From NCBI RefSeq assembly GCF_008039575.1, contig NZ_VDUY01000001.1:496001-560000 (forward strand): DNA of 64,000 bases, read 5' to 3'. The notes below the pieces were generated by a model. It worked only from the letters and a program-made list of their open reading frames with translations. It made no database searches and was not told the DNA's origin. How positions within the stretch are numbered: position 1 is the stretch's first letter; every line of letters starts with the position of its first letter. Positions 1 to 64,000 of this stretch are shown here, in pieces. The translations under genes and the position numbers were made by a program. The stretch comes from Zeimonas arvi. GTDB taxonomy: Bacteria > Pseudomonadota > Gammaproteobacteria > Burkholderiales > Burkholderiaceae_E.

Positions 1-561
1 CAGGCCCGCCGCCATTGCGAGGACGTGATCGTCGAGGAGCTGGTGCCCGGCGAGGACTTGCGCATCGTGGTCATCGACTACCAGGTGGTGGCCGCCGCCA
101 CCCGCAGGCCGGCCCGGGTGATCGGCGACGGCGAGAACACGGTGCGCAGGCTGATCGACAAGCAGAGCCGCCGGCGCCAGGCGGCCACCGGCGGCGAGAG
201 CGCCATCCCGCTCGACGCGGAGACCGAGCGCTGCGTGATGGCCGGCGGCAAGACCATGTCCTCGGTGCTGGCGCCGGGCGAAACGCTGATCGTGCGCAGG
301 ACGGCCAACCTGCACACCGGCGGCACGATCCATGACGAGACCGCGCGCCTGCACCCGAAGCTGGCCGAGGTCGCGATTCGCGCGGCGCGCGCGCTGGAGA
401 TCCCGGTCGTGGGCTTCGACCTGATGGTGCCCGACGTGACCGGCGACGACTACGCGATCATCGAGGCCAACGAACGGCCGGGCCTCGCGAACCACGAACC
501 GCAGCCGACGGCCGAGCGCTTCGTCGACCTGCTGTTCCCGCAGACGAGGACCGGATCATGA
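1..561 (+). CDS. ngg: N-acetylglutaminylglutamine synthetase, C-terminal part (5' end outside window)
   Basis: Only the last 186 codons are present. They form the C-terminal half of an ATP-grasp ligase: a lysine/arginine-rich strand region, the segment HTGGTIHDET, and the metal-binding end GFDLMVPDV...IIEANERPG. In the NAGGN osmoprotectant system the full protein carries an N-terminal GNAT acetyltransferase domain and this ATP-grasp domain. It makes the acetylated glutamine dipeptide that a partner amidotransferase then amidates. The identification rests mainly on the next gene, an M42 peptidase of the type found in this trio, which overlaps it by four bases (ATGA at 558-561). Cyanophycin synthetase is the nearest alternative family, but the M42 neighbour argues against it. 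Confidence 0.8.
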   Translation, partial: QARRHCEDVIVEELVPGEDLRIVVIDYQVVAAATRRPARVIGDGENTVRRLIDKQSRRRQAATGGESAIPLDAETERCVMAGGKTMSSVLAPGETLIVRRTANLHTGGTIHDETARLHPKLAEVAIRAARALEIPVVGFDLMVPDVTGDDYAIIEANERPGLANHEPQPTAERFVDLLFPQTRTGS

Positions 562-1787
562 CGACGAACCTTCCCGCCGGGCGCGCGCCCGCCAACGCCT
601 CGGTCATCGACCGGGCCTATCTTCTCGACATCCTCGGCCGGCTGCTCGCCACCCCGAGCCCGTCGGGCATGACCGACCAGATCGTGCTGACCGCCTCCCA
701 GGAGCTCGACAAGCTGGGCATTCCCTTCAGCCTCACGCGGCGCGGCGCGATCCGCGCCGACCTGGAAGGCGTGCGCCACAGTCCGGACCGCGCGATCGTG
801 GCGCACCTGGATACGCTGGGCGCGATGGTCAAGCAGCTCAAGCCCAACGGCCGGCTCGAGGTGGTGCCGATCGGGCACTGGTCGGCGCGATTCGCCGAGG
901 GCGCGCGCTGCACCGTGCACGGCGACGACGGCCGCTACTTCCGCGGCACGATCCTCCCGCTGAAGGCCTCCGGCCACACCTACAACGAGCAGATCGACAC
1001 CCAGCCGGTCGGCTGGGAGCAGGTGGAGCTGCGGCTCGACGAGCGCAGCCACTCGATCGACGACCTGGTGAAGCTCGGGGTGAACATCGGCGACACGATC
1101 TCGATCGATTCGCAGCCCGAGTTCTGCGACAACGGCTTCGTCAACGCGCGCCACATCGACGACAAGGCGGGCGTGGCGGCGCTGCTGGCGGTCGCCAAGG
1201 CCTGCCGCGACACCGGCGCCCGGCTGCCGGTGGACTGCCACCTGCTGCTCACGATCTCCGAGGAGACCGGCGTGGGCGCCTCGCACGTCCTGCACGGCGA
1301 CGTGGCCGAGCTGGTGTCGATCGACAACGGCACGATCGCGCCGGGCCAGAACACCTGCGAGTACGGCGTCACCGTCTCGATGCAGGATTCGTCAGGCCCC
1401 TTCGACTGGCACCTGACCCGCCACCTGCTGGGGCTCGCGCGCGATCACCGGATCGAGCACAGCCGCGACGTGTTCCGCTACTACCGCAGCGATGCGGCCG
1501 CGGCGGTCGAGGCCGGCAACGACATCCGCACCGCGCTGGTCTGCTTCGCGCTCGACGCCTCGCACGGCTACGAACGCACGCACGTGGATTCGCTGATGGC
1601 GCTCGCCGACCTGCTGTTCGCCTACGTGACCAGCGAGCCGCTGTTCCGTCGCGATGCGCTGCGGCTGGGCCCGGTCGCGGACTTCCCGACCCCGCCTCCG
1701 CTGCCCGACCGGCCCTCGGACGATCCTGCGGTGGCCGACCAGGCGCCGCCGCGCCAGCCCGGCTCCGAATTCACGCCACGGGGATGA
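558..1787 (+). CDS. M42-family metallopeptidase-like hydrolase of the NAGGN osmoprotectant system
   Basis: A 409-residue cytosolic hydrolase of the M42 aminopeptidase family. The expected di-metal ligands can be read: H83 and D85 (VAHLD), bridging D201 (HIDDK), the catalytic pair E235-E236 (ISEETG), D256 (SIDNG) and H336/H342 near SHGYERTH. This gene is known as the third member of the osmoprotectant trio with the ligase and an asparagine-synthase-like amidotransferase. Its substrate is not established; turnover of the dipeptide or of a by-product is a reasonable guess. The start is fixed by the ATGA overlap with the upstream gene. The last 50 residues are proline-rich and look like a disordered tail. 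The gene ends about 20 bp before the insertion sequence. Confidence 0.82.
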   Translation: MTTNLPAGRAPANASVIDRAYLLDILGRLLATPSPSGMTDQIVLTASQELDKLGIPFSLTRRGAIRADLEGVRHSPDRAIVAHLDTLGAMVKQLKPNGRLEVVPIGHWSARFAEGARCTVHGDDGRYFRGTILPLKASGHTYNEQIDTQPVGWEQVELRLDERSHSIDDLVKLGVNIGDTISIDSQPEFCDNGFVNARHIDDKAGVAALLAVAKACRDTGARLPVDCHLLLTISEETGVGASHVLHGDVAELVSIDNGTIAPGQNTCEYGVTVSMQDSSGPFDWHLTRHLLGLARDHRIEHSRDVFRYYRSDAAAAVEAGNDIRTALVCFALDASHGYERTHVDSLMALADLLFAYVTSEPLFRRDALRLGPVADFPTPPPLPDRPSDDPAVADQAPPRQPGSEFTPRG

Positions 1788-1809
1788 GGCCCTGGGGATG
1801 ACGCGCTAG

Positions 1810-1828
1810 CAGGCTGTTGAATTTCGCC
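1810..1828. repeat. IS left-end inverted repeat
   Basis: Nineteen bases starting CAGGCTGTTGAATTTC. They match the reverse complement of 3126-3144 with one mismatch and lie directly inside the CTAG duplication at 1806-1809. Confidence 0.92.
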
Positions 1829-1945
1829 GCGATGCGAGTGCGACGATCGGTTTAGCGAGCGTTTTGGATGAACTTTGGCATCCAGATGGATCGATTAGAG
1901 CGCGCTGCGCGCCGAGAAGGCGAGCATCGGCTGCTGGTTGCCGAG

Positions 1946-3052
1946 TCATGCCGCACCTCCTTGCGGTACCGCACTCAGTATTCGCGCCATTCGGACGAGA
2001 TTCGAGGCGGTCATCGTCAGCTTGAAGTGCTGGTCGACGTTGCGGATGCCGCGGTAGACGGTCTGCCGGATGCGCCCCACCGTCTTTCCCCAGCCGAAGT
2101 GCTCCTCGATGCGCTTGCGCTTGGTCTGGCTGAGCCGGTAGCCCTCGTGACGCGTGGTGCGCCCGTCAATGGCGCTACGCCGATGCCCCGAGCCGTTACT
2201 CGCCACATGAGGCGTCACCTGCCGGCGGCGGCACGCCTCGATGAAGTCACGCGTGTCGTAGGCCTTGTCGGCACCCACCGTCCGCGGCCTGCTTGCCGGC
2301 ACCGCGTCGAGCATCGCCAGCGCTGCGGCGCGCTCTCCGAATCCGTCGGCGTGCGTGACGATGGTGCCCACCACCAACCCCGAGCGGTTCTCCATCAGCA
2401 CATGGCCTTGGTAGGCCAGGATCGCTGCGGTGTTGTGGCTCTTCCGGTACTGCCGCGCATCCGGGTCGGTCGTGCTCGCGTGCGTGTCGTTGCTGCGCCG
2501 AGTGCCCTTCCAATTCGCCTGTGCATTACGTCCCGGGCCGCTCGCGTCCGAGTCGTCGCTGCCGTCCTTCGGCCTGAAGCTCTTGTGGCTGGCCCACGCC
2601 TGGATCAGCGTGCCGTCCACCGAGAAGTGCTCCTTCGAGAGCAGTCCGGCCTTATCAGCCAGCGTCATCACTTCAGTGAAGAACGCCTCGACCACCTCAT
2701 GCTCGAGCAGCCGGTCGCGGTTCTTGGAGAACACCGAGTGGTCCCACACCGCATCGTCGATCGCCAGTCCTACGAACCAGCGAAACAGCAGGTTGTAGCG
2801 GATCTGCTCCATCAGTTGCCGCTCGCCGCGAATCGAGTAGAACACCTGCAGCAGCAGCGCGCGCACCAGCTTCTCGGGGGCAATCGATGCGCGCCCCGTG
2901 TCGGCATAGATCGTATTGAACAGGCCATTGAGCCGCGTAAGACCCTCGTTAACCAGCTTCTGGATCGCACGCAGCGGGTGATCGGTCGGCACGAAATCAT
3001 CGAGCTTGGCGAACATGAACAGCGCCTCTTGCACCGCATCCGATCCACGCAT
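1946..3052 (-). CDS. IS5-family DDE transposase
   Basis: A 368-residue transposase. The N-terminal 80 residues are the DUF772-type region (FAKLDDFVPTDHPLR, then RALLLQVFYSIRGERQLMEQ). The DDE catalytic core follows, with likely acidic residues D146 (FSVDGTL), D262 (GADKAYDT) and E317 (RIEEHFGWGK). The family signatures SFRPKD, THASTTDPDA and LMENRSGL are present. The ATG at 3052 follows GAGG at a good distance; a TTG two codons earlier is possible. No frameshift is seen, so the element may still be active. Confidence 0.93.
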   Translation of the reverse strand: MRGSDAVQEALFMFAKLDDFVPTDHPLRAIQKLVNEGLTRLNGLFNTIYADTGRASIAPEKLVRALLLQVFYSIRGERQLMEQIRYNLLFRWFVGLAIDDAVWDHSVFSKNRDRLLEHEVVEAFFTEVMTLADKAGLLSKEHFSVDGTLIQAWASHKSFRPKDGSDDSDASGPGRNAQANWKGTRRSNDTHASTTDPDARQYRKSHNTAAILAYQGHVLMENRSGLVVGTIVTHADGFGERAAALAMLDAVPASRPRTVGADKAYDTRDFIEACRRRQVTPHVASNGSGHRRSAIDGRTTRHEGYRLSQTKRKRIEEHFGWGKTVGRIRQTVYRGIRNVDQHFKLTMTASNLVRMARILSAVPQGGAA

Positions 3053-3125
3053 CCTCAACCTCGCAAGGCATCGACCATGACCGGATTATCCCGATCGATA
3101 CGGTGCAGAGCTACAAGTTCTTGCG

Positions 3126-3144
3126 GGCGAATTTCAACAGCCTG
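3126..3144. repeat. IS right-end inverted repeat
   Basis: Partner of the 1810-1828 repeat, ending AACAGCCTG directly before the second CTAG copy at 3145-3148. That CTAG contains the TAG stop codon of the minus-strand diguanylate cyclase gene. Confidence 0.92.
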
Positions 3145-4506
3145 CTAGAGCTTGTCGGCGTACATCCGCGAATCGGCCAGCTTCATCAGCGCATCGAGCG
3201 TCACCGATGCGTCGGTCGCGACCGCGTGACCGATGCTGGCCGACACCACGCCGGGCGGCAGCCCGCCGACGACGATCCCGTCCAGGGCCGCGCGCAACCT
3301 GTCGCAGATCGCCGCCGCCTGGGCGGCCTCGTCCAGGTCGTCGAGCAGGACCACGAACTCGTCCCCGCCGACCCGGGCCACCGTGTCCGAGGGGCGCACC
3401 GCCGCGCCCATCAGGCCGGCCACGCGCATCAGCACCGCGTCGCCCGCGTCGTGGCCCCAGGTGTCGTTGACCTCCTTGAAGCGGTCGAGGTCGATGAGCG
3501 CAATGCCGATCATTGCCCCCTTGCGCCGCAGGCGTCGCCGGGCCGCTTCGAACCTGTCCTCGAGAAGATATCGGTTGGCGAGCCCCGTCAGGTTGTCGTG
3601 GTGCGCCCGGTAGGCCAGCTCCCGCTCGGCCTCCTTGCGCGCGGTGATGTCGCGCGCGATCACCACCAGCAGGCGGTCGGACAGTCTGCCGTCTCGGACC
3701 GCGCGAACGAAGCGGGTCTCCACCGGGTAGCGGCCGCCGTCGCGTCGCAGGTGCTCGCATTCGCTGACGATCCAAGGCTTGCCGTCCCGCAAGGCATCGA
3801 TGATCCGGACCAGGTTCCTGCGGTCGTAGGCGGGCGAGACCCGGGCCGGACCGAGCCTCCCGATCTCCTCGTCCCCGCATCCGATCCGCTGCAGGCCGCC
3901 CGCATTCGCGTAGACGACCCGGTCGGCGTGCACGTCGAACAGATAGGCTTCCTCGACGGCGGCATCGAGCATGTCGCCGATCGCGATCCGCTCCTCGTCG
4001 CGCCTGCGCAGCCCGATGATCTCCGCGGCGGTGTCCGCCAGCTGCGCGAGCAGGCGGCGCCCGGCATCGTCGAGCCGCCGCGGCTGCCGGTCGAGCACGC
4101 ACAGGGTGCCGATCGTGAAGCCGCCCGAGCGAATCGGCGCGCCGGCGTAGAAGCCGATGAAGGGCTCGCCGAGAACGAGGGGGTTGTCGGCGAAGCGGGG
4201 ATCGGCGGCGGCATCTTCGACCACCATCGGCTCGGCGGCGAGGATCGCCCAGGCGCAGAACGCGTCCTGGCGCGGCGTTTGCCTGGCCTCCAGCGGACCC
4301 GCAACCGACTTGAACCACTGCCTGTTCGCGTCGACCAGCGACAGCAAGGCCTGGCGGGTCCCGAGGTGCTCGCGGGCGATCGCGGTCAGGCGGTCGAACA
4401 CCGGCTCGGGCGGGGAATCGAGAAGTCCCAGATCGCACAGGTGCGCGACCCGCGCCGAATCGTCTCCCGGAATCGGGGGCAGCACTCGGTCGGCGGGCTG
4501 TGGCAT
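3145..4506 (-). CDS. Diguanylate cyclase with GAF and PAS sensory domains
   Basis: A 453-residue cytosolic enzyme that makes cyclic di-GMP from two GTP. An N-terminal GAF domain (about residues 25-165, with VLDRQPRRL at its end) precedes a PAS domain (about 175-290, ending ARDITARKEAE) and a GGDEF domain (300-453). The active-site GGDEF is intact at 380-384. The product-inhibition I-site RPSD (371-374) sits five residues before it. The chosen ATG at 4506 follows AAGGA; a longer frame upstream has no ribosome site. The protein ends abruptly after MYADKL, but the stop lies in the CTAG that was the IS target, so it predates the insertion. No transmembrane segment is visible. It follows the TonB receptor/PepSY pair on the same strand after 68 bp. 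Confidence 0.92.
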   Translation of the reverse strand: MPQPADRVLPPIPGDDSARVAHLCDLGLLDSPPEPVFDRLTAIAREHLGTRQALLSLVDANRQWFKSVAGPLEARQTPRQDAFCAWAILAAEPMVVEDAAADPRFADNPLVLGEPFIGFYAGAPIRSGGFTIGTLCVLDRQPRRLDDAGRRLLAQLADTAAEIIGLRRRDEERIAIGDMLDAAVEEAYLFDVHADRVVYANAGGLQRIGCGDEEIGRLGPARVSPAYDRRNLVRIIDALRDGKPWIVSECEHLRRDGGRYPVETRFVRAVRDGRLSDRLLVVIARDITARKEAERELAYRAHHDNLTGLANRYLLEDRFEAARRRLRRKGAMIGIALIDLDRFKEVNDTWGHDAGDAVLMRVAGLMGAAVRPSDTVARVGGDEFVVLLDDLDEAAQAAAICDRLRAALDGIVVGGLPPGVVSASIGHAVATDASVTLDALMKLADSRMYADKL

Positions 4507-4574
4507 CGGGCAATCCTTTCGGGCCCGAACAACCGGGCTGCTTGCCGCCCGGCATTCCAGGGCGTGCGGCCAGT

Positions 4575-5702
4575 CTAGCGCGGTCGCCGGCCCGCGGCGG
4601 GCTCGCCGGATCGCCGGCGCGACCGCGGCACCGGGCGGCGGGCCCCCCACAGGCAGACGCCCAGCACCGACAGCGAGGCGAGCATGGCGCCCGAAATCCC
4701 GGTCAGCAGCAGCTGGGTGGCCCCACCCAGTTCTCCGATGTGCAACGGATACATCAGCTCATACAGGCGGGTGCCGGGATCGAGCTCGTCGTGCCGTGTC
4801 ACCCGCAGCACCTCGGCCGTGCGCGGATCCAGCCAGACCATGGACAGCCCGTTCGGATGCGTCTCGCCCGGCAGCCGCTTGCGCACGCGCACCGGCCGCG
4901 CCGGATCGGCGGGCACCTCCACGTAGCCGGGCTGCCCGCCCGGCAGGGCCAGGTCGGCCGCGGCGACCAACCGATCGATCGACGGCAGGTGCCGATGCGG
5001 CGGTTCGAAAGCGACGGCCGGCAACGACGGCGGAACAAGGGGCGCTTCTCCCGCAATCGCGCTGACGAAACCCGAGACCGGCCGCCACGCCATGTAGACG
5101 CCCGACAGCAGGCTGCTGGCGATGATCAGGCCCGCCAGAGCACCGCCGACCCGATGAAGATCGAAAAGCAGCCGGACCTGTCCTGCCCCCGGTTGCACGC
5201 GAAACGCCGAACTCCAGCCCGCCGGCCACCAGAGCCAGTAGCCGCTCGCGATCAGCAGCAGGCCGCCCAGGCCGGCGGCCGCCAGCACCGCCCGGCCGGC
5301 CTGGCCCGACAACAGCTCGGCGTGCAGTTCGAACAGCCAGTCGAACCAGGCGCCGGTCCCCTTGCGCTCGCCGAGCAGGCGCCCGGTGTACGGATCGACG
5401 AACACCCGCCCGTGCCAGGTGCCATCGACATGGACGATCAGGCTCTCGTCGTCCGCTCGAGGCGGCCGGTAGACGAACGACGCGCCATCCCCGAAACGTG
5501 CCACGAGACCGGCATGGATCGCGTCGAGCCCTCGTCTCGCCTGGCCCGGCTCGACGACGAACAGTTCCCGCCCGAGCGCCCGGTCGACAGGCTTGCCGAC
5601 GATCAACAGCAAGCCGGTCAGGCCCTGCAGCAACAGCGGGACGAGCAGCACGAGCCCAAGCCAGCGGTGGAGGCTGCGCAGCAGCGAACGCGACCGCTTC
5701 AT
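4575..5702 (-). CDS. PepSY-associated TM helix protein (iron-uptake-linked membrane protein)
   Basis: A 375-residue inner-membrane protein with four clear hydrophobic helices (about 12-35, 137-160, 185-208 and 330-352). Histidine-containing motifs lie at the helix ends: LHRWLGL, LHAELLSG, LHRVGGA and PLHIGE. Such paired histidines are typical of PepSY_TM proteins and are thought to hold haem for transmembrane electron transfer. Between helices lie periplasmic PepSY-like segments (VFVDPYTGRLLGE, MVWLDPRTAEVLRV). It starts 59 bp after the TonB receptor gene ends. This pairing is known for siderophore systems, where the protein may reduce ferric siderophore; that role is inferred from context. 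Confidence 0.87.
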   Translation of the reverse strand: MKRSRSLLRSLHRWLGLVLLVPLLLQGLTGLLLIVGKPVDRALGRELFVVEPGQARRGLDAIHAGLVARFGDGASFVYRPPRADDESLIVHVDGTWHGRVFVDPYTGRLLGERKGTGAWFDWLFELHAELLSGQAGRAVLAAAGLGGLLLIASGYWLWWPAGWSSAFRVQPGAGQVRLLFDLHRVGGALAGLIIASSLLSGVYMAWRPVSGFVSAIAGEAPLVPPSLPAVAFEPPHRHLPSIDRLVAAADLALPGGQPGYVEVPADPARPVRVRKRLPGETHPNGLSMVWLDPRTAEVLRVTRHDELDPGTRLYELMYPLHIGELGGATQLLLTGISGAMLASLSVLGVCLWGARRPVPRSRRRSGEPAAGRRPR

Positions 5703-5761
5703 GTCGGGTGCACCATCGCAACCGGAACCATCCTGGGCCCTGCGCGCGGAACGCCGCGGAA

Positions 5762-7855
5762 TCAGAACGCCATCTGCGCGCTCAGGCGCAGCGTGCGTGG
5801 CAGTCCCTGGGCGAGATAGCCGGCGCCGGCCGCTGCCCAGTAGTTCCGGTCGGTCAGGTTCTCGATGTTCGCTCGCAAGACGACCGGCCTGCCATCGAAC
5901 TTCGTCCGCCAGGCAGCGCCAAGATCGACGCGGGTGAAGCTCCCGATCTCGCCCTGATTGAGGTTGTTCACCATGCGCGCACCCACGTGGAACACACCCG
6001 CGCCGACCGACAGGCCGGGCAGGGCCTCGACGCGGTAGTCGACGTAGAGGCTGGCCGTGAACTCGGCAGTGTTCTCGGGCCGCTTGCCGACGAGGGCCGG
6101 GCTGGTCGAGCGCACCACCTCGGCATCGAGCAGCTGCGTCGAGGAATAGAAGGACAGCCGGCGCGTCAGCTCGCCGCTCGCAGCCAGCTCGAGGCCGCGG
6201 TAGCGCGCCTCGCCGTTCACCGAGTAGACGTTGGTCGCAGGATCGATGCCGGCGCTGGGTCGGTCGATCTCGAACAGCGAGGCCTGCACCAGCGCGCCGC
6301 CGACCTCGGCTTTCGCGCCGACTTCGCGCTGCTTCGTCCTGACCGCGGGAAACACCTGCGCGGGGTTGGCCGCCGACAGCGGCGCCTGGCCACCCTCCTC
6401 CAGACCCTCGATGTAGCTGGCGTACAGGTTGACTCGCGGCGCCAGCCGGTAGCCGACGGAAACGGCCGGAGTCGTCTCGCTGGTCTCGTAGACAGAGGTC
6501 GGCGACACGTTGCGGTAGTCGATCCAGCGCACGCCGACCGAGCCGCTCCAGTTGCCCCAGCTCATCCTGTCGTGAACGTAGAGGCCGCGGTCGTTGATAC
6601 GGGTGCGCGGCGCCGGTGCACCCAGCGTCACGGTCGGCGCGGCGAGCGCCACCGGGTCGTAGAGGTTCTGCGGCTGGGCGAAGCTGGTGAAGGCCCCGGA
6701 GGTCTGCTCCCTGCGATTGTCGACCCAGCCGAAGGTCAGCTCATGCGACAACCCGCCGGCGTCGAACATTCCCAGGACTTCGGTGCGCAGCATCCGGTTG
6801 TCGTAGTCCTGGCAGCACTGGACGAAGGTGAAGGCCTGGCCGGCGCCGGTGACGAGGTCGTAGTTTCGGATGTCGGTGAAGTTGCGCCGCGGCCGCTCGG
6901 TCTCGGCAGACCCGACCTCGACGGTCCAGATCCAGTTGTCCGACAGCGAGTAGTCCGAGCGCAGCAGCAGGTTGGTCGCGTTGGCTTCGTAGCGCGCCCA
7001 GTCGGCGGTCAGCAGCTTCGTCGGATTGGGCAGCCTGGGGATCGGCACGACGCCGTCGACCGCCGGCAGCAAGCGAACGGATGCCTGCTCGACCGAATCC
7101 TGCCGAACGTGCTCGAGGTCGGCCTTCAGCAGCCACCGGTCGGTGACCCGCCAGTCCAGCGCTGCGGAGGCGAAGCTGCGCGAGCCTTCGAAGCCGTGGA
7201 TGCCCTCGCGCTGGCGCGAGTCGGCGAGATTGACGCGCCAGCCGAAGCTGCCGTCCTCGCTGCGGCGCGCTAGGTCGCCGTGGATGCCCAGCGCGCCGTG
7301 CTGGTTGCCGGTGAGCGTGAGCGTCGTGACCGGATCCGGGCCCGCGCGCCTGGTGACCAGGTTGACGATGCCCGAGGGCGGCACCAGGCCATAGTAGAGG
7401 CCGGAGGAGCCCTTCAGCACCTCGATCCGCTCCTTGTTCTCGATCGGCAAGTCGATCAGGTTGATCACCGGCAGCGAACCGTTCATCCGGTAGTTCGACC
7501 GGTTCTCGACCGTGATGCCGCGGATCGCGATGTTGCTGTAGATCGTCGGGCCGAGCTGCGAGCGGGTGACGCCGGCCGTGTTCTTCAGCGCCTCGTAGAT
7601 CGTCGTGGCCTGCTGCGCCTCGATCACCGCGGCAGGCACCACGTCGACCGACAACGGCACGTCGATGACGTCGCGATCGCGGAACACGCCGGTCTGGGTA
7701 GACACGCCACGCCAGCTGCCGGCCGACTCGCCGGTGACGGTCACCGCCTCGAGCTCTCGCTCTCCGGTGGTCTGGGCGTTCGAGATCGACGGGATGGAGG
7801 CGGCGGCGGTTGCTGCGATCAGCACGGCCGCCGCGGCGTTGCGGTCTGCGGGCAT
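5762..7855 (-). CDS. TonB-dependent siderophore receptor
   Basis: A 697-residue outer-membrane receptor. A signal peptide ends near SISNA-QTT, followed by a TonB-box-like stretch (LEAVTVTGE). The plug domain (about 60-170) has the siderophore-receptor hallmark RIEVLKGSSGLYYG and then SGIVNLVTRR. The beta-barrel ends in the terminal phenylalanine of LSAQMAF. The ATG at 7855 is preceded by AGGAG. The length fits ferric hydroxamate or pyoverdine-type receptors. The ligand cannot be read from the sequence, and no siderophore synthesis gene is nearby, so uptake of foreign siderophores is likely. A Fur-box-like site lies about 30 bp upstream. Confidence 0.95.
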   Translation of the reverse strand: MPADRNAAAAVLIAATAAASIPSISNAQTTGERELEAVTVTGESAGSWRGVSTQTGVFRDRDVIDVPLSVDVVPAAVIEAQQATTIYEALKNTAGVTRSQLGPTIYSNIAIRGITVENRSNYRMNGSLPVINLIDLPIENKERIEVLKGSSGLYYGLVPPSGIVNLVTRRAGPDPVTTLTLTGNQHGALGIHGDLARRSEDGSFGWRVNLADSRQREGIHGFEGSRSFASAALDWRVTDRWLLKADLEHVRQDSVEQASVRLLPAVDGVVPIPRLPNPTKLLTADWARYEANATNLLLRSDYSLSDNWIWTVEVGSAETERPRRNFTDIRNYDLVTGAGQAFTFVQCCQDYDNRMLRTEVLGMFDAGGLSHELTFGWVDNRREQTSGAFTSFAQPQNLYDPVALAAPTVTLGAPAPRTRINDRGLYVHDRMSWGNWSGSVGVRWIDYRNVSPTSVYETSETTPAVSVGYRLAPRVNLYASYIEGLEEGGQAPLSAANPAQVFPAVRTKQREVGAKAEVGGALVQASLFEIDRPSAGIDPATNVYSVNGEARYRGLELAASGELTRRLSFYSSTQLLDAEVVRSTSPALVGKRPENTAEFTASLYVDYRVEALPGLSVGAGVFHVGARMVNNLNQGEIGSFTRVDLGAAWRTKFDGRPVVLRANIENLTDRNYWAAAGAGYLAQGLPRTLRLSAQMAF

Positions 7856-7882
7856 GGTGACTCCTGGATTTATTACGAATCT

Positions 7883-7903
7883 TAATGAGAACGATTCGCA
7901 ATC
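7883..7903 (-). promoter_or_regulatory. Fur-box-like operator of the TonB receptor operon
   Basis: The stretch TAATGAGAACGATTCGCAA resembles the AATGAGAATGATTCGCATT type of Fur site seen in beta- and gammaproteobacteria. It is AT-rich against a GC-rich background and lies 28-48 bp before the receptor start, where a repressor would block transcription. The match was made by eye. Confidence 0.72.
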
Positions 7904-7961
7904 GTATCACAGGAACCGCCCCGCCGTTCCAGCGGCGGGAGGCGCGCCTTCGCCGCGCCGG

Positions 7962-8627
7962 TCAGCTGCCGCGCGCCTGCCCGAAGGCCGCCAGCAGCGC
8001 GTCGGCGCCCTGCGCGCCGCTCACGCCGAGCTTGCCGTCGATCACGAAGAAGGGCACGCCGCTCACGCCGAGTTCGCGCGCCTCGGTGTCGTCGCGAGCC
8101 GCCTGCTGCGCGCCGGCGCCGTCGAGCGCGTCGCGGATCGCTTCGTCGGGCAGGCCGGCCTCGCGCGCCAGCGCGGCGAGCGTGTCGCGGGAAGTCAGAT
8201 CCGCGCCCTCGACGAAATAGGCGCTGAACAGGCGCTCGACGACCGCCTGCTGCGCGTCGCCCTGCGCGGCGCTGATCAGCGCATGGGCGCGCAAGGTGTT
8301 CGGCTGGCGGGCGATCTTCGCGAAGTCGGGCTCGAGCCCCACGGCCCGGGCCGCCGCGCTCACGCGCTGGTAGATCGCGCCGGGATCGGGCGTGCCGAAC
8401 TTGCGCGCCAGGTAATCGGCCCGCGTCATGCCTTCCGCGGGCAGGTCCGGGTTGAGCTGGAACGGATGCCAGCGCACCTGCGGGTCCGGCGTGTCGGGGT
8501 GCGCCTCGCGCCAGCGCGCGAGGGCGGCCTCGAGCTGCCGCTTGCCCACGTAGCACCAGGGACACACCACGTCGGAAATCACGTCGACGCGCAGCGCCGG
8601 GCCGGCGGGTTCGAGGATGGCGTTCAT
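7962..8627 (-). CDS. DsbA-family oxidoreductase (FrnE-like)
   Basis: A 221-residue thioredoxin-fold protein. The redox motif CPWC lies near residue 22 in SDVVCPWCYVGKR. A helical insertion follows (NTLRAHALISAAQGD), then the cis-proline loop GVSGVPFFVIDGK. No signal peptide is seen, so it is probably cytosolic like FrnE and 2-hydroxychromene-2-carboxylate isomerase relatives, not a periplasmic DsbA. The start ATG at 8627 follows GGAG. It stands alone, 59 bp after the AI-2E-type permease on the same strand. The physiological substrate is unknown. Confidence 0.9.
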   Translation of the reverse strand: MNAILEPAGPALRVDVISDVVCPWCYVGKRQLEAALARWREAHPDTPDPQVRWHPFQLNPDLPAEGMTRADYLARKFGTPDPGAIYQRVSAAARAVGLEPDFAKIARQPNTLRAHALISAAQGDAQQAVVERLFSAYFVEGADLTSRDTLAALAREAGLPDEAIRDALDGAGAQQAARDDTEARELGVSGVPFFVIDGKLGVSGAQGADALLAAFGQARGS

Positions 8628-8686
8628 GTCTTTCTCCGTCAGCGCGCGAGCATCGCGCAGGTCAGCGGGTCGACGACGCTCGCGCG

Positions 8687-9820
8687 TCAGTCGTGCGAGA
8701 GGAATTCGCCGAGCGCCGACATGCGTTCGACGTGGTCGGCGCAGATCTTGAGCACCACCAGGATCGGGATTGCCACCACCACCCCGGCGAGCCCCCAGAG
8801 CCAGCCCCAGACCAGCACGGCCAGGAAGGTCACGACGACGTTGAGGCGCAGCCGCCGGCCCACCAGGATGGGCTGCAGGAACTGCCCTTCGAGCAGCACC
8901 AGCGCGAAGAAGCTGATCGGCACCGCCAGGATGGCCGGCCAGCTGTCCAGGCTGACGAAGGCGCCGGCGGTAAGCAGCACCAGGCTCATCCCCGGCCCGG
9001 CGTAGGGAATGAAGTTGAGCGCCGCCACCAGCGCACCCCAGAACACTGCCGAAGGCATCCCGAGCAGGGCCATCAGCCCTGCGGTGACCACGCCCAGCCC
9101 CAGGTTGATCGAGGCGATCGTCATGAAGTACCGGCCGATCTCGACCTGGATCGTCCGTGCGATCCCCACCGCCTTCTTCTTGTCGGTGAGCCTGGGCAGG
9201 ATCCGGATCAGCTTGCGCAGGAACAGGTCGCCCGTGGACAGCAGGAAGTACAGCAGGACCACCGTGGACAAGGCGCCCACCAGCAGCGGCTTCGCGTCGT
9301 CCAGCGCCTTGAAGATGTCGCGGCGCTCGACCACCACTTCCTTCGGCTTGGGCTTGCCGGGCTTGTCCTCGGCGATGTCGGCCATCCGCTCCTGGGCGTC
9401 CTTGATCGTGTCGAGCGGCTTCTTGACCTCGCGGATCCGGAATTCGAGCTTGCGCCACTCGGGGGACTTGGGATTGAGCCAGCGCTCGGCCGGCGCGGCA
9501 AGCTGGGTGGCCGCGGTCACCAGCACCCCGATCAAGGCGACCATCACCAGCAGGGCGCCGAGCCAGCGCGGCAGCCGCAGGCGGTCGGTGAGGTCCACCG
9601 CCGGGGTGAGCAGCAAGGCCAGCAGGATCGCGAGCACGATCGGGAACAGCAGCCCCTGCGCCGCCGAGAGCGCGACGCCGCCGGCCACGATCGCGAGGAT
9701 GGTCAGGCTCAGGCGCATGCCCGGCCAGCCGGGCCAGGACTCCACGATCGCGCGCGGCGGCGGGCCTTCGTTGGCCGTCCCCGAGTCGACCGGCCCGTCC
9801 GGAGTGTCGTCTTGCACCAT
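8687..9820 (-). CDS. AI-2E family transporter (PerM-type permease)
   Basis: A 377-residue inner-membrane protein with about eight hydrophobic segments. Two lie near the N-terminus, then comes a long charged loop (about residues 125-185, with KPKPKEVVVERRDIF). The C-terminal helices carry the family signature GALVAALNFIPYAGP and a final LEGQFLQPILVG. The family was named for autoinducer-2 export, but most members have other or unknown cargo. I prefer the ATG at 9820; a TTG 16 codons earlier would shorten the spacing to the neighbouring gene. Confidence 0.88.
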   Translation of the reverse strand: MVQDDTPDGPVDSGTANEGPPPRAIVESWPGWPGMRLSLTILAIVAGGVALSAAQGLLFPIVLAILLALLLTPAVDLTDRLRLPRWLGALLVMVALIGVLVTAATQLAAPAERWLNPKSPEWRKLEFRIREVKKPLDTIKDAQERMADIAEDKPGKPKPKEVVVERRDIFKALDDAKPLLVGALSTVVLLYFLLSTGDLFLRKLIRILPRLTDKKKAVGIARTIQVEIGRYFMTIASINLGLGVVTAGLMALLGMPSAVFWGALVAALNFIPYAGPGMSLVLLTAGAFVSLDSWPAILAVPISFFALVLLEGQFLQPILVGRRLRLNVVVTFLAVLVWGWLWGLAGVVVAIPILVVLKICADHVERMSALGEFLSHD

Positions 9821-9854
9821 GCAGGGAAGAATACCCCGCCCGGGGTGCTCCGCC

Positions 9855-10493
9855 TCAGGGTCCGGCAAGGCCGGGAACGCGCCAGTCGCGGGCGAGCGCG
9901 ATCAGGCGCAGGCCGGCAGTGACCAGGATGCCCGCCGCGAGCGCCGGCCAGCCCGGTCCCTGAAGCCAGGCGACGGCCAGGAAGGACCATGCCCCGGCGA
10001 AGGAGCAGACCGCGTAAGGCCGGTGGTCGGCGAAGATCGCCGGCACCTCGTTGCACAGCACGTCGCGCATCACGCCGCCGAACACGCCGGTGACCACCCC
10101 CATCAGCGCGCAGACGATCGCCGGCTGCCCCATTTCCCAGGTCAGGCCGGCGCCCGATGCGCTGAACAGCCCGAGCCCGAGCGCGTCGGCCCACAGCATC
10201 GGGCGCGCCGAAGGCGACAGGTGCGCGGCCCGCAGGCCGGCCGTGCCGGCCACCACCAGGGCCAGCACCGCCCAGACGTATTCGCTGTGCTGCACCCAGA
10301 AGAAGGGCCGCCGATCGAGCAGGATGTCGCGCAGCGTGCCGCCGCCGAAGGCCGCGAAGAAGGTGACCGCGGCGACCCCCACGATGTCCATCCGCTTGCG
10401 CGCGGCCTCGATGAAGCCCGACAGCCCGAAGGCCAGCGTGCCGGCAATCTCGACCGCGGTGAGGACCCAGTCGACCCTGACGACAGGCGTCAC
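9855..10493 (-). CDS. Trimeric intracellular cation channel (TRIC/YadS-type) membrane protein
   Basis: A 212-residue protein with seven predicted helices and an internal two-fold repeat. Each half contains a glycine-rich motif followed by a conserved Arg-Asp: FFAAFGGGTLRDILLDRRP in the first and VTGVFGGVMRDVLCNEVP in the second. These are the UPF0126/TRIC hallmarks, and bacterial members form trimeric potassium-permeable channels. The GTG start at 10493 is fixed by a GTGA overlap with the stop of the upstream DUF2062 gene, so the two are translationally linked. Confidence 0.9.
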   Translation of the reverse strand: MTPVVRVDWVLTAVEIAGTLAFGLSGFIEAARKRMDIVGVAAVTFFAAFGGGTLRDILLDRRPFFWVQHSEYVWAVLALVVAGTAGLRAAHLSPSARPMLWADALGLGLFSASGAGLTWEMGQPAIVCALMGVVTGVFGGVMRDVLCNEVPAIFADHRPYAVCSFAGAWSFLAVAWLQGPGWPALAAGILVTAGLRLIALARDWRVPGLAGP

Positions 10494-11059
10494 GCGCGGG
10501 CCCGCAGGTGCCGTGGGCGGCGCCGCTTGATGACGACCGAGGCGCGCCAGGCCAGCAGGGTGCCGAAATAGGCGAGCACCGACAGCGAGACCGCCATGAT
10601 CCCCAGGCCCAGGAAGAGCGGCTTGCCGTAGGCGGACAGGCGGATCCAGATCTCCGACAGCCACGCGCCGATGCCCGACGCCGCGTGCTCGAGCGAGGGC
10701 GTGACCGCATGCGCCAGCGCGGGGTCGAGGTCGGCGGCGGCAGCCGCCTCGGGCGCGCCGAGCAGGAAGCCGCCCAGCCGGTAGGCCGCGTAGTAGATCG
10801 GCGCGTAGGTGAAGGGATTGGACACCAGCGTAGCGATCGCCGAGACCCACAGGTTGGCTCGCGCAAGGAAAGCGCCGATGGCCGCCGCAGGGATCTGCGC
10901 CACCGGGATCATGAAGCCGAAGAACACGCCGATCGCCACGCCCCGGGCCACCGCGCGCCGGTTCAGGTGCCACAGGCCAGGCTCGTGCAGGCGCGGGCCG
11001 AGCCACCGCAACAGGCGGTTGCCCTTGATGCTGTCCTGGGTGGGCAGGAACCGGCGCAA
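10490..11059 (-). CDS. DUF2062 domain membrane protein
   Basis: A 189-residue protein matching DUF2062. A short basic N-terminus (RRFLPTQDSIKGNRLLRWLG) leads to helices around ARGVAIGVFFGFMIP and ANLWVSAIATLVSNPFTYAP, then a C-terminal helix at LGIMAVSLSVLAYFGTLL. The function of the family is unknown. The TTG start at 11059 is chosen because GGAG lies eight bases upstream and no ATG exists in the frame. The predicted start matches the usual beginning of family members. Its stop overlaps the next gene by four bases. Confidence 0.85.
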   Translation of the reverse strand: MRRFLPTQDSIKGNRLLRWLGPRLHEPGLWHLNRRAVARGVAIGVFFGFMIPVAQIPAAAIGAFLARANLWVSAIATLVSNPFTYAPIYYAAYRLGGFLLGAPEAAAAADLDPALAHAVTPSLEHAASGIGAWLSEIWIRLSAYGKPLFLGLGIMAVSLSVLAYFGTLLAWRASVVIKRRRPRHLRARA

Positions 11060-11281
11060 GATGTTTCTCCGGAGAATCGGCGCGCCGGACACGCCGACGC
11101 AGAGGTAGGGGATCGTACCAACTTTCGTCGTCGGCACCCTGTGCGAAATGACAGCCAGCGCGCGGTCGACGGACCACCCGGGAGCGGGGCAGAATCCGGG
11201 CATGGGCGCCCTCCCGCCACCGGCAGCGGCCCGCGTCCGCCTGGCGGCCCACGGAGGACCGCTGCAAACAGGACCCCCACG

Positions 11282-12139
11282 ATGCGCGATACCGACGAGC
11301 CATCCGCCACCCCCGGCGACCGGGCCGGCTTCCTGGCCGACGTCGCCGCCCGCTCCGCGCACGGCCTGCGCGGCGACTACTCGCGCATGGGCGAGGACTA
11401 CACCGTCGAGCAGGACTACCGGCTCTACTCCTCGTCCCACCAGGACCTCTGGCGCCGCCTGCACGCCCGCCAGCTCGAGCTGCTGCCCGGGCGGGCCTGC
11501 GCGGCCTTTCGCTCCGCGCTGGCCCGGCTGGATTTCGGCAGCGCCATTCCGCGCTTCGACGCAGTCAACGAGCGCCTGCATGCGGCCACCCGCTGGCGGC
11601 TGGTGCCGGTGCCCGGCCTGCTGCCCGACGACGTCTTCTTCGGCCACCTCGCGAAGCGCCAGTTTCCGGTCACCGTCTGGATACGCGAACCCGAGGAGTT
11701 CGACTACATCGTGGAACCGGACCTGTTCCACGACTTCTTCGGCCACGTGCCGATGCTCTTCGACCCGCAGATCGCCGACTACCTGCAGGCCTACGGGCTG
11801 GGCGGGCTGAAGGCCAGGCGGCTGGGCGGCCTGAAGTACCTGGCCCGGCTCTACTGGTACACCATCGAGTTCGGCCTGATCGCCGAGGACGGCGGCGTGC
11901 GCGCCTACGGCGCGGGCATCCTGTCCTCGCCGGGCGAGATCCGCCATGCGGTCGACGCCGAGGGCGTCCACCGCGAGCGCTTCGACCTGATCCGGGTGAT
12001 GCAGACGAAGTACCTGATCGACGACTTCCAGAAGGTCTACTTCGTGGTCGATTCCTTCGGCCAGCTCTTCGAGGAGACGGCGCCGGACTTTTCGCTGCTG
12101 TATCGTGCGCTCGAACGCTTGCCCGAACTCGACCCCTGA
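11282..12139 (+). CDS. phhA: Phenylalanine 4-monooxygenase
   Basis: A 285-residue monomeric bacterial phenylalanine hydroxylase, converting L-phenylalanine to tyrosine with tetrahydropterin and O2. The iron ligands are H150 and H155 in LFHDFFGHVP and E196 in YWYTIEFGL. The region VNERLHAATRWRLVPVPG is the conserved pterin/substrate segment. There is no regulatory ACT domain, as usual for bacterial enzymes. The gene starts 222 bp from the divergent DUF2062 gene. Its usual partner phhB (pterin carbinolamine dehydratase) is not next to it. Instead the stop codon TGA shares a base with the ATG of a reductase gene. Confidence 0.96.
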   Translation: MRDTDEPSATPGDRAGFLADVAARSAHGLRGDYSRMGEDYTVEQDYRLYSSSHQDLWRRLHARQLELLPGRACAAFRSALARLDFGSAIPRFDAVNERLHAATRWRLVPVPGLLPDDVFFGHLAKRQFPVTVWIREPEEFDYIVEPDLFHDFFGHVPMLFDPQIADYLQAYGLGGLKARRLGGLKYLARLYWYTIEFGLIAEDGGVRAYGAGILSSPGEIRHAVDAEGVHRERFDLIRVMQTKYLIDDFQKVYFVVDSFGQLFEETAPDFSLLYRALERLPELDP

Positions 12140-13098
12140 TGAAAGTCCTCGACGCCCAAGCCACCGCCGCCGCCCTGCCCTGGGCCGGCCTGATCGGCGC
12201 GCTGCGCGACATGCTGGCCCGCCGGCGCGCCGGCCTCACCCAGTCGCCCGAGCGGCTGGCCGTGCCGCTGTCCGGCGGCATCCTGCTCGCCATGCCGGCC
12301 ACCGACGGCGAGTACGCGTCGACCAAGCTGGTCACCGTCTGCGCCGGCAACGCGGCGCGCGGCCTGCCCACGCTGCTCGGCGAGGTGCTGCTGATGCGCG
12401 CCGACACCGGCGAGCGGCTGCTGATGCTCGACGGCCCCACGGTCACGGCGCGACGCACCGCGGCCATGTCCGCACTCGCGGCGATCGAGCTGGGCGCCGC
12501 CAGGCTCTCGGCGCCCACCGGCGCCACGGCCGGTCCGGCGCCGAAGGGCGGCCCGTCGATGCTGATCGTCGGCAGTGGCGTGCAGGCGCAGGGACATCTC
12601 GAGGTGTTCACGCAGGCGCTCGGCGTGCGGCGAGTGCGCGTGGCCTCGCGCAATCCGGCGAACGCGCAGGCCTTCGCCGCGCGTGGCCGCGCCGCCGGCG
12701 TCGACTGCGAAGCGATCGGGCACCCGGCGCAGGCGCTGCGCGAGGCCGACATCGTGGTCACCGGCACCACCAGCCTCGCCCCGCTCTTCGACGACGATCC
12801 GGCCTTCGACGGCTTCGTGGCCGCGGTCGGCGCCTTCCGGCCCGAGATGTGCGAGTTGCCGGCGGGGCTGGTGGGCCGCGCGCGCCTGTACATCGACGAC
12901 AAGCCGGGCGGCCTGCACGAGGCCGGCGACTTCATCCAGGCGAAGGCCGACTGGGATCGCGTGACCGCGCTCGAGGACGCGATCGCGGCCGGCGACAGGC
13001 CGGCCGCAGGCCCGGTGGTCTTCAAGAGCGTGGGGCAGGCGTTGTGGGACCTGGCGGCCTGCAGGCTGGCTGTCGAACGGCTCGGCGCGGCGAGGTGA
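12139..13098 (+). CDS. Ornithine cyclodeaminase/mu-crystallin family reductase, probable delta1-pyrroline-2-carboxylate reductase
   Basis: A 319-residue protein. The Rossmann motif VGSGVQAQGHLEVF (about residues 144-157) identifies the family. K67 in STKLVTV and D227-like residues in YIDDKPGGLHEAGD fit the substrate pocket. Family members reduce cyclic imino acids (delta1-pyrroline- or piperideine-2-carboxylate) with NAD(P)H; true ornithine cyclodeaminases are a minority. The TGATG junction with phhA implies coupled translation and suggests a role in amino-acid breakdown. The exact substrate cannot be told from sequence. An amino-acid racemase-like or ketimine reductase activity remains possible. 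Confidence 0.83.
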   Translation: MKVLDAQATAAALPWAGLIGALRDMLARRRAGLTQSPERLAVPLSGGILLAMPATDGEYASTKLVTVCAGNAARGLPTLLGEVLLMRADTGERLLMLDGPTVTARRTAAMSALAAIELGAARLSAPTGATAGPAPKGGPSMLIVGSGVQAQGHLEVFTQALGVRRVRVASRNPANAQAFAARGRAAGVDCEAIGHPAQALREADIVVTGTTSLAPLFDDDPAFDGFVAAVGAFRPEMCELPAGLVGRARLYIDDKPGGLHEAGDFIQAKADWDRVTALEDAIAAGDRPAAGPVVFKSVGQALWDLAACRLAVERLGAAR

Positions 13099-13193
13099 TC
13101 CACGCCCGATTCGACCGCAAGCAGCGGAGTGAAGCCGGTCACGAGAGCGAATAGATTCTGTCCGTCGACGCTTTACCTGCCGGAGGGACGGAA

Positions 13194-14273
13194 ATGAACA
13201 TGAGCACGAGAAAGGAACATCTCGCCGCGGCCACGGTGGCGGATCCCCGCTGGAGCGCCGTGGCGGCGCGCGACCCGGCTTGCGACGGCCGCTTCGTCTA
13301 TTCGGTGGCCAGCACCGGCGTGTACTGCCGGCCCTCGTGCGCCGCGCGCAGGCCCCGGCCCGAGAACGTCGCCTTCCACGCCGGGCCGGCCGAGGCCGAG
13401 CGGGCCGGCTTTCGCCCCTGCAGGCGCTGCCGGCCCGATCGGCCGTCGCTGGCCGAATCCCACGCCCGGATGGTCGCGGGCCTTTGCCGGACGATCGAAA
13501 GCGCGGAACAAGCGCCCACGCTCGATGCGCTGGCGCGCGAAGCCGGCATGAGTCCGCACCACCTGCAGCGGGTCTTCAAGGCGCTCGTCGGACTGTCGCC
13601 CCGCCAGTACGCGGCCGCGCATCGCGCGCAACGCTTGCGCGAGCGACTCGGCGGCGGCGGGCGCGTCACCGACGCGATCTACGACGCCGGCTTCGGATCG
13701 AGCGGCCGCTTCTACGAGAACGCGAACGAGGTGCTGGGCATGACCCCGACCGTCTGGCGCGCCGGCGGCGCGAACACCGAGATCCGCTTCGCGATCGGCC
13801 AGTGCTCGCTCGGCGCGATCCTGGTGGCGGCGAGCGAGCGCGGCGTCTGCGCGATCCTGATCGGCGACGATCCCGAGGCGCTCGCCCGCGACCTTCAGGA
13901 TCGCTTCCCGCGCGCCGCCCTGGTCGGCGGAGACGCCGACTTCGAGAAGACGGTCGCCACCGTCGTCGGCTTCGTCGAGGCGCCGCGACTGGGACTCGAG
14001 CTGCCGCTCGACGTGCGCGGCACCGCCTTCCAGCAGCGGGTCTGGCAGGCGCTGCGCGACATCCCGCCCGGCAGCACGGCCAGCTACACCGAGATCGCCG
14101 CGCGGATCGGCGCGCCGAAGTCGGTGCGCGCGGTCGCCGGCGCCTGCGCAGCGAACGCGATCGCGGTCGCGATCCCCTGTCATCGGGTCGTGCGCACCGA
14201 CGGCGGCCTGGCCGGCTACCGCTGGGGCGTGGCGCGCAAGCGTGCGCTGCTCGAGCGGGAGGCAGCGCAGTGA
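13194..14273 (+). CDS. ada: Bifunctional Ada: O6-methylguanine-DNA methyltransferase and transcriptional activator
   Basis: A 359-residue protein with the full Ada layout. The N-terminal zinc domain has C45, C49, C76 and C79 (TGVYCRPSC, FRPCRRCRPD). C45 is the phosphotriester methyl acceptor that turns Ada into an activator. An AraC-type helix-turn-helix follows (about 95-180, including MSPHHLQRVFKALVGLSP). The C-terminal methyltransferase domain carries the active-site PCHRV with C329. GGAGG precedes the ATG. The gene leads a three-gene unit with an Fe/2OG oxygenase (GTGA overlap) and alkB, so methyl damage should induce all three. Confidence 0.97.
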   Translation: MNMSTRKEHLAAATVADPRWSAVAARDPACDGRFVYSVASTGVYCRPSCAARRPRPENVAFHAGPAEAERAGFRPCRRCRPDRPSLAESHARMVAGLCRTIESAEQAPTLDALAREAGMSPHHLQRVFKALVGLSPRQYAAAHRAQRLRERLGGGGRVTDAIYDAGFGSSGRFYENANEVLGMTPTVWRAGGANTEIRFAIGQCSLGAILVAASERGVCAILIGDDPEALARDLQDRFPRAALVGGDADFEKTVATVVGFVEAPRLGLELPLDVRGTAFQQRVWQALRDIPPGSTASYTEIAARIGAPKSVRAVAGACAANAIAVAIPCHRVVRTDGGLAGYRWGVARKRALLEREAAQ

Positions 14274-14971
14274 GGACCCGGATCGAGAGGCGCGACTGGA
14301 CATCGATCGAGCAGGCGCTGGACGCTCGCGGCAATGCGGTCCTCGGCGGGCTGCTGTCGCCCGCCGAGTGCGCGGACCTGGCGGCGCTTTACCCGGCCGA
14401 CCATCGGTTCCGCAGCCGCGTGGCGATGGCGCGCCACGGTTTCGGTCGCGGCGAGTACAAGTACTTCGACTACCCGCTGCCGGCGCCGGTGGCGGAGCTT
14501 CGCGAAGCGATCTATCCGCGCCTGGCTCCGATCGCCAACCGCTGGAACGCAACGATGGGCGTCGCCGACCGCTATCCTGCCTTGCACGCCGCCTACCTCG
14601 AGCGCTGTCATGCGGCTGGCCAGCGGCGTCCGACGCCGCTGCTGCTGCAGTACGGCGTCGACGACTACAACTGCCTGCACCAGGATCTCTACGGCGAGCA
14701 GGCGTTCCCGCTGCAGGTCGCGGTGCTGCTGTCCGATCCGGGTCGAGACTTCGAGGGCGGCGAGTTCGTGCTGACCGAGCAGCGGCCGCGGATGCAGTCG
14801 CGCGCCGAGGTGTTGCCCTTGCGGCAGGGCGATGCCGCGATCTTCGCGGTCAGCCACCGGCCGGTGCAGGGCGCACGCGGCCCCTACCGCGTGATGCTGC
14901 GCCACGGCGTCAGCCGTGTGCGCGCGGGCAGGCGACACACGCTCGGCATCATCTTCCACGATGCCGCCTGA
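14270..14971 (+). CDS. 2OG-Fe(II) oxygenase of unknown substrate, coupled to ada
   Basis: A 233-residue dioxygenase of the prolyl-hydroxylase-like fold. Iron and 2-oxoglutarate ligands can be assigned: H137 and D139 in NCLHQDLYG, H212 in LRHGVS, and R222 in AGRRHTLGIIFHD. The segments ARHGFGRGEYKYFDYP and GGEFVLTEQRPRMQSR are strongly conserved in related proteins I recall from Burkholderia and neighbours, usually annotated only as 2OG-Fe(II) oxygenase. The GTG start overlaps the ada stop (GTGA at 14270-14273), which makes co-translation likely. The sequence is clearly different from AlkB next door. A role in DNA or RNA damage repair is inferred from position only. Confidence 0.87.
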   Translation: MRTRIERRDWTSIEQALDARGNAVLGGLLSPAECADLAALYPADHRFRSRVAMARHGFGRGEYKYFDYPLPAPVAELREAIYPRLAPIANRWNATMGVADRYPALHAAYLERCHAAGQRRPTPLLLQYGVDDYNCLHQDLYGEQAFPLQVAVLLSDPGRDFEGGEFVLTEQRPRMQSRAEVLPLRQGDAAIFAVSHRPVQGARGPYRVMLRHGVSRVRAGRRHTLGIIFHDAA

Positions 14972-14983
14972 CCCGGCTCGCCG

Positions 14984-15646
14984 ATGACCCCCGACCTCTT
15001 CGAGTCGGTCGCCCCGCCCCTGCCCGGCGAAGCGGCCGCGGAGCCGCTCGCCGAAGGCGCGGTCGTGCTGCGCGGCTTCGCGCTGCCCGCCGAGGCCGCG
15101 CTGCTGGACGGCCTGCAGCGGGTCGTGGCGCAGGCGCCGCTGCGCCGCATGGTCACGCCGGGCGGCTTCACCATGTCGGTCGCGATGACCAATTGCGGCG
15201 CGCTCGGCTGGGTGTCGGATCGCCGCGGCTATCGTTATGCGCCGCGGGACCCCGGCAGCGCCCTGCCCTGGCCCGCGATGCCGCAGGCCTTCGCGCGACT
15301 CGCAGTGGCGGCCGCCGCACGCGCCGGCTTTCCGGGCTTCGCGCCCGACGCCTGCCTGGTCAATCGCTACGAGCCGGGCGCGCGCCTGACGCTGCACCAG
15401 GACCGCAACGAGCGGGACTTCGGCGCGCCGATCGTGTCGGTGTCACTGGGCCTGCCGGCCGTCTTCCTGTTCGGCGGCCGCGAGCGCAGCGAGCGGCCCC
15501 GCCGGATTCCGCTGGCCCACGGCGACGTGGTGGTGTGGGGCGGTCCCGCCCGGCTCCGCCATCACGGCGTGATGCCGGTGAAGTCCGGCGATCACCCGCT
15601 GCTCGGCGGCTGCCGCGTCAACCTGACCTTCCGCCGGGCCGCCTGA
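14984..15646 (+). CDS. alkB: AlkB DNA repair dioxygenase
   Basis: A 220-residue Fe(II)/2-oxoglutarate dioxygenase that removes 1-methyladenine and 3-methylcytosine lesions from DNA and RNA. The ligands match E. coli AlkB: H138 and D140 (LHQDRNE), H194 (RHHGVMPV), R211 and R217 (CRVNLTFRRA). The nucleotide-recognition part TPGGFTMSVAMTNCG and the motif LVNRYEPGARLTLH are intact. It lies 12 bp after the preceding oxygenase gene and is the last gene of the ada unit. It faces the convergent DUF4197 gene across 18 bp, with no obvious terminator hairpin between them. Confidence 0.97.
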   Translation: MTPDLFESVAPPLPGEAAAEPLAEGAVVLRGFALPAEAALLDGLQRVVAQAPLRRMVTPGGFTMSVAMTNCGALGWVSDRRGYRYAPRDPGSALPWPAMPQAFARLAVAAAARAGFPGFAPDACLVNRYEPGARLTLHQDRNERDFGAPIVSVSLGLPAVFLFGGRERSERPRRIPLAHGDVVVWGGPARLRHHGVMPVKSGDHPLLGGCRVNLTFRRAA

Positions 15647-15664
15647 GGATCGCCGGCGCAGGTG

Positions 15665-16408
15665 TCAGCGGCCGAAGACCCTCTTGAGCAAGTCGGTCGT
15701 TCGGGCCGCCGGGTTCGCGCGAATCTTCTTCTCCTCCTCGCCGACCATCAGGAACAGGCCGTCGAGCGCCTTGCCGGTCACGTAGTCGTCCAGGTCGAGC
15801 GACTGGCGACCCACCAGCGGCACCTTCTCGTAGCGGCCGATCAGGTCCTTGTAGGCGCGGGTGGCGCCGACCTCGTCGACCTTCTTCGACACCACCGGCC
15901 TGAAGGCCGCGAACAGCCTGTCCTGCGTCTTGCCGCGGAAGAACTCGGTCGCCGTGGTGTCGCCGCCGGCGAGAATGCCCCGCGCATCGTCGAGCGTCAT
16001 GTCCCGGATGGCGTCGCCGAAGAAGCGGCTGGCCATCGGCACCGCGGCCTCGGCCGCGCGGTTCATGCTCAGCACGAAGTCGTCGACCTGCTTCTGGAAG
16101 CCGGCCATCCGGGCGACGTCGGCCACCTTCTGGATCGACGCGGGCATCAGGATCTTCACCGCCTGGTTGCCGAAGTAGCCGTCGCGCCGGGACAAGCCGG
16201 CCACGGCGCGCTCGGTGCCCACGGCGAGCGCCTCCTTGATGCCGGCGACGTCGGTCGGCGCATCGCCGCTGCCGGCGCCGCCGGCAGACAGACCGGGCAG
16301 CGCGGCGCCGCCCTTGTTCAGCAGGTCGTCGAGCCGGGGCAGTTGCGCCCGCGCGGTGCCGCAGGCCAGCAGTGCGGCCAGCGCCGCAAGAGTCGTTCGC
16401 CGCTTCAT
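15665..16408 (-). CDS. DUF4197 domain secreted protein
   Basis: A 247-residue protein matching DUF4197. After a signal sequence (KRRTTLAALAALLACGTARA) comes a helical domain with the family features GIKEALAVGTERAV, GYFGNQAVKILMP and TDLLKRVFGR at the C-terminus. The cysteine in LLAC could be a lipobox, so it may be a lipoprotein and not a soluble periplasmic protein. The function of the family is unknown. The ATG at 16408 starts the signal peptide; an ATG ten codons earlier adds a polar stretch that would spoil it. Confidence 0.85.
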   Translation of the reverse strand: MKRRTTLAALAALLACGTARAQLPRLDDLLNKGGAALPGLSAGGAGSGDAPTDVAGIKEALAVGTERAVAGLSRRDGYFGNQAVKILMPASIQKVADVARMAGFQKQVDDFVLSMNRAAEAAVPMASRFFGDAIRDMTLDDARGILAGGDTTATEFFRGKTQDRLFAAFRPVVSKKVDEVGATRAYKDLIGRYEKVPLVGRQSLDLDDYVTGKALDGLFLMVGEEEKKIRANPAARTTDLLKRVFGR

Positions 16409-16480
16409 CCTGGGGCTCCCGTCGTCGTCGGACACCATGCCCGCACGCTGCTCATCCTAGCGGACCCGCGCGAGGCCGGC

Positions 16481-16524
16481 TTGCGCTGCCCTTTTGATTG
16501 CATCTACAATTGTTGTAATTACAA
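16481..16524 (+). promoter_or_regulatory. Promoter with palindromic operator for the MarR/MFS pair
   Basis: TTGCGC (16481-16486) and TACAAT (16505-16510) make a -35/-10 pair with an 18-bp spacer. The -10 box and start region are covered by repeated TACAA/TTGTA units: TACAA-TTG-TTGTA (16505-16517) and the perfect 12-bp palindrome TTGTAATTACAA (16513-16524). This AT-rich block stands out sharply from its surroundings. A MarR dimer encoded 55 bp downstream is the obvious ligand, giving autoregulation. Promoter and operator are inferred by eye. Confidence 0.72.
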
Positions 16525-16578
16525 ATTCACCCCCTGTCCGACCTTGTCCCCGCTTGCCCATCCGGTGGCCGATTCGTG

Positions 16579-17037
16579 ATGACCGCACGCTCCGCACAGC
16601 CCCCCAGGGCCTGCACGAACTTCAGGCTCCGCCAGCTGACCCGCCGCGTCACCCAGTTCTACGACGCGGAGATGGGCAAGACGGGCCTCAAGACCACCCA
16701 GTACTCGCTGCTGTCGCATGTGCTCAAGCTCGGCCCGGTGCGGCCCGGCGAGCTGGCCCGCGCCATGACGATGGATGCGTCCACGCTGACCCGGAATCTC
16801 AAGCCGCTGGTCGACGCCGGCTGGGTCGCCGTCGCGGCCGGACCCGACGCGCGCTCGCGGACGATCACCATCACCCCGGCCGGGCGTGCCCTGCGCGAGG
16901 CCGCGCGAAGCGACTGGCAGCGCGCCCAGAAAGGCCTCGAGGCGCGCCTGGGGCCGGGAAGGCTGATCGCCCTGCACGCGCTGATCGACGAATCCCTGGC
17001 GCTTCTCGACGCGCCGCTCGAAGGAGACACCGAATGA
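16579..17037 (+). CDS. MarR-family transcriptional regulator
   Basis: A 152-residue winged-helix repressor. The recognition part reads GPVRPGELARAMTMDASTLTRNLKPL, followed by the wing GPDARSRTITITPAGR with the Asp-x-Arg typical of MarR proteins. Flanking helices should form the dimer interface. The GTG codon directly before the ATG could be used instead. The stop overlaps the start of the MFS exporter gene (ATGA at 17034-17037), and a palindromic site lies in its promoter. It therefore most likely represses its own operon until a small ligand binds. Confidence 0.92.
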   Translation: MTARSAQPPRACTNFRLRQLTRRVTQFYDAEMGKTGLKTTQYSLLSHVLKLGPVRPGELARAMTMDASTLTRNLKPLVDAGWVAVAAGPDARSRTITITPAGRALREAARSDWQRAQKGLEARLGPGRLIALHALIDESLALLDAPLEGDTE

Positions 17038-18335
17038 GCCGACCCTCCGACCGAACCGGGCAGGCCGCGGGCCCCGCGACCGCCACGGTGCCGGACCCGG
17101 CCCGCGTCGCCGTCTGGCTGGTGCTGCTGGCCGCGGCCGGCACCTTCGCGCTCACCATGGGCACCCGCCAGACCATGGGCCTGTTCCTGAGCCCGCTCAA
17201 CAGCGCCACCGGACTCGGACTGGGCAGCATCAGCCTGGCCTTCGCCTTCGGCCAGCTCTGGTGGGGGCTCACCCAGCCCTTCGCCGGCGCGATCGCCGAC
17301 CGGATCGGCGCAGGCCGGGTGCTGCTCGCCGGCGTGCTGCTGGTGGCCCTGGGAACCCTCCTCACCCCTTTCATGACCACCACGGCCGGCCTGGTGCTCG
17401 CGATCGGCGTGCTGGCGGCCGGCGGCGCCGGCATGGCCGGCCCGGCCGTGCTGATGGCTGCGACGATGCGGCTCCTGCCGCAGCGCATGCGCGGCATGGC
17501 CACCGGTATCGTCAACGCGGGCGGCTCCTTCGGCCAGTTCGCGCTGGCGCCGATCGCGGGCGCGCTGATGGTCGGCTACGGCTGGTCGATCGCGATGCAG
17601 GTCCTGGGCGCCATCGTGCTGCTCGCGCTGCCGGCCGCTTTCCTGCTGCGCGGAAACGGACAGGCTTCGCCCTCCGCGGCCACCTCAGCGACCGCTGCTC
17701 CCTCCCCCGCCGCTGCCGCAAGCCCCCGACCCGTCGGCGCTCGCGCCGCCCTCGCCGAAGCCGCTCGCGACCCCAGCTACCGGATGCTCGCGGCGGGCTT
17801 CTTCGTCTGCGGCTTCCACGTGGCCTTCCTGGCCACCCACCTGCCCGGCGTGATCGCCACCTGCGGCCTGCCGGTCCAGTTCGGCGCCTGGGCGCTGGCC
17901 ATGCTGGGCCTGTTCAACATCGTGGGCAGCGTGGCGATGGGCTGGGCGGTCGGACGCTGGCGCATGAAGTCACTGTTGTCGCTGGTCTACGCCACGCGCG
18001 CGCTCGCGGTGCTCGCCTTCCTGCTGGCCCCCAAGACCGGTTTCACCGTGCTGGCCTTCTCGGCAGTCATGGGTCTGACCTTCCTGTCCACCGTGCCGCC
18101 GACCGCCGGGCTGGTGGCCAAGCTCTTCGGTACCGCCAACATGGCGATGCTGTTCGGCGTGGTGATGCTGTCGCACCAGGTGGGCGGATTCCTCGGGGCC
18201 TGGCTGGGCGGCCGCGCGTTCGAGGCCACCGGCAGCTACGACTGGATCTGGTACGTCGACATCATGCTGGCGGTGGGCGCCGCATTGATCCACCTTCCGA
18301 TCCGCGAGGCCAGGCTCGCGCGCGCGGCAGCCTGA
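17034..18335 (+). CDS. MFS transporter controlled by the adjacent MarR regulator
   Basis: A 433-residue transporter with twelve predicted helices. The first half shows [15 protein letters not shown] and the loop motif [16 protein letters not shown]; an alanine/serine-rich cytoplasmic linker lies at about 205-240. The second half has a matching loop at [15 protein letters not shown]. The sequence resembles the monocarboxylate/OFA-like MFS group and not multidrug pumps of the DHA type, but the substrate is unknown. The ATGA overlap with marR implies coupled translation. Confidence 0.88.
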
Positions 18336-18429
18336 GCTGGGCAGCGGGGTCGCCCGGAACGCGCCGGGAGCGCCGCTCGCCCCGGCCCGATATGATTCGT
18401 CTTTGCGACCCGATGGTCCCCCCACAAGC

Positions 18430-19101
18430 ATGGCGAACCAGACGCCCCTCGAAGACTCCCCCGATACCGCCGCCGGCGAGCCCGCGATCCGGCTGGTCGC
18501 CTCCTGCAAGCTGCCTACCGAGTGGGGAGTCTTCACGCTGCACGGCTTCGAGGAGGCCGCCACCGGCCGCGAGCATGTCGCGCTCACGATGGGCGACCTC
18601 GGCGACGGCACGCCGGTGCTGGCCAGGCTGCATTCGGAGTGCCTGACCGGCGATGCGCTGTTCAGCCTGCGTTGCGACTGCGGCCCGCAACTCGAGGCCG
18701 CGCTGGCCGCGATCGCCGCAGAGGGCCGCGGCATGCTGCTCTACCTGCGCCAGGAAGGCCGCGGCATCGGGCTGCTCAACAAGATCCGGGCCTACCGGTT
18801 GCAGGATGAAGGCGCCGACACGGTGGAAGCCAACCTGCGCCTGGGGCTCGCCCCCGACCTGCGCAAGTACGACATCGCCGCCGAGATGCTGGTCCAGCTC
18901 GGCGTGCGCGCGCTGCGGCTCATGACCAACAACCCGCGCAAGATCCGCGCGCTCGAGAAGGCCGGCATCGAGATCGCCGAGCGCGTGCCGCTGCAGATCG
19001 AGCCCAACCCCCACAACGCCGGCTACCTGCGCACCAAGCGCCAGCGGCTGGGCCACCTGCTGGCGGCCAGCGGCCTGCAGCCGGACGAGACCGCGCCATG
19101 A
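18430..19101 (+). CDS. ribA: GTP cyclohydrolase II
   Basis: A 223-residue stand-alone RibA, which opens GTP to a pyrimidine for riboflavin synthesis. Zinc ligands C71, C82 and C84 lie in [18 protein letters not shown]. The GTP-binding motif [17 protein letters not shown] and the catalytic segment LMTNNPRKI are intact. A weak -10-like TATGAT lies at 18391-18396. The stop codon overlaps the start of a FAD-dependent oxidoreductase by four bases (19098-19101). That is an unusual partner, as rib genes are not otherwise present here. Confidence 0.96.
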
Positions 19102-20276
19102 CGCGGTCGGCCGGGTCGGCGGCGCCGGGTGCGGGCGCCGCGGGACGCTTCGACGCGATCGTGATCGGCGCCGGCATCGTGGGCGCGGCCTGCGCGCGCC
19201 GCCTTGCCGAGAGCGGAATGAAGGTCCTGGTGCTCGAGCGCGAGCCCGCGCCGGCGACCCATTCGACCGGGCGCAGCGCGGCGGGCATCCGCGTCCAGTT
19301 CAGCGAGGCGGTGAACGTGCTGCTGTCGGCCGCCAGTCTCGCCGAATACCGGGACATGCCCGAGGCCTCCTACTGCCCGGTCGGCTACCTGTTCTTCGTG
19401 CCGCCCGAACAGTGGCCCGCGCACCTGCACGGCTACGAACTGCAACGCGCCCTGGGCATGCCGGTCGAAAAGCTCACCGGCGAGCAGGCGGCGCGCATCG
19501 TTCCGGCCCGGGTCGACGACATCGCCGGCGCGACCTGGTGCCCGACCGACGGCATCCTCGACCCGCACGGCATCACGATGGCCTTCCTGGCGCAGGCGAA
19601 ACGGCTGGGCGCCACCCTGAAGCTGAACGCGCCAGTGGAGGCGATCGTCGGCGCCGGCTCGGCCGCCGCGCCGCGCTGGCAGGTCCTCACGCCGGCGGGC
19701 GAGTTCGAGGCGCCAGTTCTCGTCAACTGCGCGGGTGCCTGGGCCGGCCAGGTCGGCGCGCTGGCCGGCCTGCGGGTGCCGGTGGGCCCGGCGCGGCGCA
19801 TCGTCTTCGCCACCGGCCCGCGCCCGCAAGAGGCGGTCTACCCGCTGACCGTCGACGCCGGCACCGGCTTCTGGTTCCGCTCCGAGGGCCCGCGGATCAT
19901 CTTCGGCCTGAGCAACCCGGAGGACACCGGTTTCGAGGAAGGCATCGACTGGCCGTGGCTCGAGACGGTCTACCCGATCGCGGTCGATCGCTTCCCCTGG
20001 TTCGAGACCCTGGACCTGGACCGCAAGGCCAGCTGGTGGGGCTACTACGAGGTCACGCCGGACCACCAGCCGTTGGTGGGCCCGATGCCCGGCGCGCCCG
20101 GCTGGTTCAATGCCTGCGGCTTCTCTGGCCACGGCGTGCAGCAGGCGGCGGCGATCGGCCGGGTGGTGGCCGCGCAAGTGCGGGGCGACACACCCTTCGT
20201 CGACGTCTCGTCGCTCGCGATCGAGCGCTTCAGCGGCTCGGGCGCGCCGGCGAAGCGCGAATCGCTGATCGTCTGA
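19098..20276 (+). CDS. FAD-dependent oxidoreductase of the DAO / sarcosine oxidase beta-like family
   Basis: A 392-residue flavoenzyme. The ADP-binding motif [20 protein letters not shown] lies at residues 21-40, followed by [20 protein letters not shown], the usual FAD contact in amine oxidases. The C-terminal FAD motif is [16 protein letters not shown] with [13 protein letters not shown] before it. The protein probably oxidises an N-methyl or D-amino acid or a related amine; the substrate is not visible. It directly overlaps ribA, so flavin-precursor and flavoenzyme genes are co-translated. It ends 21 bp from the convergent tcdA. Confidence 0.85.
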
Positions 20277-20297
20277 ACCGCCGCGCCCCGCGCGACG

Positions 20298-21140
20298 TCA
20301 ACGCCGCGCGGCCCGCGCGAGATCCAGCGCGCGCGCCGCGGCGGCCATGCCCATCGTCGCGGTCACGGTGACCAGCGAGCCGTAGCCGGCGCAGGACAGG
20401 CCGGCGCCGCCCCACTGCGGCGCATCCGCCTGGGCCGCACCCGCCTGGCTCGCGACGCCCGAGGCGCGGCCGCCGGCCATGTGCTCGTCGCTGTAGATCG
20501 CGTCCACGCCGAAACGCTTGCCCGGCTCGCGCGGAAACCCGTGCTCGCGCCGCAGGCGGGCGCGCAGCGAAGACAGCAGGGCGTCGCCCTTCGTGCCGGC
20601 CAGGTCGTCGCGGCGCAGGCGCAGCGGATCGTGGCGCCCGCCGGCCCCGCCGCACACGACCAGCTTCTGCCGTCGTTCGCGGCACAGCGCCACCAGCGCC
20701 ACCTTGGCGCGCACCTGGTCGATCGCGTCGACCACGATCGCGTCGGACGGCACCAGTCGCGCCGCATTCTCCGGGGTGACGAAGTCGTCGACGATGCTCA
20801 CCCGGCACGCCGGCGCGATGTCGGCGATCCGCGCCCGCATCGCCTCGACCTTGGCGGCGCCCAGCGTGGAATCCAGCGCGAGAACCTGGCGATTCAGGTT
20901 GGATTCGGCCACGTGATCGAGATCGATCAGCGTGAGGCGCCCCACGCCCGAGCGGGCCAGCGCCTCGGCCGCCCAGGAGCCCACGCCGCCCAGCCCGATC
21001 ACGCAGACGTGGGCGGCGGCGATCCGCGCGAAGGCCTCGTCGCCGAACACGCGCGCCACACCCGAGAAGCGGCGCGGCGCCGCGGCCGCGCTCGCCTCGA
21101 CCGGGCAGGCGGCCCCGGCCGAGGCCGGCTTCGCCTCCAT
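20298..21140 (-). CDS. tcdA: tRNA threonylcarbamoyladenosine dehydratase
   Basis: A 280-residue E1-like enzyme that cyclises t6A to ct6A at tRNA position 37, using ATP. The nucleotide motif GLGGVGS is at 49-55, followed by ALARSGVGRLTLIDLDHVAESNLNR cut across the adenylation pocket. VDAIDQVRAKVAL and VCGGAGGRHDPLRL are typical of the TcdA/CsdL branch. The usual metal CxxC pairs of ThiF and MoeB are absent, as expected. It is the last gene of a five-gene minus-strand group, 10 bp after the quinone reductase gene. Confidence 0.93.
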   Translation of the reverse strand: MEAKPASAGAACPVEASAAAAPRRFSGVARVFGDEAFARIAAAHVCVIGLGGVGSWAAEALARSGVGRLTLIDLDHVAESNLNRQVLALDSTLGAAKVEAMRARIADIAPACRVSIVDDFVTPENAARLVPSDAIVVDAIDQVRAKVALVALCRERRQKLVVCGGAGGRHDPLRLRRDDLAGTKGDALLSSLRARLRREHGFPREPGKRFGVDAIYSDEHMAGGRASGVASQAGAAQADAPQWGGAGLSCAGYGSLVTVTATMGMAAAARALDLARAARR

Positions 21141-21150
21141 CGACAGGGAC

Positions 21151-22119
21151 TCAGGGCAGCAGGATCGAGGAGCCGGTGTTCTTGCGCGACTCCAGATCCT
21201 TGTGCGCCTTGACCACGTCGGCCAGCGCGTAGCGCTGGTCGATCTCGATCTTCACCTTGCCCGAGCCGACCATCCTGAACAGGTCGGCCGCCATCTCGAC
21301 GAGATTCTCGCGTTTCGCCGTGTGCGGCATCAGCCCGGGCCGGCAGAGGTAGAGCGAGCCCTTGAGCACGGTGAGCGGGATCGGCGGCACCGGGCCCGAG
21401 GCATTGCCGAAGCTGACCATCAGCCCGAAGGGCTGCAGCGAGTCGATCGAGGCCTGGAAGGTGTCCTTGCCCACGCCGTCGTAGACCACCGGCACCATCG
21501 CGCCCCTGGTGATCTCGCGCACCCGCTCGGGCACGTTCTCCTTGCGGTACAGGATCACGTGGTCGGCGCCGAATTTCTTCGCCAGCGCCGCCTTCTCCTC
21601 GGAGCCCGCGGTGCCGATCACGGTCACGCCGAGCGCCTTGGCCCACTGCATCGCGATCAGGCCCACGCCACCGGCGGCCGCGTGGAACAGGATGGTCTGG
21701 CCCTTCTGCAGCTTGTAGGTGCGGCGGAACAGGTACTGGACCGTCAGGCCCTTGAGCATCATCGCCGCCGCGGTCTCGAAGTCGACCTTCTTCGGCAGCT
21801 TCACCAGCACGGCGGCCGGCATGTTGCGCAGTTCGGCGTAGGCGCCGACCGGCCCGCCGCAATAGGCGACCCGGTCGCCCACCTTCACCTCGGTCACGCC
21901 CGCGCCCACCGCGGTGACCACGCCGGCGCCCTCGAGCCCGATGCCGGCGGGCAAGGGCATCGGGTAGAGCCCGCTTCGATAGTAGGTGTCGATGTAGTTG
22001 AGGCCGAGCGCGTGGTTGCGCACCTGCGCCTCGCCGGGGCCGGGGGCGCCGACCTCGATGTCGACCAGCTTCATCACCTCGGGACCGCCGGTCTCGGCGA
22101 TCCGGATCGCTTTCGTCAT
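21151..22119 (-). CDS. Quinone oxidoreductase (zinc-independent MDR family)
   Basis: A 322-residue NADPH-dependent enzyme. The catalytic N-terminal domain has VRNHALGLNYIDTYYRSGLY, the quinone-reductase signature without zinc cysteines. The nucleotide fold has AAAGGVGLIAMQWAKALG. The closing AHKDLESRKNTGSSILLP is typical of QOR1. It reduces quinones or alpha,beta-unsaturated carbonyls in the cytosol. GAGGAGA precedes the ATG. A second, clearly related copy is encoded at 54542-55522. It sits between an SDR gene (31-bp gap) and tcdA. Confidence 0.92.
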   Translation of the reverse strand: MTKAIRIAETGGPEVMKLVDIEVGAPGPGEAQVRNHALGLNYIDTYYRSGLYPMPLPAGIGLEGAGVVTAVGAGVTEVKVGDRVAYCGGPVGAYAELRNMPAAVLVKLPKKVDFETAAAMMLKGLTVQYLFRRTYKLQKGQTILFHAAAGGVGLIAMQWAKALGVTVIGTAGSEEKAALAKKFGADHVILYRKENVPERVREITRGAMVPVVYDGVGKDTFQASIDSLQPFGLMVSFGNASGPVPPIPLTVLKGSLYLCRPGLMPHTAKRENLVEMAADLFRMVGSGKVKIEIDQRYALADVVKAHKDLESRKNTGSSILLP

Positions 22120-22150
22120 TGCCGTCTCCTCGTGGATCTGTGAACGATGA

Positions 22151-22930
22151 TCAGAACGTGCCCGGGTAGTTGCCGCCGTCGATCAGGAAGTTCTGCCCGG
22201 TGACATAGCCGGCCTGCGCGCTGCACAGGTAGGCGCAGGCCTGACCGAACTCCCACGACGTTCCGAAGCGGCCGGCCGGAATCGAGGCCATGCGGCGCGC
22301 TGCAGCCTCTTCCAGCGTGATGCCGGCGGCGGTGGCGGCGGCCTGGTTCGTGCCGCGCAGGCGGTCGGTGTCGAACATCCCGGGCAGCAGGTTGTTGATG
22401 GTCACGTTGTGGACCACCGTCTTGCGGGCCAGCCCCGCGACGAAGCCGGTCAGGCCCGAGCGCGCGCCGTTGGACAGGCCCAGGATGTCGATCGGCGCCT
22501 TGACCGCGCTCGAGGTGATATTGACGATCCGGCCGAACTTGCGCTCGATCATCGGGTCCACCGTGGCCTTGATCAGCTCGATCGGCGTGAGCATGTTGGC
22601 GTCGACCGCCTTGATCCAGTCGTCGCGGGTGAACTTGCGGAAGTCGCCCGGGGGCGGCCCGCCGGCATTGTTCACCAGGATGTCCACCTGGGGCGCGGCG
22701 GCCAGCGCCTCGTTCCGGCCGGCTTCGGTGGTGATGTCGCAGGCCACCGCCCGGACCTCGACGCCGGTCTCGCCGGCGATCCGCCTGGCGGCCTCTTCGA
22801 GAGGACCGGCCGAACGCGCGTTGATCACCAGGTTGACGCCCTCCTTCGCAAGCGAGATCGCGCAGCCGTAGCCCAGTCCCTTGCTGGCGCCGCAGACCAG
22901 CGCCCATTTGCCGGCAATGCCGAGATCCAT
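22151..22930 (-). CDS. SDR-family oxidoreductase lacking the usual YxxxK motif
   Basis: A 259-residue short-chain dehydrogenase/reductase. The cofactor motif CGASKGLGYG is at 13-22 and the NNAG motif at 87-90. A serine pair is at S140-S141. Where the catalytic Tyr-x-x-x-Lys should follow, the sequence reads ILGLSNGARSGLTGF, so neither residue is in place. The cofactor-binding C-terminal part (NNLLPGMFDTDR, YVTGQNFLIDGGNYPG) is normal. Related proteins with an LSNxxR pattern are common in bacteria, so this is probably a conserved atypical subfamily and not decay. It starts two bases after the EamA transporter gene ends. Confidence 0.88.
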   Translation of the reverse strand: MDLGIAGKWALVCGASKGLGYGCAISLAKEGVNLVINARSAGPLEEAARRIAGETGVEVRAVACDITTEAGRNEALAAAPQVDILVNNAGGPPPGDFRKFTRDDWIKAVDANMLTPIELIKATVDPMIERKFGRIVNITSSAVKAPIDILGLSNGARSGLTGFVAGLARKTVVHNVTINNLLPGMFDTDRLRGTNQAAATAAGITLEEAAARRMASIPAGRFGTSWEFGQACAYLCSAQAGYVTGQNFLIDGGNYPGTF

Positions 22931-22932
22931 CG

Positions 22933-23834
22933 TCAGACTCTCCGTTGTTGTCGTGTAAGAAAGAAGATACCGGCAAGCACGATGGCCGTGCCGAGCACCT
23001 GGGTTCCGGAAACCGCCTCGCCGAGCAGCAGCGCGCCCAGCGCGATCGTGGACACCGGGCCGAGCATCCCGGTCTGCGCGGCCGCGGCCGAACCGATGCG
23101 GTCGATCGCGAACATGACCAGGAAGACCGGCAGGACGGTGCAAAGGGTACCGTTGAGCAGCGACAGCCACCAGACCGGCGCCGGTTGCACCAGCAGCGCG
23201 CCCGCATCCAGCACGAGCGCCTGCCCGATGCAGGCCAGGCTCGCCACGATGCTGGCCCAGGCGGTCAGCCGCACCGGCCCGAGCCGCTTGACCATCTGGC
23301 CGCTGACCACCAGGTAGATCGCGTACGACAGCGCGCTGGCGAAGACCAGCAGGCCGCCGAGCGGCACGTTCGCCCCCTCCACCCGCACGTCGTGCGCGAA
23401 CACGAGGAACACGCCGAGATAGGTGATGGCCAGCGCGATCACTTCGTGCCGGCGAACCGGCCGGCGCAAGGCCAGCGCGGAGATCAGCAGGACCAGCGTC
23501 GGGTTCAGGTACAGGATGATCCGCTCCAGGCCGGCGGAAATGTACTGCAGCCCGAGGAAGTCCAGGTAGCTGGCCAGGTAGTAGCCCAGCAGCCCCAGCA
23601 CGACGACCTGCAGTCGGTCGCCCGGGCGCCAGGCCATCGGCGCGCGCCTGCCGATCCACCACGCCGCGGCCGCGAAGAAGGGCAGCGCGACCAGCATGCG
23701 CATCGCGATCAGCGTGGCGGGGTCGACTTGCCAGCGATAGGCGAGCTTGACGATGATCGCCTTGGCCGAGAACAGCACCGCGCCGGTCGCGGCCAGCGCA
23801 AAGCCGCCGGCGCGCGAGGGCGTGGCGGCGCCGG

Positions 23835-23838
<4 letters not shown>
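22933..23838 (-). CDS. EamA/DMT-family transporter
   Basis: A 301-residue membrane protein with ten helices in two EamA repeats. Typical pieces are [21 protein letters not shown] at the start of the first repeat and [19 protein letters not shown] near the end of the second. The TTG start at 23838 overlaps the stop of the ATPase gene upstream (TTGA), and gives the length usual for the family; no ATG is available before residue 46. The cargo is unknown; relatives export amino acids or metabolites. Distinct from the second EamA gene at 44749. Confidence 0.87.
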
Positions 23839-25355
<1,517 letters not shown>

Positions 25356-25400
25356 GGGCTCGGCGCGGCGATACGCGCGGGGAAAATGAAGGGCGAATGC

Positions 25401-25475
25401 TAAAATCGGCGGTTTTCCGATGCAGCTATTCGACCACGGCGGCCGCTTGCGAGGCAAGCGGCGCCCGGGTGGTCG
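25401..25475 (+). promoter_or_regulatory. yebC promoter and structured leader
   Basis: An extended -10 box TGCTAAAAT (hexamer at 25401-25406) starts a leader of roughly 90 nt. Within it is a two-tier hairpin. The inner stem GCCGCTTGC (25442-25450) pairs perfectly with GCAAGCGGC (25454-25462) over a GAG loop. The outer stem CGACCAC (25431-25437) pairs with GTGGTCG (25469-25475). No U-tract follows, so it is not a classical terminator. It ends 26 nt before the start codon. Confidence 0.6.
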
Positions 25476-25501
25476 CCACGCGAGAGGGCAAGAGGCGATA
25501 C

Positions 25502-26239
25502 ATGGCGGGTCACTCGAAATGGGCCAACATCCAGCACCGCAAGAACCGGCAGGATGAGAAGCGCGGCAAGCTGTTCACCCGGCTGATCCGCGAGATCACC
25601 GTCTCCGCCCGGCTCGGCGGGGGCGACCCGGGCACCAACCCGCGCCTGCGGCTCGCGCTCGACAAGGCTTCCGACGCCAACATGCCCAAGGACACGGTCC
25701 AGCGGGCCATCCAGAAGGGCATCGGCGGCCTGGAAGGCCAGAACTACGAGGAAATCCGCTACGAAGGCTACGGCATCGGCGGCGCGGCGGTGATCGTCGA
25801 CTGCATGACCGACAACCGCACCCGCACGGTGGCCGAGGTGCGCCACGCCTTCTCGAAGAACGGCGGCAACCTGGGCACCGACGGCTCGGTGGCCTTCATG
25901 TTCCGCCACTGCGGGCAAATCCTGTTCGAGCCGGGCACCCCGGAAGAAAGGGTCATGGAAGTCGCGATCGACGCCGGCGCCGAGGACGTGCTCACCGACG
26001 ACGAAGGCGGGATCGAGGTGCTCAGCGCGCCGGGCGACTTCGAGGCGGTCAAGGGCGCGCTCGAGGCCGCCGGGCTGAAGCCCGCGCTGGCCGAGATCAC
26101 GATGCGCCCCGACACGATGACCTCGCTCGCCGGCGACGACGCCGCGAAGATGCAGAAGCTGCTCGATGCGCTCGAGAACCTCGACGACGTCCAGCAGGTG
26201 TACACCAACGCGGAATTCGACGAGACCGGGCAATCATGA
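25502..26239 (+). CDS. yebC: YebC/PmpR-family protein
   Basis: A 245-residue cytosolic protein of the YebC/TACO1 family. The start [23 protein letters not shown] and the segment [16 protein letters not shown] are family hallmarks. The three-domain length is complete. Members were described as DNA-binding regulators; recent work places this group at the ribosome, helping translation of proline stretches. An in-frame extension upstream has no support; the ATG at 25502 gives the canonical N-terminus. The stop overlaps purD (ATGA at 26236-26239). Confidence 0.95.
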
Positions 26240-27531
26240 AGATCCTCGTAGTCGGCTCCGGCGGCCGCGAGCACGCGCTGGCCTGGCGGCTCGCCCAGTC
26301 GCCGCGGGTCCAGATGGTCTACGTCGCACCGGGCAACGGCGGCACCGCGCGCGAGCGCAACCTGGTCAATCTGCCGATCACCAGCCTCGACACGCTGGCC
26401 GCGTTCGCCGAGCGGGAGAAAGTCGCGTTCACCGTGGTCGGGCCCGAAGCGCCGCTGGCGGCGGGCATCGTCGACCTGTTCCGCGCGAAGGGCCTGCGCA
26501 TCTTCGGCCCCACCCGCGCGGCGGCCCAGCTCGAGTCCTCCAAGGACTTCGCCAAGGCCTTCATGAAGCGCCACGGCATTCCCACCGCCGACTACGAGAC
26601 CTTCGCCGACGCGAAGGCCGCGCACGACTACGTCAACCGGCGCGGCGCGCCGATCGTGATCAAGGCCGACGGCCTCGCCGCCGGCAAGGGCGTGGTGGTG
26701 GCCGGCACGCTGGACGAAGCGCACGCGGCCATCGACGCGATGCTCCTCGACAACAGCATGGGCGACGCCGGCGCGCGCGTGGTCATCGAGGATTTCCTCG
26801 ACGGCGAAGAGGCCAGCTTCATCGTGATGGTCGACGGCCGCCACGTGCTGCCGCTGGCCTCCAGCCAGGACCACAAGCGGCTGCGCGACGGCGACCAGGG
26901 GCCGAACACCGGCGGCATGGGCGCCTATTCGCCCGCCCCGGTGGTCACTCCCGACATCCACGCGCGGGTGCTGCGGGAGATCATCAAGCCGACCGTCGAG
27001 GGCATGGCTGCCGACGGCATCCCGTTCACCGGTTTCCTCTATGCCGGGCTGATGATCGACGCCACCGGCAAGCCGCGCACGCTGGAGTTCAACTGCCGGA
27101 TGGGCGACCCGGAAACCCAGCCGATCATGGCCCGCATCAAGAGCGACCTGGTCGAGGTCTTCGAGCATGCGCTGTCGGGCACGCTGGACCAGGCCGAGAT
27201 CGAGTGGGACCGCCGCACCGCGCTGGGCGTGGTGCTGGCCGCCAAGGGCTACCCCGACTCGCCGCGCAAGGGCGACGTCATCGAAGGCCTGCCGGCGCAC
27301 GGCAACGAGTTCGGCGAGGACTGCATCGTCTTCCACGCGGGCACCGCGGCCGACGGCGAGCGCACGCTCACCGCCGGCGGTCGCGTGCTCTGCGTGACCG
27401 CGCTGGGCGACTCGGTCAAGATCGCGCAGGCCCGCGCCTACCGCGCGATCGAGTCGCTGCGCTTCGACGGCATGCAGTACCGGCGCGACATCGGCCACCG
27501 CGCGATCGGCCGCGGCGGCAGCGCCCGATGA
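26236..27531 (+). CDS. purD: Phosphoribosylamine-glycine ligase
   Basis: A 431-residue ATP-grasp enzyme of purine synthesis joining glycine to phosphoribosylamine. It has the N-terminal [19 protein letters not shown], the ATP-binding part [17 protein letters not shown], the segment [20 protein letters not shown] and the metal site [11 protein letters not shown]. All family features are complete. The start is set by the ATGA overlap with yebC, and the stop overlaps hemF by four bases (27528-27531), giving a coupled yebC-purD-hemF block. Confidence 0.98.
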
Positions 27532-28490
27532 ACCCGCCCCCGCTGCGCGTGGTGCCGGCACCGGACGCCGCTTCGGGCCCCGATGCGGGTGCGGTGCGCG
27601 ACTGGCTGCTGGGCCTGCAGCAGCGGATCGTGGCCGGGCTCGAGGCCCTCGACGGCCGGCCCTTCCGGCGCGACACCTGGCAGCGCGAGCCCGGCGGCCC
27701 CAGCGAGCTGGGCGGCGGCGGCGGCGTGAGCTGCGTCATCGAGGAAGGCGGCGTGTTCGAACGCGGCGCGGTGCTGTTCTCGCACGTGCACGGCGAGCGC
27801 CTGCCCGCCGCGGCCAGCGCGCGTCGCCCGGGCCTGGGCGGGCGCCCCTTCGAGGCCACCGGCGTGTCGCTGGTCCTGCATCCGCGCAATCCCTACGTGC
27901 CCACCGTGCACATGAACGTGCGCTTCTTCCTCGCCGGCGGCGAGGGGGACCCGATCTGGTGGTTCGGCGGCGGCATGGACCTCACGCCCTACTACCCGTT
28001 CGAGAAGGACGTGGTTCGCTTTCACGGTGTCTGCAAGCAGGCGCTCCAGCCCTTCGGCGCGGACTGGCATCCGCGCTTCAAGAAGTGGTGCGACGAGTAC
28101 TTCCACCTTCGGCATCGGGGCGAGGCCCGCGGCGTGGGCGGCGTGTTCTTCGACGACCTGAACGAGCCTGGCTTCGACACCTCCTACGCGATGACGCGCG
28201 CGGTCGGCGACGCCTTCCTCGAAGCCTACGCGCCGATCGTCGAGCGGCACTGCGACGCCGCCTACGGCGAGCGGGAGCGAGACTTCCAGGCCTATCGGCG
28301 CGGCCGCTACGTCGAGTTCAACCTGGTCTACGACCGCGGCACGCTGTTCGGGCTGCAGTCGGGCGGGCGCACCGAGTCCATCCTCTGTTCGATGCCGCCG
28401 ATCGCGCGCTGGCGCTACGACTGGCATCCCGAGCCCGGCAGCCCCGAGGCGCGCCTGTACGAGTTCCTCGTGCCGCGCGACTGGGCCTGA
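27528..28490 (+). CDS. hemF: Oxygen-dependent coproporphyrinogen III oxidase
   Basis: A 320-residue enzyme that converts coproporphyrinogen III to protoporphyrinogen IX with O2 in haem synthesis. Signatures are [44 protein letters not shown] and [20 protein letters not shown]. The length is slightly above the usual 300-310 because of an alanine-rich N-terminal extension of about 20 residues. The ATG at 27528 overlaps the purD stop. It ends 36 bp before nadD. Confidence 0.97.
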
Positions 28491-28526
28491 GCGCGTGGTG
28501 CGAGTTCACCCCGACGCAACGCGCGA

Positions 28527-29192
28527 GTGAAGATTCCCGTGGCGCGCAAACGCATCGGCCTGCTCGGCGGCACCTTCGACCCGATCCACGTCGGGCACCT
28601 GGCGCTGGCGCGCGCGGCCCAGCAGGCGCTGCCTCTCGACGAGGTGCGCTTCCTGCCCACCGGCCATTCCTGGCAGAAGCAGGGCGCGGCCACCGCCGCC
28701 GAGCACCGGCTCGCGATGACGCGCCTGGCCGTGGGCGACACCCCGGGCTGGACCGTGGACACCCGCGAGATCGACCGGGCGGGCGCCACCTACACGGTGG
28801 ACACGCTTCGCGAACTGCGCGAGGCGCTGGGCCCCGACCTGGCGCTCGTCCTGCTGCTGGGCAGCGACCAGTTGCGCAACCTCGCCACCTGGCACCGCTA
28901 TCGCGAGCTGCTCCAGCACGCGCACATCGCCGCCACGCAGCGCGGCCCGCACCGGCTCGCCGAGTTCGATCCGCTGGTCGAGGTGCTGGTCGCCACCCAC
29001 GGCTGCGATGCGCTGCCCGATGCGCCCGCCGGCGCGATCGTCTTCTTCCGGATGCCGCCGGTGCCGGTCTCGGCCACCGTGCTGCGCGAGGCGCTGGCGC
29101 GCGGCGAGCGGCCCGCCGAACTGTTGCCGGCCCCGGTTCTCGACTATATTGACCGCCACCACCTCTACCAGGACGGCGCGGCCCGCGGCTGA
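28527..29192 (+). CDS. nadD: Nicotinate-nucleotide adenylyltransferase
   Basis: A 221-residue nucleotidyltransferase making nicotinate adenine dinucleotide from NaMN and ATP. The signature GLLGGTFDPIHVGHL carries the HxGH motif, and PVSATVLREALARGE is the C-terminal ISxTxxR-like motif. LLLGSDQLRNLATWHRY is also family-typical. The GTG at 28527 is chosen; a second GTG four codons later is equally possible, and neither has a strong ribosome site. It stands directly before rsfS, the usual order in betaproteobacteria. Confidence 0.95.
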   Translation: MKIPVARKRIGLLGGTFDPIHVGHLALARAAQQALPLDEVRFLPTGHSWQKQGAATAAEHRLAMTRLAVGDTPGWTVDTREIDRAGATYTVDTLRELREALGPDLALVLLLGSDQLRNLATWHRYRELLQHAHIAATQRGPHRLAEFDPLVEVLVATHGCDALPDAPAGAIVFFRMPPVPVSATVLREALARGERPAELLPAPVLDYIDRHHLYQDGAARG

Positions 29193-29225
29193 CCCGCGTG
29201 CCCTCCGTCCGATACCCGGACACGG

Positions 29226-29804
29226 ATGGATATCAAGAAACTGCAGCGCGTCATCGTGGATGCGCTCGAAGACGTCAAGGCCCAGGACATCAAGGTCTTC
29301 GACACCACCGGACAGACCCAGCTCTTCGACCGCGTGATCGTGGCCAGCGGCACCTCGAACCGGCAGACGCGCGCGCTGGCCTCGAACGTGCGCGACAAGG
29401 TCAAGGAAGCCGGCGGCCACGTCATCTCGGTCGAGGGCGAGGAGACCGGCGAATGGGTGCTGGTCGACCTCGGCGACGCGGTCGTGCACGTGATGCAGCC
29501 GTCCATCCGCGATTACTACCGCCTCGAGGAGATCTGGGGCGAGAAGCCGGTGCCGGCCAGACCCGCCCCGGCCAGGAAGCCCGTCGCCGACAAGGCGACC
29601 GCCGAGAAGCCCGCGGCGAAGAAGCCCGCGGCGAAGAAGCCCGCGGCGAAGAAGCCGGCGGCGAAGAGGCCGGCAACCAAGACCGCCGCCACGAAGACTG
29701 CTGCAACGAACAAGCCTGCCGCGAAGAAGGCGGCCGCACCGAAGGCTGCCGCCAGCAAGCCGGCAGCGAAGAAGCCCGCCGCCCGCAAGCCCGGCGCGGG
29801 CTGA
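29226..29804 (+). CDS. rsfS: Ribosome silencing factor with long lysine/alanine-rich tail
   Basis: A 192-residue protein. Residues 1-107 are the complete RsfS domain (MDIKKLQRVIVDALEDVKAQ, VIVASGTSNRQTRALASNV, GEWVLVDLGDAVVHVM). It binds ribosomal protein uL14 and keeps the subunits apart in starvation. Residues 110-192 form a low-complexity tail of PAAKK-like repeats, similar in make-up to histone H1 or AlgP/H1-like bacterial proteins. Most RsfS proteins stop near residue 110-120, so this tail is an extension. It is strongly basic and presumably binds RNA or DNA non-specifically. There are six bases between its stop and rlmH. Confidence 0.95.
   Translation: MDIKKLQRVIVDALEDVKAQDIKVFDTTGQTQLFDRVIVASGTSNRQTRALASNVRDKVKEAGGHVISVEGEETGEWVLVDLGDAVVHVMQPSIRDYYRLEEIWGEKPVPARPAPARKPVADKATAEKPAAKKPAAKKPAAKKPAAKRPATKTAATKTAATNKPAAKKAAAPKAAASKPAAKKPAARKPGAG
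29607..29666 (+). repeat. 15-bp tandem repeat in the rsfS tail
   Basis: Four consecutive 15-bp units of AAGCCCGCGGCGAAG. The first three are identical and the fourth has one change (AAGCCGGCGGCGAAG). Each encodes K-P-A-A-K. The copy number could vary between strains by slippage while staying in frame. Confidence 0.9.
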
Positions 29805-29810
29805 ACGCCC

Positions 29811-30281
29811 GTGCTGATCCGCGTCGTGGCGGTCGGCGCGCGGATGCCGGCCTGGGTCGGCGCCGCGGTCGACGACTACGCGAAGCGGCTGCCGGCGGGG
29901 TTCACCGTGGAACTGCGCGAGGTCCGCGCCGAGACGCGCTCGAGCACCGCCAGCGCCGCTGCCTGGATGCAGAAGGAAGCCGCGCGCATCGAGGCGGCGC
30001 TGCCCGCAGCCTGCCGGATCGTCGTGCTCGACGAGCGCGGCAAGGACCTCGACACGCGCGGGCTGGCCGAGCGCATGCGCGCCTGGCAGGAAGACGCCCG
30101 GCCGGTCGCGATCCTGATCGGCGGCCCGGACGGGCTCGACCCCGCGCTGAAGGCGCGCGCCGACGAGACGATCCGGCTGTCCAGCCTCACGCTGCCGCAC
30201 CCGCTGGTGCGCGTGCTGCTGGCCGAGCAGCTCTACCGGGGCTGGTCCATCCTTGCCGGGCATCCGTATCATCGGGAATGA
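29811..30281 (+). CDS. rlmH: 23S rRNA pseudouridine-1915 N3-methyltransferase
   Basis: A 156-residue SPOUT methyltransferase that acts on pseudouridine 1915 in assembled 70S ribosomes. The knot region reads [14 protein letters not shown], and the C-terminus [20 protein letters not shown], then AGHPYHRE, is nearly invariant in the family. The start is GTG, six bases after the rsfS stop. It lies next to rsfS in most betaproteobacteria, both acting on the ribosome. Confidence 0.97.
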
Positions 30282-30300
30282 GCCCCGAGGGAACCCGATC

Positions 30301-30918
30301 TTGCCCAGCGACTTCATCTACCTCGCCTCCACCAGCCCCCGCCGCCAGGAACTGCTCGCGCAGATCGGCGTGCGCTTCGAGCTGCTGCTGCCCGACCCGG
30401 ACGAGGACGCCGAAGCGCTCGAAGCCTTCCGCCCCGGGGAGTCCCCGACCCGCTACGTCGAGCGGGTCACGCTCGCCAAGGCTGCCGCCGCGCGGCAACG
30501 GCAGGCTCGACGCGCGCTCCCCCCTGCGCCGATCCTGGCGGCCGACACCACGGTGGCGATCGGCGGAAGGATCCTGGCCAAGCCCGCGGACGACGCCGAC
30601 GCCTGCCGGATGCTGACCGAGCTGGCCGGCCGCACCCACCGTGTCCTGACCGCGGTGGCGGTCGTGCGCGGGCCGCGGATCGAGCACCGGATCAACGTGT
30701 CGCGCGTGTCCTTCGCCCGGATGAGCGCGGCCGAGATCGCGCGCTACGTGGCCAGCGGGGAACCGCGCGGCAAGGCGGGCGGCTACGCGATCCAGGGCAT
30801 GGTCGCGCGCTTCGTGCGACGAATCGAGGGCAGCCACTCCGGTATCATGGGACTGCCCTTGTACGAGACCGCGCAGCTGCTGCGCGACGACGGCAGCCCG
30901 CCCCCAGCGACCCGATGA
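30301..30918 (+). CDS. maf: Maf-family nucleoside triphosphate pyrophosphatase
   Basis: A 205-residue house-cleaning pyrophosphatase. The motif [17 protein letters not shown] begins at residue 8. [15 protein letters not shown] and [10 protein letters not shown] are the catalytic segments. It hydrolyses non-canonical or methylated NTPs; whether it is of the dTTP/UTP or 7-methyl-GTP type cannot be told with confidence. The TTG at 30301 is preferred because GAGGGA lies eight bases before it; an upstream TTG at 30253 would overlap rlmH. The stop overlaps rng by four bases. Confidence 0.92.
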
Positions 30919-32378
30919 CCGAAGAGATCCTCGTCAACCACGCCGCGCACGAGACCCGGGTCGCCGTCATCCAGCAGGGCGCGATGCAGGAGCTGCACGT
31001 CGAGCGCGCCGCCACCCGCGGCCTGGTCGGCAACGTGTACCTGGGCCGCGTGTCGAGGGTGCTGCCGGGCATGCAGTCGGCCTTCGTCGACGTCGGCCTC
31101 GAGCGCGCCGCCTTCCTGCACGTGGCCGACCTATGGCAGTCGCGTGCCAGCGCCCACGGCAGCGGGTCGCCCATCCCCATCGAGAAGCTGCTGTTCGAGG
31201 GCCAGCCCCTGCTGGTGCAGGTGATCAAGGACCCGCTGGGCACCAAGGGCGCCCGCCTGTCCACGCAGATCAGCATCGCCGGGCGCTTCCTCGTCTACCT
31301 GCCGCAGGATCCGCACATCGGCGTGTCGCAGCGCATCGGCGACGAGGCCGGCCGCGCCGAGCTGCGCGCCCGCCTGCAGCGGCTGATGCCCGACGACGAG
31401 AAGGGCGGCTTCATCATCCGCACCTCGGCCGAAGACGCCTCCGACGACGAGCTCGCCGCCGACATCGCCTACCTGCGCAAGCGCTGGCGCCAGATCCTCG
31501 GCGCGAGCCGCGAGCGTCCCGCGCCCTCGCTGCTCTACCAGGAGCTGAGCCTGGGCGAACGGGTGCTGCGCGACCTCGCCACCGACCGCACCGGCGCGAT
31601 CATGGTGGACTCGCGCGAAGCGCTGGCCGAGCTGGCGGACTTCGCCCGCGCCTACATGCCCTCGATGGCGGGGCGCCTGCGCCACTATGCGGGCGAGCGC
31701 CCGCTCTTCGAGCTGCACGGCGTGGAAGACGAGATCGCCCGCGCGCTGTCGCGCCGGGTCGACCTGAAGTCCGGCGGCTACCTGATCATCGACCAGACCG
31801 AGGCGATGACCACGATCGACGTCAACACCGGCGGCTACGTGGGCGGGCGCAACTTCGACGACACGATCTTCCGCACGAACCTCGAAGCCGCCCACGCGAT
31901 CGCGCGGCAACTGCGGGTGCGCAACCTGGGCGGGATCATCATCGTCGACTTCATCGACATGACCGGCAACGAGCACCGCGAGGCCGTGCTGCAGGAATTG
32001 CGCAAGGCGCTCGCGCGCGACCGCACCAAGTCGAGCGTGAACGGCTTCACCTCGCTCGGGCTGGTCGAGATGACCCGCAAGCGCACCCGCGAGTCGCTCG
32101 CGCACATCCTGCTCGAGCGCTGCCCCACCTGCGAAGGCAAGGGACAGATCAAGACCGCGCGCAGCGTCTGCTACGAGATCCTGCGCGAGATCCAGCGCGA
32201 GGCGGGACAGTTCAGCCCGAAGGAGTTCCGCATCGTGGCCTCGCAGTCGGTCATCGACCTCTTCCTCGAGGAAGAATCGCAGCCTCTGGCCGCGCTGGGC
32301 GACGCGATCGGCAAGCGCATCGCGCTGCAGGTCGAGACCGTCTTCGCGCAGGAGCAGTACGACATCGTTCTGATGTGA
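30915..32378 (+). CDS. rng: Ribonuclease G
   Basis: A 487-residue endoribonuclease for 16S rRNA 5' maturation and mRNA decay. An S1 RNA-binding domain lies at about 35-125. The 5' sensor and DNase I-like catalytic part has [20 protein letters not shown] and IIIVDFIDM, holding the magnesium-binding aspartates. The zinc-link is CPTCEGKG. The long C-terminal scaffold of RNase E is missing, which identifies RNase G. It closes the yebC-to-rng run, with its ATG in the maf stop. Confidence 0.96.
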
Positions 32379-32457
32379 GCGAAGCGGTCGATCGAGCACG
32401 GGACGGAAGAGGCCTGGCGCCTCGACGCGCGCTGCTGCGCCGCGCAATGCATTTCCT

Positions 32458-32486
32458 TTGACCCCCGCGGAAATTGGGCATAGATT
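32458..32486 (+). promoter_or_regulatory. Sigma70-type promoter of the sugar dehydrogenase operon
   Basis: TTGACC (32458-32463) and TAGATT (32481-32486) are separated by 17 bp, in an AT-richer patch between rng and the dehydrogenase gene. A transcript would start about 30 nt before the ATG at 32523. That ATG is preceded by the ribosome site AAAGGGGG. Confidence 0.68.
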
Positions 32487-32522
32487 GAGGCCCCTTCGCG
32501 TCCTGAAAAGGGGGATCGGAAC

Positions 32523-33983
32523 ATGGTCACCTCGCCCTTCGGATCGCTCCCGGCGCACGTCCTGCGCCCCCGCGCCGCCCTGATCGGCGCGGCCCTCTCG
32601 GCGGCGGCACTCGGCGCCGCCCACGCTCAGCAGATCCCGACCTCGCCCGACCAGGTCGCCCGACCGGGCGGCAAGGTCCCCGGTGCGCCCAAGCTCGCGC
32701 TGGTCAAGGTCGCCGACGGCTTTCACGACCCGGTGGGCGTCACCGCGGCCAATGACGGGTCGGGCCGGATCTTCGTCGTCGAACGGGTCGGCCGCGTGCG
32801 CGTGGTGAACAAGGACGGCAAGGTCAATCCCGAGCCCTTCCTCGACCTCACGAACTTCAATCCGCTGGGCACCGACGTGCAGACCGGCTTCGTCGAGCAG
32901 GGGCTCTGGTCGATCGCCCTTCATCCGAAGTTCAAGGAGAACGGCCACGTCTACGTGCATTACTCGTCGCTGCCCTTCAACGGGGCGTCGATGGTCGCCC
33001 GCTTCACGGTGGACAAGGCCAGCCCGGACCGGATCACGAAAGAGCAGCTCACGAAATCGGCCAAGGTCCTGATGAACATCCCCCAGCCGTACTACAACCA
33101 CTACGGCGGCCGGATCGACTTCGGGCCCGACGGCAAGCTCTACATCGGCAAGGGCGACGGCGGCTGGGAGGGCGACCCGCTCAACGCGGGACAGAACCTG
33201 AACGTGCTCTGGGCGAAGATCCTGCGCATCGACGTCGACACGCCCGACGACGTGGCCTACGCGATCCCGAAGGACAACCCCTTCGCGAAGGCCGACCGGC
33301 CGCAGCTGATGTCGCTGTTCGGCATCACCGAGCAAGGCTTCACCGCCAACCAGATCGGCTCGCGCCCCGAGACCTGGGCCTACGGGCTGCGCAATCCCTA
33401 CTCCTTCCACTTCGATCCGAAGACCGGCGACCTGTTCATCGCCGACGTCGGCCAGAACCACTGGGAGGAGATCGACTGGCAGCCGGCCTCGTCGAAGGGG
33501 GGCGAGAACTACGGCTGGAAGTTCAACCAGGGCTCGCATTGCCATCCCACCACCGGCCCGGGCGAGAAATGCCCGATCGTCGGCGTGCTGCCGGTCGCGG
33601 AGTATCCGCACCAGGAGCCCTATCCTGGCGCGGAGAAACTCACGAGCGGATGGGGCTGCTCCGCCCAGGGTCTGGGCGTGGCCAATTACGGGGGCATGAA
33701 GAGCACCTACCTGGTCGGCGACTGGTGCTCGGGCCGCCTGTTCGGCGTGGCCTGGGACCCCGGCGCATCGAAGTGGCAGATGCAGGAATTGCTGCAGGCG
33801 ACCTTGCAGTTCACCTCCGGCACGGTCGATGCCGATGGACACGTGCTGGCGACCAATTGCGTCTGCTTCTACACCGAGGACAAGGGCCCGACCGCGAACC
33901 CGCCCGGCTCGCTGTGGCGAATCCTGCCGGCCGACCAGGTCCCGGCCGGAGCCGAGGTCGCGCGGGTGCGACAAGCTCAGTAA
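32523..33983 (+). CDS. Secreted PQQ-dependent sugar (sorbosone-type) dehydrogenase
   Basis: A 486-residue periplasmic protein. After a signal peptide ending ALGAAHA-QQ comes a six-bladed beta-propeller of the soluble glucose/sorbosone dehydrogenase (GSDH) family. Recognisable blades are GLWSIALHPKFKENGHVYVHY, split RIDFGPDGKLYIGKGDGG with the calcium-site GDGG, and ETWAYGLRNPYSFHFD. Several cysteines near the C-terminus (HCHPTT, KCPIV, GWGCSA, DWCSG, NCVCF) suggest disulfides. The substrate is unknown. The cytochrome c gene seven bases downstream is the likely electron acceptor. No PQQ synthesis gene lies in the window. Confidence 0.87.
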   Translation: MVTSPFGSLPAHVLRPRAALIGAALSAAALGAAHAQQIPTSPDQVARPGGKVPGAPKLALVKVADGFHDPVGVTAANDGSGRIFVVERVGRVRVVNKDGKVNPEPFLDLTNFNPLGTDVQTGFVEQGLWSIALHPKFKENGHVYVHYSSLPFNGASMVARFTVDKASPDRITKEQLTKSAKVLMNIPQPYYNHYGGRIDFGPDGKLYIGKGDGGWEGDPLNAGQNLNVLWAKILRIDVDTPDDVAYAIPKDNPFAKADRPQLMSLFGITEQGFTANQIGSRPETWAYGLRNPYSFHFDPKTGDLFIADVGQNHWEEIDWQPASSKGGENYGWKFNQGSHCHPTTGPGEKCPIVGVLPVAEYPHQEPYPGAEKLTSGWGCSAQGLGVANYGGMKSTYLVGDWCSGRLFGVAWDPGASKWQMQELLQATLQFTSGTVDADGHVLATNCVCFYTEDKGPTANPPGSLWRILPADQVPAGAEVARVRQAQ

Positions 33984-33990
33984 AGGGGCC

Positions 33991-34479
33991 ATGCCCGAAT
34001 TCCCGCCACGATCGCGCGCCGGACGATGGGCCCGCGGGTTGCTGGCGGGCGTTGCGGTCACGGCCTTCGCGGGCGCGGCGCTGGCCGAAAAGCCGGTCTT
34101 CACGCACCCCTTCGATGGCGCGCCGATCGACACGCCGCTCGAGGCCGGCGAGAAGTCCACGCCCGCCCTCGAGAAGTTCAAGGAAACCGGCGAGAACCCT
34201 TACCGCGGCCAGCCCGATGCGCTGGCCGCGGGCAAGAAGCTCTACGACGAGTGGTGCCAGGTCTGCCACGCCGCCGACGCCACCGGAAAGATGGGCCCGT
34301 CGCTGGTCGGGAACAAGCACGTCTACGCCCAGACCGCGACCGACGCCGGGATGTTCGCGGTCGTCTACGCCGGCGCGTCAGGCGCGATGCAGCCCTTCGG
34401 CGGCCGGATTCCCCAGGACGACATCCTGAAGATCATCGCCTACGTGCGCAGCCTGGACAAGCAGGCTGCCGCGCGTTGA
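33991..34479 (+). CDS. Periplasmic c-type cytochrome, partner of the dehydrogenase
   Basis: A 162-residue protein with a signal peptide ending GAALA-EK. It has a single haem site CQVCH (C89, C92, H93) and a probable axial methionine M133 in GASGAMQPFGGR. The WCQVCH...GKMGPSLVGN pattern recalls the small cytochromes that accept electrons from PQQ alcohol dehydrogenases (PedF-like), as far as I remember those sequences. AAAGGGG precedes the ATG. It abuts the convergent DUF4870 gene with no spacer, the stop codons being adjacent at 34477-34482. Confidence 0.9.
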   Translation: MPEFPPRSRAGRWARGLLAGVAVTAFAGAALAEKPVFTHPFDGAPIDTPLEAGEKSTPALEKFKETGENPYRGQPDALAAGKKLYDEWCQVCHAADATGKMGPSLVGNKHVYAQTATDAGMFAVVYAGASGAMQPFGGRIPQDDILKIIAYVRSLDKQAAAR

Positions 34480-34836
34480 TCAGACCAGCTTCGACGCGTC
34501 GACCGCCTTGCCGTCGTTCAGCGCGAGCCAGCCCTTGACGATGCGGTAGATCGCCCACACGCCGACTGCCAGCAGCATCGGGAATCCGATCAGGATGAAC
34601 ATCAGCAGCCAGCTCACGAAGGCGCCGACCAGCGTGTACCAGAAGGTCTTGATCTGCCACTCGAAGTGGCTTGCCACCCAGGTGCCGGCGACCTCGTCAC
34701 GCTTCAGGTAGTTGATGATGATCGCCGCGATCGCGGTGATCCCGATGATGCAGGAGATCGCGTAGAGCGCGTAGCAGATCGTGGCGAGCTTCCTCGCCTG
34801 CTCGGTTCGAATGTCGTCGGACGGCATCTGTTCCAT
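34480..34836 (-). CDS. DUF4870-like small membrane protein
   Basis: A 118-residue protein with three hydrophobic helices (about 18-42, 65-85 and 88-105). A hydrophilic N-terminus (MPSDDIRTEQARKLATICYA) comes first. Residues DEVAGTWVASHFEWQIKTFW fit the DUF4870 signature, where a helix pair is joined by a short amphipathic loop. The function is unknown. GGAG lies before the ATG at 34836; a second ATG three codons in is possible. Confidence 0.82.
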   Translation of the reverse strand: MEQMPSDDIRTEQARKLATICYALYAISCIIGITAIAAIIINYLKRDEVAGTWVASHFEWQIKTFWYTLVGAFVSWLLMFILIGFPMLLAVGVWAIYRIVKGWLALNDGKAVDASKLV

Positions 34837-34860
34837 TCCGTGTCTCCGTGATTGCGAATC

Positions 34861-34888
34861 GGGCCGGTCGCGGCCGACGCACCGGCCC
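34861..34888 (-). terminator. Hairpin after the peroxidase-like gene
   Basis: GGGCCGGT (34861-34868) pairs perfectly with ACCGGCCC (34881-34888) across a 12-nt loop, eight bases after the stop of the minus-strand gene at 34896. There is no T-run, so it may only slow polymerase or protect the 3' end. Confidence 0.4.
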
Positions 34889-34895
34889 CGGGGAT

Positions 34896-35474
34896 TCAAC
34901 TGCGGGGCAAGCGGCCCATCGCGTAGAACTCTTCGTTGGGCATCATGCCCGAGAGGTTGGCCATCCGGTTCGACAGCGCGAAGAACGCGGCGATCGCGCC
35001 GATGTCCCAGGCGTCCTCGTCGGAGAATCCGTGCGCGTGGAGCTTCTCGAAGTCGGCCGGCACCAGCGCAGCGGAATCGGTGGCGACCTTCATCGCGAAC
35101 TCGATCATCGCGGACTGGCGGGGCGTGAGCTCGGCCTTGCGCCAGTTGGTGGCCAGCTGGTCCGAGACGCGCGGGTTCTTCTCGTAGATGCGCAGGATGG
35201 CGCCGTGCGCCACCACGCAGTACAGGCACTGGTTCGCCCCGCTCGTGGCGACCACGATCATTTCCTTCTCGCCCTTCGACAGGCCGTTCTTCGGCAGCAT
35301 CAGCGCGTCGTGGTAGGCGAAGAAGGCGCGGAACTCCTCGGGCCGGCGCGCGAGCTTGAGGAAGACGTTCGGCACGAAGCCCGCCTTTTCCTGCACCGCC
35401 AGGATCTTCTCGCGGATGTCGTCGGGCAGGCCCGCGATCCTGGGCAGCGGGTAACGGTCGGTCTTGTCGGTCAT
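34896..35474 (-). CDS. Peroxidase-related enzyme, carboxymuconolactone decarboxylase/AhpD-like
   Basis: A 192-residue all-helical protein. The redox motif CLYCVVAHGAILR carries the CxxC-xxxH arrangement of alkylhydroperoxidase D proteins. LSKGEKEMIVVATSGANQC, split before it, is the typical preceding helix, and LTPRQSAMIEFAMKV the second half. It probably reduces peroxides with a thiol donor. The ATG at 35474 follows GGAGAA; upstream codons in frame overlap the FkbM gene end. It lies 26 bp after that gene on the same strand. Confidence 0.88.
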   Translation of the reverse strand: MTDKTDRYPLPRIAGLPDDIREKILAVQEKAGFVPNVFLKLARRPEEFRAFFAYHDALMLPKNGLSKGEKEMIVVATSGANQCLYCVVAHGAILRIYEKNPRVSDQLATNWRKAELTPRQSAMIEFAMKVATDSAALVPADFEKLHAHGFSDEDAWDIGAIAAFFALSNRMANLSGMMPNEEFYAMGRLPRS

Positions 35475-35500
35475 CGATGGTTCTCCGATAGCGATTCTCG

Positions 35501-36331
35501 TCATGTTAGCCGTTGCCACAGCAGATCGGCCTGCCCGGTCAATGTCCGCAGCGCGGTCGCATCGACCTCGACCATGCCCGTCTCGCCGAACATCGAGACC
35601 TGCATGCCGCTCGAGTCCAGCAAGTCGATCAAGGCCGACGGTTCAATGCCGGCCCGCCTCATCAGGTCGGGCGAGTACTCGATCACCATGTTCCTGCAAC
35701 GAGACAGGGTCGCGCTGGCGCCTCGCAGCGCGGACAGCTCGAACCCCTCGATGTCGATCTTGATCAGGTCGACGGGGCGCTCGGCAAGGCCGAGCGCGGC
35801 AAGCCGGTCGTCGAGCGCCACGACCGGCACCCGCACCGTTTCCCCGCCGGGCGTGGGCAGCAGCGAATGGCGGCCGGGGTTCGACGCCTTGTACAGGTGC
35901 AGCTCGAGCTCGCCGGGCCGATCGGCCAGGCCCTCGCGCAGCGCGCTCACGTTCCGGCAGCCGTTGCGCAGGAGGTTCGCTTCGAGCAGGCCGAAATTGC
36001 CCGGCTCCGGTTCGAAGGCCACCACCCGCCCCGTGCCGCCCGCCAGCCTCGAGAACAGGCAGCTGTACCACCCGAAGTTGGCGCCGATGTCGACGAACAG
36101 CCCGCCGCCGCCGATCGGGAAGGCGTCCAGGATCCAGTTCCCGATCGCCGGCTCGTAGGAGCGGTACTTGTACAGATGCCGGGCGAGTCCGGAACGGATC
36201 GGCAAGCGGAAGCTCAACTCGAGCACGGGCACCTGTGCGACCAGGCTGCCGGCGGGCGTCGCGACGCGCCGCAAGGCGTACGCGAGCGTGCGAACCAGGC
36301 TGCGCGAGCGCGCCAGTCTTGGCTGATTCAC
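35501..36331 (-). CDS. FkbM-family methyltransferase
   Basis: A 276-residue SAM-dependent methyltransferase. The SAM motif is LFVDIGANFGWYSCLF, followed by VVAFEPEPGNFGLLEANL and LIKIDIEGFELSALRGA, the FkbM hallmarks. FkbM enzymes O-methylate sugars or polyketides. Placed after two glycosyltransferases, it most likely methylates an LPS or surface-glycan sugar. The GTG start at 36331 is set by the GTGA overlap with the preceding gene. Confidence 0.9.
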   Translation of the reverse strand: MNQPRLARSRSLVRTLAYALRRVATPAGSLVAQVPVLELSFRLPIRSGLARHLYKYRSYEPAIGNWILDAFPIGGGGLFVDIGANFGWYSCLFSRLAGGTGRVVAFEPEPGNFGLLEANLLRNGCRNVSALREGLADRPGELELHLYKASNPGRHSLLPTPGGETVRVPVVALDDRLAALGLAERPVDLIKIDIEGFELSALRGASATLSRCRNMVIEYSPDLMRRAGIEPSALIDLLDSSGMQVSMFGETGMVEVDATALRTLTGQADLLWQRLT

Positions 36332-37083
36332 CGGGGCGGCTCCTCCTCGATCCATCTGTACTTGAGCCAGCTGCCCAGCGCATTGAGCCGCGCGATCGTG
36401 AAGCCCGCGCGGCCGTCGAGAAAGCCGCCGCGCAGCAGGTAGCCGCGCAGGAAGGTCCAGCCGGCATGCAAGGCGGCGCTGGCGACGCCGCCGCGCCGGC
36501 CCTTCGCACGCAGTTTCGCCGCGCCGAGCCGCGCGTAGCGCACGGTCTTCTCGCGCATGTCCTCCACCGAGTCCACGCTGTCGTGCAGCAGCAGGCCGGC
36601 CAGCCGGTCGTGCGGCGGCGGGCAGTCCACCCGCTCGTGCACCAGGTCGTCGGTGAAGCGGGCGTGCTCGCGGCGGAACAGGCGCAGCACGCGATCGTTG
36701 CGCCAGTCGCCGTGGCGGATGCGCTGGCCACAGAAGAAGCTGCCGCGCTCGATCCAGTAGCCCAGCGGCTCGCCCGCGCCCCGCACCACCGCGAGGATGG
36801 CCTCGCGCAGCGCGTCGTCGACCTGCTCGTCCGCGTCGATCGACAGCACCCAGTCGCCGTGACAGGCGTCCAGCGCGCGGTTCTTCTGCGGGCCGAACCC
36901 CGGCCAGTCCGGCGTTGCGATCACGGTTGCGCCGAGCCGTCTCGCGATGTCCGGCGTGCCGTCGTCGCTGCCCGAGTCGACGATCACGATCTCGTCGGCG
37001 AAATCCACCGAGCGCAGGCAGCGCTCGATCCGGTGCGCCTCGTTCTTCGCGATGACCGCAACCGACAGGACGGGCCGGCTCAA
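36328..37083 (-). CDS. Family 2 glycosyltransferase (WaaE/KdtX-like)
   Basis: A 251-residue GT-A enzyme. The donor-binding part is VAVIAKNEAHRIERCLRS, then VDSGSDDGT, then the metal-binding SIDADEQVDD. WPGFGPQKNRALDAC and the later WRNDRVLRLFRREHARF are characteristic of the WaaE/KdtX group, which adds glucose to the LPS inner core. No transmembrane helix is apparent. The TTG start at 37083 overlaps the previous stop (TTGA). No ATG is available near the conserved N-terminus. Confidence 0.9.
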   Translation of the reverse strand: MSRPVLSVAVIAKNEAHRIERCLRSVDFADEIVIVDSGSDDGTPDIARRLGATVIATPDWPGFGPQKNRALDACHGDWVLSIDADEQVDDALREAILAVVRGAGEPLGYWIERGSFFCGQRIRHGDWRNDRVLRLFRREHARFTDDLVHERVDCPPPHDRLAGLLLHDSVDSVEDMREKTVRYARLGAAKLRAKGRRGGVASAALHAGWTFLRGYLLRGGFLDGRAGFTIARLNALGSWLKYRWIEEEPPR

Positions 37084-38198
37084 GGCGCCGACTCCGCCGC
37101 CACCTCGGCGAACAGCCGCTCCATCCGGTCGAGCATCGCCTCGATGGAGCAGCGCTCGAGCGCCGCCTCGCGCGCGCGGCGGCCCAGTCGCGCGCGCAGC
37201 GCCGCGTCGCCGAGCACCCGCTCGATGCCCGAGCGCAGCGCCGCCACGTCGCCTGGCGCCACGAACAGTGCGCTCTCGCCATCGGCGGCGATCTCCGGAA
37301 TCCCGCCGACCGGCGTGGTCACACAGCACAGGCCCGCGCCCATCGCCTGCGAGAGCGACTGCGGAATGCCCTCGTGCAGCGTGGGCAGCACGAAAGCGTC
37401 GAGCGCCTGCAACCAGGGCAGCACGTCGGCCTGGCTGCCGGCGAACAGCACGCGTCCCGGCGGCAGCGCCCCGTCCGCCTGCTTCTCGAGCGCCGCGCGC
37501 TGCGCGCCGTCGCCGATCACCAGCACGCGGACCGGCATGGACAGGCCGGCGACCGCATCGATCAGGAGGTGGTGGCCCTTGGCCCGCCTGAGCGAGGCCA
37601 CGATCCCGATCACCGGCAGATCGTCTTCCGGCAAGCCGAGCGCCCGCCGGGCCCGGGCGCGATCGCCGGGCCGGAAATGGCCGAGGTCGATGCCGGTGGG
37701 CACCGACACGATGCGCCGGCCATCGAAGCCCTGGTCGCGAACCAGCATGTGGCGGATCGCCTCGCTGCCGGTCACGACGCGCGCGGCCGCCCGGGTGTAG
37801 AGCCAGCGGCTCGCCGGGCCGCGCGGCAGCGATGCCGAGGCGTGGTGGATGCGCACGATCGGCGGCGCGCGGCGCAGGCTCGCGCGGGCCAGCGCCATCA
37901 GCCAGTTGTCGACCGGGCCATGCGCGACCAGCACGTCGAAGCCACCGTCGGCGACCAGGCGGCGCGCCGCGCGCAGCGCCGCGACGCGCGCGGCGACGCC
38001 GTCGCGGCCCAGGCCGGGGCCGGCCGGCAGCTCCAGCACCGGCACGCCGTAGCCGGCGGCGCGCGCGCCGGCAGGCGCGCCCGGCGGACAGGCGATCGTC
38101 ACTTCGTGCCCGCGCGCGATCAGGCCCGCGGCCTCCGTGATCATCCGGATCTGAGCACCGCCCCAATCGGTGGCCGAAGAGGTGTGCAGGATCTTCAT
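37080..38198 (-). CDS. Family 4 glycosyltransferase
   Basis: A 372-residue GT-B enzyme. The N-terminal acceptor domain begins MKILHTSSATDWGGAQIRM, and the donor domain has VIGIVASLRRAKGHHLLIDA. The GT4 signature is FVLPTLHEGIPQSLSQAMGAG, with the nucleotide-sugar glutamates. It is probably an LPS core or surface-glycan glycosyltransferase; sugar and linkage are not readable. It starts 10 bp after msbA and overlaps the next gene by four bases. Confidence 0.9.
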   Translation of the reverse strand: MKILHTSSATDWGGAQIRMITEAAGLIARGHEVTIACPPGAPAGARAAGYGVPVLELPAGPGLGRDGVAARVAALRAARRLVADGGFDVLVAHGPVDNWLMALARASLRRAPPIVRIHHASASLPRGPASRWLYTRAAARVVTGSEAIRHMLVRDQGFDGRRIVSVPTGIDLGHFRPGDRARARRALGLPEDDLPVIGIVASLRRAKGHHLLIDAVAGLSMPVRVLVIGDGAQRAALEKQADGALPPGRVLFAGSQADVLPWLQALDAFVLPTLHEGIPQSLSQAMGAGLCCVTTPVGGIPEIAADGESALFVAPGDVAALRSGIERVLGDAALRARLGRRAREAALERCSIEAMLDRMERLFAEVAAESAP

Positions 38199-38208
38199 GG
38201 CCGCGCCG

Positions 38209-39960
38209 TCAGTCCGCAGCCGCTGCCGACGCCGCGTACTGGGCGCGGTGCAGGCCGGCGTAGGCGCCGCCCAGCGCCAGCAGCGCCTCGTGCCGCCCCT
38301 GCTCGACGACGCGCCCGCCCTCGAGCACGACGATGCGATCGGCCCGCTCGATCGTCGACAGGCGATGCGCGATGACCAGCGTGGTGCGGCCGGACATGCC
38401 CTGCTCGAGCGCCTCCTGCACCTCGCGCTCGGTGCCGGTGTCGAGCGCGGACGTGGCCTCGTCGAGGAGCAGGATCGGGGCATCCTTGAGCAGCGCTCGG
38501 GCGATCGCGAGGCGCTGGCGCTGCCCGCCCGAGAGCTTCGCGCCGCGCTCGCCGATCACCGTGTCGAGCCCCTGCGGCAGGCCATCGACGAACGAGTCGA
38601 GCGCCGCCTTGCGCAGCGCCTGCCGGATCGCGGACTCCGCAACCGGGCCGCGCACGCCGAAGGCCACGTTCGCGCGCACCGTGTCGTTGAACAGCACGAT
38701 GTCCTGGCTCACCAGCGCGAGCTGGTCGCGCAGGCTCTCCAGGGTGAGCGCCTCGATCGGTACGCCGTCGATCAGGATCCGGCCCTGCGTGGGCGAGTAG
38801 AAGCGAGGCAGCAGGTTGGCCAGCGTGGTCTTGCCGCCGCCCGACCCCCCCACGAAGGCCACCATCTCCCCCGCGCCGATGGCCAGGTCGATGCCCGACA
38901 GCGCATCGCGCGCAGCGCCGGGATAGCGGAAGGACACGTTCTCGAAGACGACCTCGCCGCGGGCACGCCCGATCGTGCGCAAGCCGGCGTCGGGTTCGGC
39001 GTTGCGGTCGAGCAGCGCGAACACGTTCTCGGCCGCCGCCAGTCCGCGCTGCAGCGGCCCGTTCAGGTCGGCCAGGTGCTTGAGCGGTCCGAGCAGCATC
39101 AGCATGGCGGTCACGAAGGACACGAAGCCGCCGACCGTGGTCTGGTTGTCCATCGACTGCACCAGCGCGATCGACACCACGGCGGCCACCGCGATCGCCG
39201 CCGCAAGCTGGCTGATCGGCGCCATGGCGCCACTGGCGATCGCCTCGCGCATCGCGAATCCGCGCAGCCGCTCCACCGTCCGGTCGAACAGCGCCTTCTC
39301 GCGTTCGTAGGCGCCGAAGATCTTGATGACCTTGTAGCCGTGCACCGCCTCCTCGACCACCCGGGTCAGCTCGCCGGTGTGCTCCAGGCTCTTGCGGCCG
39401 AGATTGCGCAGCCGCTTGCTGAACACGCGAACCAGCACGGCCATCACCGGGATCAGCGCGAAGGCCACCAGCGTGAGCTGCCAGTTCAGGTACAGCAACC
39501 AGGCCAGCAGGCCGATCACGATCAGCGTGTCGCGCACCAGCGTGGACAGCACGCTGGAGGTGGCCGCCATCAGGTTGTTGACCTCGAAGACGATCCGCGA
39601 GATCAGCAGGCCGGCGGCCTCGCGCTCGAACTCCGAGGCCGGCAGCTTCAGCGCATGGCCGAACATCTCCTTGCGCACCGAGGCCAGCACGTTGTTGGCC
39701 ACCCAGGCCAGGCCGTAGTGCCCGGCGAAGGTGCCGATCCCGCGCACCACGAAGATCAGGATGATCACTGCGGGCACCATCCACAGCGGCACGCCGCTGC
39801 GCTCGACGAAACCCTCGTCGAGCAGCGGTTTCATCAATGCCGGGAAGAATGGCTCGGTCAGCGCGGCGACGACCATCCCGAGGATCGCCAGGACGAAGCC
39901 CTTGCGGTAAGGGGCCGTGTAACCGAGCAGCCGGCGATAGATCGCTAGGCTCTTGTTCAT
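38209..39960 (-). CDS. msbA: Lipid A export ABC transporter
   Basis: A 583-residue half-transporter flipping lipid A-core across the inner membrane. Six helices occupy residues 1-320. The ATPase has Walker A GGSGGGKTT, signature LSGGQRQRLAIARALL, Walker B PILLLDEATSALD and the switch AHRLST. The segment GYKVIKIFGAYERE fits MsbA. The ATG lies inside the stop of the O-antigen ligase gene (ATGA at 39957-39960), so flipping and ligation steps are encoded together. Confidence 0.95.
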   Translation of the reverse strand: MNKSLAIYRRLLGYTAPYRKGFVLAILGMVVAALTEPFFPALMKPLLDEGFVERSGVPLWMVPAVIILIFVVRGIGTFAGHYGLAWVANNVLASVRKEMFGHALKLPASEFEREAAGLLISRIVFEVNNLMAATSSVLSTLVRDTLIVIGLLAWLLYLNWQLTLVAFALIPVMAVLVRVFSKRLRNLGRKSLEHTGELTRVVEEAVHGYKVIKIFGAYEREKALFDRTVERLRGFAMREAIASGAMAPISQLAAAIAVAAVVSIALVQSMDNQTTVGGFVSFVTAMLMLLGPLKHLADLNGPLQRGLAAAENVFALLDRNAEPDAGLRTIGRARGEVVFENVSFRYPGAARDALSGIDLAIGAGEMVAFVGGSGGGKTTLANLLPRFYSPTQGRILIDGVPIEALTLESLRDQLALVSQDIVLFNDTVRANVAFGVRGPVAESAIRQALRKAALDSFVDGLPQGLDTVIGERGAKLSGGQRQRLAIARALLKDAPILLLDEATSALDTGTEREVQEALEQGMSGRTTLVIAHRLSTIERADRIVVLEGGRVVEQGRHEALLALGGAYAGLHRAQYAASAAAAD

Positions 39961-41249
39961 CGGGACATGCCGGAGTGGGAGCCGATTCTAGCAGCGCCCC
40001 CCCTGGCGCCGGCCACTGCGAGCGCCGCGAGCGCGGCCAGCAGCTGCCCCTCGACCGAATCCCACAGGAAGCTGTTGACCAGCGCGCCGGCCGCGTAGGC
40101 CACCAGCGCCGCACCCAGGAGTCCGGCATCGGGCCGCAGGCGAGCGGCCCTGCGCAACAGCGCCAGCAGCCCGGCCAGGTACAGCGCCGCACCGACCAGG
40201 CCCGTCTGGGCCGCGACGTGGAGCAGCTCGTTGTGCGGATGCTCGTGCCCCAGCAGCATCTGCTCGCGCTGCGCCGCCGACATCTCGGCGGCGACCTTCG
40301 CGTGCCAGCTGCCCAGGCCCGTGCCGAACCACGGGTGCGCACGCACCAGCTCGACCGTGCTCTCCCAGAACAGCAGGCGCGAACCTGCCGAGGTCGGCGC
40401 CACCTCGCCCTCGGCGAAGCGCAAGGTCTCGGTCACGGCCTGGTCGACGCGCGCGCGCATCGTGTCCGACACCCGGTAGGCGCCGGCCCCGAGCACCGCG
40501 ATCGCGAGCAGCCCGGCAATGACGCCGCGCAGCCGGAAGCGGCGAAAGCCGAAGTACATCAGCCCGGCGGCCAGGATCAGGTAGCCGGTGCGCCCCGGGA
40601 CCATCAGCAGCACGTTGGCCGCGGCCGCCAGCGACACGAAGCGCCAGAGCGCGGCGCGCGCCGGCGATCCGGCCGCGACGGAGCGCGACGCCTGCAGCCA
40701 GGCGACCAGCGCGAGGGCGGCGATCACGGTCGAGTGCGTGATGCCGTGGCGAAGCACCAGGGCGCCCTCGGTCGGCCCGCGCGGGCTGGTGGCCAGCCCC
40801 AGCCACTGCGCGGTCGACACCAGCACCAGCCCGAGGCCCGACAGGCCGAAGGCCATCAGCGCGCGCTCGCGCCAGGCTTCGTCGCGAAACAGCGCGACCA
40901 CCGGGATCGACAACAGCAGCTCGCGATACCGGAGCAGCGCCGGCAGGCCTTCGGCCAACGGATCGGGGGAGGCCAGCGCGGCGACCGTCAGCAGCGCGAA
41001 ACCCGCCACGAAGACGCGCACCAGCGGCTCGCTGCCGAGCTCCCGCAACGAGACCCCCTGCCGCCCGCCGGCGAGCCAGAGCAGGAAGCCGAGCGCGAAC
41101 ATCGCATTGACCGGGGCGATCAGCCAGGGCGTGAAGGCAAGGCCCGCGACGTAGCAGACGCGGGCCGCCGCGGCGAGCGCCGCCCCGACCCGCGCCAGGG
41201 CCGGGGACGGGCCCCGGGGCAGGACCCCCGCTGGCGAATCGCCGCCCAA
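39957..41249 (-). CDS. O-antigen ligase family protein
   Basis: A 430-residue membrane protein with about twelve helices. The long periplasmic loop holds the Wzy_C/WaaL features LLFWESTVELVRAHPWFGTG and HPHNELLHVAAQTGLVG, where the histidine is catalytic in ligases. It probably joins O-antigen or another glycan to lipid A-core, although a polymerase role cannot be excluded. The TTG start at 41249 lies one base after the dnaE stop; there is no ATG until residue 49. Its stop overlaps msbA. Confidence 0.88.
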   Translation of the reverse strand: MGGDSPAGVLPRGPSPALARVGAALAAAARVCYVAGLAFTPWLIAPVNAMFALGFLLWLAGGRQGVSLRELGSEPLVRVFVAGFALLTVAALASPDPLAEGLPALLRYRELLLSIPVVALFRDEAWRERALMAFGLSGLGLVLVSTAQWLGLATSPRGPTEGALVLRHGITHSTVIAALALVAWLQASRSVAAGSPARAALWRFVSLAAAANVLLMVPGRTGYLILAAGLMYFGFRRFRLRGVIAGLLAIAVLGAGAYRVSDTMRARVDQAVTETLRFAEGEVAPTSAGSRLLFWESTVELVRAHPWFGTGLGSWHAKVAAEMSAAQREQMLLGHEHPHNELLHVAAQTGLVGAALYLAGLLALLRRAARLRPDAGLLGAALVAYAAGALVNSFLWDSVEGQLLAALAALAVAGARGGAARIGSHSGMSR

Positions 41250-41250
41250 G

Positions 41251-44200
41251 TCAGTACTCGATCGCCGTGTCGATCGGATGCAGCGCGTCGACGATCGCGG
41301 CGATCAGGTCGTCGTGCGGTTGCACCCGCCATCCGCGCCCGAGCTCCACCGCGCAGACCGCCTCGCGGTTGCCGTATTCGACCACCACCGGAACCGCGGG
41401 CACGTCCTGACGCTCGCCGACCGCGAACGGGCCGATCGCGCCGCGCAGGGCCGCACCGTCGGCGATGCCGTTGAGCCGGATGCGCAGCCGCCTGCCGAAC
41501 TCCTGGCGCGCGCCGACCAGGTCGAGCACGCGCTCGGCCACCACCCGCTGGCCGCCGGTGTAGTCGTCCTTGCTGACCTTGCCGAGCACCACCAGCAGCT
41601 CGTCGTCGCGGATGATCCGGCGGTGCGCGTCGTACAGTTCGTTGAAGACCGAGACCTCGACCGCCGCGCTGCCGTCGTCGAGGGTGACGAAGACCATCTT
41701 GCCGCGCCGGGTCATCATCGTTCGCTGGGCCGCCACCACGCCGGCGATCCACAGCGGCTGCGGCGCCGGCTGCAGGTCGGCGAGCCGGGTGCGAACGAAG
41801 CGCCTGACCTCGTCGCGGTAGCCGTTGAACAGGTGGCCGCTCAGGAAGAAGCCGAGCGCGGACTTCTCCTCCTGCAGCCGCTGGCGTTCGGTCCATGCCG
41901 GCGCCGGCAGCCACTCGGGCGCGCTCGGCATGCCGGAATCCTCGCCGAACAGGCTCACCTGGTCGGCCGCCGCGCCGGCCGCCTCGGCCGCGTCGATCGC
42001 GCGGCCCACGTTGACGAGCATCTTCGCGCGATCGGGGTCGAGCGAATCGAAGGCGCCGGCGCGCACCAGCGCCTCGATCGCGCGGCGATTGACCAGCTTG
42101 CGGTCGATGCGCTCGCAGAAATCGAACAGGTTCTCGAAGCGCCGCTCCGCGCGCGCGCGCAGGATGTCGACCACCGCCGATTCGCCGGTGCCCTTGACCG
42201 CGCCCAGGCCGTAGCGGATGGCCCGGTCCGAGACGGGCTCGAAGCGGAAGGCCGACTCGTTGATGTCGGGCGGAAGCACCTCGACGCCATTGGCCTTCGC
42301 GTCGGCCACGAAGAGCTGCACCTTGTCGGTGTCGTCCATGTCCGACGACAGCGTGGCCGCCATGAACTCGGCCGGATAGTGCGCCTTGAGCCAGGCCGTG
42401 TGGTAGGTGACCACCGCATAGGCGGCCGTGTGCGACTTGTTGAAGCCGTACTCGGCGAACATCGCCATCAGGTCGAACAGCTTGTTGGCGAGGTCGACCG
42501 GATAGCCCTTCTTCTCGGCGCCCTCGACGAACAACCCGCGGTGCTGCGCCATCTCCTCGGGCTTCTTCTTGCCCATGGCCCGGCGCAGCAGGTCGGCGCC
42601 GCCCAGCGTGTAGCCGCCGATGATCTGCGCGATCTGCATCACCTGCTCCTGGTACACGATGACGCCGTAGGTCGGCTCAAGGCAGGCTTTCAGGTCGGGA
42701 TGGAAATAGTCGATCTGCTGCTGGCCCTTCTTGCGAAGGATGAAGTCCTCGACCATGCCCGAGCCGAGCGGCCCGGGGCGGTACAGGGCGAGCACCGCGA
42801 TGATGTCCTCGAAGCGGTCGGGCGCGAGCTTCTTGAGCAGCTTCTTCATGCCCTCGCTTTCCAGCTGGAAGATCGCGGTGGTGTTCGCGTCCTTCAGCAC
42901 CTGGTAGGCCTTCGGGTCGGTGAAGGGCAGCGTGTTCAGGTCCAGGCGCAGCTCGGGGTGGCGCTGGTTGATGTAGCGCACCGCCAGGTCGATGATGGTC
43001 AGGTTGCGCAGGCCGAGGAAGTCGAACTTGACCAGGCCCACCGCCTCGACGTCGTCCTTGTCGAACTGGCTGACCACGCCGCCCTCGGCCCCGGGCGGCC
43101 GGTACAGCGGACAGAAGTCGGTGAGCCTGCCGGGCGCGATCAGCACGCCGCCCGCGTGCATGCCCACGTTGCGGGTCAGGTCCTCGAGCGGCTCGGCCAG
43201 CGCCAGCAGGCCGCGAACCTCGTCTTCCTTCTCCTCTCGCTCCTTCAGCAGCGGCTCGGACTCGCGCGCCTTGGCGAGCGACACCGGCTTGTTCTGCACC
43301 ACCGGGATCAGCTTGGAGAGCTGGTCGCAGAAGTTGTAGCCCATGTCGAGCACGCGACCCACGTCGCGGATCACCGCCTTGGAGGCCATCGTGCCGAAGG
43401 TCGCGATCTGCGACACCGCCTGCTCGCCGTAGCGGGCGCGAACGTACTCGATGACCTTCCAGCGGTTGTCCTGGCAGAAGTCGATGTCGAAGTCGGGCAT
43501 CGACACCCGCTCGGGGTTCAGGAAGCGCTCGAACAGCAGCGCGTACGGGATCGGGTCGAGATCGGTGATGCCCAGCGCGAAGGCCACCAGCGACCCCGCA
43601 CCCGAGCCCCGCCCCGGACCCACTGGCACGCCGTTCTGCTTGGCCCAGTTGATGAAGTCGGCCACGATCAGGAAGTAGCCGGGAAAGCCCATCTGCACGA
43701 TCGTGTCGCACTCGTACTCGAGCCGCTTCGCGTACTGCTCGCGCCGGGCCTCGAGCACCTCGGGCGGCGTGGTCTCCGGCGGGAAGAGCTTCTTCATCCG
43801 CCCGACCAGGCCCTCGTGCGCGAGCTGGCGCAGGTAGTCGTCGAGCGTGACCCCCTCGGGGGTGGGGAACTGCGGCAGTTGCGGCTTGCCGAGCACCATC
43901 GGCAGGCTGCAGCGGCGCGCGATCTCCACGCTGTTGGCCAGCGCCGACGGCAGGTCGGCGAAGAGCTCGGACATTTCCTGCTGGCTGCGGAAGTACTGGT
44001 CTTCGGTGAACTTCCGCTGGCGTCGCGGGTTGGCGAGGATCTCGCCTTCGGCGATGCACACCCGCGCCTCGTGGGCGCGGAACTCCTCGCGCGCGATGAA
44101 CTGCACCGGATGGGTGGCCACCAGCGGCAGGCCCAGCTCGGCGGCCAACCGGGCGGCGGCACGGGTCTGCGCCTCGGCCTCGGGCGCGCCGTATCGCTGC

Positions 44201-44730
44201 ACCTCGAGGTAGAAGGCTCCCGGGAAGCGCTGCGCCCAGCGTCGCGCGGCGGCCTCGGCGGCCTCGCGGTTGCCGGCCAGCAGCGCCTGCCCGACCTCGC
44301 CGGCGTGGGCGCCGGACAGCGCGATCAGGCCCTCGCCCAGCGGGCGACCGTCTCCGGCTGGCTCGTCGAACCAGTCGGCGCGCAACTCGGCCCGGCCGCG
44401 GTACTCGTTCTCCAGCCAGGCGCGGCTCAGCAGCTCGCACAGGCGCAGATAGCCGTCGCGGTTGCGCGCGAGCAGCAGGATGCGCGTCGGACGCTCGCGG
44501 TCGGCGTCGTTGGCCACCCAGCAATCGGCGCCGCAGATCGGCTTGACGCCCTTGCCCCGCGCCGCCGTGTAGAACTTGACCCAGCCGAACAGGTTGCCGA
44601 GATCCGTGACGGCGACGGCCGGTTGCGCGTCGGCGGCGGCCGCCGCGACCAGCGCGTCGAGGCGCACGATCGAGTCGCTGATCGAGTATTCCGAATGGAC
44701 GCGAAGATGGACGAAGCGGGGATCGGTCAT
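41251..44730 (-). CDS. dnaE: DNA polymerase III alpha subunit
   Basis: An 1159-residue replicative polymerase subunit. The PHP domain starts FVHLRVHSEYSISDSIV. The palm has PGRGSGAGSLVAFALGITD and the catalytic PDFDIDF, followed by GMHAGGVLIAPG. The fingers include LYRPGPLGSGMVEDFI, and the OB domain has IAGVVAAQRTMMTRRGKMVF. The last stretch carries the tau-contact region. The length is standard. The ATG at 44730 is 18 bp from a divergent gene. No terminator separates it from the O-antigen ligase gene. Confidence 0.98.
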   Translation of the reverse strand: MTDPRFVHLRVHSEYSISDSIVRLDALVAAAAADAQPAVAVTDLGNLFGWVKFYTAARGKGVKPICGADCWVANDADRERPTRILLLARNRDGYLRLCELLSRAWLENEYRGRAELRADWFDEPAGDGRPLGEGLIALSGAHAGEVGQALLAGNREAAEAAARRWAQRFPGAFYLEVQRYGAPEAEAQTRAAARLAAELGLPLVATHPVQFIAREEFRAHEARVCIAEGEILANPRRQRKFTEDQYFRSQQEMSELFADLPSALANSVEIARRCSLPMVLGKPQLPQFPTPEGVTLDDYLRQLAHEGLVGRMKKLFPPETTPPEVLEARREQYAKRLEYECDTIVQMGFPGYFLIVADFINWAKQNGVPVGPGRGSGAGSLVAFALGITDLDPIPYALLFERFLNPERVSMPDFDIDFCQDNRWKVIEYVRARYGEQAVSQIATFGTMASKAVIRDVGRVLDMGYNFCDQLSKLIPVVQNKPVSLAKARESEPLLKEREEKEDEVRGLLALAEPLEDLTRNVGMHAGGVLIAPGRLTDFCPLYRPPGAEGGVVSQFDKDDVEAVGLVKFDFLGLRNLTIIDLAVRYINQRHPELRLDLNTLPFTDPKAYQVLKDANTTAIFQLESEGMKKLLKKLAPDRFEDIIAVLALYRPGPLGSGMVEDFILRKKGQQQIDYFHPDLKACLEPTYGVIVYQEQVMQIAQIIGGYTLGGADLLRRAMGKKKPEEMAQHRGLFVEGAEKKGYPVDLANKLFDLMAMFAEYGFNKSHTAAYAVVTYHTAWLKAHYPAEFMAATLSSDMDDTDKVQLFVADAKANGVEVLPPDINESAFRFEPVSDRAIRYGLGAVKGTGESAVVDILRARAERRFENLFDFCERIDRKLVNRRAIEALVRAGAFDSLDPDRAKMLVNVGRAIDAAEAAGAAADQVSLFGEDSGMPSAPEWLPAPAWTERQRLQEEKSALGFFLSGHLFNGYRDEVRRFVRTRLADLQPAPQPLWIAGVVAAQRTMMTRRGKMVFVTLDDGSAAVEVSVFNELYDAHRRIIRDDELLVVLGKVSKDDYTGGQRVVAERVLDLVGARQEFGRRLRIRLNGIADGAALRGAIGPFAVGERQDVPAVPVVVEYGNREAVCAVELGRGWRVQPHDDLIAAIVDALHPIDTAIEY

Positions 44731-44733
44731 CGG

Positions 44734-44743
44734 TACAATTCTA
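44734..44743. promoter_or_regulatory. Overlapping divergent -10 boxes between dnaE and the EamA gene
   Basis: TACAAT on the plus strand (44734-44739) and TAGAAT on the minus strand (44743-44738) overlap in an 18-bp intergenic gap. If both work, each transcript begins within a few bases of its start codon. The -35 regions would lie inside the opposite coding sequences and are poor matches. Confidence 0.4.
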
Positions 44744-44748
44744 TCCCC

Positions 44749-45642
44749 ATGCCCCGCGACCTCTCCCACCGAAACGCAGCCCTGCTGCTGGCCTTCTGCG
44801 CGCTTTGCTGGAGCATCGCGGGAGTCTTCACTCGCCACCTCGAGCGCGCCGACGGATTCGAGATCACTTTCTGGCGAAGCTTCTTCTGCGCGGTCGCCAT
44901 GCTGATCATCCTGGCCCGCCAGCGGCGCGGCAATCCGCTGGCGCCGGTGATCGCCATGGGCTGGCCGGGCCTGTTCTCGGGCGCCATGTGGTCGGTCATG
45001 TTCACCTGCTTCATGCTGGCCATCACCCGCACCAGCGTGGCCAACACGCTGCTGGTGCTCAGCGTGTCCCCGCTGCTGGCGGCCCTGCTGGGCCGGGCGG
45101 TGCTGGGCACCCGGATCTCTCCGATGACCTGGACCGCGATCGCGCTGGCCGGCTTCGGGATCTGGTGGATGGTGCACGAGGGGGTCTCGGCCGACGGCCT
45201 GTCCGGCATGCTCATCGCCGCCGCGGTGCCGGTGGCGGCGGCGATCAACATCGTCACGCTGAAGAAGCTGCAGGCCGACGTCGACCTGGCCCCTGCCGTG
45301 CTGATCGGCGCGCTGCTCTCCTGCCTGTTCACGCTGCCGCTCGCCTGGCCGCTGGATGCCACCGGCAACGACCTGGCCATCCTGGCCCTGCTCGGCGTGG
45401 TCCAGCTCGCGATCCCCTGCTTCCTGATGATCCGGGCCACCCGCTCGCTGGCCCCGCACGAGGTCGCGCTGATCGCGCTGCTCGAGGTGGTCTTCGGCCC
45501 GATCTGGGCCTGGCTCGGGGCCGGCGAGGCCATGCCCGCCGCGACGATCCAGGGCGGGCTGGTGGTCCTCGTCGCGCTGGTCGGCAATGCCCTGCTCGCC
45601 CGCCCCTCGGCGCCACGCGTCGTGGCCAAGGCTGCTGCGTGA
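44749..45642 (+). CDS. EamA/DMT-family transporter
   Basis: A 297-residue protein with ten helices in two EamA repeats. The first begins ALCWSIAGVFTRHLERADG with FWRSFFCAVAMLIILARQ. The second ends LIALLEVVFGPIWAWLGAGEAMP, the family motif. The substrate is unknown. There is no ribosome site before the ATG at 44749, in keeping with a leaderless or very short 5' end. Its stop overlaps the HAD gene (GTGA at 45639-45642). Confidence 0.9.
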   Translation: MPRDLSHRNAALLLAFCALCWSIAGVFTRHLERADGFEITFWRSFFCAVAMLIILARQRRGNPLAPVIAMGWPGLFSGAMWSVMFTCFMLAITRTSVANTLLVLSVSPLLAALLGRAVLGTRISPMTWTAIALAGFGIWWMVHEGVSADGLSGMLIAAAVPVAAAINIVTLKKLQADVDLAPAVLIGALLSCLFTLPLAWPLDATGNDLAILALLGVVQLAIPCFLMIRATRSLAPHEVALIALLEVVFGPIWAWLGAGEAMPAATIQGGLVVLVALVGNALLARPSAPRVVAKAAA

Positions 45643-46418
45643 GACCGCTCGCGGAGTTCGACGCGCGCGGCATCCACGGGGTGCTGACCGACCTCGACGA
45701 CACACTGAGCACCGATGGCCGCCTCGACCCGGAGGCCTTCGCGGCCATGAACCGGCTGCGCGAGGCGGGGCTGCGCGTGGTGCCGGTCACCGGCCGATCG
45801 GCTGGCTGGTGCGACCACTTCGTGCGGATGTGGCCGGTGGACGCGGTCATCGGCGAAACCGGCGCCTTCTACATGCTGCGCGAGGGCGGCGGCGTGCGCA
45901 CCGTGTTCATGCCCGATGCCGCCGCGCTCGAAGCCGCCCGTACCCGACGCGGGCCGATCGCCGAAGCGGTGCTGCGCGAGGTGCCCGAGGCGGCGCTGGC
46001 CGGCGACCAGCCCTACCGGCTCGTCGACCTGGCGATCGACATCGCTGAGGCGGTGCCGCCAGTGGCGCCCGAGCGCGTGGCACGCATCGTGGCACTGCTG
46101 CGCGCCCACGGCATGCATGCGCAGCCCAGCTCGATCCACGTGAACGCCTGGTTCGGCGAGTTCGACAAGGGCCGTACCGCGCTCGAGTTGCTGGCCGGGC
46201 ACTTCGGCGAAACCGACGAGGCGGCCCGCGACCGCTGGGTCTGCGTGGGCGATGCGCCCAACGACGCGCCGCTGTTCGCGGCCTTTCGCAACTCCGTGGG
46301 CGTGGCCAACCTGCTCGAGCGGGCCGACCGGATGCCGGTGCTGCCTCGATGGATCACCGGCGCGCCCAGCGGCGCGGGCTTCGCCGAGCTGGCCGCGCAC
46401 CTGCTGGCGGCGAGATGA
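45639..46418 (+). CDS. HAD-superfamily IIB hydrolase
   Basis: A 259-residue phosphatase-like protein. Motif I is LTDLDDTLSTDG, motif II VVPVTGRSAGW, and motif IV CVGDAPNDAPLFAAF. The cap between about 90 and 190 is of the IIB type. Nearest relatives are mannosyl-3-phosphoglycerate or trehalose phosphate phosphatases, but the substrate cannot be assigned. The GTG start sits in the stop of the transporter gene, and its own stop overlaps the hydrolase downstream, so three genes form one translational chain. Confidence 0.88.
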   Translation: MRPLAEFDARGIHGVLTDLDDTLSTDGRLDPEAFAAMNRLREAGLRVVPVTGRSAGWCDHFVRMWPVDAVIGETGAFYMLREGGGVRTVFMPDAAALEAARTRRGPIAEAVLREVPEAALAGDQPYRLVDLAIDIAEAVPPVAPERVARIVALLRAHGMHAQPSSIHVNAWFGEFDKGRTALELLAGHFGETDEAARDRWVCVGDAPNDAPLFAAFRNSVGVANLLERADRMPVLPRWITGAPSGAGFAELAAHLLAAR

Positions 46419-47284
46419 GAACGGACACCGAACTGCGCCGCCCCGACGGCACGGTGCTGCGCGGCTGGGTTCGCCGGCCGACCGCGCCCGCCGGCCCCGC
46501 CCGGGCAGTCTGGCTCGTCCACGGCCTGGGCGAGCACCTGGGCCGGCATGACGAGCTCGCCGATTGGTTCCTCGCCCGGGGCTTCATCGTGGCCGGCCAC
46601 GACCACCGCGGCCATGGCCGATCGAGCGGGCGGCGCGCCGCGATCTCGGCAGCCGAGGACCTGGTCGACGACCTGGAGGCCGGGCTGGCGGCTCTTGCCG
46701 ATCGGTTTGGCGGCCAGTCCGGCGGCGAACCGGGCGCCCGCCTGGCCGGCCCGCCGCTGCTGTTCGGCCAGAGCCTGGGCGGTCTGGTCGCGCTCACCCT
46801 GGCGCTGCGCGCGCCCGAACGCGTGGCGGGGCTCGTGATGTCCTCGCCGGCGCTGGACCCGGGACTCTCCCGGGCGCAAGCGCTGCTCTACCGGACCATG
46901 CTGGCGCTCGCCCCAGACCTGCCTGTCCCGTCCGGGCTCGAGCCCGACCGGCTCTCGCACGACCCCGAGGTGGCGCGACGCTGGCGCGCGGATCCGCTGG
47001 TGCACGGGCGCATCACCGCCCGGCTGCTGCGCTTCGTCGTCGAGGGCTCGGCCCGCGCCTTGCGCGAGGCGCCGCGGCTCGCGGTGCCGGCGCTTCTGCA
47101 ATACGGCACCGACGACAGCTTCGTGAATCCCGAAGGCAGCCGGCGCTTCGCCGCCGCTGCGCCGGCGCGCAGGCTCACCGCCCGCGAGTACGCCGGCCTG
47201 CGCCACGAATTGCAGCAGGAACCGGAACCGATGCGCGCGCGGGTGCGCGCCGATCTCGCCGACTGGCTGGCGCGGGTCGCCTGA
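46415..47284 (+). CDS. Alpha/beta hydrolase, lysophospholipase-like
   Basis: A 289-residue serine hydrolase of the Hydrolase_4 / monoacylglycerol lipase type. It has VWLVHGLGEHLGRHDELADW, the turn AGHDHRGHGRS, the nucleophile elbow FGQSLGGLVAL, the acid in YGTDDSFV and the histidine in GLRHELQQEP. It is probably cytosolic, with no signal peptide. The ATG overlaps the HAD gene stop. Its own stop codon lies in the first copy of a 20-bp tandem duplication. Confidence 0.9.
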   Translation: MRTDTELRRPDGTVLRGWVRRPTAPAGPARAVWLVHGLGEHLGRHDELADWFLARGFIVAGHDHRGHGRSSGRRAAISAAEDLVDDLEAGLAALADRFGGQSGGEPGARLAGPPLLFGQSLGGLVALTLALRAPERVAGLVMSSPALDPGLSRAQALLYRTMLALAPDLPVPSGLEPDRLSHDPEVARRWRADPLVHGRITARLLRFVVEGSARALREAPRLAVPALLQYGTDDSFVNPEGSRRFAAAAPARRLTAREYAGLRHELQQEPEPMRARVRADLADWLARVA

Positions 47285-47320
47285 AGCCGGCGTGGCTCAC
47301 CTGAAGCCGGCGTGGCTCAC
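47281..47320. repeat. Perfect 20-bp tandem duplication at convergent gene ends
   Basis: CTGAAGCCGGCGTGGCTCAC occurs twice, at 47281-47300 and 47301-47320. Each copy contains a TGA on the plus strand and one on the minus strand. The hydrolase therefore stops in the first copy and the flavodoxin in the second, leaving both proteins unchanged. Confidence 0.95.
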
Positions 47321-47871
47321 CTCAGCCTGGCGAACCCGGCGATCCGCTGCCCGTACACGAAAGCAGTCTCCAGGTCGCCGGGCGGCGGGCTCTGGTCGGG
47401 CGGCAGGTTGTCGGCCTGCGCCATCACGCCCAGGTAGCTGCCCAGGCGGTTGAGCCGATCGGGGTCGCCGGCACGCTCGGCCGGCAGCATGCCCAGCCCG
47501 ACCCAGATCATGCCGTGCTGCATCGCCAGCGTGACCATGGCCATCAGCGTGGCGTACTTGTCGCCGCTCATCGTGAGCGAACAGGTGAAGCCGCCGGCGA
47601 TCTTGTCCTTCCAGCCCTGGGTGAACCAGACCTTGGCGCTCGCGTCGGCGAAGGCCTTGAACTGCGCCGAGGGCCCGCCCATGTAGGTGGGCGCGCCGAA
47701 GACGATCGCGTCGGCCTCGGCCAGCCTGCGCCAGCCGGCATCGTCGAGCGCCGACAGGTCCAGCAGGCCGGCCTCGATCCCGGTCACCGAGGCCGCGCCG
47801 TCCACGACGGCCTCGGCGACCTTGCGCGTGTGCCCGTAACCGGAGTGAAAGGCGACGACGACCTTGCGCAT
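47317..47871 (-). CDS. Flavodoxin-family protein (WrbA-like NAD(P)H:quinone oxidoreductase)
   Basis: A 184-residue flavoprotein. The FMN phosphate loop is HSGYGHTRKVAEAV near the N-terminus, followed by the flavodoxin motifs DAIVFGAPTYMGGPSAQFK and FTCSLTMSGDK. It belongs to the NADPH-dependent FMN reductase/WrbA group acting on quinones. GAGG lies before the ATG at 47871; an ATG eight codons earlier lacks a ribosome site. It is convergent with the lysophospholipase-like gene. Confidence 0.88.
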   Translation of the reverse strand: MRKVVVAFHSGYGHTRKVAEAVVDGAASVTGIEAGLLDLSALDDAGWRRLAEADAIVFGAPTYMGGPSAQFKAFADASAKVWFTQGWKDKIAGGFTCSLTMSGDKYATLMAMVTLAMQHGMIWVGLGMLPAERAGDPDRLNRLGSYLGVMAQADNLPPDQSPPPGDLETAFVYGQRIAGFARLR

Positions 47872-48018
47872 CGGGGCCTCAGGCGGGTTCGCCATGGACC
47901 GGGGCTGCGACGCGTCGAACTTCGGCCATCGGGCGATCCTCTTCTTGAATGATCGGGAGCCCGGAGTCTATCGCCCCTTCAACGGCCCGGTGGGAATGGT
48001 CGTCGCGAGGGACATAGA

Positions 48019-49017
48019 ATGCCGCGCATGCATGCCTCGCGCGCACCCGCCCCGCCCGGCGACATCACTGCGGAGCAGACTTCGAGCCGCTCCAGTGGAC
48101 CCGGCTACGTCGGCCGTTTCGCGCCCTCGCCCACCGGACCGCTGCACGCCGGCTCGCTGGCCACCGCGCTGGCCAGCCGGCTCGACGCCCTCGCCCGCGG
48201 CGGGCAATGGCTGCTGCGAATCGAGGACCTCGACCCGCCGCGCGAAGTGCCGGGCGCCGCGGCCACCATCGTGGACACGCTCGGGCGGCTCGGCTTCGCG
48301 CCCGACGGGCCGATCGAGTACCAGAGTCGGCGCGGCGCGCGTTACCAGGAGGCCTTCGAGCGGCTGCACGCGGCCGGGCTGGTCTATCCCTGCGCCTGCA
48401 CGCGGCGTGAGATCGCCGATTCGCTCGGCCGCGCCGGACTTGCGCGCGAACGCAACCGCGAACGGGTCTACCCCGGCACCTGCCGCAACGGCATGCCCGC
48501 GGGACGCAGCGCGCGCGCCTGGCGCCTGCGGGTCGGCGAAGCGGTGGTCGCCTGGACCGACCGCAGCGGGCGTGCCTTCGAGGACCGGATGGCCGACGAG
48601 GTGGGCGACTTCGTGCTCAGGCGCGCCGACGGACTGTGGGCCTACCAGCTGGCCGTGGTGGTGGACGACGCGGCGCAGGGCGTGACCGACATCGTGCGCG
48701 GCGAGGACCTGATCGGCTCGACTTCGCGCCAGATCCTGCTGCAGCGCCTGCTCGGGCTGCCCACCCCGCGCTACCTGCACCTGCCGGTGGTGGCGGGCGC
48801 CGACGGGGAGAAACTGTCGAAGCAGAACGGCGCCGAGCCGGTCGATGCGAGCCGGCCGCTGGAGGCGCTGCACGCGGCGATGCGGCACCTGGGTCTGTCG
48901 ACGATCGAGCCCCCGCTCGCCGAGGCGCGAATGCTGCCGGACAGGCGCGAATCGCTGGACGTCTTCTGGGAACGTGCGGCGCGCGCCTGGCGCGCCTCGC
49001 ACTGGTTCGCTGGCTAG
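48019..49017 (+). CDS. gluQ: Glutamyl-Q tRNA(Asp) synthetase
   Basis: A 332-residue truncated glutamyl-tRNA synthetase that glutamylates queuosine 34 of tRNA(Asp). The HIGH-like motif is [11 protein letters not shown] and the KMSKS-like motif EKLSKQNG. Zinc ligands appear in YPCACTRRE and the later YPGTCRNG. The anticodon-binding domain is missing, as expected. A -10-like TAGAAT overlaps the ATG at 48019, so the ATG three codons later (48028) may be the real start of a leaderless message. The TAG stop shares CTAG with the convergent rhlE stop. Confidence 0.94.
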
Positions 49018-50561
49018 GGTTTGCCCAGACCGCCCAGCAACGCAGCCACCACCTTGCGCGAACGACGCGCCCCGGTGATCGCGCCGCGCACGCCGCGGTC
49101 GTGGCGACCGGCCTCGGCCGCCGCGGCGACCAGCTCGGTCTCCGCCTCGGTGGCGGCCGGCGGCTCGGGCGCTTCGTAGGGCTGGGAGAAGAGCGGATCG
49201 TCACGCAGGGCGGGCGCGCCTGGCCGAGAGCCCGACGGCGCCTCGCGCGGGCGGCGCGCGCGCCCGGACTCCTCGCCTCGGACGGGCCGTTCATGCCCGG
49301 TCCGGTCGCCGCGCGATGAACGCTCGCCGCGTTCGACGCGTTCGCCGCGTTCGACGCGCTCACCACGCTCGGGACGCTCGCCTCGTTCGCGGACGACCGG
49401 CCCGACGTCGAGCGGCACCGGCTTCAGCTCGCGCTTGATGAGCTTCTCGATGTCGGCCAGCAGGCGCTCGTCGTTGCTGCCACACATCAGCGACAGGGCG
49501 ACGCCGCTCGCCCCGGCGCGGCCGGTGCGGCCGATCCGGTGAACGTAGTCCTCGGCGTTGTGCGGCAGGTCGTAGTTGATGACCGCCGGCAACTCGGCGA
49601 TGTCCAGCCCGCGCGCGGCAACGTCGGTGGCCACCAGCACGCTGGTCTCGCCCTTCTTGAAGGCCTCGAGCGTGGCGAGCCGTTCCTGCTGCGACTTGTC
49701 GCCGTGGATCGCCGCGGCGTTCAGGCCGTCGCGCTCGAGCAGCCGCGCCAGCCGGCCGGCGCCGATCTTGGTGTTCGTGAAGACGATCACCTGCGACAGC
49801 GTCCGGTCCTTGATCAGCTTGGCCACCGCCGCGCGCTTGGAATCGGCGTCGGCCACCCGGTACACGGCCTGCTCGACATTCTCGGCGGTGGCATTGCGCC
49901 GCGCGACCTCGATCGAGACCGGATCCTTCAGGAAGCTCTCGGCCAGCTTGCGGATCTCGCCCGAGAAGGTGGCCGAGAACATCAGGTTCTGGCGCTTCTT
50001 CGGCAGCAGGTTGATGATTCGCTGGATGTCGGGCATGAAGCCCATGTCGAGCATCCGGTCGGCCTCGTCGAGCACCAGCAGCTCGGCCTGCGCCAGCGAC
50101 ACCGTGCGCTGACCCACGTGGTCGAGCAGCCGGCCCGGCGTGGCGATCAGCACCTCGGCGCCCTTCTTCAGCTCGGCGATCTGCGGCTTGATGTCCACGC
50201 CGCCGAACACGACCGCCGCCCGCAGCCCCGAGTACTTCGCGTAGTCGCGGACGTTCTCGAAGATCTGGTCGGCCAGCTCGCGGGTGGGCGCGAGGATCAG
50301 CGCGCGCACCGGGTGGCGCGCCGGCGACGCGCTGGTGTTCGCGTGCTTCATCAGCAGCTGCAGGATGGGCAGCGCGAAACCGGCGGTCTTGCCAGTGCCC
50401 GTCTGGGCGGCGCCCATGACGTCGCGGCCCTGCAACACGATCGGAATCGCCTGGGCCTGGATCGGGGTGGGTTCGCGGTAACCGAGCTCGGTGACGGCCC
50501 GCAGGATGGGTTCGGCCAAGCCGAAGGAATCGAATGTAGTAGTCAAATGCTTGCTTGACAT
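49014..50561 (-). CDS. rhlE: DEAD-box RNA helicase RhlE
   Basis: A 515-residue helicase. The Q motif and Walker A ([17 protein letters not shown]), DEAD box ([13 protein letters not shown]), SAT (MFSATFS) and motif VI (HRIGRTGR) are all present. The core ends near residue 375. The remaining 140 residues are low complexity: first an arginine/glycine/glutamate repeat ([15 protein letters not shown]), then a basic end. Such RGG-like tails give RhlE and relatives extra RNA binding and phase separation. Roles include ribosome assembly and mRNA decay in the cold. Confidence 0.94.
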
Positions 50562-50635
50562 GCCGCGAGGCGCGGCACAGGGGGTGAAAAAACGATATTG
50601 TCCGGCTTTCGGACCGCGATGCAACACAAATCGCC

Positions 50636-51262
50636 GTGCAGCCACGACTTTCGACGCGCCTTGCGGCGCCCGCGCCCTCGGGCGCAACGCCGGCCCGGGC
50701 CCTCGGCCACGCCGCGGCCGCTGCGGCGGCCGTCCTGACATTGGCGTCATGTCAGTCGCTGCTCCCGGACGCCCGCGACGACACGCTGGTCACCTGGAAG
50801 ACCTTCGACGACGCGCGCGACGCCATCGAGCGGATCGAACCCTTCAAGACCACCCGCGCCGAGCTGGCGGCACAGGGCATCGACCCGCTCCACAACCCGT
50901 CGGTCACGCTGCTCGCCTATCCTGACATCGTCCAGCGCTTCTCGGCAGGGGCGGCCGCGCAGCCCGAGCAGCTCGATCCGGGCGTGCTGCGCTGCCTCAC
51001 CTCGGGCAAGACCTGCACCGGCTACGCGATCGCGGTGCGCCGGATCAAGCGCGAGCGCACCGGCAACTTCTGGCTCGACTCGTTCAACTTCCGCCGCGAA
51101 GTCACGAGCACCGGCTGGACCTTCACCGCCACGATCCTGTTCGTCGACGATCAGGCCGTCTTCGCGGTCTACGGCGGGCAGCCCGCGATGAACGAGCGGC
51201 AGGTCACCCGCAATCCGCTGGGCCCGCTGCAAGCCTGGGGCGACCTGGTCCGGCCCCGCTGA
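50636..51262 (+). CDS. Conserved hypothetical lipoprotein
   Basis: A 208-residue protein I cannot assign to a named family. A lipobox LASC closes an alanine-rich signal segment at residues 36-39, so the mature part (about 170 residues) should be membrane-anchored. Visible features are [20 protein letters not shown], a cysteine pair CLTSGKTC and a beta-rich C-terminal half. The cysteine pair might form a disulfide. The GTG at 50636 is uncertain; it lies 74 bp from the divergent rhlE. A TATTGT-like -10 is in that gap. Confidence 0.78.
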
Positions 51263-51369
51263 GAACGCGAGGCCGGCGGCCACTTCACTGGTAGACTGAA
51301 GGGTTTTCCACCCTCCCGCGCTGCCGCGTCGCATTCCGCCCTCGGCCGGCGCAGCCCAGACGTACCCCG

Positions 51370-52971
51370 ATGTCCATCCAGACCGAAGTCGCCCGACGCC
51401 GGAGCTTCGCGATCATCTCGCACCCCGACGCCGGCAAGACCACGCTCACCGAGAAGCTGCTGCTGTTCTCCGGCGCGATCCAGATCGCCGGCACGGTGCG
51501 CGCGCGCAAGGCGAGCCGCTTCGCCACGTCGGACTGGATGGAGATCGAGAAGCAGCGCGGCATCTCGGTGGCCAGCTCGGTCATGCAGTTCGTCTACCGC
51601 GACTGCGTGATCAACCTGCTCGACACACCGGGCCACCAGGACTTTTCGGAAGACACCTACCGGGTGCTGACCGCGGTCGACGCCGCGCTGATGGTGATCG
51701 ACGGCGCCAACGGCATCGAGCCGCAGACGATGCGGCTGCTGAAGATCTGCCGCGCCCGCAACATCCCGATCGTCACCTTCGTCAACAAGTTCGACCGCGA
51801 GGTCCGCGAGCCGCTCGACCTGCTCGACGAGCTCGAGCGCGAGCTCGGCATGACGCCGGTGCCGCTGACCTGGCCGATCGGCATGGGCTCGCGTTTCCGC
51901 GGCGTGTTCGACCTGCGCGAGAACCGCGTGCGGATCTTCCGCGCCGGCGAGGACCGGATCGGCGAGGAAAGCTTCGTCTCGCCCGACGATGCTGCCGGCA
52001 TGGCCGCGCTGGGCCCGGAGTGGCCGCAGGCCGAGGCCGAGATCGAGCTGGTCCAGGGCGCATCCGAGCCCTTCGATCCGCAGGCCTTCGTGTCGGCCAC
52101 GCAGACGCCGGTCTACTTCGGCTCGGCGATCAACAACTTCGGCGTGCGCGAGGTGCTCGACGCGATCGTGGACTTCTGCCCGCCGCCGGGCGCGAAGCAC
52201 GCCGAACAGCGCGAGGTCGAGCCCACCGAGGACGCGTTCACCGGCGTGGTGTTCAAGGTGCAGGCCAACATGGACCCGCAGCACCGCGACCGGGTGGCCT
52301 TCGTTCGCGTGTGCTCGGGCCACTTCGAGCGCGGCATGCCGATCGTCAACGCGCGCACCAAGCGCACGCTGCGTCCGCATAACGTCGTCACCTTCCTCTC
52401 GCAGCGGCGCGACATCGTCGACGAGGCCTGGCCCGGCGACATCATCGGCATCCCGAACCACGGCACGCTGCGGCTGGGCGACACGCTGACCCAGGGCGAG
52501 AACCTGCAGTTCACCGGCCTTCCCTGGTTCGCGCCCGAGGCCTTCCGCTCGATCGAGGTGGTCGACCCGATGAAGGCCAAGCAGCTGCGCGCCGCGCTGG
52601 ATCAACTGGGCGACGAGGGCGCGATCCAGGTCTTCCGTTTCGACGACGGCCAGATGCTGCTCGGCGCAGTGGGCGTGCTGCAGTTCGAGGTGGTCGCGCA
52701 CCGGCTCGCGGCCGAGTACGGCGTGGCCGCGCGGATCGGCCCGTCGACCTACATCGCGGCGCGCTGGGTCAGCTGCGACGACGAGGCCGAGCTCGAGCGC
52801 TTCATCTCGTACAACGAGGCGCGAATCGCCCGCGACACGGTCGACGCGCCGGCCTATCTGGCCAAGATGCTGGTGGAGCTCGAGGTGGCGAAGGAGCGCT
52901 GGCCGAAGATCCGGTTCAGTGCGTTTCGGGAGTTCGGGAGCTCGACGTTCGCGGGGGTGGCGGCGGAGTAA
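51370..52971 (+). CDS. prfC: Peptide chain release factor 3
   Basis: A 533-residue translational GTPase that removes RF1 and RF2 after termination. G1 is SHPDAGKTTLTEKLL, G2 KQRGISVASSVMQF, G3 LLDTPGHQDFSEDTYR and G4 FVNKFDRE. The RF3-specific domains 2 and 3 follow, with YFGSAINNFGVREVLDAIV and the C-terminal RWVSCDD. The length and motifs are standard. It ends just before a large nested palindrome. Confidence 0.97.
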   Translation: MSIQTEVARRRSFAIISHPDAGKTTLTEKLLLFSGAIQIAGTVRARKASRFATSDWMEIEKQRGISVASSVMQFVYRDCVINLLDTPGHQDFSEDTYRVLTAVDAALMVIDGANGIEPQTMRLLKICRARNIPIVTFVNKFDREVREPLDLLDELERELGMTPVPLTWPIGMGSRFRGVFDLRENRVRIFRAGEDRIGEESFVSPDDAAGMAALGPEWPQAEAEIELVQGASEPFDPQAFVSATQTPVYFGSAINNFGVREVLDAIVDFCPPPGAKHAEQREVEPTEDAFTGVVFKVQANMDPQHRDRVAFVRVCSGHFERGMPIVNARTKRTLRPHNVVTFLSQRRDIVDEAWPGDIIGIPNHGTLRLGDTLTQGENLQFTGLPWFAPEAFRSIEVVDPMKAKQLRAALDQLGDEGAIQVFRFDDGQMLLGAVGVLQFEVVAHRLAAEYGVAARIGPSTYIAARWVSCDDEAELERFISYNEARIARDTVDAPAYLAKMLVELEVAKERWPKIRFSAFREFGSSTFAGVAAE

Positions 52972-52981
52972 GTCCCGCGCG

Positions 52982-53205
52982 GGCGCGAGGGGCGGGCGAG
53001 GTGCGCTTCGGCGCCCCGAGGCGCTGTCCGCTTCGCGGAAACGCTTGGTCGCGCGGACGCTCAGCCCCGGCCGCGGAACGCAACTCGGCCCGCCGGTGGC
53101 GGGCCTCGAACAGCGTTCCGCTCGCGCTTCGCGCGCCGGGTCTTCACTGCGCTCCCGCGCCAGCGCCAAGGGGCGCCGAAGCGCACCTCGCCCGCCCCTC
53201 GCGCC
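52982..53205. repeat. Nested palindromic intergenic element
   Basis: The 301-bp space between prfC and the convergent MFS gene holds no credible gene. Arms of 45 bp (52982-53026 and 53161-53205) are inverted copies with two mismatches. Inside lie further stems: TCCGC-TTC-GCGGA (53027-53039), GCGGAACGC/GCGTTCCGC (53073-53081 with 53113-53121) enclosing GGCCCGCC/GGCGGGCC (53087-53105), and CGCGC-TTC-GCGCG (53123-53135). On either strand it would fold into a cloverleaf-like RNA or a cruciform. It may act as a bidirectional terminator or be a multi-copy repeat. Confidence 0.85.
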
Positions 53206-53272
53206 GATGCCGGTGGGGTGCACGTTGCCGCTCAGCCCGCGCGTCGACGACGCGACTTGCGGAAGGACCTGA

Positions 53273-54520
53273 TCAGCCGCGCGAGCCGCGCGTCATGTCC
53301 CGCTGCCAGAGCGCCACCAGGGCGCCCACGAGCAGAACGACGACCGACAGGGCCAGGCCGGGGCGCAGCGAGCCGTACAGGTCAGCCAGCCAGCCGGTGA
53401 CGGTGGGGCCCACGATCTGACCGACGGCGAACACGATGGTGAAGACGGCCATCGCGCCGCCCCAGGCGGGTTTCGGGAGCTGCTTGCGGATCAGGGTGCT
53501 CACGGCGGACGGGGTGGAGAACATGCCGGCGCCGAAGAGGGCGGCCGAGGCGAGCATGGCGGGCAGGCCGGAGGCGAGCAGCGGCAGGCCGGCGCCGGCG
53601 GCGAGCACGGTCATCACCAACGCGATCACCGGGCCGCCACGCCAATCGGCGAAGGGGCGCTTCCACAGCCAGGGGGCCACGAGCGTCGCGATGCCCAGCA
53701 GGCTCCAGACCAGGATCACGTCGGAGGTCGAGGCGCCGCGCTCGCGCATCCACGCGATCACGAAGGTCATGTAGCCGATGTAGCCGAGCCCGAAGCCGGT
53801 GTAGGCGAGCAGCGCCGGCGCGAGATCGCGCGGCCGCCAGGCCGGCGCGCGGACGGAGGCGCAAACCGGGGCTGGGCCGGAAGCGGAGATGACGGCGGCG
53901 GCAGGCGCCGCGCCGTGCGCCGATCGCCGCGCCCCGATGGCCGCGGGCTCGACGATCGCTCGGGCCGCTGCGATGGCGGCCACGGTCATCGCCAGCGACG
54001 CCGCGCCCATCGCCAGCCAGGCCTGCCGCCAGCCGGCATCGCCCGCGAGTTCGAGCAGCAGCGGGATGCCCGCGCCGCACAGGACCAGCCCGACACCCGA
54101 TCCGCCGAAGAACACGGTGATCGCCAGCGTGGCGCGGCGCGGGTCATCGGGGAACACGTTGCCGGCGAGCGCGCCACCGCAGACGAACACCATGGCGCCG
54201 GCCACGCCGGCAAGCGCGCGCAGCGCCGACAGCGCGAACAGGTCGTCGACGAGGCCCGTGGCGAGCAGCGCCAGTGCGGTGGCCGGCATCCCCGCGACGA
54301 ACAGCGCGCGGTTGCCCACGCGGTCGACCAGCGCCCGGGCGAGCAGCGCGCCGGCCAGGTAGCCGAAGGCATTGGCGGTGTTCAGCCAGCCCGCCTGCGA
54401 CCAGTTCCACCCGAGGTCGTTGCGCATGGCCGGCAGCATCAGCGCGTAGGCGAAGCGCGCGAAGGAGTTCGACACCACGGTGCCGAGCGACAGCAGGAAG
54501 GCGACGCCCAGCCCGTTCAT
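53273..54520 (-). CDS. YbfB/YjiJ-family MFS transporter
   Basis: A 415-residue transporter with twelve helices. The N-terminus GTVVSNSFARFAYALMLPAM and the loop LLARALVDRVGNRALFVAG are characteristic of the YbfB/YjiJ group. A serine/alanine-rich middle linker is at about 185-220. It is the last gene of the minus-strand operon with a keto-deoxy sugar-acid dehydratase, so import of a sugar acid or export of an intermediate is likely but unproven. It starts 21 bp after the quinone reductase gene. Confidence 0.88.
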   Translation of the reverse strand: MNGLGVAFLLSLGTVVSNSFARFAYALMLPAMRNDLGWNWSQAGWLNTANAFGYLAGALLARALVDRVGNRALFVAGMPATALALLATGLVDDLFALSALRALAGVAGAMVFVCGGALAGNVFPDDPRRATLAITVFFGGSGVGLVLCGAGIPLLLELAGDAGWRQAWLAMGAASLAMTVAAIAAARAIVEPAAIGARRSAHGAAPAAAVISASGPAPVCASVRAPAWRPRDLAPALLAYTGFGLGYIGYMTFVIAWMRERGASTSDVILVWSLLGIATLVAPWLWKRPFADWRGGPVIALVMTVLAAGAGLPLLASGLPAMLASAALFGAGMFSTPSAVSTLIRKQLPKPAWGGAMAVFTIVFAVGQIVGPTVTGWLADLYGSLRPGLALSVVVLLVGALVALWQRDMTRGSRG

Positions 54521-54541
54521 CCGGCCGGCCCCGCCCGCCCC

Positions 54542-55522
54542 TTATGGCCGCAGCACGATCGCGCCGGTGGTCGTGCGCGACTCGGCGACCCGGTGCGCCT
54601 GCGCGACCTCGTCGAGCGAGAATCGCGCGCCAATGGCCGCCTGCACGTGGCCGGCGGCAATCGCCTGGAAGACCTCGACCGCATTGGCGCGGAAGGTCGC
54701 CGGGTCGGCATTGTGCGGGAAGACCGAGGGACGCGTCAGGAAGAGGCAGCCCTTCTTGTTCAGCAACTCCGGCTCGATCGCGGGCGCCGGGCCCGAGGCA
54801 GCGCCATAGAGCACCACCAGGCCGAAGGGCGCGGCGCAGTCGAGCGAGTGCAGGAAGGTGTCCTTGCCGACCGAGTCGTAGACGACGCGCGCCTTGCGCC
54901 CGCCGGTGGCCTTCAGCATGGCCTCGGGCCAGCCCGGCTTCGAGTAGTCGATCGCGTGGTCGGCGCCGGCGGCGCGTGCGATCTCGCACTTGGCTGCCGA
55001 TCCGGCAGTGCCGACGACCTCGGCGCCGAGCGCCTTGGCCCAGCGGCACAGGATCTGGCCCACGCCGCCGGCCGCCGCATGCACCAGCAGCAGGTCGCCG
55101 GGCGCCACGCGATGGGTCTTGCGCAGCAGGTACTGCGCGGTCATCGCCTTGAAGAAGATCGCGGCTGCGTCTTCGTCGGAGACCGACGCCGGCAAGGTGG
55201 CCAGCCGTTCCGCGGGCAGGTTGCGACGATCGGCATAGGCGCCGATGCCGGCGTTCATGTAGACCACGCGATCGCCGGCGCGCAACTCCGCCACGCCCGG
55301 TCCCACGGCCTCGACGACGCCCGCGGCCTCGTGACCGAGACCGGTGGGCAGCGGCAGCGGATAGGCGCCGCGCCGCTGGTACACGTCGATGAAGTTGAAG
55401 CCGATGGCGGTCTGGCGCACCGTGACCTCGCCGACGCCGGGATCGGGGAGCTCGACTTGCTCGATCCTGAGCGCCTCGGGACCGCCGAACTCGCGGATGC
55501 GCACCGCGCGGGACATCGTCAT
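54542..55522 (-). CDS. Quinone oxidoreductase, second copy
   Basis: A 326-residue zinc-independent MDR enzyme. VRQTAIGFNFIDVYQRRGAY and HAAAGGVGQILCRWAKALGA are the family motifs. It is a paralogue of the protein encoded at 21151-22119, with the same architecture and many shared blocks (for example YDSVGKDTFLHSLD against YDGVGKDTFQASID). GGGAGG precedes the ATG at 55522; an ATG two codons on is possible. In this operon it may detoxify carbonyl intermediates, which is inference. Confidence 0.9.
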   Translation of the reverse strand: MTMSRAVRIREFGGPEALRIEQVELPDPGVGEVTVRQTAIGFNFIDVYQRRGAYPLPLPTGLGHEAAGVVEAVGPGVAELRAGDRVVYMNAGIGAYADRRNLPAERLATLPASVSDEDAAAIFFKAMTAQYLLRKTHRVAPGDLLLVHAAAGGVGQILCRWAKALGAEVVGTAGSAAKCEIARAAGADHAIDYSKPGWPEAMLKATGGRKARVVYDSVGKDTFLHSLDCAAPFGLVVLYGAASGPAPAIEPELLNKKGCLFLTRPSVFPHNADPATFRANAVEVFQAIAAGHVQAAIGARFSLDEVAQAHRVAESRTTTGAIVLRP

Positions 55523-55536
55523 GACCGGGCCTCCCG

Positions 55537-56976
55537 TCAGGCGAGCGTGTAGGCGGTCTTCACCGTGGTGAAGAACTCCTGCGCGTAGCGACCCTGCTCG
55601 CGCGGGCCGTAGCTCGAGCCCTTGCGGCCACCGAAGGGCACGTGATAGTCCACGCCGGCGGTCGGCAGGTTGACCATCACCATGCCCGACTGGCAGTGGC
55701 GCTTGAAGTGCGCGGCGTGCTTCAGCGAGGTGGTGGCGATGCCGGCCGACAGGCCGAAGGTGGTGTCGTTCGCCGCCGCCAGGGCGGCTTCGTAGTCCTT
55801 CACCCGGATGACGCTCGCCACCGGGCCGAAGATCTCCTCGCGGTTGATCCGCATCGCGGCGGTGGTGTCGGTGAACAGCGCCGGCGCCATGTAGAAGCCC
55901 TCGGTCTCGCGCTTCAGGCGGTCACCGCCGATCACCAGCGTGGCGCCCTCGGACTGGCCGATCTCGATGTAGCTCATGTCCTGCTCGAGCTGCGACTGGC
56001 TGGAGACCGGACCGATGTCGGTGCCGGCCTTCAGCGCGTCGTCGACCTTCAACGCGGCCATCCGCTCCTTCATCGCCTCGATGAACTTCGTGTAGATGCC
56101 GTCGGTCACGATCAGCCGGCTCGACGCGGTGCAGCGCTGCCCCGTCTGGAAGAAGGCGCTCTGCACGCAGATCTCGACCGCCTGCTTCAGGTCGGCGTCG
56201 TCGAGCACCACCTGCGGGTTCTTGCCGCCCATCTCGAGCTGCACCTTCTTGAGGTTTTGCGCGCAGGCCTGCGCCACGCGCGCGCCCACGCTCTGCGAGC
56301 CGGTGAAGCTGATCGCGTCGATGCCGGGGTGGTTGATCAGGCGCTCGCCCACCACGCTGCCGCGGCCCATGACCAGGTTGAACACGCCGGCCGGGATGCC
56401 CGAGCGCGAGATGATCTCGGCGATGGCCCAGGAGCAGCCCGGCACCAGGTCGGCGGGCTTCAGGACCACGCAGTTGCCGTAGGCCAGCGCCGGCGCGACT
56501 TTCCACGCGGGGATCGCGATCGGGAAGTTCCAGGGCGTGATGATGCCGACCACGCCGACCGGCTCGCGGGTGACTTCGACACCGATGCCCGGACGCACCG
56601 AGGGCAGCGTCTCGCCGGCCAGCCGCAGGCACTCGCCGGCGAAGAACTTGAAGATGTTCCCCGCGCGCACCGCCTCGCCGATGCCATCGGCCAGCGTCTT
56701 GCCCTCTTCGCGAGCCAGCAGCCTGCCGAGTTCTTCCCGGCGCGCGAGGATCTCGGTGCCGATCTTGTCGAGCGCGTCGTGCCGCGCCTGGATGCCGCCG
56801 GTCGACCAGGCCGGGAAGGCCGCCCGCGCCGCCTGCACGGCCGCATCGAGCTGCGCGGCGTCGGCCTGCGCGTACTCGCCGATCACGTCGGACAGGTTCG
56901 ACGGGCTGATGTTCTTCGTGTAGGCATTGCCGGCGACCCATTCGCCGCCGATCAGGTTCTCGTGCTGTTTCGTCAT
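55537..56976 (-). CDS. 2,5-dioxovalerate (alpha-ketoglutarate semialdehyde) dehydrogenase
   Basis: A 479-residue NAD(P)-dependent aldehyde dehydrogenase. Catalytic C282 is in FFQTGQRCTASSR and E248 in QLEMGGKNPQV. The GITPWNFPIAIPAWKVAPAL segment binds the cofactor. The TGQRCTASSR context and the pairing with a keto-deoxyarabonate dehydratase point to alpha-ketoglutarate semialdehyde as substrate, giving 2-oxoglutarate. AAGGAGA lies before the ATG at 56976. It follows the dehydratase after 14 bp. Confidence 0.9.
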   Translation of the reverse strand: MTKQHENLIGGEWVAGNAYTKNISPSNLSDVIGEYAQADAAQLDAAVQAARAAFPAWSTGGIQARHDALDKIGTEILARREELGRLLAREEGKTLADGIGEAVRAGNIFKFFAGECLRLAGETLPSVRPGIGVEVTREPVGVVGIITPWNFPIAIPAWKVAPALAYGNCVVLKPADLVPGCSWAIAEIISRSGIPAGVFNLVMGRGSVVGERLINHPGIDAISFTGSQSVGARVAQACAQNLKKVQLEMGGKNPQVVLDDADLKQAVEICVQSAFFQTGQRCTASSRLIVTDGIYTKFIEAMKERMAALKVDDALKAGTDIGPVSSQSQLEQDMSYIEIGQSEGATLVIGGDRLKRETEGFYMAPALFTDTTAAMRINREEIFGPVASVIRVKDYEAALAAANDTTFGLSAGIATTSLKHAAHFKRHCQSGMVMVNLPTAGVDYHVPFGGRKGSSYGPREQGRYAQEFFTTVKTAYTLA

Positions 56977-56990
56977 GGCGTTCTCCTTGT

Positions 56991-57920
56991 TCACTTGCCC
57001 CAGCGCAGCACGAGCGGATCGAGCCGCCGGGCGACGTCGATCAGGCCCGCTCGCGTGGCGGGATGCATGGGCGGAATCGGGTGGCGCGGCGCCTCGCAGT
57101 CGATCACGCCCCCTTCCTTCATCAGCGCCTTGGCGGCCAGCAGCCAGCCCTGGCGGTTCTCGTAGTTGATCAGCGGCAACCAGCGGTTGTAGGCGACCAT
57201 GGCCGTCTCGCGATCGCCTGCCAGGTAGGGATCGACGATGGTGCGGATGCCGTCGGGATAGCCGCCGCCGGTCATCGCACCGTTGGCGCCGGCGTCCATG
57301 TCGGCCAGCAGGGTGATCGCCTCCTCGCCGTCCCAGGGCCCTTCGATCGCGTCGCCGCCCAGCCGGATCAGTTCGCGCAGCTTGGAGGCGGCGCCGGCCG
57401 TCTCGATCTTGAAATAGGACACCTGCTCGATCTCGCGGGCCATCTTCGCCAGGAAGGCGGGCGTGAGCGTGGTGCCCGATACCGGCGCGTCCTGGATCAT
57501 GATCGGGATGTCGATCGCGTCCGAAAGCCGGGCGAAGAACTGCTCGATCACCGGCTCGGCCACCCGGATCGAGGCCCCGTGGTACGGCGGCATCACCATC
57601 ACCATGGCCGCGCCCATGTCCTGGGCCCGGCGGCTGCGCTCGGCGCAGACCCGGGTGCTGAAGTGGGTGGTGGTCACGATGACCGGCACGCGCCCTGCCA
57701 CGTGGGCGAGGATCTCGCGCGTGAGCAGCTCGCGCTCGTCGTCGGACAGCACGAACTGCTCGGAGAAGTTCGCCAGGATGCACAGGCCGTTGGAGCCTGC
57801 GTCGATCATGAAGTCCACGCAGCGTTTCTGGCTGGCGAGGTCCAGCTCGCCGTTCTCGCGGAACGTGGTCGGCACGACGGGGAAAACGCCCTGGTAGCGG
57901 GCCTTGCGGGGAGTGGTCAT
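56991..57920 (-). CDS. L-2-keto-3-deoxyarabonate dehydratase (DHDPS/NAL family)
   Basis: A 309-residue class I aldolase-fold lyase. The Schiff-base lysine is K171 in VSYFKIETAGAASK. The N-terminal MIDAGSNGLCILANFSEQF and the segment MVMVMPPYHGASIR closely match, as I remember it, the Azospirillum enzyme that converts L-2-keto-3-deoxyarabonate to alpha-ketoglutarate semialdehyde. The next gene oxidises that product, so the pair forms the end of non-phosphorylative pentose catabolism. 5-dehydro-4-deoxyglucarate dehydratase is the main alternative. It heads a four-gene operon. The ATG at 57920 gives the family N-terminus. Confidence 0.87.
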   Translation of the reverse strand: MTTPRKARYQGVFPVVPTTFRENGELDLASQKRCVDFMIDAGSNGLCILANFSEQFVLSDDERELLTREILAHVAGRVPVIVTTTHFSTRVCAERSRRAQDMGAAMVMVMPPYHGASIRVAEPVIEQFFARLSDAIDIPIMIQDAPVSGTTLTPAFLAKMAREIEQVSYFKIETAGAASKLRELIRLGGDAIEGPWDGEEAITLLADMDAGANGAMTGGGYPDGIRTIVDPYLAGDRETAMVAYNRWLPLINYENRQGWLLAAKALMKEGGVIDCEAPRHPIPPMHPATRAGLIDVARRLDPLVLRWGK

Positions 57921-58111
57921 CGGGATCGCCCTGCGGGTTCGTTCTTGTGGCCGGCCGGCGAGGCGAACGCCGGCGGATGCGGAACGCAATGATACCGGGC
58001 CGGCGAATCCAGCGCTCGTTGAGCAGGTTCAAGCCGGCCTGCGCCCCGGTGCGGGGCTTCGGTGTCATGATGAAGGAAAGCCGTCGACCCGCGATGCACG
58101 AGGAGCCGTCG

Positions 58112-59350
58112 ATGAAGCACACCACGCCGATCGCCGCGCTGGCCGGCACGATCGTTTCCGCTGCCCTGCTGCTGGCCCCGGTCGCGCCCGTGCAGGCGCA
58201 GGAGCCCGCCATCTGGCGAGCCCATGCGCCCTACAGCCAGCAGGAGCTCGACCAGATGCTGGCGCCGATCGCGCTGTATCCGGACGCGCTGCTCGCGCAG
58301 GTGCTGATGGCCGCCACCTACCCGCTCGAGGTCGTGCAGGCGGCGCGGTTCATGCAGCGCAACCCCGGCCTGTCCGGCGATGCCCTGGCGCGCGCCATCG
58401 CGCCGATGCGCTGGGACCCGAGCGTCGCGGCGCTCACGCAGTTCCCGTCGGTGCTGGCCATGATGAACGAGGAGCTCGAGTGGACCGAGCGCCTCGGCGA
58501 AGCTTTCCTCGCGCAGCGCGAGCAGGTCATGGACACGATCCAGATGCTGCGCGACCGCGCCTGGGCGGCCGGTACGCTGCGGCCGAACGATCGCCAGAAC
58601 GTGATCGTTCGCGACCGCGTCTACCTGATCGAGACCTGGCACCCCGGCTACTACTGGGTGCCCTACTACAACCCGCTGATCGTGTTCGGCACCTGGTGGT
58701 GGCCGGCCTATCCCCCCTTCCTGTGGGTGCCCCCGGTCGTCTACCGCCCGCCCTACTTTCCTCAGGTCTACTCGGTGGGCATCGTCTGGGGTCCGGTGGT
58801 GCTGGTGCTGGACTCGCTTTGGAGCGACCCGCTTCCGGTGTGGCGCGACCGCGCCGTGGTGCTCGGCACGCAGCCGGTGACCAACGTGATCGTGACCAGC
58901 GCGAGCGCGCCACGGCCGGTGATCTGGCGGCACGACCCCAGCCATCGGCGCCACGTCGAGTACCGCACCCCGGCGCTGCGCGACGGCATCCCGCCGCTGT
59001 TTCCCGAGAAGCCCTCGCGCGTGTCGCCCAGCGTCCAGCCCCCACGCGCGCCCGATGCACGCCCGCTCCCGGAAACCCGCCCGATTCCGGACACGCGCCC
59101 GATGCCAGACAGCCGCCCGCTGCCGCGCCAGCAGGTGCCGGTCAAGCCGCCCGCCGTCGTGCCCGAGCGCACGCTTCCGCGACAATCGCTGCCGGTCGCG
59201 CCACGGCAACCGGTCCCGCAGCAGATGACGCCGCGCCAGCCCGCGCCGCCGCAGTACCAGCAGCGCGCGCCGCAGCCGCAGCCCCAGCGCGAGATCCGCC
59301 AGGGCGGGCAGTCGGGCGGCTCGCCACGACAGTCCTGGCCGGCTCAATAG
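58112..59350 (+). CDS. DUF3300 domain secreted protein with proline-rich tail
   Basis: A 412-residue protein. The signal peptide ends near PVAPVQA-QE. The DUF3300 domain (about 40-230) includes LDQMLAPIALYPDALLAQVLMA, ALTQFPSVLAMMNEELEWT and aromatic blocks around TWHPGYYWVPYYNP and WWPAYPP. After about residue 290 there is a proline/arginine/glutamine-rich tail with hexapeptide repeats (PLPETR, PIPDTR, PMPDSR, PLPRQQ) encoded at 59060-59135. The function of the family is unknown; the tail suggests cell-wall or envelope attachment. GAGGAG precedes the ATG at 58112. Confidence 0.86.
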   Translation: MKHTTPIAALAGTIVSAALLLAPVAPVQAQEPAIWRAHAPYSQQELDQMLAPIALYPDALLAQVLMAATYPLEVVQAARFMQRNPGLSGDALARAIAPMRWDPSVAALTQFPSVLAMMNEELEWTERLGEAFLAQREQVMDTIQMLRDRAWAAGTLRPNDRQNVIVRDRVYLIETWHPGYYWVPYYNPLIVFGTWWWPAYPPFLWVPPVVYRPPYFPQVYSVGIVWGPVVLVLDSLWSDPLPVWRDRAVVLGTQPVTNVIVTSASAPRPVIWRHDPSHRRHVEYRTPALRDGIPPLFPEKPSRVSPSVQPPRAPDARPLPETRPIPDTRPMPDSRPLPRQQVPVKPPAVVPERTLPRQSLPVAPRQPVPQQMTPRQPAPPQYQQRAPQPQPQREIRQGGQSGGSPRQSWPAQ

Positions 59351-59385
59351 GCTGGACACGACAGAATCCGGAGCCTTCATCCTTC

Positions 59386-60402
59386 ATGACGAACCCTGCC
59401 GCCATCTTCGAAGCCGGAGACCTCCGGCTGAGCTCGGGCGCCACCTATCGTGGCGCACGGCTCTCCTACCGCACCTACGGCAAGCTCTCGCCGGCGCGCG
59501 ACAACGTCGTGCTCTATCCCACTTCGTATTCGGCGCAGCACCTGGACACCGAGTGGCTGATCGAGCCCGACGGCATCCTCGATCCGACGCGCTGGTTCGT
59601 CGTGATCCCCGACATGTTCGGCAACGGCCTGTCGGCCTCGCCGAGCAATACCGCTCCGCCCTGGGACGGAAGCCGCTATCCGCATTTCAGCATCCTCGAC
59701 AACGTCCGCGTGCAGCGTCGGCTGCTGCGCGAGGTGTTCGGCGTGGCGCGGCTGAAGATGGTCTACGGCTGGTCGATGGGCGGCATGCAGGCCTACCAGT
59801 GGGGGGCCAGCTTCCCGGACGAGGTCGAGCGGGTCGTGGTGGTCTGCGGGGCGGCGCGCTGCGCCCGGCACAACTACGTGTTCCTCGAAGGCGTCAAGGC
59901 GGCGCTGACCGCCGACCCGGCCTGGCGCGACGGGCGCTTCGAGCGCAAACCCGAGCGCGGGCTGCGGGCCATGGGCCGGGTCTACGCCGGCTGGGCCATG
60001 TCGCAGGCCTTCTACCGCGACGAGCTGTGGCGACAGGTCGGCTTCTCGTCGCTCGAGGATTACCTGGTGGGCGGCTGGGAGGGCAATTTCCTGCGCCGGC
60101 ACGCCGAGGACCTGCTGGCCCAGATCCACACCTGGCAGCATTTCAGCATCGCCGACGATCCGGCCTTCGCCGGCGACTTCGAGGCGGCGCTGCGCGCGAT
60201 CCGGGCCGAGGTGCTGCTGATGCCCGGCCGCACCGACCTCTACTTCCGGGTCGAGGACAACGCCGACGAGCTGCCCCGGCTCGCGCGCGGCCGGCTGGCC
60301 CCGATCGAGTCCGACTGGGGCCACCGCGCCGGCAACCCGGTGCACCGGGGCGCCGACTGGGCCTTCATCCGCGAGCAGGTCCGGGCCCTGCTCGAACGCT
60401 GA
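59386..60402 (+). CDS. Alpha/beta hydrolase of the homoserine O-acetyltransferase (MetX)-like family
   Basis: A 338-residue protein. Nucleophile S130 is in VYGWSMGGMQAYQWG, the acid D284 in MPGRTDLYF and the histidine H313 in SDWGHRAGNP. The opening LSSGATYRGARLSYRTYGKL and VVIPDMFGNGLSASPSN resemble MetX. The oxyanion and acyl-CoA region typical of real MetX is shortened, so it may be a hydrolase or another acyltransferase. It lies 35 bp after the DUF3300 gene and is convergent with rdgC (4 bp between stops). Confidence 0.85.
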   Translation: MTNPAAIFEAGDLRLSSGATYRGARLSYRTYGKLSPARDNVVLYPTSYSAQHLDTEWLIEPDGILDPTRWFVVIPDMFGNGLSASPSNTAPPWDGSRYPHFSILDNVRVQRRLLREVFGVARLKMVYGWSMGGMQAYQWGASFPDEVERVVVVCGAARCARHNYVFLEGVKAALTADPAWRDGRFERKPERGLRAMGRVYAGWAMSQAFYRDELWRQVGFSSLEDYLVGGWEGNFLRRHAEDLLAQIHTWQHFSIADDPAFAGDFEAALRAIRAEVLLMPGRTDLYFRVEDNADELPRLARGRLAPIESDWGHRAGNPVHRGADWAFIREQVRALLER

Positions 60403-60406
60403 GGAT

Positions 60407-61414
60407 TCAGCCCGTCCTCGCGGACGCCGCCTCGGCCGCGCCCTCCGGCTCGATCTCGCCGCCCAGCGCCTCGAGCAGGTCGGGAACGAGCCGGCCGAGC
60501 TCGGCCGTGGCGATCGCCACGTCGGCGTCGAAGCCGTCGTCTTCCTCGCCGCCGCCGGGCTGGCCGGCGGCCGCCTCGAGCACGACGTCGAGGATCTCGA
60601 GCCGCCTGAGCACGAGGCTGGCGTCGAGCACGAAGGACACCCGCTCCTGCCAGGTCATCGCGAGCTTCGTGGCCACCTTGCCCTGCTCGATGTGCGCGAC
60701 GATCTCGTCGATGTCCAGGGGGTGGCGGGCGTAGCGCACCGTGGCCTTGTCGCCGGCGGGGGCCGGCGCGGCGCCCTCGAGCGCCACCTGCGACTCGCCG
60801 GCGCCGGCCTGCCTGAGCTCGCACTCGCGATCGAGCGAGAACCCGGCCGGCGCCTCGCGCTCGGCCAGCCAGGTCGACATCGCGGTCGACGGCGACAGTC
60901 CGGTCTTCACCAGGCTGGCGGGCAGCTCGGCCGCCATGTCGCGGAAGGCCTCCATCAGCGCGCCGACCGCCTCGTCGGCCCTGGCGGCGCTGCCGGCGCC
61001 CACCAGCATGAGCCGGGCCTTCGGATCGATCCAGATCCGCGTGGTCGAGAACTTGCTGAAGGCGCGCGGCAGCAGGTCGATCACCACCTCCTCCTTCAGC
61101 TCCTTGCGCTGCTTGCCGCGTGGCCGGTTGCCCGTCTCCTGCTCGATGCGCCGCAGCCGATCCTCGAGCGCGTCCTTGACTGCCGAACCCGGCACCGCGC
61201 GCACCTCGGTGCGCAGGCTCAGCACCAGCTGGCCGCCCACCGACTCGGCCAGCGCGCCGTGCGCCCTGCCCCGCGGCTCGACCCAGCCGGCCGAGCGCGG
61301 CTCGGTCGGGCTGCAGGGCGCGAAGCGCGCGCGGTCGAGCGCCTCTTCGAGCGCTTCGAGCGAGGGCGGCTCCCAGCCGGGAGCGATGCGATAGACGATG
61401 GCGGACTTGAACAT
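60407..61414 (-). CDS. rdgC: Recombination-associated protein RdgC
   Basis: A 335-residue DNA-binding protein that forms ring dimers and limits RecA action. The start MFKSAIVYRIAPGWEP, the segment KQRKELKEEVVIDLLPRAFSKFS (here split) and AHIEQGKVATKLAMTWQERVSFVLD are RdgC hallmarks. The C-terminal 40 residues are acidic and glycine/alanine-rich. It stands alone, divergent from an MFS gene across 148 bp. Confidence 0.96.
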   Translation of the reverse strand: MFKSAIVYRIAPGWEPPSLEALEEALDRARFAPCSPTEPRSAGWVEPRGRAHGALAESVGGQLVLSLRTEVRAVPGSAVKDALEDRLRRIEQETGNRPRGKQRKELKEEVVIDLLPRAFSKFSTTRIWIDPKARLMLVGAGSAARADEAVGALMEAFRDMAAELPASLVKTGLSPSTAMSTWLAEREAPAGFSLDRECELRQAGAGESQVALEGAAPAPAGDKATVRYARHPLDIDEIVAHIEQGKVATKLAMTWQERVSFVLDASLVLRRLEILDVVLEAAAGQPGGGEEDDGFDADVAIATAELGRLVPDLLEALGGEIEPEGAAEAASARTG

Positions 61415-61562
61415 GACCCTGCGGATTGCGTTGAATTCGGGAGCGGGAGACTAACCGAAAGCGCGGCGGCGCGCGGAATCGCCCGAACCGGAACGCCCGG
61501 AAGACCGATCGGAACGCGGAGCCGACCGATGCCCCGGTCGCGCCCCGATAATCGTCCGCATC

Positions 61563-62813
61563 ATGAAGGGCTTCTACGGCTGGCGCATGGTGATCGCGGG
61601 CTCCGCGCTGCAGTTCCTGCAGGGCGGCCTGATGATGCAGGCATTCGGCGCCTACGTGGCGGTCCTCACGACCGAGCGCGGCTGGAGCAAGACCGCGCTG
61701 TCGGGCGCCGCCGCGCTGCAGTCGGTCGAGAGCGCGCTGATCGGCCCGGCGCTGGGCTGGCTGGTGGACCGGGTCGGCGAGCACCGGCTCATCCAGCTTG
61801 GCATCGTGATCTTCGGGCTGGGCCTGATCGCCATGGGCTCGGTCGACACGCTGGCCGGCTTCTATGGCGCCGTCCTGCTGGTCGCGCTGGGCAGCAGCCT
61901 GGCCGGCTACTTCACGATCAACATCGCACTGATCCACTGGTTCGAGCGGCAGCGAGCCCGCGCGCTGTCCAGCGCGGGATTGGGCCTTGCGCTGGGCGGC
62001 TTGTTCGTCCCGGTGGTGGCGGCATCCATCACCGCGTTCGGCTGGCGCGCCACCGCGATCGGCTCGGGCGTGCTCGCGATCGCCATCGGCTGGCCGCTTG
62101 CGCGGGTCTTCCGGGGCCGTCCCGACGCGCTGGGCATGAGGATCGACGGCGCCTCGGCCCAGACGGCCGCGGCGACCGATGCCCCCGCGCCGACCCACAC
62201 CGACGTGACCCCGGGCCTGACCGCGCGCCAGGCCCTGCGCACCGGGGCCTTCTGGCTGCTGTCGGCCGGCCACGGCATCGCGCTGTTCGCGGTCACCAGC
62301 GTGAACGTGCACGCGATCACCCACATCAAGGAAGGCCTGGGCTACTCGGTGGCGCAGGCCTCGCTGGTGATCACGCTGATGACCGGCGCGCAGATCGGCG
62401 GCGTACTGCTCGGCATGGCGGCAGGCGACCGCTACGACAAGCGCTGGATCTGCGCCGCCTGCATGCTGGGCCACGGCTTTGGCCTGCTGATGCTCACCTA
62501 CGCGAACGGCAGCGTGATGCTCGCCGCCTTCGCGTTGCTGCACGGCACGGCCTGGGGGCTGCGCGGCCCGCTGATGCAGGCGATCCGGGCCGACTACTTC
62601 GGTCGCCGCTCGATCGGCATGATCATGGGCCTGTCGTCGGTGGTCATCGCGGTCGGCCAGGTCGGCGGCCCGCTGGTGGCTGGCGCATTCGCCGACCTTA
62701 CCGGAGACTATCGCCTCGGCTACACGCTGCTGGCGGTGCTGGCGCTGGGCGGCTCCTTCGCCTTCCTGCTCGCCAGGCCGCCCGCGCTGCCCGGCGTGCC
62801 GGCCGCACGCTGA
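61563..62813 (+). CDS. MFS transporter (OFA/monocarboxylate-like)
   Basis: A 416-residue transporter with twelve helices. FYGWRMVIAGSALQFLQGGLM at the N-terminus and the loop LGWLVDRVGEHRLIQLG place it near the oxalate/formate antiporter-like group. A hydrophilic linker (about 195-225) precedes the second half, with GMAAGDRYDKRWICA as the matching loop. The cargo is probably a carboxylate but is unassigned. The short distance to the small lipoprotein and gamma-glutamyltransferase genes suggests one transcript. Confidence 0.87.
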   Translation: MKGFYGWRMVIAGSALQFLQGGLMMQAFGAYVAVLTTERGWSKTALSGAAALQSVESALIGPALGWLVDRVGEHRLIQLGIVIFGLGLIAMGSVDTLAGFYGAVLLVALGSSLAGYFTINIALIHWFERQRARALSSAGLGLALGGLFVPVVAASITAFGWRATAIGSGVLAIAIGWPLARVFRGRPDALGMRIDGASAQTAAATDAPAPTHTDVTPGLTARQALRTGAFWLLSAGHGIALFAVTSVNVHAITHIKEGLGYSVAQASLVITLMTGAQIGGVLLGMAAGDRYDKRWICAACMLGHGFGLLMLTYANGSVMLAAFALLHGTAWGLRGPLMQAIRADYFGRRSIGMIMGLSSVVIAVGQVGGPLVAGAFADLTGDYRLGYTLLAVLALGGSFAFLLARPPALPGVPAAR

Positions 62814-62844
62814 AGCGGCAGCCGCTCAAAGGAGGAGACCCGCC

Positions 62845-62970
62845 ATGAAGCTTCCGGTCCTCGTTCTCGCGCTCGGCCTGCTCGCCGGCTGTGCGAGCGG
62901 CGCGCGGCACGATGCCGCCCCCGGTCCGACGGCCTGCCCGCCGGCCTACAACGGCTGCTTTGCCGACTGA
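62845..62970 (+). CDS. Small (41-residue) predicted lipoprotein
   Basis: A short gene with a strong ribosome site (AAAGGAGGAG) nine bases before the ATG. The product starts MKLPVLVLALGLLAGCASGA: a lysine, a hydrophobic core and the lipobox LAGC with C16 to be lipidated. The mature part of 26 residues carries two more cysteines (TACPPAYNGCFAD), perhaps a disulfide. Between an MFS and a gamma-glutamyltransferase gene, 31 and 21 bp away. The function is unknown. Confidence 0.75.
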   Translation: MKLPVLVLALGLLAGCASGARHDAAPGPTACPPAYNGCFAD

Positions 62971-62991
62971 CCGACTGCACCACGATTCGAC

Positions 62992-64000
62992 ATGAGCACA
63001 GACTTCGGATTCGCCTGCGAGAAGCGCCCCGCGATCGGCACGCGGGGCATGGTCGTGACCAACCACCCGCTGGCCTCGGCCGCCGGGGCCGAGATGCTGG
63101 CTGCCGGCGGCAATGCGATCGACGCGGCCGTGGCGGCGCTGTTCACGCTGAGCGTCGTCGAACCGATGATGGTGGGCATCTTCGGCGGCGGCATCGCGCA
63201 CCTGCGCCTTGCCGATGGCCGTCACCGCATCATCGACGGCCTCAGCTGCGCGCCCGGCGCCGCGCGCGCCGACAGCTACCGGCCGGTGTCGGACCGCATG
63301 CCCGACTACATGGAGACCGAAGACCGCGAGAACGCGGTCGGCGCGAAGTCGGTGGCGGTGCCGGGCAACCTGCTCGGCTGGTGCGAGGCCGCGCGGCGCC
63401 ACGGCAGCCTGCCGCTCGCCGACCTGCTGGAACCGGCGATCCGGCACGCGCGCCGAGGCTTCCGGATCACCGGCTACCTTTCCGGCTGCATCGCCGAATG
63501 CGCGGCCGACCTGGCGGCCGACGCCGAGATCGCCCGGCACTTCCTGCCCGGCGGCAAGCCGCTGGCGGCCGGAGACCGGCTGGTGTCGGCCGCCTATGCC
63601 GACACCCTCGCCACGATCGCCCGGCAAGGACCCGCCGCGCTGCACGGCGGCGACCTGGGCCGGCATGCCGCCGAGGCGCTCGCGCGCCGCGGTGGCCTGC
63701 TCGCGCTCGACGACCTGGAAGGCTATTCGCTCGTCGACCGAGAGCCGGTGCGCGGCAGCTACCGGGGCCTCGAAGTGATTGGCCCCCCGCCGCCCTCGGC
63801 CGGAGGGGTGCACGTGCTGCAGATGCTGAACATCCTCGAGGCCTTCGACCTGCGCGGCATGGGCTTCGGCTCCCCGCAGGCCATGCACCTGCTGGCCGAA
63901 GCGCTGAAGATCGCCTTCGCCGATCGCGCTGCCGCCACCGCGGACCCGGCCTTCGTGGACGTGCCGGTGGCTCGCCTGGTGTCGAAGGACTACGCGGCCG
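62992..64000 (+). CDS. Gamma-glutamyltransferase family protein, N-terminal part (3' end outside window)
   Basis: The first 336 codons of a Ntn-hydrolase. The start RGMVVTNHPLASAAGAEMLAAGGNAIDAAVAA (split here) is typical, with VVEPMMVGIFGGG next. PPPPSAGGVHVLQMLNILE and the LLAEALKIAFADR block follow. The autocatalytic threonine of the small subunit lies beyond the window. There is no signal peptide, so this is probably a cytosolic relative of Ggt and not the periplasmic glutathione enzyme. Confidence 0.9.
   Translation, partial: MSTDFGFACEKRPAIGTRGMVVTNHPLASAAGAEMLAAGGNAIDAAVAALFTLSVVEPMMVGIFGGGIAHLRLADGRHRIIDGLSCAPGAARADSYRPVSDRMPDYMETEDRENAVGAKSVAVPGNLLGWCEAARRHGSLPLADLLEPAIRHARRGFRITGYLSGCIAECAADLAADAEIARHFLPGGKPLAAGDRLVSAAYADTLATIARQGPAALHGGDLGRHAAEALARRGGLLALDDLEGYSLVDREPVRGSYRGLEVIGPPPPSAGGVHVLQMLNILEAFDLRGMGFGSPQAMHLLAEALKIAFADRAAATADPAFVDVPVARLVSKDYAA

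Follow-up and report, generated by a model that had tools for sequence, protein, structure and literature searches.

An Fe(II)/2-oxoglutarate oxygenase of family PF09859 encoded between ada and alkB: indications of a place in the bacterial methylation-damage response

Accounts of the adaptive response to methylation usually feature ada, alkA, alkB and aidB. What, then, is an additional Fe(II)/2-oxoglutarate (2OG) oxygenase doing when its gene is placed between ada and alkB? We address this question for a locus of Zeimonas arvi within a stretch of 64,000 nucleotides (the window), whose relevant features are collected in Table 1. An earlier note on this DNA had placed the GTG start of the oxygenase gene in the ada stop codon and alkB 12 bp downstream, and the coordinates bear this out: the GTG lies within a GTGA that gives a 4 bp overlap with the ada stop, and the alkB ATG at 14984 follows the oxygenase stop after 12 nt. 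Both ada and alkB pass NCBIfam equivalog cut-offs, the ada product matching NF011964 as well as Pfam Ada_Zn_binding, HTH_18 and DNA_binding_1. On the 5' side, a gene of the pyrroline-2-carboxylate reductase family stops 9 bases short of the operator, at 13098; on the 3' side, a DUF4197 gene (16438-15665) is oriented towards the operon.

Table 1. Features of the ada-oxygenase-alkB locus, in window coordinates.
Feature	Position	Strand	Details
Ada-type operator	13108..13131	+	near A-box GAT, N6, B-box GCAA, N4, X-box CGG, AGTG
-10-like TAGATT	13152..13157	+	44 nt from operator start
ada	13194..14273	+	Zn-binding, AraC-type HTH, O6-methylguanine methyltransferase (MGMT); second ATG at 13200
PF09859 Fe(II)/2OG oxygenase, 233 aa	14270..14971	+	ligands H137, D139, H212; probable 2OG arginine R222
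alkB	14984..15646	+	NF011930 344.5 bits; PF13532 199.8 bits

The oxygenase matches Pfam family PF09859 from end to end (positions 1-172 of 172), with 292.8 bits against a curated cut-off of 26.2. The family is named Oxygenase-NA and described in Pfam as "Oxygenase, catalysing oxidative methylation of damaged DNA", so that two statements of the earlier note, that the gene is unassigned and that its relatives are annotated only as 2OG-Fe(II) oxygenases, give way to a named family with a predicted DNA-damage role. Within the open-licence literature we found neither an experimental basis for this description nor an activity or mutant phenotype of any PF09859 protein. The window oxygenase is 62-73% identical to 29 relatives, and the iron triad and arginine that had been described as intact (H137, D139, H212 and R222) are invariant in 30/30 aligned proteins. 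It is a genuine, functional-looking member of this catalogued family. Other collections had little to offer: AlkB (PF13532) is absent among its Pfam matches at E up to 0.001, the PF13640 threshold is missed (24.6 bits, cut-off 27), neither NCBIfam nor PHROGs assigned it to a family at E up to 0.001, and sequence searches of the PDB matched no chain at E up to 10.

A confident AlphaFold2 model (pLDDT 93, pTM 0.91), compared by Foldseek, has a predicted DSBH fold of the P4H/PHD type, and the solved folds nearest to it are protein prolyl hydroxylases, one of which was crystallised with EF-Tu. PiuC (9qn0) is at rank 2, the small-molecule 2OG oxygenases WelO5, HalB and SnoN are among the matches, and AlkB-type structures come further down the list (OsALKBH1 at rank 31, AlkB 3bi3 at rank 33). 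Together with the arginine spacing relative to the window's own AlkB, considered below, this prediction agrees with the earlier description of the fold as prolyl-hydroxylase-like and unlike AlkB.

In an even sample of 398 Pseudomonadota genomes, PF09859 is present in 44 and above cut-off in 42, at 44 places. Within 5 kb and on the same strand, an MGMT, Ada-Zn or AlkB domain is found at 14, 12 and 16 of these places, respectively (chance expectation about 0.25, 0.08 and 0.11), and any of MGMT, Ada and AlkB at 27/44, where chance predicts fewer than one; the remaining 17/44 are unlinked. Linkage this far above expectation, and the operators that precede the linked operons, rule out that the oxygenase is a chance neighbour. 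The Ada Zn domain occurs in 30/42 PF09859 genomes vs. 143/356 others (Fisher p 1.3e-4, uncorrected for kinship) and is absent in 12/42, whereas MGMT domains are present in 42/42 and also in 14/14 control genomes. AlkB is encoded by 39/42 PF09859 genomes, so that AlkB and PF09859 rarely substitute for one another.

A second collection, comprising the best 80 of 590 confirmed matches and skewed to near relatives, gives a similar picture. Ada or AlkB is encoded in the flank (up to 6 kb) at 57 of the best 80 loci, always on the same strand, and alkB is the commonest of the three partners sought (47 of the best 80). The earlier note had held that relatives lying mostly away from ada and alkB would speak against its reading; in both collections they are mostly found near repair partners. 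The 80 loci divide into 19 ada-oxygenase operons, 38 oxygenase-alkB loci without upstream ada and 23 unlinked genes, and the linked ones include, going by record titles, Myxococcota (L042, L053, L072) and Acidobacteriota (L079, L081, L106), several of them metagenome-assembled. Many of the 23 unlinked loci are from Burkholderia and Paraburkholderia and are therefore not independent, and some of their sequences end close to the oxygenase (e.g. L077). Ten neighbour proteins at 7/23 unlinked loci were scanned: one is a UvrA, hence a neighbour from DNA repair, eight have no evident repair tie and one has no family. In a Phenylobacterium metagenome assembly (L069), this UvrA gene shares the strand of the oxygenase and follows it at a distance of 86 bases (+787 from the match), but is truncated at the contig end. 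On a tree of 83 proteins, alkB linkage takes 12 changes and ada linkage 13; the starred branches in the table of four linkage groups force at least one change each, so repeated gain is not demonstrated.

Several individual arrangements may be recorded here. At L117 (G196:C63:31000-36000), PF09859 genes lie on both sides of alkB, and the second copy is divergent (43% identity to the window oxygenase, 182.6 bits). At L118 (G351:C1:1743800-1748000), an Ada zinc domain is encoded in a 97-aa frame directly 5' of the oxygenase, and a methyltransferase domain is absent from the surrounding 5 kb. Phage records gave no match, and two IMG/VR contigs (L111, L112) encode relatives near a contig edge. The family is present in 89 plasmid records, of which 44 are from Pseudosulfitobacter and 77/89 are predicted to be non-mobilizable.

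The A and B boxes of the Ada operator are described in the available part of PMC4437013, and the corresponding window site, GATTCGACCGCAAGCAGCGGAGTG at 13108, reads GAT-N6-GCAA, its A-box one base off AAT. It conforms to the consensus over 39 sites in relatives, AATTngAncGCAAGAnnCGGAGTGC, and is a perfect site. A scan of the 3.83 Mb genome for RATTNNANNGCAAGNNNNGGAG with at most one mismatch finds no other, and the reversed pattern, used as control, likewise gives a single match. Taking other 350-base stretches of the same loci as controls, RATN6GCAA precedes 18/19 ada-oxygenase operons (control 14/1026) and 16/23 unlinked oxygenase genes of near relatives (control 45/1190), and is barely over chance before oxygenase-alkB loci (4/38, control 69/2034). 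The idea that unlinked copies are foreign to the response was dropped on the strength of those 16/23, and for near relatives only. In the even sample, 3/17 unlinked places carry RATN6GCAA (background 1-4% of stretches) and two more carry the second operator described below; with 5/17 having either operator, 12/44 places show no tie. For a slightly longer pattern, a TANNNT lies exactly at offset 44 in 31/37 operator instances of relatives and at other offsets from 36 to 51 in 0/37.

Among the 20 perfect sites listed from 42 genomes, 17 have an oxygenase, MGMT, Ada-Zn or AlkB domain encoded less than 1 kb downstream on their own strand; the other three precede an HhH-GPD glycosylase gene, a family-less ORF and a VanZ-like ORF, the last starting about 50 bases past its site and scoring below its own cut-off. 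With one mismatch allowed, there are 171 matches in the 42 genomes vs. 73 for the reversed pattern, and such sites are therefore largely background. A further element extends the site: GCAAN4CGG is found before 19/19 ada-oxygenase operons (control 3%), 12/23 unlinked genes and 6/38 oxygenase-alkB loci (control 5% for both). GCAAN3CGG is unenriched before ada-oxygenase operons (1/19, control 6%) and occurs at 9/38 oxygenase-alkB loci (control 8%). The GCAA and CGG of the window operator resemble the B-box and X-box that the available text of PMC10957082 describes as bound by Cada2 in Caulobacter; the spacing is 4 bases in the window, in relatives and in the Caulobacter-type promoter, whereas that text gives a 3-bp spacer.

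The oxygenase-alkB loci, largely from Bradyrhizobium and kin and in two cases with ada further downstream, mostly have a different, strongly conserved operator. AAT?CGGGTGG is found in 31/38 of these loci without upstream ada (control 1/2034), in 3/23 unlinked loci and in 0/19 ada-oxygenase loci; in the form (GGA)AAT?CGGGTGG it lies 82-233 bases before the oxygenase match in L033, L040, L048 and 28 other loci. Among 27 exact GGAAATCGGGTGGY sites listed from 16 genomes, seven precede an oxygenase and seven an MGMT domain, one of the latter at an ada gene; with one mismatch allowed, the search of these genomes gives 122 matches vs. 22 for the reversed pattern. The products of the three MGMT genes examined behind such sites each combine HTH_18 with DNA_binding_1 and lack Ada-Zn, as reported for Cada2, and a Cada2-like HTH-methyltransferase may regulate this second operator. 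The other 13 listed sites lie elsewhere; ORFs behind 12 of them were chosen by a simple codon-position score, and the five of these 12 that were scanned comprise one EamA, one polyketide-cyclase-like and one SnoaL-like protein and two without a family. One genome (G287, contig 1, about 2396113-2666160) encodes the oxygenase twice, each copy preceded by a different one of the two operators, and its ada has both operator types upstream, at 2660933 and 2661003.

Published expression data could bear on the family through Caulobacter. According to the available portion of PMC10957082, ccna_00745 shows the strongest induction of all genes under methylation damage and shares an operon with ccna_00746 (cada1), and the methylation-specific genes are recA-independent; that portion reports no deletion of ccna_00745. 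A published cada1 primer matches 2/249 genomes of the family of G256, and in 2/2 of these both cada1 primers map immediately 5' of a gene for an Ada-Zn/MGMT protein; the next gene belongs to PF09859, and its product shares 65% identity with the window oxygenase. The two genes overlap by 4 bp in L115, and the pair sits behind a GCAAN4CGG promoter. By primers and gene order, ccna_00745 therefore fits a PF09859 orthologue.

Taken together, the promoter and the surroundings of relatives indicate that the window gene belongs to the bacterial methylation-damage response. Its placement in a methyl-damage regulon by the earlier note is thus supported, by operon linkage, by the Ada-type and second operators and by the reported induction of the Caulobacter gene that fits an orthologue. 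Since linkage and operators are found in many relatives and 12/44 places are without a tie, the family is probably a regular, not a universal, member of this regulon. We consider it on balance probable that ada, the oxygenase gene and alkB form a single methylation-inducible operon, with the oxygenase as the second of three cistrons, and that the oxygenase oxidatively removes methyl damage from nucleic acid, the activity that its gene company makes likeliest. Methylated Ada would bind the operator and switch on all three genes. The oxygenase would hold Fe(II) by H137, D139 and H212 and 2OG by R222, and Fe(II), 2OG and O2 would yield a ferryl species capable of hydroxylating a C-H bond; a methyl group hydroxylated in this way on damaged nucleic acid would be lost as formaldehyde. 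The target would presumably be a lesion poorly handled by AlkB, giving the two enzymes complementary lesion ranges.

The main rival is a protein hydroxylase, prolyl or other, that is induced by methylation stress and modifies, for example, a translation factor, a ribosomal protein or a repair protein. It has to be taken seriously given the P4H-like predicted fold and the prolyl hydroxylases that are its nearest solved neighbours, but fold does not fix the substrate, alkB is the commonest of the three partners sought in the best 80 loci and the Pfam family takes its name from action on damaged DNA, and we regard this explanation as unlikely. The matches to WelO5, HalB and SnoN could instead point to small-molecule detoxification, in which a methylating compound or a methylated pool nucleotide is dealt with before it reaches DNA. 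In Bradyrhizobium-like genomes, EamA, SnoaL-like and polyketide-cyclase-like genes likewise lie behind the second operator, and its regulon is therefore not solely one of DNA repair. The linked partners are, however, macromolecular repair genes, which makes this second alternative rather improbable.

Two further possibilities have much less to recommend them. With an MGMT domain in every PF09859 genome and within 5 kb at 14/44 places, and with a predicted fold like that of protein hydroxylases, the enzyme could be a thioether demethylase acting on the S-methylcysteine of Ada or MGMT, recycling a suicide protein or resetting a switch. This is a purely inferential and very improbable scenario: MGMT is near universal, as the control genomes illustrate, and alkB is the commoner partner in the best 80 loci. 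The high Foldseek rank of PiuC might suggest an iron-homeostasis oxygenase that is in repair operons by position only, but the operators are common to ada, ogt and the Cada2-like regulator gene, and the methylation-specific induction reported for Caulobacter in the available part of PMC10957082 also makes a PiuC-like function hard to credit.

More tentatively, PF09859 may represent a second kind of oxidative dealkylase, with a prolyl-hydroxylase rather than an AlkB fold, that is subject to methylation control through two different operator systems in several phyla and is dedicated to methyl lesions left by AlkB, AlkA and Ada. One methylphosphotriester stereoisomer is not known to be accepted by Ada, and this stereoisomer or methylated RNA would, for instance, be conceivable targets. 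In a sizeable fraction of the Pseudomonadota possessing the response, and in some Myxococcota and Acidobacteriota, it includes an additional repair-type enzyme, often as the partner of alkB. Should the oxygenase act on lesions beyond the reach of AlkB, more kinds of damage would count as directly reversed; should its target be a protein, it would reveal an unrecognised branch of the methylation response. Our searches of the open-licence literature found in print neither operator evidence for PF09859, including the unlinked copies, nor the second operator, nor the tie between PF09859 and ccna_00745.

How does the oxygenase compare with known systems? One comparison is with AlkB (PF13532), likewise an Fe(II)/2OG oxygenase with an HxD...H motif and encoded in the same operon. 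The arginine after the distal histidine is at +10 in the oxygenase vs. +17 in the window's AlkB, which also has an NLTFR end that the oxygenase lacks; the +17 arginine and the NLTFR end are traits that we take to define AlkB. Family assignment as an AlkB paralogue was dropped given this spacing and the missing PF13532 match; a remote relation between the two is conceivable, hhalign with shallow profiles giving a probability of 14.5% (E 0.0019). The prolyl-4-hydroxylase of Pseudomonas putida is 12% identical to the oxygenase, and we know of no link between it and Ada. The Caulobacter system appears similar in pairing a PF09859-type gene with a cada1-type gene and differs from the window in two respects. 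The regulator in Caulobacter is Cada2, whereas a full-length Ada is encoded beside the oxygenase in the window, and alkB, which adjoins the oxygenase in the window, lies elsewhere in Caulobacter (CC0009, as given in the accessible part of PMC1839093).
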